DNA of 36,291 nucleotides from Clostridiales bacterium (GTDB lineage Bacteria > Bacillota > Clostridia > Caldicoprobacterales > Xylanivirgaceae): the NCBI GenBank assembly GCA_012799205.1, contig JAAZLT010000086.1, positions 1-36,291 of the forward strand, written 5' to 3'. Below the pieces are notes generated by a model. It was not told the DNA's origin and did no database searches. It saw nothing but the letters and a program-made list of their open reading frames with translations. Numbering within the stretch: position 1 is the stretch's first letter; every line of letters starts with the position of its first letter. A program made the translations under genes and the position numbers. Below are positions 1 to 36,291 of this stretch, one piece after another.

Positions 1-23
1 CTTTTATTATTTAAAAATAAATA

Positions 24-52
24 TTGACATATGGATGGGGGAAGTCTATAAT
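24..52 (+). promoter_or_regulatory. Sigma-A-type promoter of the thrS transcript: TTGACA (24-29), 17-nt spacer, TATAAT (47-52)
   Basis: Perfect consensus -35 and -10 hexamers with 17-nt spacing directly upstream of the T-box leader. Confidence 0.88.
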
Positions 53-69
53 TTAAGGCAATACTAGAT

Positions 70-286
70 ACTGTGACGAGGAAGAGTAGACTATGATCCG
101 CTGCACAGAGAGAGATCTCACTAGCTGAAAGGGATCTTCAGAATGGCTTAGTCGAAGACCACCCTCTAAGTGTCACGGGTTGCTCCTTTATAGGCTTTTA
201 AGTGTGGATTGTCATTTTCGGCAATCAACAAGGGTGGAACCGCGGGTAATATCCTCTCGTCCCTTTTAGGGCTGGGAGGATTTTTG
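70..286 (+). ncRNA. T-box leader (tRNA-Thr responsive) upstream of thrS, with antiterminator/terminator
   Basis: Conserved T-box sequence AGGGTGGAACCGCGGG (231-246) followed by the terminator TCCTCTCGTCCCTTTTAGGGCTGGGAGGATTTTT. Candidate ACC specifier in GAAGACCACCC. Gene downstream is thrS. Confidence 0.92.
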
Positions 287-305
287 TATTTTATAAACAG
301 GGAGG

Positions 306-2222
306 ATGTTTGAAGTGGTAAATATAAAACTCAAGGATGGCTCTATTATCCAGAGACGAAAAGGAATGAGCGTATATGAAGTGGCAGAAAGTATAGGTAG
401 AGGACTTGCTAGGGCTGCCTTAGCCGCAGAGATAGACGGTGAATTGGTAGACCTTATGACAAATATAGATGAGGATGTAGAGCTAAATATACTCACATTT
501 GATGATGAAGGCGGGCGGGAAGCCTTTTGGCACACATCATCTCATATAATGGCCCAAGCTGTGAAGGAAATATTCCCTGAGGCGAAGCTGGCCATAGGAC
601 CTGCCATAGAAAATGGGTTTTACTATGACTTTGATGTAGATAGACCCTTTACTCCAGAGGATCTAGATTTAATTGAGAAAAAGATGCGCGATATTGTGAA
701 GGCAGATTTAAAATTGGAAAGATTCGAACTTCCAAGGGATGAAGGTATAGCACTTATGGAAGATCTTAATGAGTCGTATAAGGTAGAACTTATAGAAGAT
801 CTGCCAGATGAAGAGGCAATATCCTTTTATAAACAGGGTGATTTTGTAGATCTATGTGCAGGGCCTCATGTACCCTCTACGGGAAAGATGAGGGCATTTA
901 AACTTTTAAGCATTGCTGGGGCATATTGGCGTGGGGACGAAAATAATAAGATGCTTCAAAGGATTTACGGTACGTCCTATATGAAAAAATCTCAATTAGA
1001 TGAATATCTTGAGAGACTTGAAGAAGCTAAAAAGAGGGATCATAGAAAACTAGGCAGGGAATTAGATCTGTTTAGCTTAAGGGAGGAGGGACCCGGGTTT
1101 CCATTTTTCCATCCCAAGGGCATGGTTATAAAAAATGAGCTAGAGAGCTTTTGGAGAAAGGAACATATAAAACATGGTTATGAAGAGGTGCAAACTCCTA
1201 TAATCCTAAATGAAGGGTTATGGAAAAGATCTGGACACTGGGATCACTATAAGGAGAATATGTACTTTACACAGATAGATAATATGGATTATGCAGTAAA
1301 GCCTATGAATTGTCCGGGGAGTATGCTGGTGTATAAAAGGAAAATGCATAGCTATAGGGATCTGCCCCTTCGAATGGGGGAATTAGGATTAGTCCACAGA
1401 CATGAATTATCAGGGACACTTCATGGTCTTATGAGGGTTAGATGCTTCACCCAAGATGATGCTCATTTATTTATGTTACCAGAGCAGATAAGAGATGAGA
1501 TAATAGGTATTATGGATATGGTGGATTATTTCTATAATATATTTGGATTTAAATATCATGTAGAACTTTCCACAAGACCAGAGGATTCTATGGGCAAAGA
1601 TGAGGATTGGGAAATAGCTACAGATGCACTGAAGGATGCTCTAGAGGCTAAAGATATGCCGTATATCTTAAATGAAGGAGATGGTGCGTTCTACGGTCCT
1701 AAGATAGATTTTCATCTAGAAGATTGCCTAGGTAGAACTTGGCAATGTGGCACTATTCAGCTAGACTTTCAGATGCCAGAGAGATTTGACCTTTCTTATA
1801 TAGGAGCAGACGGCGAAAGACATAGACCTGTTATGATCCATAGGGTTATATTTGGTAGCATAGAGAGATTTATAGGAATACTCGTAGAGCATTTTGCCGG
1901 GGCATTCCCATTATGGATAGCACCGGTGCAAGTTAAGGTGATGTCTATAAGCAATAGGACAAATGAGTATGTGAAGGATATTGCAAAGAGATTTTTAGAT
2001 CATGGCATAAGAGTGGAGATGGATATAAGAAGCGAGAAGATAGGCTATAAGATAAGGGAAGCGCAACTAGAGAAGGTGCCCTATATGCTCATAGTAGGCG
2101 ATAGGGAGGCCGAAAGCGGTAAAATATCTGTAAGAAGCAGGAGTAAAGGGGATTTAGGCTCTATGGATATAGATGAGTTTATATCCAAAATGCAGGATGA
2201 AATAAAAACTAAGGCCATATAA
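306..2222 (+). CDS. thrS: Threonine--tRNA ligase (start may be GTG 315, which is better spaced from GGGAGG)
   Basis: Full-length ThrRS: TGS domain, HxxxH editing domain, class II motifs (MNCPGSM, RxGELGLVHRHELSGTLHGLMRVRCFTQDDAH). Confidence 0.98.
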   Translation: MFEVVNIKLKDGSIIQRRKGMSVYEVAESIGRGLARAALAAEIDGELVDLMTNIDEDVELNILTFDDEGGREAFWHTSSHIMAQAVKEIFPEAKLAIGPAIENGFYYDFDVDRPFTPEDLDLIEKKMRDIVKADLKLERFELPRDEGIALMEDLNESYKVELIEDLPDEEAISFYKQGDFVDLCAGPHVPSTGKMRAFKLLSIAGAYWRGDENNKMLQRIYGTSYMKKSQLDEYLERLEEAKKRDHRKLGRELDLFSLREEGPGFPFFHPKGMVIKNELESFWRKEHIKHGYEEVQTPIILNEGLWKRSGHWDHYKENMYFTQIDNMDYAVKPMNCPGSMLVYKRKMHSYRDLPLRMGELGLVHRHELSGTLHGLMRVRCFTQDDAHLFMLPEQIRDEIIGIMDMVDYFYNIFGFKYHVELSTRPEDSMGKDEDWEIATDALKDALEAKDMPYILNEGDGAFYGPKIDFHLEDCLGRTWQCGTIQLDFQMPERFDLSYIGADGERHRPVMIHRVIFGSIERFIGILVEHFAGAFPLWIAPVQVKVMSISNRTNEYVKDIAKRFLDHGIRVEMDIRSEKIGYKIREAQLEKVPYMLIVGDREAESGKISVRSRSKGDLGSMDIDEFISKMQDEIKTKAI

Positions 2223-2241
2223 TTAAATGGAAAAAATCGAT

Positions 2242-2270
2242 TTGACATTGACAAAGCTATATGATATTAT
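2242..2270 (+). promoter_or_regulatory. Promoter of infC-rpmI-rplT: TTGACA (2242-2247), 17 nt, TATTAT (2265-2270)
   Basis: Near-consensus hexamers at 17-nt spacing. A second TTGACA lies directly adjacent (2248-2253). Confidence 0.75.
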
Positions 2271-2277
2271 TTACAGG

Positions 2278-2410
2278 TAATTTAAGTAGAAGCTATCCAC
2301 TTCTCACCTTTCGGCGCTGCTAGGAAGGTTACGCGATAAACACACAAAGAGTTTATATGTATTTAGCGTATATGTGGGTAGACATCTGTCTACCCATTGT
2401 TGTTTTAAAA
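2278..2410 (+). ncRNA. L20-type autoregulatory leader of infC-rpmI-rplT, with attenuator hairpin 2375-2396
   Basis: About 130-nt structured 5'UTR upstream of infC-rpmI-rplT. It ends in TGGGTAGACATCTGTCTACCCA followed by TTGTTGTTTT (terminator-like). Position and arrangement match L20 leaders of Firmicutes. Confidence 0.7.
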
Positions 2411-2429
2411 TTTTTCGGGGGTGACCAGC

Positions 2430-2942
2430 ATAAAGAGTAAAGAGCTATTTGTAAACGAGAGGATCAGGGATAGGGAAGTTCGGGTTATTGATGTTGATGG
2501 AGGACAGCTTGGCATAATGCCGACTAATCGTGCATTAGATATTGCATATCAAAAACAACTGGACTTAGTTAAAGTTGCGCCTAATTCCAAGCCACCAGTG
2601 TGTAGGATAATGGATTATGGAAAGTATAAATTTGATATGGAAAAAAGGGATAGAGAGGCACGTAAGAAGCAAAAGGTTGTCAATGTAAAAGAAGTACGTC
2701 TATCAGCCACAATTGAAGAACATGATCTTGGAGTTAAGGCTAGAAATGCCGATAAGTTCCTAAAATCTGGCGATAAAGTGAAGGTATCCATTAGATTTAG
2801 GGGTAGGGAAATGGCTCATACGAACATAGGATATGAAATAATGGACAAATTCCAATCCATGCTTACAAGCGAATATGTGGTGCAAAATAGGCCACGTATG
2901 GAAGGCAGAAACATGACAATGATGTTAGAATCCGATGAGTAG
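2430..2942 (+). CDS. infC: Translation initiation factor IF-3; proposed AUA start at 2430 (ORF track uses GTG 2421)
   Basis: KSKELFVNERIRDREVRVIDVDGGQLGIMP...PPVCRIMDYGKYKF is typical IF-3. GGGGGTGA (2417-2424) is placed 5 nt upstream of ATA 2430. Confidence 0.9.
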   Translation: MKSKELFVNERIRDREVRVIDVDGGQLGIMPTNRALDIAYQKQLDLVKVAPNSKPPVCRIMDYGKYKFDMEKRDREARKKQKVVNVKEVRLSATIEEHDLGVKARNADKFLKSGDKVKVSIRFRGREMAHTNIGYEIMDKFQSMLTSEYVVQNRPRMEGRNMTMMLESDE

Positions 2943-2963
2943 ACATATAAGGGAGGCTATACC

Positions 2964-3161
2964 ATGGCAAAGATGAAGACGCATAGCGGTGCAAAAAAAC
3001 GCTTTAGGCTAACAAAGTCTGGAAAGGTCAAGAGAGCAAAAGCCTTTAAGAGTCATATACTGACTAAAAAGACTACAAAAAGGAAGAGAAATCTTCGAAA
3101 ACCAGGATATGTAAGCGAAGCAGACGCTAAGAATATTAAGAAACTATTACCATATAAGTAA
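2964..3161 (+). CDS. rpmI: 50S ribosomal protein L35
   Basis: [33 protein letters not shown]; located between infC and rplT. Confidence 0.98.
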
Positions 3162-3184
3162 ATGAACTAGGAGGTGTATTGACT

Positions 3185-3544
3185 TTGGCGAGGGTAAAGG
3201 GAGCAGTTAATGCTAGAAAAAAACATAAAAAAGTATTAAAGTTGGCAAAGGGCTATTATGGGGCAAAGAGCAAGCAATTTAAGGCAGCAAACCAAGCTGT
3301 TATGAAATCTTTGGCCTATTCATATACAGGCAGAAAGCTCAAAAAGAGGGATTTTAGAAAGCTGTGGATTTCTAGGATAAATGCTGCAGCTAGACAAAAT
3401 GATATGAGCTATAGCAGATTTATAAATGGATTGAGGAAAGCAGGCATTCAGATAGACAGGAAGGTATTGGCAGACATGGCTATACATGATGCACAGGGAT
3501 TTACTCAGTTGGTGGATATAGCAAGAAAACAATTACAAGCATAG
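3185..3544 (+). CDS. rplT: 50S ribosomal protein L20 (TTG start at 3185 preferred over 3179)
   Basis: (M)[40 protein letters not shown] ends at 3176, giving 8-nt spacing to TTG 3185. Confidence 0.97.
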
Positions 3545-3548
3545 ATGA

Positions 3549-3576
3549 TAAAAGACCTCAGACTGGGGTCTTTTTT
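3549..3576 (+). terminator. Intrinsic terminator after rplT
   Basis: AAAAGACCTCAGACTGGGGTCTTTTTT hairpin with T-run. Confidence 0.88.
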
Positions 3577-3598
3577 AAAATCTACGAAGGTGGGTTAT

Positions 3599-4396
3599 AT
3601 GAATATTTTAAGTAGCCGGCAAAATACTTTAGTAAAACATATTAGGGCGTTAGACGGCAAAAGATATAGAGATTTAAAGGGACAGTTTTTTATTGAAGGG
3701 TTAAAGATGGTACAGGAAGCCTTTTTAGAAAAGGCTGATATATCTAGTATTTTAATATCTACTAAATTTGATATGGAAGGCTTTATGGAAGATGTAGATG
3801 CAGATATAAAAAATCTAGAGATATTTATGCTAAGAGATGATCTCTTCAGCTATATAGCTAAGACTAAGACGCCTCAAGGTATAGGGGCGGTCATAAATAA
3901 AGCTAGCTACTCGTACAAAAATATGTTAAAGGATGATGGGTACCTTATAGGTATTTTAGATGGAGTACAAGATCCTGGAAATGTAGGGACTATAATAAGG
4001 ACTCTAGATTGCGCCGGCGCCAACGGTCTAATACTCTTAGATGGCTGTGCTGATCCCTATGGTTCAAAGACTTTAAGGGCTACAATGGGCTCTATATTTA
4101 GGTTGCCTACGTGCTATATAGATAGTGAAGAGGATCTCTTTTCACATCTACATGATTTGGATACCCATATTATAATTGGCCATTTAGATGGGGAAAATTT
4201 GTTCAATTGGAATGAAGACCATGAGAGGATGGCATTCATTATCGGCAGCGAAGGTAGAGGTGTAAGAGATAAGCTGCTAAAATATGCATCTAGCCTTGTG
4301 AAGATTCCCATATTAGGAGGGGCAGAATCATTAAATGCCTCTGTGGCATCCGGGATAATTATATATGAAATAATAAAAAATAGGATGAAGACATAG
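3599..4396 (+). CDS. TrmH/SpoU-family RNA methyltransferase (start moved to ATG 3599; the track start lies in the terminator)
   Basis: SPOUT motifs GILDGVQDPGNVGTIIRTLDCAGANGLILLDGCADPYGSKTLRATMGSIFRLP and IIGSEGRGV...IPILGGAESLNASVASGIIIYE. Confidence 0.93.
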   Translation: MNILSSRQNTLVKHIRALDGKRYRDLKGQFFIEGLKMVQEAFLEKADISSILISTKFDMEGFMEDVDADIKNLEIFMLRDDLFSYIAKTKTPQGIGAVINKASYSYKNMLKDDGYLIGILDGVQDPGNVGTIIRTLDCAGANGLILLDGCADPYGSKTLRATMGSIFRLPTCYIDSEEDLFSHLHDLDTHIIIGHLDGENLFNWNEDHERMAFIIGSEGRGVRDKLLKYASSLVKIPILGGAESLNASVASGIIIYEIIKNRMKT

Positions 4397-4414
4397 TTTT
4401 TGCTGCCAGTAGCG

Positions 4415-4443
4415 TTGCATACGGGGCATCTGTATGTTATAAT
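4415..4443 (+). promoter_or_regulatory. Promoter upstream of the YqzL-like ORF and pheST leader: TTGCAT (4415-4420), 17 nt, TATAAT (4438-4443)
   Basis: Good -35, perfect -10, 17-nt spacing. Confidence 0.7.
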
Positions 4444-4484
4444 TATTACATCAAAATTTGCCTTTCAAGGAGTTGTGGGCAGCT

Positions 4485-4574
4485 ATGCTTGAGAAAATAT
4501 TATGGGGATTATTTACAAAGACTGGTTCTATAGATATATATATGCTATATAGAAAAATGAAGATAGCAAATTAG
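4485..4574 (+). CDS. YqzL-like small protein, 29 aa (MLEKILWGLFTKTGSIDIYMLYRKMKIAN)
   Basis: Short ORF below the track cutoff. The pattern xxLWGLFTKTGSIDIYMLYRKMK resembles the YqzL-like family (W..F..TG.I..Y.L.K). AAGGAG lies upstream. Confidence 0.72.
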   Translation: MLEKILWGLFTKTGSIDIYMLYRKMKIAN

Positions 4575-4577
4575 GCT

Positions 4578-4823
4578 ATGAAAGAGAGGAGTACATTTCA
4601 TATTTTCTATTAAGAGAGAAGATGTCATGGGCTGAAAGCATCTTTATAGTTATTGAAATGGAAGTTCGCTCTGGAGCTTAGGGCTGAAATAACAGTAGGC
4701 CCTACCGTAAATGTGGCGGTTATTTCACTGTGAGAGACCTTTAGGATTATTATGCCTAAGGGTGAACATAGGTGGTACCACGAAAGTTTATCCTTCGTCC
4801 TATTTTAGGATGGGGGATTTTTA
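4578..4823 (+). ncRNA. T-box leader (tRNA-Phe responsive) upstream of pheST
   Basis: T-box AGGTGGTACCACG (4770-4782), terminator hairpin TCCTTCGTCCTATTTTAGGATGGGGGATTTTT, candidate specifier TTC in GGAAGTTCGCTC, gene downstream is pheS. Confidence 0.92.
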
Positions 4824-4852
4824 TTTTATAGATATAGAAGGAGGAGATCGCT

Positions 4853-5872
4853 GTGCGTGAAACGCTTGAAAACATGAGAGATGAAGCGATAGATAGTGTT
4901 GCAAAAATAGACGATTTAAAACAGCTTGACGATCTAAGGCGCAAATACTTAGGAAAAAAGGGTGAACTTACCAAGGTCTTGAGGGGAATGGGGCGACTGC
5001 CTGCCCAGGAGCGGCCTATAATAGGAAGCCTTGCAAATGAAGTGAGAACACTCATACAAACCCAGTTAGACAATCAGAGAGAGAGATTAGAGGAGAGGGC
5101 CTTGGAGGATAGATTGTCTAGGGAAGCAATAGATGTAACCATGCCAGGTGCAAGAATAGATAGAGGAAATCTTCATCCTCTTACTTCTGTACAAAATGAG
5201 ATAGTAGATATCTTTATAGGCATGGGATTTATAGCTGTGGAAGGACCTGATGTAGAACTTGACTACTATAATTTTGAGGCCCTGAATATTCCAAAGGATC
5301 ATCCGGCACGAGATATTCAAGACACATTTTATATAAATGATGAGATGGTACTTAGAACTCATACTTCACCTGTACAGGTTAGGGTAATGGAAGCTGAAGA
5401 GCCGCCAATAAAAATAGTTGTGCCAGGAAGAGTATATAGATCAGATGATGTGGATGCAACTCATTCGCCTATATTTCACCAGATAGAGGGGCTTGTAATA
5501 GATAAAAATGTTACCATGGCAGATCTAAAGGGTGCATTAGATGTATTTGCTAAAGAGTTATTTGGAAAAGATACAAAGACAAGATTTAGGCCGCATTATT
5601 TTCCGTTTACAGAGCCTAGTGTAGAGGTGGATGCCACATGTGTGACCTGTGGGGGGGATGGATGCAGAATATGTTCCAACACTGGATGGATAGAGATTTT
5701 AGGAGCAGGAATGGTCCATCCGAATGTGTTAAGATATGGCAATATAGATCCTAGTATCTATAGCGGCTATGCATTTGGTCTAGGACTTGATAGAATAGTC
5801 AATTTAAAATATGGAATAGACGATATAAGGCTTTTATATGAAAATGATGTAAGATTTTTAAAACAGTTTTAG
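4853..5872 (+). CDS. pheS: Phenylalanine--tRNA ligase alpha subunit
   Basis: [83 protein letters not shown]. Confidence 0.98.
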
Positions 5873-5887
5873 GGAGGAGAGTTAAAA

Positions 5888-8272
5888 TTGTTAATACCTG
5901 TAAGTTGGCTCAGAGAATATGTTGATATAGATATATCCATAGAGGAACTTTGCGATCGAATGATAATGACGGGTTCTAATGTGGAGGGAATAGAGATAAA
6001 GGGAGATAAAATTGAGGGTGTAGTGGTTGGAAAGATACTTACTATAAAGCCTCATGAAGATGCAGATAGGCTTTTAGTATGTAAAGTAGATATAGGAGGT
6101 AGAATAATTCAGGTTGTAACTGGTGCTTCTAATATATCTGAGGGAGACCTTGTGCCCGTAGCAGTTGATGATGCTAGACTTCCAGGGGGCATTAAAATAA
6201 GAAGGGGAAAGCTAAGGGGAGAGCTATCAGAGGGTATGCTCTGCTCCGGCGAAGAACTCGAGCTAACCGATGAAGACTATGAAGGTGCAGATATAGACGG
6301 GATACTCATACTAACTGAAGATTACGAGCTAGGGATGGATATAAAGAAAGCGCTTCTACTTGGGGATGAAGTCATAGAATTCGAAATAACCCCAAATAGA
6401 TCAGATTGTCTTAGTGTAATAGGCATTGCAAGGGAAGTTGCAACCACTATAGGGACCACATTAAAGCTACCTAATATTGAAGTTAAGCCCACCGGAGGGG
6501 ATGTATGCGAAAAGGTAGAGGTAGTAGTAGAAGATACTGACCTTTGCCCTAGATATTGTGCTAGAGTTGTAGAGGATGTAGTTATAGAAAAATCGCCTAT
6601 GTGGATGAGAAGAAGGCTGGCAGATGCAGGGATAAGACCCATAAATAATATAGTGGATATTACCAACTATGTAATGCTAGAGATGGGTCAACCTATGCAT
6701 GCATTTGATCTAGATAAGGTGGAGGATAGAACTATAATAGTAGATAGAGCGATAGATGGAGAAATGCTCACAACTCTAGATGATGTAGATAGAATATTGA
6801 CGCCTGATATGCTCACTATAAGAGATACAAAAAGGGCTATAGCATTGGCAGGGGTCATGGGTGGATTAAATACAGAGATAGATGATAAAACAAGCACAAT
6901 AGTTTTAGAAAGCGCCAAATTTGACGGAGCGAGCGTAAGATCTACATCCCGGAAGCTAGGTCTTAGGTCTGAAGCATCATCTAGATTTGAAAAGGGATTA
7001 GATATTAACTTGCCAGTACTGGCTATAGACAGGGCTGTGCAGCTCATACAAGATCTTGGTGCTGGAAGGGCTATATGTGGTGTATTAGATGTATTAAATG
7101 CAGATACCACAAGGCGCCATATTGAGGTCAATTGGAAGGATATAAACAGATTACTGGGAGTTGAAATAGCTCCAGAAAAAATGATAGATATATTAATATC
7201 CCTTGACTTTGAGGCTGATAGGGATAAAGATAAGCTTAACATTGTGATCCCTACTTATAGGCAAGATATAGAGGGCATGGAAGATATAGCGGAGGAAGTA
7301 GCACGCATATATGGTTATGATAGGATTCCAAAGACATTGACATCAGGCAGTGGAACTAGGGGTAAAAAAAGCCCTAGACAAAAGCTCTTCGACCTTGGAA
7401 AAGAGACTCTAGTTGGTATGGGGCTCTACGAAATAGTTACTTATTCCTTCATTAGTCCTAAGGATTATAATAAAATAGATAAAGATATGCCTAAGGTAGT
7501 CACTATATCAAACCCGCTAGGTGAGGATCAAAGTATAATGCGAACTACCCTAATTCCAAGTATGCTAGATGTGCTCTCTAGAAATAGTAGAAGACGGGTT
7601 GAGCTATGTAAATTATTTGAGATAGGCAAGATTTTTTTACCTAAATCACTACCCCTAGAGGAACTTCCTATAGAAAATCATATGCTCTCTATGGGGTTAT
7701 ATGGGGATGGAATGGACTTTTTCTATTTAAAAGGTATAATAGAGACTTTATTTCATGAATTTGGCATAAAAGATGGGCTAGAATTCGTGCCAATGTCTGA
7801 GGATAGTACCTTTCATCCGGGTAGAACAGCGAATTTAAAGGTTAAAGGGATAAGTCTTGGAATAATGGGGGAAATCCATCCTAAGATAGCAGGTGGCTAT
7901 GGCATAGATATGCCAGTTATTCTAGCAGAGCTTAGCTATGATAAATTGCTTGATCTGGCAGATGTTAAAAAGAGCTATATGCATCTTCCAAGGTATCCAG
8001 CAGTAGATAGGGATCTTTCTATAGTAGTAAAAGAGGATGTATTAGCAGGACATGTAGAAGCTGTGATAAAGGCCTATGGGAAAGAGCTTTTAGAGAGCAT
8101 AGAATTATTTGATGTCTATAGTGGGGGGCAAATCCCAACAGGCTATAAGAGTATGGCATATTCCCTAAGTTATAGGGCCAGTGATAGAACCCTAAAGGAT
8201 GAGGATGTAGGGAAGATTCACGATAAAGTAATCAAAGGTCTTGAGAAGGATATTGATGCTAGACTTAGATAA
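5888..8272 (+). CDS. pheT: Phenylalanine--tRNA ligase beta subunit
   Basis: N-terminal tRNA-binding (EMAP-like) domain, B3/B5 domains and C-terminal FDX-ACB domain; adjacent to pheS. Confidence 0.98.
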   Translation: MLIPVSWLREYVDIDISIEELCDRMIMTGSNVEGIEIKGDKIEGVVVGKILTIKPHEDADRLLVCKVDIGGRIIQVVTGASNISEGDLVPVAVDDARLPGGIKIRRGKLRGELSEGMLCSGEELELTDEDYEGADIDGILILTEDYELGMDIKKALLLGDEVIEFEITPNRSDCLSVIGIAREVATTIGTTLKLPNIEVKPTGGDVCEKVEVVVEDTDLCPRYCARVVEDVVIEKSPMWMRRRLADAGIRPINNIVDITNYVMLEMGQPMHAFDLDKVEDRTIIVDRAIDGEMLTTLDDVDRILTPDMLTIRDTKRAIALAGVMGGLNTEIDDKTSTIVLESAKFDGASVRSTSRKLGLRSEASSRFEKGLDINLPVLAIDRAVQLIQDLGAGRAICGVLDVLNADTTRRHIEVNWKDINRLLGVEIAPEKMIDILISLDFEADRDKDKLNIVIPTYRQDIEGMEDIAEEVARIYGYDRIPKTLTSGSGTRGKKSPRQKLFDLGKETLVGMGLYEIVTYSFISPKDYNKIDKDMPKVVTISNPLGEDQSIMRTTLIPSMLDVLSRNSRRRVELCKLFEIGKIFLPKSLPLEELPIENHMLSMGLYGDGMDFFYLKGIIETLFHEFGIKDGLEFVPMSEDSTFHPGRTANLKVKGISLGIMGEIHPKIAGGYGIDMPVILAELSYDKLLDLADVKKSYMHLPRYPAVDRDLSIVVKEDVLAGHVEAVIKAYGKELLESIELFDVYSGGQIPTGYKSMAYSLSYRASDRTLKDEDVGKIHDKVIKGLEKDIDARLR

Positions 8273-8312
8273 TATATACTTAGGGCATAAATTTAGAACG
8301 GTTTAATTATGC

Positions 8313-8341
8313 TTGAGTTAGTTTGACGAATAGTGTATAAT
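8313..8341 (+). promoter_or_regulatory. Promoter of zapA: TTGAGT (8313-8318), 17 nt, TATAAT (8336-8341)
   Basis: Hexamers at 17-nt spacing just upstream of the ORF. Confidence 0.6.
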
Positions 8342-8376
8342 TATGTCAACAAACGAGGCTCTAGGGGGTGCTAATA

Positions 8377-8718
8377 TTGGGTGAAGTGTCCAGGGCGGTG
8401 GTACGCATTGGTGGCCTAGAATATACAATAAAGGGGAAAGAATCAGAAGAGTATCTTCATAAGGTGGCCATATGTGTGGACAAAAAGATGAGAGAGATAG
8501 AAAAGACTCATTTTAATCTAAGTACATCTATGCGAGCAGTCCTAGTATCTATAAATATGGCCAATGATATGCTAAAGCGGGATGAAGAGATAAAAAAGCT
8601 TAAGCAAAAAATTGGAGAGCTCCAGGAGGAAAATGAACTTTTGAACGAGATGCTGGTCCAATTGGAAAAAGAGAGTTCTAGCACTCCAAATATATACGAT
8701 GTCAGTGATAGAAATTAA
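8377..8718 (+). CDS. zapA: Cell division protein ZapA (TTG start preferred)
   Basis: VVRIGGLEYTIKGKESEEYLHKVAICVDKKMREIEKTHFNLSTSMRAVLVSINMANDMLK plus C-terminal coiled coil. Confidence 0.85.
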   Translation: MGEVSRAVVRIGGLEYTIKGKESEEYLHKVAICVDKKMREIEKTHFNLSTSMRAVLVSINMANDMLKRDEEIKKLKQKIGELQEENELLNEMLVQLEKESSSTPNIYDVSDRN

Positions 8719-8729
8719 TATATATACTT

Positions 8730-8761
8730 AAAAAAGTAGCAAATATTTGCTACTTTTTTTT
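8730..8761 (+). terminator. Intrinsic terminator after zapA
   Basis: AAAAAAGTAGCAAATATTTGCTACTTTTTTTT. Confidence 0.9.
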
Positions 8762-8835
8762 ACATATAGCCGAGAAACTGGTATAATTAAATAGATATAG
8801 TGTTTCTAGCGAATTATTTTGAAGAGGGAGAATAC

Positions 8836-11214
8836 ATGGATCAAAGGACGTTAAAAGTTTTAGAATATCATAAGATAATAGATATGCTAGTGGATAAATG
8901 TCTATCGCCACTTGGCAAAGAAATGGCTAGGGCTCTTAGGCCGTCTTCATCTATTATGGATATAAGACTGATGCAAGAGGAGACAAAAGAGGCGGAAGCT
9001 ATAATTGCCCAATCAGAGAGGGCTATAATGGATACATTTTCTGATGTATCCAATCATATAAGGCGGGCTAGGGTAGGTGCAATGCTAAGTCCAGGGGAAA
9101 TCTTAGATATAGGCAAACTACTTAAAACCTCTGGAAGAGTAAGGTGTGCAATATTGGAATTCGAAGAGATACTAGAGATATTGCCTAATATGGTAGCTGA
9201 GATTTCCATAAATAAATGGCTATCTGACGAGATAGATAGATGTATTGAATATGATGGAAGTATAAAAGATAGAGCTAGTACCACTTTAGACAGAATTCGC
9301 AGGCGCATAAGAAGGGCACATGACAATATAAGAGATAGACTTGACAATATAATAAAGTCGCCTAAACATCAAAAGCATCTACAAGAGGGCATAGTTACAA
9401 TTCGAAATGATAGATATGTAATCCCTGTAAGGCAGGAGAGCCGGGGTAGCATCCCTGGGCTTATACATGATCAGTCTTCTAGTGGAGCTACACTTTTTAT
9501 AGAGCCAATGTCGGTTGTGGAGGCCAATAACGAGATAAGAGAACTCATCATAGAGGAGAATAAGGAAATTGAGAGGATTCTTCAGGACTTAACGGATAAA
9601 ATCACATCTGTATCAGAGGAGATTCTATCTAATATGTCTATACTTACAAGACTTGATTTTATATTAGCAAAGGGTAAATTAAGTCTTATGCAAAGGGCGG
9701 TTTGCCCCGAAATCTTAGATGGTGATATATTAGATATAAAGTATGGCAGACACCCCCTCATTCCGGATGATGAGGTGGTGCCTATAAGCGTAGAACTTGG
9801 TATAGACTTTAATAGTCTGGTAATAACAGGGCCTAATACCGGAGGAAAAACCGTTACATTAAAGACCATAGGTCTATTTGTATTGATGGCTCAATCAGGC
9901 CTGCACCTTCCGGCAGGTCCGGGAACCAAGATGGGGGTTTTCACCTCAGTATATGCAGATATAGGCGATGAACAGAGCATTGAACAGAATTTGAGCACAT
10001 TTTCATCGCATATGGTGAATATAGTGAAGATACTAGATAGGGCAAAACCCGGAGATTTGACATTATTTGATGAGCTGGGAGCAGGAACCGATCCAACAGA
10101 AGGGGCAGCCCTTGCTATGAGTATCCTATCATACCTGAATATGCATGATATAAAGGTGGTGGCCACAACCCATTATAGCGAACTTAAGACATTTGCCATG
10201 ACAGAGGAAAATATGGAGAATGCCTCTATGGAATTTGATATAGAAACTCTAAGCCCTACATTTAAACTTTTAATTGGAATGCCAGGCAAGAGTAACGCAT
10301 TTGAAATATCCCAAAGACTAGGGCTGTCTGATCATTTTATATCTGAAGCTAAAAAATATTTGACTCAGGAAGATATACATTTCGAGGATGTAATGCAGTC
10401 AATAGAAAGAGATAGGTTATTGGCAGAAGAGGTCCGACAAAATATAAAGAAAGAACAGGATGAAATTAAAAGACTGAGGGAAGAGCTTGATAGGGCAAAG
10501 AATGAACTTAAAGGGCAAAAGTCTGATATTATAAAAAGGGCGAAGGATGAAGCGAGAAAAATTATAGAGAGCTCTAAAGAAGAGGCAGACAGCATAATTC
10601 GAAAATTAAATAGTCTTTCAGCTAAGTCATTTGATAGACAGAGTAGACGTGAGGCGGAAGAGGCACGAAGAGGGCTCAAGGAGAGACTAGATTCCTTTTA
10701 TGAAGACTTAGGCGATAAATCTGGAGTATCAGTGTCCGCAGATATACTGCCTAAGGATTTGAAGCTTGGAGATACTATTTATATAGAAAATCTAAATCAA
10801 AAGGGGCAGGTACTCTCCTTGCCAGACGAAGATGGGCAGCTGCAGGTGCAGGTAGGAATTATGAAGGTAAGTGCCCATATTTCAAATGTTAGAAAGGCAA
10901 TAGACACTGAAGATGATAAACCTACAAGATATAAACCGTCTGCTAAAAATATATCCGTAAAGGATAGGAAAGTGAGAACCGAGATAGATCTTAGAGGGCG
11001 TTCTGCGGAAGAGGCAATACTAGAAGTAGAGAAGTTTCTAGATGATTCGCTTCTACTAGGCCTTGGGGAAGTCACTATAATCCATGGAAAGGGGACAGGG
11101 GTCTTAAGAAATAGGGTACAGGAACATCTTAGAAATCATCCTCATATAAAATCATTTAGGCTTGGAAAGTTTGGCGAAGGGGAATCCGGTGTGACCGTAG
11201 TAAATCTTAAGTAA
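8836..11214 (+). CDS. mutS2: Endonuclease MutS2 (start likely ATG 8836)
   Basis: MutS ATPase core ITGPNTGGKTVTLKTIGL, FDELGAGTDPTEGAALA, ATTHYSELK; C-terminal Smr domain EIDLRGRSAEEAILEVEKFLDDSLLLGLGEVTIIHGKGTGVLR. Confidence 0.97.
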   Translation: MDQRTLKVLEYHKIIDMLVDKCLSPLGKEMARALRPSSSIMDIRLMQEETKEAEAIIAQSERAIMDTFSDVSNHIRRARVGAMLSPGEILDIGKLLKTSGRVRCAILEFEEILEILPNMVAEISINKWLSDEIDRCIEYDGSIKDRASTTLDRIRRRIRRAHDNIRDRLDNIIKSPKHQKHLQEGIVTIRNDRYVIPVRQESRGSIPGLIHDQSSSGATLFIEPMSVVEANNEIRELIIEENKEIERILQDLTDKITSVSEEILSNMSILTRLDFILAKGKLSLMQRAVCPEILDGDILDIKYGRHPLIPDDEVVPISVELGIDFNSLVITGPNTGGKTVTLKTIGLFVLMAQSGLHLPAGPGTKMGVFTSVYADIGDEQSIEQNLSTFSSHMVNIVKILDRAKPGDLTLFDELGAGTDPTEGAALAMSILSYLNMHDIKVVATTHYSELKTFAMTEENMENASMEFDIETLSPTFKLLIGMPGKSNAFEISQRLGLSDHFISEAKKYLTQEDIHFEDVMQSIERDRLLAEEVRQNIKKEQDEIKRLREELDRAKNELKGQKSDIIKRAKDEARKIIESSKEEADSIIRKLNSLSAKSFDRQSRREAEEARRGLKERLDSFYEDLGDKSGVSVSADILPKDLKLGDTIYIENLNQKGQVLSLPDEDGQLQVQVGIMKVSAHISNVRKAIDTEDDKPTRYKPSAKNISVKDRKVRTEIDLRGRSAEEAILEVEKFLDDSLLLGLGEVTIIHGKGTGVLRNRVQEHLRNHPHIKSFRLGKFGEGESGVTVVNLK

Positions 11215-11238
11215 AAATATATGTTAGGAGTGTGCATA

Positions 11239-12768
11239 ATGGAAAATTTGTTGGGAATAGACGTTGGTACATCTGCTGCTAAGACCGTTCTATTTGATAC
11301 AAGGGGTAATACAATTGCATCTGCAACTGTAGAATATCCTATGTATCAACCACGTATTGGCTGGGCAGAACAAGATCCAGAGGATTGGTGGAATGCCGTT
11401 GTAGCTACTATACAGGCTGTGATAGATAAGGGAAATATAAACAGTAACCAAATAAAGGGCATAGGTCTTACGGGACAAATGCATGGCATGGTGTTACTAG
11501 ATAAGGATTTAAATGTATTGCGTCCAGCTATTATTTGGTGTGATCAACGTACACAATCTGAATGTGACGAGATGACAAGTCTAATAGGGCGCGAAAGACT
11601 CATAGAAATTACAGCCAATCCGGCATTAACGGGCTTTACAGCATCTAAGGTAATGTGGGTTAAGAAAAACCAGCCTCATATATTCGATAGGACTCATAAA
11701 ATACTCTTGCCTAAGGATTATATAAGGCTTAAATTGACTGGGGAATGTGCAACAGAAGTTTCAGATGCCAGCGGGACGCAATTTTTAGATGTGCCCAATA
11801 GAAAATGGAGTGAAGAAATACTTAAAAAACTAGAGATCCCCATGGAATGGATGCCAGAGGTATTTGAGTCGCCAGTTGTAAGTGGCAAGGTAAGTCAGGG
11901 GGCGGCGCAGCTAACTGGGCTTAAGATAGATACACCAGTTGTAGGTGGTGGAGGCGACCAGGCGGCAGGCGCTGTAGGAAATGGAATAGTAAAGCCTGGG
12001 CTCATATCATCTACAATAGGTACATCCGGTGTAGTATTTGCTCATATGGATAGTGTCAGCATAGATCCAAAGGGAAGGGTACATACATTTTGCCATGCAA
12101 TTCCAGGTGCGTGGCATGTCATGGGGGTTACCCAAGGGGCAGGTCTCTCGCTACAGTGGATGCGAGATAACTTCGGCGGTATGGAGAGAGATCTAGCTAG
12201 CTTTTTAGATATTAATCCCTATGATCTTATGAACCAGGAGGCAGAAAATGCTAAACCTGGCTGCCAAGGCCTTATATATTTGCCCTATCTAATGGGGGAG
12301 AGAACGCCACATCTAGATCCAAATGCTAGAGGGGTGTTTTTCGGACTGACGGCTAAGCATGATAGGACACATATGCTAAGGTCAGTTATGGAGGGGGTAA
12401 CGTATAGCCTTAAAGACTGTCTAGAGATCTTAAAAGAGATGGGAGTTTTGACACATGAAATCAGAGCCTCTGGCGGCGGGGCTAGAAGTAAGTTATGGCG
12501 GCAGATGCAGGCAGATATATTTAAGGTGCCTATCTATACAATCAACTCAAGCGAAGGCCCGGCCTTTGGGGCGGCGCTACTCGCTGGAGTCGGAGCAAAG
12601 ATATATGAAAGTGTAAATGAGGCGTGCTCAGCCACTATCAAAACCGTGGATAAACTATCGCCTATAGAGGCCAATATAGATATATATAGTAAATATTATG
12701 AAATATACAAGGGGCTATACCATGATTTAAAGGATAGATTTATAGAAGTGTCTGAATTGGATGTGTAA
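11239..12768 (+). CDS. xylB: Xylulokinase (FGGY family)
   Basis: LLGIDVGTSAAKTVLFD, GLTGQMHGMVLLDKDLNVLRPAIIWCDQRT, GGGGDQAAGAVGNGIV, LMGERTPHLDPNARGVFFGL. Confidence 0.95.
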   Translation: MENLLGIDVGTSAAKTVLFDTRGNTIASATVEYPMYQPRIGWAEQDPEDWWNAVVATIQAVIDKGNINSNQIKGIGLTGQMHGMVLLDKDLNVLRPAIIWCDQRTQSECDEMTSLIGRERLIEITANPALTGFTASKVMWVKKNQPHIFDRTHKILLPKDYIRLKLTGECATEVSDASGTQFLDVPNRKWSEEILKKLEIPMEWMPEVFESPVVSGKVSQGAAQLTGLKIDTPVVGGGGDQAAGAVGNGIVKPGLISSTIGTSGVVFAHMDSVSIDPKGRVHTFCHAIPGAWHVMGVTQGAGLSLQWMRDNFGGMERDLASFLDINPYDLMNQEAENAKPGCQGLIYLPYLMGERTPHLDPNARGVFFGLTAKHDRTHMLRSVMEGVTYSLKDCLEILKEMGVLTHEIRASGGGARSKLWRQMQADIFKVPIYTINSSEGPAFGAALLAGVGAKIYESVNEACSATIKTVDKLSPIEANIDIYSKYYEIYKGLYHDLKDRFIEVSELDV

Positions 12769-12771
12769 GAT

Positions 12772-13230
12772 ATGTCTAGGTTAGATATAAGGAAGCTGGC
12801 TCCAAAAACTGATGATCCAGTCTCTGAAGGAATAAGGCTTGCCCTATTAAATACAATAATGCTTGTGGTAGCTGGTGCAGTCATATTTATTGTGCTTTGG
12901 ATTGTATATAGGCTGCGACTGATAGGCATACCATTGCCACTGCCTGTTTGGCTTTTGATGCTCCTAACTGGCATACCCTATTTTATTATATGGTTTCAAT
13001 ACGGTAAGGCATTTGGATTAAACCTTGGCACTTCCAATTTTGTTAAAGCCTTTATTATGAGTTTAATTGGCCAAATCTCAGGGTTTATACTCTATTTTAT
13101 CATTATCTATTATAATAGAGATGATGCTGGGGGGGAGCTTATTAGGATAATAAGTATAATATTGCGGACATTTATTATAGTATCACCAATTCTATCTGCT
13201 TTAGGATCATTGGATAGTAAAAAAGGATAG
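12772..13230 (+). CDS. Conserved hypothetical integral membrane protein (about 4 TM)
   Basis: 152 aa with several hydrophobic helices; begins 3 nt after the xylB stop. Confidence 0.8.
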   Translation: MSRLDIRKLAPKTDDPVSEGIRLALLNTIMLVVAGAVIFIVLWIVYRLRLIGIPLPLPVWLLMLLTGIPYFIIWFQYGKAFGLNLGTSNFVKAFIMSLIGQISGFILYFIIIYYNRDDAGGELIRIISIILRTFIIVSPILSALGSLDSKKG

Positions 13231-13247
13231 CTAAGCTATCCTTTTTT
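13219..13247. terminator. Bidirectional terminator between convergent genes
   Basis: AAAAAGGATAGCTAAGCTATCCTTTTTT. Confidence 0.9.
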
Positions 13248-13264
13248 ATTTATGAAATATGCAT

Positions 13265-15385
13265 TTAATCTTCTATCTTGAATTGATTGATGGCTCTATA
13301 TAGCTGATCCGAAGCGCTACTTAGCTCCTGTGCATATGCTGCCAGCTCTTCAATCCCTGCAAGCTGCTCTTCAGTAGATGCAGTTACTTCCTGGGATGAT
13401 GCTGCAGATTCTTCAGATACGGCGGATATGTTATGCATGGCGGACACAGCCTCATCTTTGTATTTATCCATATTTAAAACGCCTCTGGATATTTCGTTTA
13501 GGCTAACAGCTAGTTCCTCCATAGAAGATGCAATCTCATTAAAATGTGATACTGTATCTTCTACTGCTCTATTTTGTGCCCTTACGATTTCATCGGCCTC
13601 TTGTGCCTGCTTTAGAGAACTCTCTGTTTTTTTGGCTGTTTCGTTTAGTATTTTGGCTATTTCTTTCGTAGACTCCATAGACTCCTCTGCTAGCTTTTTG
13701 ACCTCACTTGCTACTACAGCAAAGCCCCTACCTGCCTCCCCAGCTCTTGCGGCCTCTATAGCGGCATTTAACGCTAAGAGATTTGTCTGATCTGCTATGG
13801 CGTCTATTACTCCTATAATCTTACTTATAGACCGAGATTCCTGGCTTAAGTTCTGCATATCATCTAGTATACGCCTAGCAATGTTTGTGGTCTCCTCAGC
13901 GCATCTACTTAGATTATCTACAGATGCTATACCATCTTGGGTGAGGTCTGATGATCTTTTCGCAATCTCATCTATTATAGAGATATTTTCTGATGTTGTA
14001 TTTATCTCTTGGGCAAGTTCTTGTATCTTTCCTACACCCTGTTCTACCTCATGAGCCTGGTCTCCAGCACCACGGGCAATCTCTTGGATGGCTGTAGCTA
14101 TCTGATTAGAAGAGGCAGAGACCTCCTCAGATGTGGCTGCTACTGTAGTGGCTGAATCAGATACTGTATTGGCTATTTGCGCAGACTGTTCCACTAGGCC
14201 GCGCACATTGGTTATCATATCTGCAATATGATATGTCAAAATTCCAAACTCGTCTTTACGTTTAGACCTAGGTATAGCAGTTAAATCTCCCTGAGCTGCT
14301 TTATTGGCAGAGCGAATTATTTCACCTATGGCTCTACTCATACCAAGGGCTAGATATATACCGAGTATTATAGCTATAGCTATTGATATTATAACCAGGG
14401 TTATGGTTATATTTTGAATAGATTTAGCCGCCTGTAATAGATTTTCCATAGGAATAAGGCCCACGATACTATAGCCACTTCGGGGTAGCTTATCATATAC
14501 CATCAGATATTCTTTATCTTTATATAATACGTCTATATTATCTCTTTGGTCTTCTGAGTTTAACATACCAGCAATAAAATCACTATAAAAGAAGTTTGCC
14601 GTGGCTTTTTTGATTTCATCTAATGGAATGGCTTTGCCATCTTCATCTGAAAAATGTACAGTTGAGATATCTCTCTTATCTGGGCTTAATAGATGCACCT
14701 CACTGCCATCACCCAGGTCTATATCTGCAATTAGGTCGCTAATAGGATCTAGCTGTATATCTATAATTATAAGGCCTACAGCCTTGCCTGTGTTAAGGTT
14801 TTTAAGTGCCCTTATAAAGGACATGGAATAATAGTTGATATTTTCATTTTTGAGCTCATCTAGTTCGCTATGTTGGCCTACCCACATAGGCTGACCATCT
14901 AGTTCTAATGCCCTATTATACCAATTGGATTCTTTTATTGATTGGAAGTTTTGATCAGAGATCACGGAGGATATATTTATGGAATTTCCATCCTCTATAA
15001 GAAACCCCATATTTTTAATAAAACTGTTAGAAAGTGTATATGTGCTTAGAAAGTGTTGGACATCTTCTTTAATTTGCATCCTATCAAAAGCACCTAAATC
15101 TTTATGTAGAGATTGCACATAATCTTGGACCGCCTGATTTCCCAATATTTGCATAGAGGTATCTTCAACTGAATTAAAAATTAAGTTTAGGTATTTAGAA
15201 GACTGCTCCATTGTTTGGATGGTAGTGTCTACTGCTGATTCCCTTAGAGCATCAGTAGCTTTTTGCTGTGATATATAGCCAAGCACAGATATAGGTATAC
15301 ACATAGCGATGAATATGGTAATCAGCTTAAAACCAATGCTTGAAAGTCTATTTTGCTTAATATTGCGTCTAATTGTTTCAGACAT
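13265..15385 (-). CDS. Methyl-accepting chemotaxis protein
   Basis: N-terminal TM plus Cache-like sensor region, second TM, HAMP, and signalling hairpin [47 protein letters not shown]. Confidence 0.96.
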
Positions 15386-15723
15386 TATATCATCTCCCTT
15401 TATGACTAGCCAGGGTTTTCCCTATAGTTTATATATAAGCCACCTTTATGTAAATCATCATAATAATAGCTTATAATGCTGGTGTGGCGCTAAGTTTTTA
15501 TGGATTTACTCGGAAAAATATGGCTATTGTGTAAAGATAATATTCTACATGTATTGACAAATTCCTTCTTTTATAGGAAATATCTAATAGTACTTTCTTC
15601 CCGTTTTAATAAAAATAGTCTGGGACGTCTTTCATCTATGAGTTAATTTATAATCGTAATCCGCTTTAAATTTATAGGAAATACTAGTATAATGGATGCA
15701 GTAATGGAGGAGGGTGAGAGGAT

Positions 15724-16413
15724 GTGATAGAGTTGATCCAAAGGATAATGGTCGTAGATGATGATCCTAATATAAATGAGCTGGTAAAATTATATTTAGA
15801 AAAAGAAGGGTATAGGGTAGAATGCTATTTAAATGGAATGGATAGTTTAAAGGCATTTAAGGTAGATCCTCCCAATCTTCTTATTTTGGATATAATGCTA
15901 CCGGGAATGGATGGGTGGGATGTCTGTAGAGAAATTAGAAAGATAAGTGATGTACCTATAATAATGCTAACTGCTAAGGGGGAGACATTTGATAAGGTAC
16001 TAGGCTTAGAGCTTGGGGCTGATGACTATATGGTAAAGCCTTTTGATCCAAAAGAGCTAGTGGCCCGTGTTAAAGCAGTGCTCAGGCGCACAAATCCTAA
16101 TAGAGCTACCGATGAAAAAATAGAATATCAAAACCTATCCGTAAATATATCTAACTATAGTATAAACTACAGGGGGGAAAGCCTCGAGGTGCCGCCTAAA
16201 GAGTTGGAACTTTTATACTTTTTGGCATCACACCCCAATAAAGTATTTACAAGAGAACAGCTTTTGGAGAAGGTATGGGGATTTGATTATTTCGGTGATT
16301 CGCGAACGGTAGATGTACATATAAAAAGACTTAGAGAAAAACTACAGGATTCAGATAATAACTGGCAAATAAAGACTATATGGGGTGTAGGTTATAAATT
16401 TGAGGTGAAATAG
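15724..16413 (+). CDS. OmpR/PhoB-family response regulator (exact start uncertain)
   Basis: Receiver domain MVVDDDPNINELVKLYLEKEGY...LLILDIMLPGMDGWDVCREIRK...KPFDPKELVARVKAVLRR plus winged-helix TREQLLEKVWGFDYFGDSRTVDVHIKRLREKL. Confidence 0.97.
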   Translation: MIELIQRIMVVDDDPNINELVKLYLEKEGYRVECYLNGMDSLKAFKVDPPNLLILDIMLPGMDGWDVCREIRKISDVPIIMLTAKGETFDKVLGLELGADDYMVKPFDPKELVARVKAVLRRTNPNRATDEKIEYQNLSVNISNYSINYRGESLEVPPKELELLYFLASHPNKVFTREQLLEKVWGFDYFGDSRTVDVHIKRLREKLQDSDNNWQIKTIWGVGYKFEVK

Positions 16414-17841
16414 ATGTTTAAATCCTTGTTTTCCAAGTTGGTAGGCACATATTTTATAATCATACTGATCACAATAGTTGTGCTTGGAGTGCTACTTTCC
16501 GGCTATTTTGAGGATTTTATATTTTCAAGGCGGGCAGATGAGTTAAAAGATGATATTACAGATTTAAACCCCTATATAGAGATGTATGCCATGGGGGTTC
16601 TAGACCAATGGCATCTTTATAATTATTTCAAATTGGCAGATAGATATAAAAATAGCACCATATGGATAGTAGACGATATGGGATATATATGGCTCTCATA
16701 TGCATCATCAGAGGAGGAGACAGATAAATGGAAGGAACAGCAGCTAACGGCTGAGGAATTCGCTAAAATAATGGAAGGTGAGAGCATTATAAAAGAGGGG
16801 AAATTTGGCGAGAGATTTACTGTCCCTGTATTGACTGTGGGTGTTCCCTTTACAATAAGGGGCAATATAGTAGGCGCTATATTCATGCATTCACCTGTAG
16901 AAGAGATAGAGGAGACCATCCACGAGACGTATAAGAGCATTTGGCTTGCTGCAGCTATGTCTGCAATAATTTCAGTTATATTATTGTTTTTCACATCCAA
17001 GCTTATATCAAAACCTTTAAAAGAAATGAATAAGATAACACGGGAATTTGCCAAGGGAAATTTTAATAGACGTGTAAACATAAAGAGTAAGGATGAAATA
17101 GGGCAGCTGGCATTTAATTTTAATGCCATGGCTGACTCTCTCAACAATCTAGAGCAGATGCGCAGAAATTTTGTAGCTAATGTGTCTCATGAGCTCAGAT
17201 CACCACTTACTACTATAAGAGGATATATACAGGGAATATTGGATAAAACAATATCAGCAGAAAAATCTAATAAATACCTATCAGTAGCCTTAGATGAGAC
17301 TAAAAGGCTGAACAAGCTGATAGATGAGCTATTGGATCTTGCACGTATAGAGGCGGGAGAATTTCCTTTAAATATTATTACATTTGAATTAAATGAGCTC
17401 ATAAGACGCGTAATTATATCTCAGGAGGAGAGGATTACCGAAAAGGATATAGAGGTTGATATTGATTTCGAAAGAGAATACTTTTATGTAGAAGGCGATA
17501 TAGATCGCATACAACAGGTATTATATAATTTAATAGATAATGCTATAAAATTTAACCCAAAAAAGGGCATGCTAAGTATTAGAACCTGGGATTTTGAAAA
17601 GACAGTATTTGTAAAAGTTAAAGACAGAGGTAGTGGAATACCTAAAGAGGAGATAAGGCATATATGGGAAAGATTTTATCAAGTGGATAAATCTCGTTCA
17701 TCTGAAGATAGGGGGACAGGCCTTGGGCTATCTATAGTAAAAAAGATAGTGAATGAGCATGGGCAGGATGTTTGGATAAATAGTAAGTTGGGAGAGGGAA
17801 CAGAGTTTATATTCTCTCTTAAATTGGCAGAGGGGAGCTAA
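16414..17841 (+). CDS. Membrane sensor histidine kinase
   Basis: Two TMs, HAMP, HisKA NFVANVSHELRSPLTTIRGYIQGI, HATPase N box NLIDNAIKFNPKKG, G boxes DRGSGIP and GTGLGLSIVKKIV. Confidence 0.97.
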   Translation: MFKSLFSKLVGTYFIIILITIVVLGVLLSGYFEDFIFSRRADELKDDITDLNPYIEMYAMGVLDQWHLYNYFKLADRYKNSTIWIVDDMGYIWLSYASSEEETDKWKEQQLTAEEFAKIMEGESIIKEGKFGERFTVPVLTVGVPFTIRGNIVGAIFMHSPVEEIEETIHETYKSIWLAAAMSAIISVILLFFTSKLISKPLKEMNKITREFAKGNFNRRVNIKSKDEIGQLAFNFNAMADSLNNLEQMRRNFVANVSHELRSPLTTIRGYIQGILDKTISAEKSNKYLSVALDETKRLNKLIDELLDLARIEAGEFPLNIITFELNELIRRVIISQEERITEKDIEVDIDFEREYFYVEGDIDRIQQVLYNLIDNAIKFNPKKGMLSIRTWDFEKTVFVKVKDRGSGIPKEEIRHIWERFYQVDKSRSSEDRGTGLGLSIVKKIVNEHGQDVWINSKLGEGTEFIFSLKLAEGS

Positions 17842-17928
17842 TCAATTATTTACACCCTATTCATATATTATTCAAAAAGAGAGTTTATAATAAGTATTAG
17901 AAGACATACTTAAGAGGTGATTTAAGAG

Positions 17929-19152
17929 ATGGATTTTTATGAATTCGACGAAAGACGGTATAATAAAAGAAATAATGTATGGAGATATATAGCTATCGCT
18001 ATTATATTTACTCTCGTCGGTGCAATGGTGACCTATTATGCATTGATGTTAGACGATATTCCCGAAAAGGATAATGCTAGAGATGAACAAAAAGCCCCTG
18101 AAATCGGCAAGATTGAAAAGCAGGACCCAACACCAGATAAAGAGGTTAAAGAACCGCCCACTACTCAAGTTACTCCAAACCTTGGAAGTAAAGGAGACCT
18201 TTATATAAGATCTAATAACCCGGTGGAGGAGATAGCTAGAAAAGTTGGGCCCGCAATAGTTGGGATTACCAACAAGAGTGTAGTTCGGGTTCAAGATTTC
18301 TTCTTTGGTGAACAGGAAAGAGAACAAGAGGGGTACGGCTCTGGCATAATAGTAAGTGAGGAGGGATATATTGTAACTAACTATCATGTTATAGCCGGTG
18401 CAAACGAATTATTTGTAATACTGCCTGAAGGTGATACTGTAAAGGCTGAGCTTATAGGCGGTGATAAACAAAGTGATGTGGCAGTTCTAAAAATAGATGT
18501 CCAAAACCTACCTGTTGCTACCATTGGTGATTCAGATGCGGTTAGGCAGGGTGAGTTAGCCGTTGCTATTGGAAATCCACTGGGGCATAAGCTCTCTGGC
18601 ACAGTCACAGCAGGGGTAATATCTGCAATAAATAGGTCCCTTGAAATAGATGGCAGGACAATGAATTTTATACAAACTGATGCGGCCATAAGTCCTGGCA
18701 ATAGCGGAGGTGCCCTTATAAACTCTAAAGGTGAAGTGATTGGCATGAATACCGTAAAGGCCAGTATTCCATCTACAGGCGCAGAAGGTCTGGGATTTGC
18801 AATTCCATCTAATGAATTTATAGCCATAGCTAGAGAACTCATAGATCATGGAATTGTAGAAAGGCCTGGAATTGGCATAGCAGGAAGGGCATTGACAGCA
18901 GAGTATGCAAAGGAGATCGGCTACCCACAGGGCATAGGTGTACAGCAAGTTGTAAGGGGGGGACCCGCTCATAAGGCCGGAATATTGCCTGGGGATGTTA
19001 TAATTAAGGCAGACGAAAAGAGAATTAAGACATTCGAGGATATATCAGATGTAATTAGAGAGCATAAAGTTGGCGACGTCATAAATGTAACAGTGTGGCG
19101 AGGTGGAGATGAATTTACTCTCCCTGTTAAACTTGAACAAATGCAAGATTAG
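17929..19152 (+). CDS. Membrane-anchored HtrA/DegP-like S1C serine protease with C-terminal PDZ
   Basis: Catalytic segments VTNYHVIAGA (His), SDVAVLKID (Asp), ISPGNSGGALINSKGEVIGMNT (Ser); PDZ VVRGGPAHKAGILPGDVIIKADEKRIKTFEDISDVI. Confidence 0.97.
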   Translation: MDFYEFDERRYNKRNNVWRYIAIAIIFTLVGAMVTYYALMLDDIPEKDNARDEQKAPEIGKIEKQDPTPDKEVKEPPTTQVTPNLGSKGDLYIRSNNPVEEIARKVGPAIVGITNKSVVRVQDFFFGEQEREQEGYGSGIIVSEEGYIVTNYHVIAGANELFVILPEGDTVKAELIGGDKQSDVAVLKIDVQNLPVATIGDSDAVRQGELAVAIGNPLGHKLSGTVTAGVISAINRSLEIDGRTMNFIQTDAAISPGNSGGALINSKGEVIGMNTVKASIPSTGAEGLGFAIPSNEFIAIARELIDHGIVERPGIGIAGRALTAEYAKEIGYPQGIGVQQVVRGGPAHKAGILPGDVIIKADEKRIKTFEDISDVIREHKVGDVINVTVWRGGDEFTLPVKLEQMQD

Positions 19153-19204
19153 ATCAAGGCCATATCTATATAGAGTATATAAATTTCTAATTATAGAATA
19201 AGAA

Positions 19205-19248
19205 GGGTATTGGTAGATGTAAATTTACATCTATCAATACCCCTTTTC
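19205..19248. terminator. Bidirectional terminator formed by a 38-nt palindrome
   Basis: GGGTATTGGTAGATGTAAA/TTTACATCTATCAATACCC with flanking T-run, between convergent genes. Confidence 0.85.
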
Positions 19249-19266
19249 AAAGATCTTATTATAAAA

Positions 19267-20727
19267 TTAAGAAGCAATATAAACAAACTGGGTTAAAATC
19301 CGTGGTATATCATCTTTATTGCCCCATCTATTGCCAAATATTCTAAGGTTTTGTCCCTCTTTTATATTTGTATTGCCCCAATATTCTACATATACAAGTT
19401 TCTCTGTAGAATCATCTTGGGAAACATCCAATATAAATACTTGTTTATCATCTAAAGAGACTATCTCCTTGACGCTACCATTTAAAAGAAATATTTGGCC
19501 ATTATGCAGCTGGGGGTCATCTACAATTTCATCATAGGTAAATTCCCAAGCTCTACTTGTATATTCTGCCTCTGTAGTAGGACGCTCTAGGGCTATATCC
19601 ATACTAGAGCTTCGTCCATCATCAACACTGGCAGCTAGAGTACAGAGGGTGTAGCCTATATTGGCAGTTTTTACATATATGGTGAAATTTCCATTCTCAT
19701 CTATAGTAAAGTCGGGATTAAGTTCCGCCCCGCTCACCTTAAGCTCTGCGTTAGGTTCTGTAATGCCTGTAATCTTTACCCATTGCTCGCTTGTCTTTAT
19801 GGGCTGTTTCTCGTGTATTTTGAGTATATTATTAGAATCATTATCATCCTTTACCACCTTTATTCTGTGAATCCGATCGCTAAACTTATCAGTACTAACT
19901 ACAATTTCAAACTCCCTTTCAGGACGCTCTATAAGATCAAAGCTTTTTTCAAACTTCCCATCCTGGGTGACTAGATCACTAAAATTATCCCCATTGATTG
20001 TGATATTAGATTTAGGCAAGACTTCCATCGAAATAGTAAGGCTATCACTATCTGTCACATATTCTTCAGTCTTAGGATGGATCATCTTAAGAGGTGCAGG
20101 TCTCAAAGAGACATCAAAACTTACCCTATCTTTTCTGTCTTTGGCACCATCGGCCGAAATTACTACCTCTAACGAAACCTTAACCCCTCCACCTTCTAGC
20201 TCTTCCCCTTCCAGACTTAGTAGCTTACTATCCTCAATTATAACTTCAGCTACGCCGTCTTTCACTTCGACAGTTTGACCTAGTACAAATACTCTTTCCC
20301 CCGTATCTGTCTCTATCTTTAATTTATGTACCGGGATATCATCTATAGTGTCTTGCATGACAGAATAATCTGCCGTTATATCTATATCATGAATTAGATC
20401 ATGCGATGGAAATCTATTTTTTATGAATTTATCATAGATTATAAATCCAGCAAAGGCCAATATAGACACTATAATTATTACAATGCATACCCTTATAAGC
20501 ATAGTCAAAGCTCTGTCGTCTTTTCTTCTAGATTTTCTGCTCCTTCGGATGGGATGTTCGGTAGGTTCCTGTTGATTAATATATATATCATAAGATTCTT
20601 TAGCTGTATCTGCACTAATGTCTTCTTTTGCTGTTTGTCGTATAGCATCTTCATCTAGCTGCTGACCGCAATAATAGCAATATCTATAATGATTTTCATT
20701 TTCAGTATTACAATTTGGGCATCTCAA
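19267..20727 (-). CDS. Zinc-ribbon, membrane-anchored protein with large extracytoplasmic region
   Basis: N-terminal CPNCNTENENHYRYCYYCGQ zinc ribbon; single TM (ALTMLIRVCIVIIIVSILAFAGFIIYDKFI); repeated beta-rich segments; OB-like C-terminus. Confidence 0.85.
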   Translation of the reverse strand: MRCPNCNTENENHYRYCYYCGQQLDEDAIRQTAKEDISADTAKESYDIYINQQEPTEHPIRRSRKSRRKDDRALTMLIRVCIVIIIVSILAFAGFIIYDKFIKNRFPSHDLIHDIDITADYSVMQDTIDDIPVHKLKIETDTGERVFVLGQTVEVKDGVAEVIIEDSKLLSLEGEELEGGGVKVSLEVVISADGAKDRKDRVSFDVSLRPAPLKMIHPKTEEYVTDSDSLTISMEVLPKSNITINGDNFSDLVTQDGKFEKSFDLIERPEREFEIVVSTDKFSDRIHRIKVVKDDNDSNNILKIHEKQPIKTSEQWVKITGITEPNAELKVSGAELNPDFTIDENGNFTIYVKTANIGYTLCTLAASVDDGRSSSMDIALERPTTEAEYTSRAWEFTYDEIVDDPQLHNGQIFLLNGSVKEIVSLDDKQVFILDVSQDDSTEKLVYVEYWGNTNIKEGQNLRIFGNRWGNKDDIPRILTQFVYIAS

Positions 20728-20884
20728 TGTATTTCACTCCTCCTAAAATCAATTACTATTATATATTATACTACAAAGGGGCTGTAATAAGAAATACGAT
20801 TTTGATATTCATCGGGGTTTGAAAAATGGTAAAAACATGTTACAATATAGATAATCATAAACAACAAAAGGAGTGGCTAAACAT

Positions 20885-21427
20885 ATGGATCATTTCCATG
20901 AAGAGTCTGTAAGCAAAGTGAATACGGGGTTAAACACTTTGGTTTATATATTGACCTCCATAACTATGGTAGTATTCGCCATAATAGCGGTTAGCTTTTT
21001 AATGTCCATAATGACATCGGAAAATATTATACTCAGTATTATTTTGATAGTGGTATTTGGGGGCCTAGCATACGGAAGTTTTGTGCTTAGAAACAACCAA
21101 AGGGTGGAATATGATTATACATTTACAAATGGGATACTAGATGTAGCGAAAATTACCAATAACTCAAAGAGAAAGCGAGTTTTGTCGGCAGATATAAGAG
21201 AATTTGAAATCGTTGCCTCTACAAAGGATCCAGGATTTGAAAGAATGCTAAATCATAAGGGTATAGAAAAGAGACATAATGTATTTTTAAATAGGGGCTA
21301 TGGTTTATATTACGGTATATTTGATGATAATGGAGTAAAATCCATGATTGTATTTGAACCAAGTGAGACCATGTTAAAATTGTTTAAGAAATTTAATCCA
21401 AGGAATGTTAAGACAGACATATCTTAA
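20885..21427 (+). CDS. Conserved hypothetical membrane protein (two TMs near the N-terminus)
   Basis: MDHFHEESVSKVNTGLNTLVYILTSITMVVFAIIAVSFLM...; AAAGGAG upstream of ATG 20885. Confidence 0.75.
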   Translation: MDHFHEESVSKVNTGLNTLVYILTSITMVVFAIIAVSFLMSIMTSENIILSIILIVVFGGLAYGSFVLRNNQRVEYDYTFTNGILDVAKITNNSKRKRVLSADIREFEIVASTKDPGFERMLNHKGIEKRHNVFLNRGYGLYYGIFDDNGVKSMIVFEPSETMLKLFKKFNPRNVKTDIS

Positions 21428-21450
21428 ATAGGAGAACAAAGACTTATAAG

Positions 21451-21494
21451 CCTCGATTGATCCTATATATTGGGATCAATTGAGGTTTGATTTA
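21451..21494 (+). terminator. Intrinsic terminator
   Basis: CCTCGATTGATCC-TATATATT-GGGATCAATTGAGG followed by TTTGATTTATT. Confidence 0.75.
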
Positions 21495-21540
21495 TTCATA
21501 ACAGGGACATGCTATATTTAGAAAGCGAGATGTATTTATT

Positions 21541-22695
21541 ATGATATATTTAGACAGTGCCGCTACAACTATAGTGCATAAGAATGTGGCTGACGCCATA
21601 TATAATAGCTTGGTTGAAGATATAGGAAACCCCTCATCCCTCCATAGATTGGGGTTAGAAGCTGAACTTAAAATAAGAAATGCCAAAAAGATAGTGGCGG
21701 ATCTTTTAAAGGTGGAAAGGGGATCTATAATCTTTACATCTGGAGGCACAGAGGCAAATAATCTTGCAGTTGTTGGCGGTGCACTTGCAAGGCGAAGATA
21801 TGGAAACCATATTATAACCACCCATTTAGAACATCCTTCGATTTTGGAGGCTTTTGCACATTTACAAAAACAAGGGTTTGATATATCTTATATATCTGTA
21901 GATAGCAAGGGTTATATAGATTTGGAAAAACTTAAGGCATCCCTTAGGGAGGATACCATTTTAGTTAGCATTATACACGTAAACAATGAAATTGGCACCA
22001 TCCAACCTATAGATGAGGCCACTAACATAGTGAAAAGTCACTCCAAACATATATATATGCATGTAGATGCTATACAATCCTTTGGAAAACTCAAGCTATA
22101 TCCAAAGCAAACTGGTATAGATCTTTTGACATTTAGTGCACATAAGATACACGGGCCCAAGGGCATAGGTGGGTTATATATTGGCGAAGGTATTATGCTA
22201 CACTCTTTAGTGCATGGAGGCGGACAAGAGGGCGGCTTAAGAAGTGGGACAGAAAATCTTTCGGGGATAATTGGGCTAGCTGAGGCTGTGAAGTTTGTGA
22301 CACCTTATATAAAGCAGGATATAAACCCTATGTATGAGCTTAAGAAAATTCTATGCGAGAGTATTTTAGATAAAGTGAAAGATGCTAGGATAAATGGACC
22401 TGATATATTAGAGGGAGCACCCCATATACTAAGTATGAGTTTTCCCGGTATAAACGCACAGACCATGCTTCACGCATTGGAGCAAAGGGATATATATGTA
22501 AGCACAGGTGCCGCATGTTCATCTAGAACAGCAGATATAAGTTATGTACTAAAGAATATAGGGTTGCCAAGGGATATTGCGAAAAGTGCCATAAGGTTTA
22601 GTCTCTCATATATGAACACTAAAGATGAACTTTTCGGGATTGGAGAAATAGTAGGGGAAATAGTAGATGAGTTAAGACCCTTTATAAGGAGGTAG
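21541..22695 (+). CDS. Cysteine desulfurase (NifS/IscS-like)
   Basis: MIYLDSAATT, FTSGGTEANNLAVVG, DLLTFSAHKIHGPKGIGGLYI (PLP Lys), STGAACSS (active-site Cys). Confidence 0.96.
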   Translation: MIYLDSAATTIVHKNVADAIYNSLVEDIGNPSSLHRLGLEAELKIRNAKKIVADLLKVERGSIIFTSGGTEANNLAVVGGALARRRYGNHIITTHLEHPSILEAFAHLQKQGFDISYISVDSKGYIDLEKLKASLREDTILVSIIHVNNEIGTIQPIDEATNIVKSHSKHIYMHVDAIQSFGKLKLYPKQTGIDLLTFSAHKIHGPKGIGGLYIGEGIMLHSLVHGGGQEGGLRSGTENLSGIIGLAEAVKFVTPYIKQDINPMYELKKILCESILDKVKDARINGPDILEGAPHILSMSFPGINAQTMLHALEQRDIYVSTGAACSSRTADISYVLKNIGLPRDIAKSAIRFSLSYMNTKDELFGIGEIVGEIVDELRPFIRR

Positions 22696-22700
22696 ATTAT

Positions 22701-23867
22701 ATGGAAAATGTGATACTTATAAGATATGGTGAGATATTTTTAAAAGGGCTCAACAGGCCCTTTTTTGAAAAGAGTTTAATAGCAAATATAAAAGGGGCAT
22801 TGCAGGGCTTCCAAGGCGCAAAGGTTATAAAAGGACAAGGTAGGATATATGTAGAAAATATAGATGATGTAGAAGGGGCTATGGAAAGCTTAAGATCAGT
22901 ATTTGGAATAGTATCTTTAAGCGCTGCATTGAAGGTAGATAAGAGTATGGAAAGCCTTCAAAACGCTTCAAGGTTGTGTATAAAAAAAGCTATAGAAAGC
23001 CGTGCAGGGGATGAACCTACATTTAAAGTAGAGTCTAGAAGGGCGGATAAATCTTTTCCGCTAAATTCTATGGAGCTTAGCAGAGAAATGGGCGCCTTTA
23101 TATTAAGAAAGTTCCCTAGTTTAAAAGTAGATGTGCATAATCCGGATATTACTTTATCTGTGGAGATTAGGGAGAATGCCTATGTATATTCTGATATAAT
23201 AGCCGGCGCGGGAGGTATGCCGGTTGGAACCAATGGCAAGGCTACACTGCTTCTCTCAGGCGGTATAGACAGCCCCGTGGCTGGCTGGATGATAGCAAAA
23301 AGAGGTGTTAAGCTATCTGCCGTGTACTATCATAGCGTACCATATACCAGTGATAGAGCCAAACAGAAGGTAGTAGATCTAGCTAAAGCAGTATCAAAAT
23401 ACAGCGGGAATATGGATCTGTATGTGGTTCCATTTACTAAAATACAAAGAGAGATCTATCAACATTGTCCAGATGCGTTTCTAACTGTACTCATGCGAAG
23501 ATTTATGATGAAGATAGCAGAGAGTATTGCCATAGAAAGTGATTCTAAAGCACTTATAACTGGTGAAAGCGTAGGCCAGGTAGCAAGCCAGACCTTAGAG
23601 AGTTTGGCCGTGACAGACGATGCTGTCAATATGCCAGTTTTGCGACCGCTAGTGGGATTTGATAAGGTGGAGATTATGGATATTGCAAAGGATATAAAGA
23701 CCTATGATATATCCATACTCCCCTATGAAGATTGTTGTACAGTCTTTGTGCCGAGGCATCCCGTAACGCGACCTAAGCTAAAAGCTGTTATAAGGGCAGA
23801 GAATCTAATTGATGGAGAGAGCTTAATGTCAGAGGCTTTAGAAAATGTAGAGCTTATTAAAATTTAA
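22701..23867 (+). CDS. thiI: tRNA 4-thiouridine synthase ThiI, short form without rhodanese domain
   Basis: THUMP domain region, PP-loop TLLLSGGIDSPVAGWMIAKRGV; 388 aa, ends after PEDCC.VFVPRHPVTRP. Confidence 0.96.
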   Translation: MENVILIRYGEIFLKGLNRPFFEKSLIANIKGALQGFQGAKVIKGQGRIYVENIDDVEGAMESLRSVFGIVSLSAALKVDKSMESLQNASRLCIKKAIESRAGDEPTFKVESRRADKSFPLNSMELSREMGAFILRKFPSLKVDVHNPDITLSVEIRENAYVYSDIIAGAGGMPVGTNGKATLLLSGGIDSPVAGWMIAKRGVKLSAVYYHSVPYTSDRAKQKVVDLAKAVSKYSGNMDLYVVPFTKIQREIYQHCPDAFLTVLMRRFMMKIAESIAIESDSKALITGESVGQVASQTLESLAVTDDAVNMPVLRPLVGFDKVEIMDIAKDIKTYDISILPYEDCCTVFVPRHPVTRPKLKAVIRAENLIDGESLMSEALENVELIKI

Positions 23868-23984
23868 TTGATGGTTATGTTTTTATAGGAAGATATTGGG
23901 CTAGTTGACTCGCAAAAGTATAAACATATTGATAGGTGAATATAAATTAAATATATGTTTCCCAACCAATATGGAGGTGCGGAT

Positions 23985-24725
23985 TTGTTTTTAAAAGTAT
24001 CTAGAAAACTCGTAATACTAGCCCTATATATGCTCTTTATATTCCTTATCTATAATAGTATGCAAGACCTTCAAAAAGAAAATGTAGTAGAGACATTCAT
24101 AAAAGATGATGAAGTGGTTAAGGAACGAGGCTTAATCGATGAAGATGAATATAATATAATGATAGATATTACTCAATCTGCTCTATATCTTTTTAAGGGT
24201 GATGAGCTCATAAAGACATATACGGTAGCCCATGGAAAAGCTGGTAGTCCATCACCTGTGGGAATATGGAGGATAACTAATAAGGCGAGAAATTGGGGGT
24301 CTGGGTTTGGTAGCAGATGGATGGGTCTAAACGTGCCATGGGGCAGATATGGGATCCATGGCACAAACAGGCCTGGGTCTATCGGAAGTATGGCGTCAGC
24401 AGGATGCTTTAGAATGCATAATAAAGATGTAGAAGAACTCTATGAAAAGGTGCCAAGCGGCGCTATAGTGGTAGTCTCTGGGGGACCTTATGGAAATTTG
24501 GGCTCAGGGTTTGTAGCCTTAGAGCCAGGATCTAGGAGGTCACATGTAGTAGAGGTGCAAAAGAGGCTTAAAAGTGCAGGCTATTATGATGGACCAATAG
24601 ATGGTATATATGGCGAGGGCATGAAAGCTGCAGTTATAAACTTTAGAAAGGATAAAGAATTACCTGCATCCCATACGGTGGATGCCCAGACCTACGAAGC
24701 GCTTGGAATAATGATATTTGACTAA
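23985..24725 (+). CDS. L,D-transpeptidase (YkuD) with C-terminal peptidoglycan-binding domain
   Basis: Catalytic motif IHGTNRPGSIGSMASAGCFRMHNKDVEELY; PG_binding_1-like VVEVQKRLKSAGYYDGPIDGIYGEGMKAAVINFRK; GGAGGTG upstream of TTG 23985. Confidence 0.92.
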   Translation: MFLKVSRKLVILALYMLFIFLIYNSMQDLQKENVVETFIKDDEVVKERGLIDEDEYNIMIDITQSALYLFKGDELIKTYTVAHGKAGSPSPVGIWRITNKARNWGSGFGSRWMGLNVPWGRYGIHGTNRPGSIGSMASAGCFRMHNKDVEELYEKVPSGAIVVVSGGPYGNLGSGFVALEPGSRRSHVVEVQKRLKSAGYYDGPIDGIYGEGMKAAVINFRKDKELPASHTVDAQTYEALGIMIFD

Positions 24726-24799
24726 TAGAAAAAATGTAGAGGGTTTTACAAAGATGTATAGAAATATACTAGTTAGTAGATAAAAATGGGAGGGGTTAT

Positions 24800-25609
24800 A
24801 TGAAGATAGGTTTTTCCACCTTAGGGTGCCCTGAATGGTCATGGAAGGAAATAGTAGCAGCTGCAAAAGATCTAGGCTACGATGGAATAGAGTTAAGAGG
24901 CGTAGGAAATGAGATGTATATGCCAAAAGCTCAGCCATTTACCCCGGAGAACATACAAAGTACTAAATCAATGTTGGACGAGCTGGGGCTTGAGATTCCC
25001 TGTATCACATCGGCCTGTTATCTGTTTAAGGAAGATGTAGATAGATATATCAGTGAAGGAAAAGACTATATAGACATTGCCAGCAAACTGCAATCACCAT
25101 ATATACGTGTCCTAGGAGATAGACATCCCCACCCTGGGGAGGATATAGATCATGGGAAGGTAGCATCTGCACTAGATGAGCTAGGTGAATATGCAAAAGA
25201 TAGGGGGGTAATGGTCTTAATAGAATCTAACGGCGTCTATGCCAATTCAAGGACTTTGCTTGCCCTTTTAGAGGGATTAAAAAGTGATAATATAGGTATT
25301 GTTTGGGATATCCACCATCCCTACAGATTTATGAATGAGGATATAGAAGATACCTATGAGAGACTAAAGGGATTTATCCGCCATGTACATGTGAAGGATT
25401 CTATTTGTGTTGATGATAAAGTGAAGTACTGCCTATTGGGACAGGGAGATATACCATTAGAACAAGCACTTGAGTTATTAAAAGCTGATGGATATAAGGG
25501 CTATCTTTCCCTTGAGTGGGTGAGAAGATGGTATTATGGCCTTGAGGAACCTGGTATAGTATTCCCACACTTTATATATACAGTAAAGGATATGCTAGAA
25601 AACGTATAG
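24800..25609 (+). CDS. Sugar phosphate isomerase/epimerase (AP endonuclease 2-like TIM barrel)
   Basis: MKIGFSTLGCPEWSWKEIVAAAKDLGYDGIELRG...IGIVWDIHHPYR...HVHVKDS...YKGYLSLEW. Confidence 0.92.
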   Translation: MKIGFSTLGCPEWSWKEIVAAAKDLGYDGIELRGVGNEMYMPKAQPFTPENIQSTKSMLDELGLEIPCITSACYLFKEDVDRYISEGKDYIDIASKLQSPYIRVLGDRHPHPGEDIDHGKVASALDELGEYAKDRGVMVLIESNGVYANSRTLLALLEGLKSDNIGIVWDIHHPYRFMNEDIEDTYERLKGFIRHVHVKDSICVDDKVKYCLLGQGDIPLEQALELLKADGYKGYLSLEWVRRWYYGLEEPGIVFPHFIYTVKDMLENV

Positions 25610-25626
25610 AGGATAGGAGTGCAAAG

Positions 25627-26209
25627 ATGATAAAGATAGCGGCTACAAATAGTAATTTTGTGCGCGAACCATTGATGGCCCCCTTTGGATTTAAAGGGGA
25701 ATCCATAGAGGAACTTTGGCAGACTGTAGCGTTAATAGAAAGTAGTAGGGAAAACAGAGGAATTGGTCTTGGGGTGCGATGTGTCCTCTATACCAGTAAA
25801 TGTAGCTGCTGACGAAAGTGCCCATTCAGATACAGATGTGAAGGAGAGGATAGAACTTGGGTATGGCTCTATTGCCTTAAAGCCAATAGCAAAGACCCTT
25901 AGCATGAGCCTTAAAATGTTAGAGATTGCTAGTAGGTATAATATTCCATGTTTTTGTGCAGATTTGACTGTAAATCCTTTAATGGTGGATTGGAACAAAA
26001 ATATAGCAGCTAGACTTAGTCCATTACCAGGGCTGAGCATAGGCGTAATAGAGACAAACGGACATCAAAATTATATTAACTGGGATAAAATGAAAAGCTA
26101 TCACCCCTGTGACAATGCCTATTGGTCTAATATACATGAAGGGGTATTTAACTTAGATGAGAAATTTTATAGTGAAAGTGCAGGTGTTTTTAAGGGTTTA
26201 GTGTGTTAA
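25627..26209 (+). pseudogene. Enolase-superfamily (mandelate racemase-like) enzyme with internal deletion and frame change
   Basis: N-terminal segment (25627-about 25775: FVREPLMAPFGFKGESIEELWQTVALIESS...GIGLGV) and C-terminal segment (about 25776-26209: SSIPVNVAADESAHSDTDVKERIELGYGSIALKPIAK...CFCADLTVNPLMVDWNKNIAARLSPLPGLSIGVIETNGHQNY) lie in different frames, and the middle of the barrel is missing. Confidence 0.85.
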
Positions 26210-26235
26210 TCTTATAATAAAATGGGGGTATTCAT

Positions 26236-27228
26236 ATGAAAAACATAGTACTTCTTATGAAAGATAGCCTTAGAAAGACCATATTCGATGCAAAAACCTT
26301 GAAAAGATTAGAGGATTTTGGTAATGTATACATAAATGACTGTGACCAAGATCCTGACAGCGATAGGGTGAAAAGGCTTATAAAAGATGCCCATATTATT
26401 ATAACCTCTTGGGGATGCCCAACGCTTGATAAATACATACTGGACTCTGCCCCTAATGTAGAGTTGGTAGCACATGCAGCTGGCACCGTAAAGGGCATAG
26501 TGAGCGATAGCCTATGGGATAGAGGCATAAGAGTTACAGGAAGTGCTAAAGCTATAGGCATAGGGGTTGCAGAGACTGCGCTTGGATTTACCATAGCATC
26601 TTTAAAGAATATGTGGAGGCTTTCTAAAAACACTAGAGAAGGCGAGTGGGCTCTAGGGAAAGAAGATGTAAGAGAGGTATATGATGTAAATATTGGTGTA
26701 ATAGGAGCAGGAAGAGCCGGTAGACATTATATAGAACTTATTAAAAATTTCGATGTAAATATACTCCTCTATGATCCAACAATTGACGATAATACTGCTA
26801 ATAAAATGGGAGTAAAGAAGGTAGAACTTGAGAAAATTTTCAAAGAATCTGATGTATTATCTATTCATGCCCCTTCCATACCTGAGACAGATCATATGGT
26901 AAATGCAAATACCCTGGCTATGATGAAAGATGATGCAATAATCATAAATACAGCTAGAGGAAGCATAATAGATGAGGATGCACTAATTATTGAACTTAAA
27001 AAGGGAAGACTTTTTACATGTATAGATGTGACAGATCCTGAACCGCCATCGAAGGATCATCCATTTAGAACACTACCCAATGTGATTTTGACGCCACATA
27101 TAGCTGGTGCTGTAAACAATGGGCTATATAGAATAGGTAACTATGTAGCTGAGGAGATAGCTCTATATGAGGCTGGAGAAGATATGGATGGCGAAATATT
27201 AAGAGAAGAGCTAGAGAGCCTAGCTTAG
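26236..27228 (+). CDS. D-isomer-specific 2-hydroxyacid dehydrogenase
   Basis: NAD-binding NIGVIGAGRAGRHYIELIKNFDVNILLYDP; INTARGSIIDEDALI; HIAGAVNNGLYRIGNYVAEEI. Confidence 0.93.
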   Translation: MKNIVLLMKDSLRKTIFDAKTLKRLEDFGNVYINDCDQDPDSDRVKRLIKDAHIIITSWGCPTLDKYILDSAPNVELVAHAAGTVKGIVSDSLWDRGIRVTGSAKAIGIGVAETALGFTIASLKNMWRLSKNTREGEWALGKEDVREVYDVNIGVIGAGRAGRHYIELIKNFDVNILLYDPTIDDNTANKMGVKKVELEKIFKESDVLSIHAPSIPETDHMVNANTLAMMKDDAIIINTARGSIIDEDALIIELKKGRLFTCIDVTDPEPPSKDHPFRTLPNVILTPHIAGAVNNGLYRIGNYVAEEIALYEAGEDMDGEILREELESLA

Positions 27229-27240
27229 GGGGAGAGATAT

Positions 27241-27867
27241 ATGCTGTTAAATAATAATGATATAGTGCTCTTTCAAGGAGATAGTATTACAGATGCAGGT
27301 CGTATATATGAAGATGGAAATGATCTAGGGAGAGGGTATCCACTTTTAATCGGGAGTATGTTTGCAGCTATGTATAAGGATATGGATGTTAGATTTAGAA
27401 ATAGGAGCATAAGCGGCAATAGGACAAGGGATCTAAGGGCTAGATGGGCAGATGATTGTATAGCCCTGAAGCCCACCGTTGTGTCCATATTGATCGGCAT
27501 AAATGATTGCTGGCGCAGATATGATCGAAATGACCCTACCCCCATAGAAGAGTTTGAGGACAACTATAGAAATATATTAGAAAGAACTAGGGATGAATTA
27601 GGGGCCAGGATAATATTATGTGAACCCTTCGTGCTGCCTACCCCACCGGATCGGAAGATGTGGAGGGAAGACCTAGATCCTAAGATACATGTGGTAAGAC
27701 AACTAGCAGATGAATTCGATGCACTACTGATACCACTGGATGGCATATTCGCTCAAGCCGCCACATATAGAAGGGCAGAGGTTTGGGCACCAGATGGCGT
27801 GCATCCAACCCCGGCGGGGCATGGACTCATCGCTAAAAGCTGGCTAGAGGCAGTTAAGGCGCTATGA
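27241..27867 (+). CDS. SGNH/GDSL-family hydrolase
   Basis: Block I VLFQGDSITDAGR, GN block SGNRTRDL, block III IGINDCW, block V DGVHPTPAGH. Confidence 0.93.
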   Translation: MLLNNNDIVLFQGDSITDAGRIYEDGNDLGRGYPLLIGSMFAAMYKDMDVRFRNRSISGNRTRDLRARWADDCIALKPTVVSILIGINDCWRRYDRNDPTPIEEFEDNYRNILERTRDELGARIILCEPFVLPTPPDRKMWREDLDPKIHVVRQLADEFDALLIPLDGIFAQAATYRRAEVWAPDGVHPTPAGHGLIAKSWLEAVKAL

Positions 27868-27870
27868 AAT

Positions 27871-27912
27871 AAAAGGATGGCCAAATGTGGTAAGACACTA
27901 GGCCATCCTTTT
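27871..27912. terminator. Bidirectional terminator between convergent genes
   Basis: AAAAGGATGGCC...GGCCATCCTTTT. Confidence 0.9.
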
Positions 27913-27982
27913 AAATCTTATTTTGTTTCTTGCCAGAAAAGAGAATTATATTTTACAAAAGCACAGATTATTTTACACTACC

Positions 27983-30900
27983 TTATAAAACGATCTTTTC
28001 TTCATCTTTAAGTTCCTTTAGTTTTGAGAATATATATTGCACCTTCATATTATCAGATTTAGTGAGCGTTTCAAAATCTCCTATTAGCACCAGCTTTGTT
28101 TTAGCCCTAGAAAGCGCCACATTCACCCTTCTAAAATCTCTCAAAAATCCAGTCTTAGTCGGGCCATCGTCTATCTCGTAGTTACTTCTGACCCAGTTTA
28201 TAATTACAATATCCTGTTCTCTACCCTGGAATGAATCTATGGTATATATATTCTTGTTTATAAATTGGCCCAATGCCTGATTATGCTCTGCAAAATATTC
28301 AGAGCTCTCCATAAAGAGTTCTTTTATCTTCTCTGCATGGGCTTTATAGGGAGTAATAATACAGATATCATTTAAATCCTTGCCATCAACCAAAAGATCC
28401 ATCACCTTCTTTATAGACAACATAGCTTCAGTGAGATTAAAATAGGTAGAGTTTACCTCTGTTTCTGCCCTTGTTTCAGGATCTGTGATCTCTGATGTAT
28501 CTATTATTTCAATGGCATCACTTGGAAAGAATTTCTCCCTTTCGCTTTTTGGTATCTTATAATATTTAGACTCTAGATTAGGAGTGAGCCCTCCATCATA
28601 TACAAGGTCCGATATTAAGGAGACCATTTGAGGGTTTTGCGTTCTATAGTTTATATCTAAAAACACGCTATTAAACCTGTATTTATCCGTTATCAATAGT
28701 TCAAAGAGACTTCTTTGTAGATCCTCTCTAGTTTGTATATCCATATATGGATCATATTCCATTAGTATCTCATTTTGTATAGGAAACGGAGGTATCTGCA
28801 GATGATCGCCTATCATCACACATCGATTCGCAAATTGTAGAGCGAACAATGTCTCGGGTATATTCATCTGGGATGCCTCATCTATTATTAGAATATCAAA
28901 TCTATCCATATCAAAATTCCTATCTAATAAAAAGCCCATGGGCGTTCCTAGCACAATTTTATTTTTACCCTCTAGAAGCGCCAAATATTCTGGGTTAGAT
29001 GTAGATATAGTGGGAGCATAGGAAAGGGTTGATTTAAATTCTATATTATTCCCAGTTCTTAGAACTCTTACCTTGCCCTTAGCCAACTTCTCTAGTACAT
29101 TATCTACGGCAATATTGGTCTTTGCCATTATAAGCACATCTTTGCCCCTATTATAGTATTGGAGAGCAATTTCCTCAATTAAAGTAGTCTTTCCAGTGCC
29201 TGGAGGCCCTTGGACTATGACAAGGGGGTTATCCGAGTTAAGAGACAGAGCAAGCTCTACACCTTGCCTTTGCGCGCTGTTTGTGACTATATCTTTGTTA
29301 TAAAATTTATCATCAGAAATAGTATCAAATTTTTCTACAGCTTTAGAGTTTTTTAGCCCAAGCACTATTGCTAGGAGCCCATCTAGTACATCATTTTCTA
29401 TTTCATATATTAAAGCATTGATATAGTCTAGTAGAATGCTATCATTAGAATCTCTAGCAAAGGCATCTATATTTGCAAGGCCCTCCTCTGTCAAATTACT
29501 AAAGGATTTGAGCTCTACTATATATCCATCATTCATTTTCTTTTCACGACATTCTAATACCTCAAACTCATATTTGCCATGGGCGTGTATAATATCCCCC
29601 GGGAAAAGTGCTACAGGGATCTGATATATAACCGAATCTTCTAGGGTTACCAAAAACATAGCATCTATATGATGAAAGGTCTTAATCTGTATCTCTAATA
29701 TCTTTGTATACATATTGAGCCAATCTACTATCTCTTTAGCATCGTTTAAATTCGCCTTATCAGGTTCTGCAAATTGTATCTTATTTTCTAGTTCAAAGTC
29801 TGGTTCTTTTATACCTACAAGCCTATAAAGATCAGACCTTCTTAACCTATAATCCCCATTTCTAGGTTTTCTCAAGCCCAGTACATCCCTTGGGACACTT
29901 TTTAAATGGTCATATAAAAAATCTAAATATTTCTTCTTAGTTAGTGGAGCAAGCACAGTTACAAGCCCCCTCTTATAGATATCTGCCTTTTTGGCATTGT
30001 TTATGGCGCTATATTTACGACATAAACTTTCTAAGGGGAATAATTTAAGATAGCTATTTATAAAAGATTTCATATTTGCTCTACTGTCAAAGTATTTTTT
30101 ATGTCTTTTATTATCTATTGTGCTAAGCCTACCTGTGCGCGGGTTAATGTCTAGTTTTGGGATATTTAATACATTAAATAAATACTCATTTATCTGGACA
30201 TCCTTTTTTGGCACCTTTGCTGCATAGTGATAGTATAATCCACATAGGGTTTTATTGTTTAAAAATGCCAGCTCTACAGAATCAAACTCTCTTGTGCCCA
30301 TAAGTCTTGGATGGACAAGACCCATCTCTGCAGCTGCCCTTATTACAATCTCTCTTTGTACATATCTAGGTACTCTTTCCCATCTAACCATAGTAGAGTT
30401 TGAGATAGCTGTAATCCACTCATTTATGCTTAGCTCTTCTACGCCTAGTTCATCGAATATATGTTTTAATACCGGCTCATCTCTACTCTCCATACTACTA
30501 CTAAAATAATAATATAATCCTGATAGAGTTTTGCCACCTAATAGTTCAAATCTAGTATTGGCAAGGTCATTATAGTTCATAAATCTAGGGTTTTGAAAGC
30601 CCAATTCATAGGCGGCCCTATATAATATATCTCTTTTTATATACTTTGGTATGGAGTCCCACTTGACTTTAGAATTCTCCCTGCTTATGATAAAGATCCA
30701 CTGATCTGTATTTAGGCGGGGTACACCCAAAGTTTCGCACATATACTCTATTACATCCTGTGTTGTCTCTTTGCCTAGAGTTTCGATACCTTGTAGGCTA
30801 CTAAAATGCGTATACAAAGAGGTAAGAGTTTTGCCGCCTAAGGCCCTAGTGGGCTCATTCAACTCCTCATATTTGAGCATACGAGGGTTGTCTTTGCCAT

Positions 30901-31891
30901 GTTCTCTCACCTTTAAAAACAAAAGTCCTCTTATATGCTCTTTAGATGCAAGATCCCAGTTGTAATTTTTGCTACGAGATAGCAGCGCTACCCATTCATT
31001 GAAGGAGAGAGGGGGGATGTCGTACATATTGCATATGTAGTCTATGCTAGATACGCCATCTTTCTCCGCTCCGAAAAACCTGGACACGAAGCTATAGAGA
31101 CTTATGCCCTTTAGACATTTTAGTTTAATCTTTAGATCATCTGTAGACATCATGCGAGGATTAGTATATCCAAGTTCTGATCCTGCCTCTAATAATAGTC
31201 TATGCATTATATCAGATGGTATTATGTCCCAGAAAACTGTAGTAGAATCACTGGTAATATATTCAATCCAACAATTATAATCTATCTCTATATTAAGTGA
31301 ATCGCACATATATTTTATGACACTGCCTCGGATTCCCGACGCCTGCCTCCTAAAATAGGTATAAAATCCCGTAAGAGTTCTTCCATTTAGGAAATCAAAT
31401 TTCCTAGAAAAGTCCTCATTTCTAAAAAATATGGGATGTGAATATCCAAGCTCCTTTGCTGCCATAAGAAAGATTTTTCTTTTAGCAGGGTCTGAGATAT
31501 TCTTCCATGAGAATATATTTTTATGACCTATATGGTATATCCATTCATCTGGGCTGACATCTGGGATGCCTAGATTATCACATACATTTTTTATAATATG
31601 CTCCCCAGGTTTTCTGGGGACATTATTTTTATAATATGAATAAAGGCCGTTTAATGGAGAATAGTTTATAAATTCAAATCTATGCTCTTCTAGATCTTTG
31701 GACGCAACAAAGCGAGGGCTTGAAAGATTGAGTTCATCTGCAACCTTATATAAAAGTTCTTGATGAATTTTTCTACCCACCCTTTCCCAAGTAAAGGCCT
31801 TGGGCCTTTTTTGCCTGTCCTGCCTAGAGAGAATCTCCACAACGTCCTCTAAGGATCTATATTGTATTTTATCTTTAGCTACTGCACACAC
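27983..31891 (-). CDS. 1302-aa protein: about six N-terminal ~92-aa tandem repeats, linker, C-terminal Upf1/DNA2-like SF1 helicase
   Basis: Helicase motifs: IVQGPPGTGKTTLIEE (I; about 29186-29209), ILIIDEASQMNIPETLFAL (II), VMIGDHLQIPP (III), INYRTQNPQMVSLIS (IV), ICIITPYKAHAEKI, IYTIDSFQGREQDIVII (V), RRVNVALSRAKTKLVLIGD (VI). GTG start with AAAGGAGA upstream. Confidence 0.95.
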   Translation of the reverse strand: MCAVAKDKIQYRSLEDVVEILSRQDRQKRPKAFTWERVGRKIHQELLYKVADELNLSSPRFVASKDLEEHRFEFINYSPLNGLYSYYKNNVPRKPGEHIIKNVCDNLGIPDVSPDEWIYHIGHKNIFSWKNISDPAKRKIFLMAAKELGYSHPIFFRNEDFSRKFDFLNGRTLTGFYTYFRRQASGIRGSVIKYMCDSLNIEIDYNCWIEYITSDSTTVFWDIIPSDIMHRLLLEAGSELGYTNPRMMSTDDLKIKLKCLKGISLYSFVSRFFGAEKDGVSSIDYICNMYDIPPLSFNEWVALLSRSKNYNWDLASKEHIRGLLFLKVREHGKDNPRMLKYEELNEPTRALGGKTLTSLYTHFSSLQGIETLGKETTQDVIEYMCETLGVPRLNTDQWIFIISRENSKVKWDSIPKYIKRDILYRAAYELGFQNPRFMNYNDLANTRFELLGGKTLSGLYYYFSSSMESRDEPVLKHIFDELGVEELSINEWITAISNSTMVRWERVPRYVQREIVIRAAAEMGLVHPRLMGTREFDSVELAFLNNKTLCGLYYHYAAKVPKKDVQINEYLFNVLNIPKLDINPRTGRLSTIDNKRHKKYFDSRANMKSFINSYLKLFPLESLCRKYSAINNAKKADIYKRGLVTVLAPLTKKKYLDFLYDHLKSVPRDVLGLRKPRNGDYRLRRSDLYRLVGIKEPDFELENKIQFAEPDKANLNDAKEIVDWLNMYTKILEIQIKTFHHIDAMFLVTLEDSVIYQIPVALFPGDIIHAHGKYEFEVLECREKKMNDGYIVELKSFSNLTEEGLANIDAFARDSNDSILLDYINALIYEIENDVLDGLLAIVLGLKNSKAVEKFDTISDDKFYNKDIVTNSAQRQGVELALSLNSDNPLVIVQGPPGTGKTTLIEEIALQYYNRGKDVLIMAKTNIAVDNVLEKLAKGKVRVLRTGNNIEFKSTLSYAPTISTSNPEYLALLEGKNKIVLGTPMGFLLDRNFDMDRFDILIIDEASQMNIPETLFALQFANRCVMIGDHLQIPPFPIQNEILMEYDPYMDIQTREDLQRSLFELLITDKYRFNSVFLDINYRTQNPQMVSLISDLVYDGGLTPNLESKYYKIPKSEREKFFPSDAIEIIDTSEITDPETRAETEVNSTYFNLTEAMLSIKKVMDLLVDGKDLNDICIITPYKAHAEKIKELFMESSEYFAEHNQALGQFINKNIYTIDSFQGREQDIVIINWVRSNYEIDDGPTKTGFLRDFRRVNVALSRAKTKLVLIGDFETLTKSDNMKVQYIFSKLKELKDEEKIVL
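30152..31858 (-). repeat. Six tandem ~90-98-aa protein repeats (residues about 12-580)
   Basis: Aligned by eye: EW(I/V)...S....W..(I/V)P..I.R.(I/L)L..AA.ELG(Y/F).(N/H)PR.M...DL....F..L.GKTL.GLY.YF.......VI.Y.CD.LGI..L. Approximate bounds in residues: 12-112, 113-204, 205-295, 296-393, 394-487, 488-580. Confidence 0.85.
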
Positions 31892-32127
31892 TGTAGAAAT
31901 CTCCTTTATAAAAAAATTAATTATGTCAATAAATCACCTATATTAACATTATACTTTAAATACCACCTGAGGATAATGGCAAGAATAACAGATTTTTAGG
32001 TGGTCCTTTTTGTGGATATTGACAGTAAGTATCCGGCATCCGAGTTCTTTTATATAGTTGGATATGATATAATGAACACATTGTATAGATAAATATATCA
32101 TATATAGAAAGGGGATCATAAAGGCTT

Positions 32128-33483
32128 ATGAACATTGAAGATATAGAGATTGTAAAGTGCATAGAAAAACATAGGGATTTGATATTAGATGCAGAAAGAC
32201 GCATATGGAAAAATCCGGAGACGGGATATAAAGAGTGGGAGACATCTTCATATCTTGAGAAAGAGTTTGAAAAGTTAGGATATACTTTGGTGCGGGCAGA
32301 AGATATACCAGGTTTTTATACCAAGATAGAAACAGGGCGCGAGGGGCCTTGTGTGCTCATTTTGGGAGAGTTAGATTCGCTTTTATGCCATGATCATCCC
32401 GAGGCAGACCCAAAGACCGGTGCTGTGCATGCGTGTGGACATAATGCACAATGTGCAGCTCTACTTGGCATTGCCGCAGCATTAAAAGAAGATGGTGCAC
32501 TAGATGGCCTTTCGGGATCTATTAAATTATGTGCTGTTCCGGCGGAGGAGCTCATAGAGACTGAATATAGGGAAACCCTTAGAAAAAAAGGCATTATCCG
32601 TTATTACGGGGGTAAGACAGAGTTTTTATCCAGAGGGTATTTTGACGATGTAGATTTGGCTATAATGGTTCACACAACAGTAGGCGAAAGAGGTTTTGTC
32701 ATCAAAGAAGGCGGTAATGGATGTATTGTCAAAAATATTGAATTTAGGGGGAAGGCTTCTCATGCTGGGGGTTCGCCCCATAGAGGGATTAACGCATTAT
32801 ATGCTACCAACGTGGCTATGACAGCGATAAATGCACTTAGAGAGACTTTTAAAGATCAGGATCATGTGAGAGTGCATCCTATAATTACATCAGGGGGAAC
32901 GGCCGTAAATGCTATACCCAGCTCTGTGACACTGCAAAGCTATGTTAGGGGTAAGAGTATAGAGGCTATAAAGGGTGAAAATGAAAAGATAAACAGGGCA
33001 TTAGCGGCAGCTGCGGCTTCTCTTGGGGCAAATGTAAAAATATCTGATAGACCGGGATATACACCGCTTATAAACGATGAAAACCTAAAGAAAGTGGCAG
33101 CCGAGGCCATGCATATGTTACTACCCTCTGATTTAGTAGAAATAACCGATGGATGGGGAACGGGTAGTACAGATATGGGGGATATATCCGCAGTTATCCC
33201 AGCAATACATCCCTATTCATGTGGTGCCAGTGGGACAGGTCATGGAAACGACTATTATATAGAACATCCTGAGAGCGCCTGTTTAGATTCTGCTAGGTTG
33301 CAGCTTATGATATTAAAGCTACTTCTTGAAAATGATGCAGCTAGAGGAAGAGAGATTGTAGAGAAGAGACAGATGCGCTATGAAACAATAGAAGATTTTT
33401 TAGAAGACTTAGATAGAGCAATCTTAGATAAAGAGGCAGTACTTTATAATGATGATGGAACAGTTACATTGGACTTTAATTAG
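32128..33483 (+). CDS. M20-family metallopeptidase/amidohydrolase
   Basis: ILGELDSLLCHDHPEADPKTGAVHACGHNAQCAALLGIAAAL; PAEELIE; ASHAGGSPHRGINALYA dimerisation-domain signature. Confidence 0.93.
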   Translation: MNIEDIEIVKCIEKHRDLILDAERRIWKNPETGYKEWETSSYLEKEFEKLGYTLVRAEDIPGFYTKIETGREGPCVLILGELDSLLCHDHPEADPKTGAVHACGHNAQCAALLGIAAALKEDGALDGLSGSIKLCAVPAEELIETEYRETLRKKGIIRYYGGKTEFLSRGYFDDVDLAIMVHTTVGERGFVIKEGGNGCIVKNIEFRGKASHAGGSPHRGINALYATNVAMTAINALRETFKDQDHVRVHPIITSGGTAVNAIPSSVTLQSYVRGKSIEAIKGENEKINRALAAAAASLGANVKISDRPGYTPLINDENLKKVAAEAMHMLLPSDLVEITDGWGTGSTDMGDISAVIPAIHPYSCGASGTGHGNDYYIEHPESACLDSARLQLMILKLLLENDAARGREIVEKRQMRYETIEDFLEDLDRAILDKEAVLYNDDGTVTLDFN

Positions 33484-33582
33484 CTTTATGAGATATACAA
33501 GCCAAACAAGTGGTAGTATATTATAATAGGTATGAAAATAAATATCTATATCAATTAATGATAGCTCAAGGAGGAATATATA

Positions 33583-34413
33583 ATGAAATTATCAATAGCA
33601 TTGCAACTTTATTCAGTAAGAGATTTTGTAGAAAAGGATTTAAGAGATACACTTAAGAAAGTGAAGGAAATAGGATATGATGGGGTGGAGTTTGCAGGCC
33701 TATATGGACATGAACCAGCAAAGATAAAAGTCATGTTGGATGAAATAGGCTTAATACCCGTATCTGCCCATGTACCTTTAGAAGATATGCTAAAAGCCCC
33801 CGATAAGGTCATTAGCGCATATGCTGACATTGGATGTGAATACATAGCAGTACCACATTTGTTGCAAGAGCGCCGACCGGGGACAGAAGGATTTGCCCAG
33901 ACCATAAAGGATATAAAAGAAATGGCAAAAATAGCTCAAAAGTACAATTTGCAGATGTTATATCATAACCATGATTTTGAATTTGTTAAAATAGACGGGG
34001 AGTATGGACTAGACATTCTCTATAGGTCCATACCAGAAGAGCTTCTTAAAACTGAAATTGACACCTGTTGGATAAATATAGCTGGCGAAGATCCTGCTGA
34101 ATATATAAGAAAATATACAGGCAGATCTCCCGTGGTTCATTTAAAGGACTTTTATATGAGTGATAATGAAAAGCCAGAACAGCTATATGAACTTATTGGC
34201 ACAGAGGGCAATGAAAAGTCAGAAAAAGGGAAGGGAGAATTTGAATTTAGACCTGTGGGGCATGGAATGCAAGATTTTACATCTATTCTAAAGGCCTCTA
34301 AAGAGGCAGGAGCCCAATGGCTAATAGTGGAACAAGATCAGCCCTCTTTGGATAAGACATCTATGGAATGCGCTTCAATGAGTCGAGAATACTTAAAAAA
34401 ACTTGGGTTATAA
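33583..34413 (+). CDS. Sugar phosphate isomerase/epimerase (TIM barrel)
   Basis: LSIALQLYSVRDFVEKDLRDTLKKVKEIGYDGVEFAGLYGH...YHNHDFEF...EIDTCWINIAGEDPAEYIRKYTGR...VHLKDF. Confidence 0.93.
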   Translation: MKLSIALQLYSVRDFVEKDLRDTLKKVKEIGYDGVEFAGLYGHEPAKIKVMLDEIGLIPVSAHVPLEDMLKAPDKVISAYADIGCEYIAVPHLLQERRPGTEGFAQTIKDIKEMAKIAQKYNLQMLYHNHDFEFVKIDGEYGLDILYRSIPEELLKTEIDTCWINIAGEDPAEYIRKYTGRSPVVHLKDFYMSDNEKPEQLYELIGTEGNEKSEKGKGEFEFRPVGHGMQDFTSILKASKEAGAQWLIVEQDQPSLDKTSMECASMSREYLKKLGL

Positions 34414-34472
34414 ATATTTAAACTCTTGGAACCATATGTAAATATAGATAATGGTAGTAGGGAGAATATAAT

Positions 34473-36074
34473 ATGAGCAGGAAAAAAGCAATTATAATAA
34501 CAACTATATTAACTTTAATTATAGGCATTATAGCATTTTACCTATTGCTCCCGGCATTGAATATCAAATCAGAAGGATTCTGGTTATTTATAATGGGAAT
34601 TGTAGGCCTCTCTAGTTTTATCTTGGTTGTACTCTATAGTATAGTTGGATATGATTTTAAAAAAGTCACTGCTGGTTCTAGTACAATATTGATATTATTA
34701 GTCTCAGTATTACTTATCGGTCAAGCAAGTAGTGCAGTTATATTTAGAGCAAAAAGCTATGCAAAGCTAATGCATAGCCATATAACAGAACATGATTTTG
34801 AAGATTACAACGCAACTATAGAAAATGTTCCACTTATGGATAAAGACAGTGCCATGAAAATAGCCAATAGAAAATTAGGTGAGCTAGAGGATGTGATCTC
34901 TCAGTATGAAATTGATGATACGGAGCAGATAACTGTAAGGGGTGAGCCAATTAGAGTGGCCTGTCTAAATCACGCCGGATTTATTAAATGGCTCAGTAAT
35001 CGTCATAGTGGCACACCAGGATTTATTAAAGTGGATATGAATACGCAAGAGGCAGAACTGGTTAGGGTGGATGGAGGCATAAAATACACAAAAAGTGATT
35101 TTTTCGGTAGGGATTTAACCAGATATCTAAGGATGAATTATCCAACTAAAATATTCTGGGAGACAACATTAGAGCTAGATGAAAAAGAGCATCCCTACTG
35201 GGTGACAGCGACCCTAGATAAAACTATAGGCCTATTCGGAGGCACAGAGGTATCGGGGGCTGTGTTAATAGATGCCGTTACGGGTGAACATGCTCTATAT
35301 AGTTTAGAAGATATTCCAGAATGGGTAGATAATGTCTATGGATCTAGCTTACTATTAGATCAATTCGATAAATATGGAATGTATCAAAATGGTTTTTTAA
35401 ACTCTATAATCGGACAAAAAGGCGTTAGAAGGACTACGGAGGGCTATAATTATATTCCACAAGGCAATGATAACTGGATTTATACTGGAATAACCAGTGT
35501 AGGAAAAGATGAGAGCAATATAGGTTTTATACTGGTCAATAAAAGAACCAAAGAGACCCATTACTACGGTGTATCAGGAGCGGAAGAGTTCTCCGCAATG
35601 AATAGTGCAGAGGGTGCAGTACAGCATCTAGGGTATAGATCTACCTTCCCGCTACTTTTAAAAATAGGGGGTCAACCTACCTATTTAGTATCATTAAAGG
35701 ATAGTGGCGGGCTGGTGAAAATGTATGCAATGGTGAATGTGGCAAAATATCAAATTGTAGCTACAGGCAGCAATATATCTGAAACCCTATCCCAATATAG
35801 TAAGCTTTTAAAAGATAGTGGAATCAACGTAAGCGGCTTGGGGTCTAAGAGTATATCGGGTATAATAGAGGATATAAAGATGGCAACTGTAGAGGGGAAT
35901 TCCAATTACTTTATTAAATTAAAAGGGGATGCAAGTTATTACCTATTGGACATTAGGGATAATAAAAGGGCGGGTATCTTAAGCCTAGGGGATCATATTA
36001 TATTAAATCTAGAAGTAATTGATAATGGTAGTGATATAGTGCCAGCACAACTGCAAGATGGCGATGGGTTTTGA
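34473..36074 (+). CDS. Large conserved hypothetical membrane protein (three N-terminal TMs plus ~430-aa soluble region)
   Basis: Hydrophobic segments at about residues 7-30, 37-60 and 70-92, then a long soluble domain. Confidence 0.8.
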   Translation: MSRKKAIIITTILTLIIGIIAFYLLLPALNIKSEGFWLFIMGIVGLSSFILVVLYSIVGYDFKKVTAGSSTILILLVSVLLIGQASSAVIFRAKSYAKLMHSHITEHDFEDYNATIENVPLMDKDSAMKIANRKLGELEDVISQYEIDDTEQITVRGEPIRVACLNHAGFIKWLSNRHSGTPGFIKVDMNTQEAELVRVDGGIKYTKSDFFGRDLTRYLRMNYPTKIFWETTLELDEKEHPYWVTATLDKTIGLFGGTEVSGAVLIDAVTGEHALYSLEDIPEWVDNVYGSSLLLDQFDKYGMYQNGFLNSIIGQKGVRRTTEGYNYIPQGNDNWIYTGITSVGKDESNIGFILVNKRTKETHYYGVSGAEEFSAMNSAEGAVQHLGYRSTFPLLLKIGGQPTYLVSLKDSGGLVKMYAMVNVAKYQIVATGSNISETLSQYSKLLKDSGINVSGLGSKSISGIIEDIKMATVEGNSNYFIKLKGDASYYLLDIRDNKRAGILSLGDHIILNLEVIDNGSDIVPAQLQDGDGF

Positions 36075-36128
36075 TGTAGAGTTAAGAATGTTTTCATGCG
36101 ATCATCTATGAACATTGTTAATATTTAA

Positions 36129-36291
36129 ACATATGTCAAAATACCAGTGACACCGCAGGGTATAAAGGCTATTAGTATGATAAAGTAATTAGGAATAAAC
36201 ATAACGGCTACTGCCGTATTTACACAACGGCAAAGTCTTTTGGCTGCTAAAGCGAGAGCAGATTTTTTGGCTCCCTATAATGATGATGGAA
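36129..36291 (+). pseudogene. Decayed transaldolase / fructose-6-phosphate aldolase-like fragment with in-frame stop; runs off the window edge
   Basis: Frame from 36129: TYVKIPVTPQGIKAISMIK*LGINITATAVFTQRQSLLAAKARADFLAPYNDDG. This matches the small transaldolase pattern (YVKIPVTPEGxKAIxxLKxxGINVTATAxFTxxQxxLAAxAGADYxAPY). Stop TAA before 36129; no N-terminal half recognisable upstream. Confidence 0.75.

Follow-up and report, generated by a model that had tools for sequence, protein, structure and literature searches.

Upf1-like helicases carry a 1B "stalk" and "barrel" that have been described (PMC5452015). In Sen1, the Upf1-like motor is preceded by a helical-repeat N-terminal domain (PMC10317158; PMC5452015). 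This solenoid makes contact with RNA polymerase (PMC10317158), and the association of Sen1 with the replisome requires its N terminus (PMC7034062). We analyzed a 36,291-nucleotide stretch of DNA from a Clostridiales bacterium (contig JAAZLT010000086.1, called the window here), in which one gene codes for a protein with a Upf1-like motor and an array of six N-terminal repeats. Upf1, IGHMBP2, DNA2 and Sen1 are the top sequence and fold matches of this protein and share with it the full set of SF1 motifs as well as the 1B stalk and barrel. However, the protein is bacterial, its array and its linker family occur in none of them, and no CH, R3H or nuclease domain was detected in it with Pfam, whereas DNA2 has a fused nuclease. 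The arrangement of a helical-repeat N-terminal arm and a Upf1-like motor is also that of Sen1/senataxin and Aquarius, but their arms have no detectable sequence or fold relation to the array, which is made of 92-aa multi-helix modules and not of HEAT or ARM pairs. The IGHMBP2 family model TIGR00376 scored 215 bits over the motor, below its curated cut-off of 348.9, and the extra 600-aa array further sets the protein apart from that family. We favor, with a probability of roughly 55%, the interpretation that this is a stand-alone, vertically inherited housekeeping helicase of the Upf1-like (SF1B) type with a fixed docking or scaffold arm.

A single-gene unit

The helicase gene extends from 27983 to 31891 on the minus strand, starts with a GTG codon at 31891 and codes for 1,302 residues; full-length homologs exist. 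It has no companion on the same strand and forms a single-gene unit. A Shine-Dalgarno-like AAAGGAG is located ahead of the start codon (31901 to 31907, minus strand), and GAAAGGAGA is common to 8 of 20 upstream regions of homologs. A 12-bp hairpin with an 18-nt loop, AAAAGGATGGCC...GGCCATCCTTTT, was read at positions 27871 to 27912 (no strand assigned), between the helicase gene and the convergent gene of an SGNH hydrolase. The preliminary description had given the helicase its own terminator. The hairpin does adjoin the gene, but it is probably a bidirectional terminator shared with the SGNH-hydrolase gene.

Motor, 1B region and linker

The SF1B motor (27986 to 29296, minus strand; residues 866 to 1302) was identified by Pfam AAA_11 and AAA_12 matches above cut-off, by its motifs and by fold comparisons. 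Motifs Q and I to VI, which define an SF1B motor, are all present: Q at residues 871 to 878, motif I or Walker A (GPPGTGKTT) at 895 to 903 (29183 to 29209, minus strand), Ia at 923 to 931, II (DEASQ) at 1004 to 1008, III (GDHLQIPP) at 1028 to 1035, IV at 1179 to 1184, V at 1217 to 1225 and VI at 1254 to 1264. Pfam, NCBIfam and PADLOC matches were restricted to the motor. Beyond motif VI the protein continues for only 38 residues and therefore has no C-terminal nuclease; no nuclease family matched any part of it.

The AlphaFold model of residues 590 to 1302 is of moderate confidence (pLDDT 64.5), poorer than that of the array. It shows, in order, a stalk helix, a beta-barrel, a second stalk helix and RecA1/RecA2, which places the 1B-like stalk helices and barrel at residues ~718 to 832 (29396 to 29740, minus strand), in agreement with the fold matches. 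Foldseek searches with this model retrieved Dna2, Upf1, Ighmbp2 and Sen1 at E values of 1e-17 to 1e-22, the alignments to Upf1, Ighmbp2 and Dna2 covering about 660 to 690 columns. Between the array and the 1B region, residues 586 to 715 (29747 to 30136, minus strand) form a family-specific linker domain recognized by its conserved motifs, with YFDS.AN and IYK+GL among the invariant ones. Across 299 genomes sampled in the phylum, this linker occurred solely together with the repeats. The Upf1/DNA2-like motor with its full motif set, the missing C-terminal nuclease and the linker/1B-like region of the preliminary description were thus all borne out.

The N-terminal array

Residues 15 to 585 consist of six diverged, all-helical repeats of ~92 aa that start near residues 15, 109, 201, 292, 391 and 484. 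Leave-one-out profiles, in which the other five repeats find the sixth, yielded E values of 7.9e-16, 3.8e-21, 1.8e-14, 2.2e-15, 5.9e-27 and 9.7e-24 for repeats 1 to 6, whereas the best E value in 999 shuffles never fell below 0.025. The profiles delimit, all on the minus strand, repeat 1 at 31568 to 31849 (residues 15 to 108), repeat 2 at 31292 to 31567 (109 to 200), repeat 3 at 31019 to 31291 (201 to 291), repeat 4 at 30722 to 31018 (292 to 390), repeat 5 at 30443 to 30721 (391 to 483), and repeat 6 with the linker junction at 30137 to 30442 (484 to 585). The six tandem copies noticed earlier are therefore confirmed (1.8e-14 to 5.9e-27, against at least 0.025 for shuffles); a small correction to the proposed extent of residues ~12 to 580 is that the array reaches ~585. 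The consensus of 42 copies is (EWI..I).......W..VP....R.IL..AA.ELG..NPR.....D.....F.FLNGKTL.GLY.YY..........I..ICD.L, in which a W, a P and an L are invariant. Most repeats are near neutral in net charge, repeat 1 being the exception (usually +4 to +9 in the order).

The repeat had no credible match in Pfam, NCBIfam, PHROGs, PADLOC, PDB sequences or fold libraries, and sequence profiles found no PDB relative of the array and linker. PHROGs matches were confined to the motor, besides sub-threshold ones to a 26-residue stretch. Matches to PGR5 (NCBIfam) in 14 of 17 arrays were dismissed as chance similarity over a stretch of ~20 residues, summed over the repeats; the window's array scored 13.6 bits against a cut-off of 50. 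The array was modeled by AlphaFold as entirely helical (pLDDT 85.8, pTM 0.60), and with this model Foldseek retrieved nothing at E < 0.001 among solved or viral folds; the resemblances to phage and viral folds were not significant. The repeat family is thus uncatalogued in the public libraries tested; the first reading of the sequence had recognized no known family for it.

The several short helices of each repeat would be compatible with nucleic-acid-binding modules of the Myb/HTH type, as in the HA domain or homing-endonuclease-associated repeats. Such a role would also agree with weak, non-significant Pfam matches to HTH_26, Cdc6_C and Ets, and with weak viral fold matches of the array to HA-bearing or SF2 helicases (E 0.007 and 1.4). 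HA domains of actinobacterial and giant-virus helicases likewise occur as helical repeats in tandem, contain a W and are fused to a helicase. However, they are ~65 aa long, belong to DEAD/SF2-type helicases and have no profile match to the repeat; in an hhalign comparison with a profile of 29 HA repeats the probability was 0.2%, and homology was rejected. Together with the near-neutral charge outside repeat 1 and the lack of fold matches at E < 0.001, this makes nucleic-acid-binding repeats an unlikely alternative. All-helical, near-neutral modules, as modeled, would be more in keeping with a scaffold that binds proteins than with a grip on nucleic acids.

Distribution and vertical inheritance

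Of 30 genomes of the order, 18 have a full-length homolog. By family, these homologs occur in 4/4 genomes of f1, 7/7 of f2, 5/6 of f3 and 2/13 of f4, the last two in one genus only. With 16 carriers among the 17 sampled members of f1 to f3, the helicase is effectively a core-genome gene of three bacterial families; its absence from 11/13 genomes of f4 and 1/6 of f3 nevertheless shows that it is dispensable. Elsewhere in the class, no sampled genome had a homolog. In the phylum, three species of one genus (L058, L059 and L060) in a second class were the only further carriers detected; in that class, the gene is limited to 1 of 16 genera. Their proteins have repeats 2 to 6, without the last helix of repeat 5; repeat 1 is missing and the N terminus is different.

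Every homolog in the order has exactly six repeats of nearly identical lengths, apart from six additional residues in repeat 4 of the window's genome and of G003, and no stray repeat was found elsewhere in the genomes. The survey for repeat-number variation proposed earlier thus found none inside the order, and variable repeat number was rejected, the longer-looking proteins of L003 and L017 being due to runs of N. This constancy argues against a diversifying recognition array. When all repeats were placed on one tree, those of each position formed their own clade across both classes, indicating that the array predates the class split and was neither expanded nor shuffled.

The divergence of the helicase parallels that of PcrA: their pairwise identities correlate with r = 0.95 (105 pairs from 15 genomes), and identity across the class split is 47% for both. 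Inheritance looks vertical and clock-like. Within the order, dN/dS is 0.04 to 0.07 for the repeats and 0.08 to 0.09 for PcrA, and the helicase is under strong purifying selection. In the second-class species, the ratio is 0.18 to 0.28 for the repeats and 0.07 for the motor. The helicase tree recovers each of families f1, f2 and f3. It rejects an f2+f4 clade (AU p = 0.005), which PcrA weakly prefers (77% support), a conflict for which long branches were flagged. The conflict may reflect a rate change or a transfer into the f4 genus.

The same genomes bear on a function in DNA repair or end processing, in which the protein would fill a DNA2-like role without a nuclease of its own. DNA2 is the best PDB match in both sequence and fold, and the f1 and most f2 genomes have no AddA above its curated cut-off. 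However, canonical AddA is present in 6/6 f3 genomes, five of them helicase positive, as well as in most helicase-negative f4 genomes, which precludes a simple substitution for AddA. No LexA-like (SOS) box is conserved upstream of the homologs either, where we found a single match, with one mismatch. We therefore regard a repair function as doubtful. Replacement of AddAB was rejected, as the pattern is inconsistent across genomes. As a separate observation, most of the genomes without AddA above the cut-off (G000 to G003 and most of f2) have a divergent AddA-like protein of ~800 to 1250 aa.

Gene neighborhood and the question of defense

Neighboring genes were named from sequence only. In f1 and f2, the helicase gene and cbiM, which belongs to a cbiMQO cluster, are divergently oriented, and adk lies nearby. 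The f2 and f3 copies adjoin tsaD, with tsaD/rimI genes as neighbors, and in the f4 genus the gene sits between adk and ychF. In f4 genomes without the helicase, adk-cbiOQM is intact, and pairs of chromate-transporter-like (chrA-type) genes or other genes occupy the interval between cbiM and ychF. This points to an ancestral adk-cbiOQM-helicase-ychF slot, with loss in f4. The window has kept the left side of the slot as in UBA3920. On the right side, it has an M20 peptidase and sugar genes, which accounts for the accessory look of the gene.

The tsaD/rimI neighbors of f2 and f3 could speak for a surveillance helicase linked to RNA or ribosomes, similar to IGHMBP2 or Upf1, to both of which the motor and 1B region are equally near. 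Nevertheless, the neighbors are different in f1 and f4, and co-regulation with tsaD is not implied, as the tsaD genes are on the opposite strand. We give this function a low probability.

The preliminary description considered the gene accessory and possibly anti-phage. Neither suggestion was supported: 16 of the 17 genomes of f1 to f3 carry the gene, in old chromosomal neighborhoods (adk-cbiMQO-ychF, tsaD), and its divergence is PcrA-like. The test for conservation in syntenic core positions, made in f1 to f3, thus came out against an accessory or defense reading. No copy of the helicase was found in viral contigs or in phage and plasmid collections, and a mobile origin was rejected. The syntenic neighborhood is not that of a defense island, a patchy distribution of the gene is confined to f4 and the second class, and no defense gene was detected among the 10 window neighbors searched.

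A stand-alone anti-phage protein, with repeats that recognize a molecule of the invader and a motor directed at the invader's RNA or DNA, would be in line with this patchiness, with the faster evolution of the second-class repeats relative to the motor, and with MkoA of the Mokosh system as the closest PADLOC profile (PDLC03920, 266 bits). The MkoA match is to the motor part only, however, and the Mokosh PLD/NERD nuclease is found neither in the protein nor among the 10 neighbors, which also include no kinase or other Mokosh partner; core inheritance is a further difference. Near-universal, clock-like and syntenic occurrence in three families, a fixed repeat number and the lack of a partner effector or nuclease domain also oppose this alternative, which we consider quite improbable. 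A defense role is unlikely; the strong purifying selection on the gene also speaks against it.

In f4 genomes L116, L118, L119, L120 and L122, the cbiM-ychF interval, where relatives have the helicase, is variable. It is filled by chromate-transporter-like pairs, an AzlC/AzlD-like pair or an ORF of 824 to 833 aa that resembles a glycan phosphorylase, judging from its sequence alone.

A possible docking arm

If the protein is a housekeeping helicase, as we favor, its motor and 1B stalk and barrel, complete in their motifs, would bind single-stranded RNA or DNA and move along it with ATP, as in related proteins; family knowledge predicts movement in the 5'-3' direction. The six-repeat arm would serve as a fixed dock that brings the motor to a single conserved partner in the cell, most likely a component of the machinery for transcription, replication or repair. 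As the repeats differ from one another while each is highly conserved, with little net charge in most of them, we infer that the arm is a scaffold whose faces are specific to each position. Of the "recognition or scaffold module" first proposed for the array, the scaffold is thus favored, while a diversifying recognition array does not agree with the fixed repeat number. A counterpoint to a docking arm is that the array matched no known solenoid.

By analogy, the protein might be a bacterial counterpart of Sen1, in which a new six-module arm, evolved apart from the eukaryotic one, docks the Upf1-like motor on RNA polymerase or the replisome and clears R-loops or stalled complexes throughout the order. 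We hold this more specific proposal to be rather improbable. If the arm did dock on either machinery, it would represent an independent bacterial origin of the Sen1 plan. Replacement of Rho by the helicase was rejected, as Rho is present in 37 of 38 genomes whether or not they have the helicase. The conservation of the gene across the order, together with its natural losses in sister genera, provides a contrast that can be used directly in the search for its function.

Elsewhere in the window, a 533-aa ORF (34473 to 36074, plus strand) and a 184-aa ORF (20873 to 21427) had no Pfam match at E 1e-5. A T-box leader (Rfam RF00230, 126 bits) was found at 4569 to 4805 on the plus strand. It adjoins downstream ORFs at 4853 to 5872 (339 aa) and 5888 to 8272 (794 aa), whose sizes suggest pheS-pheT.
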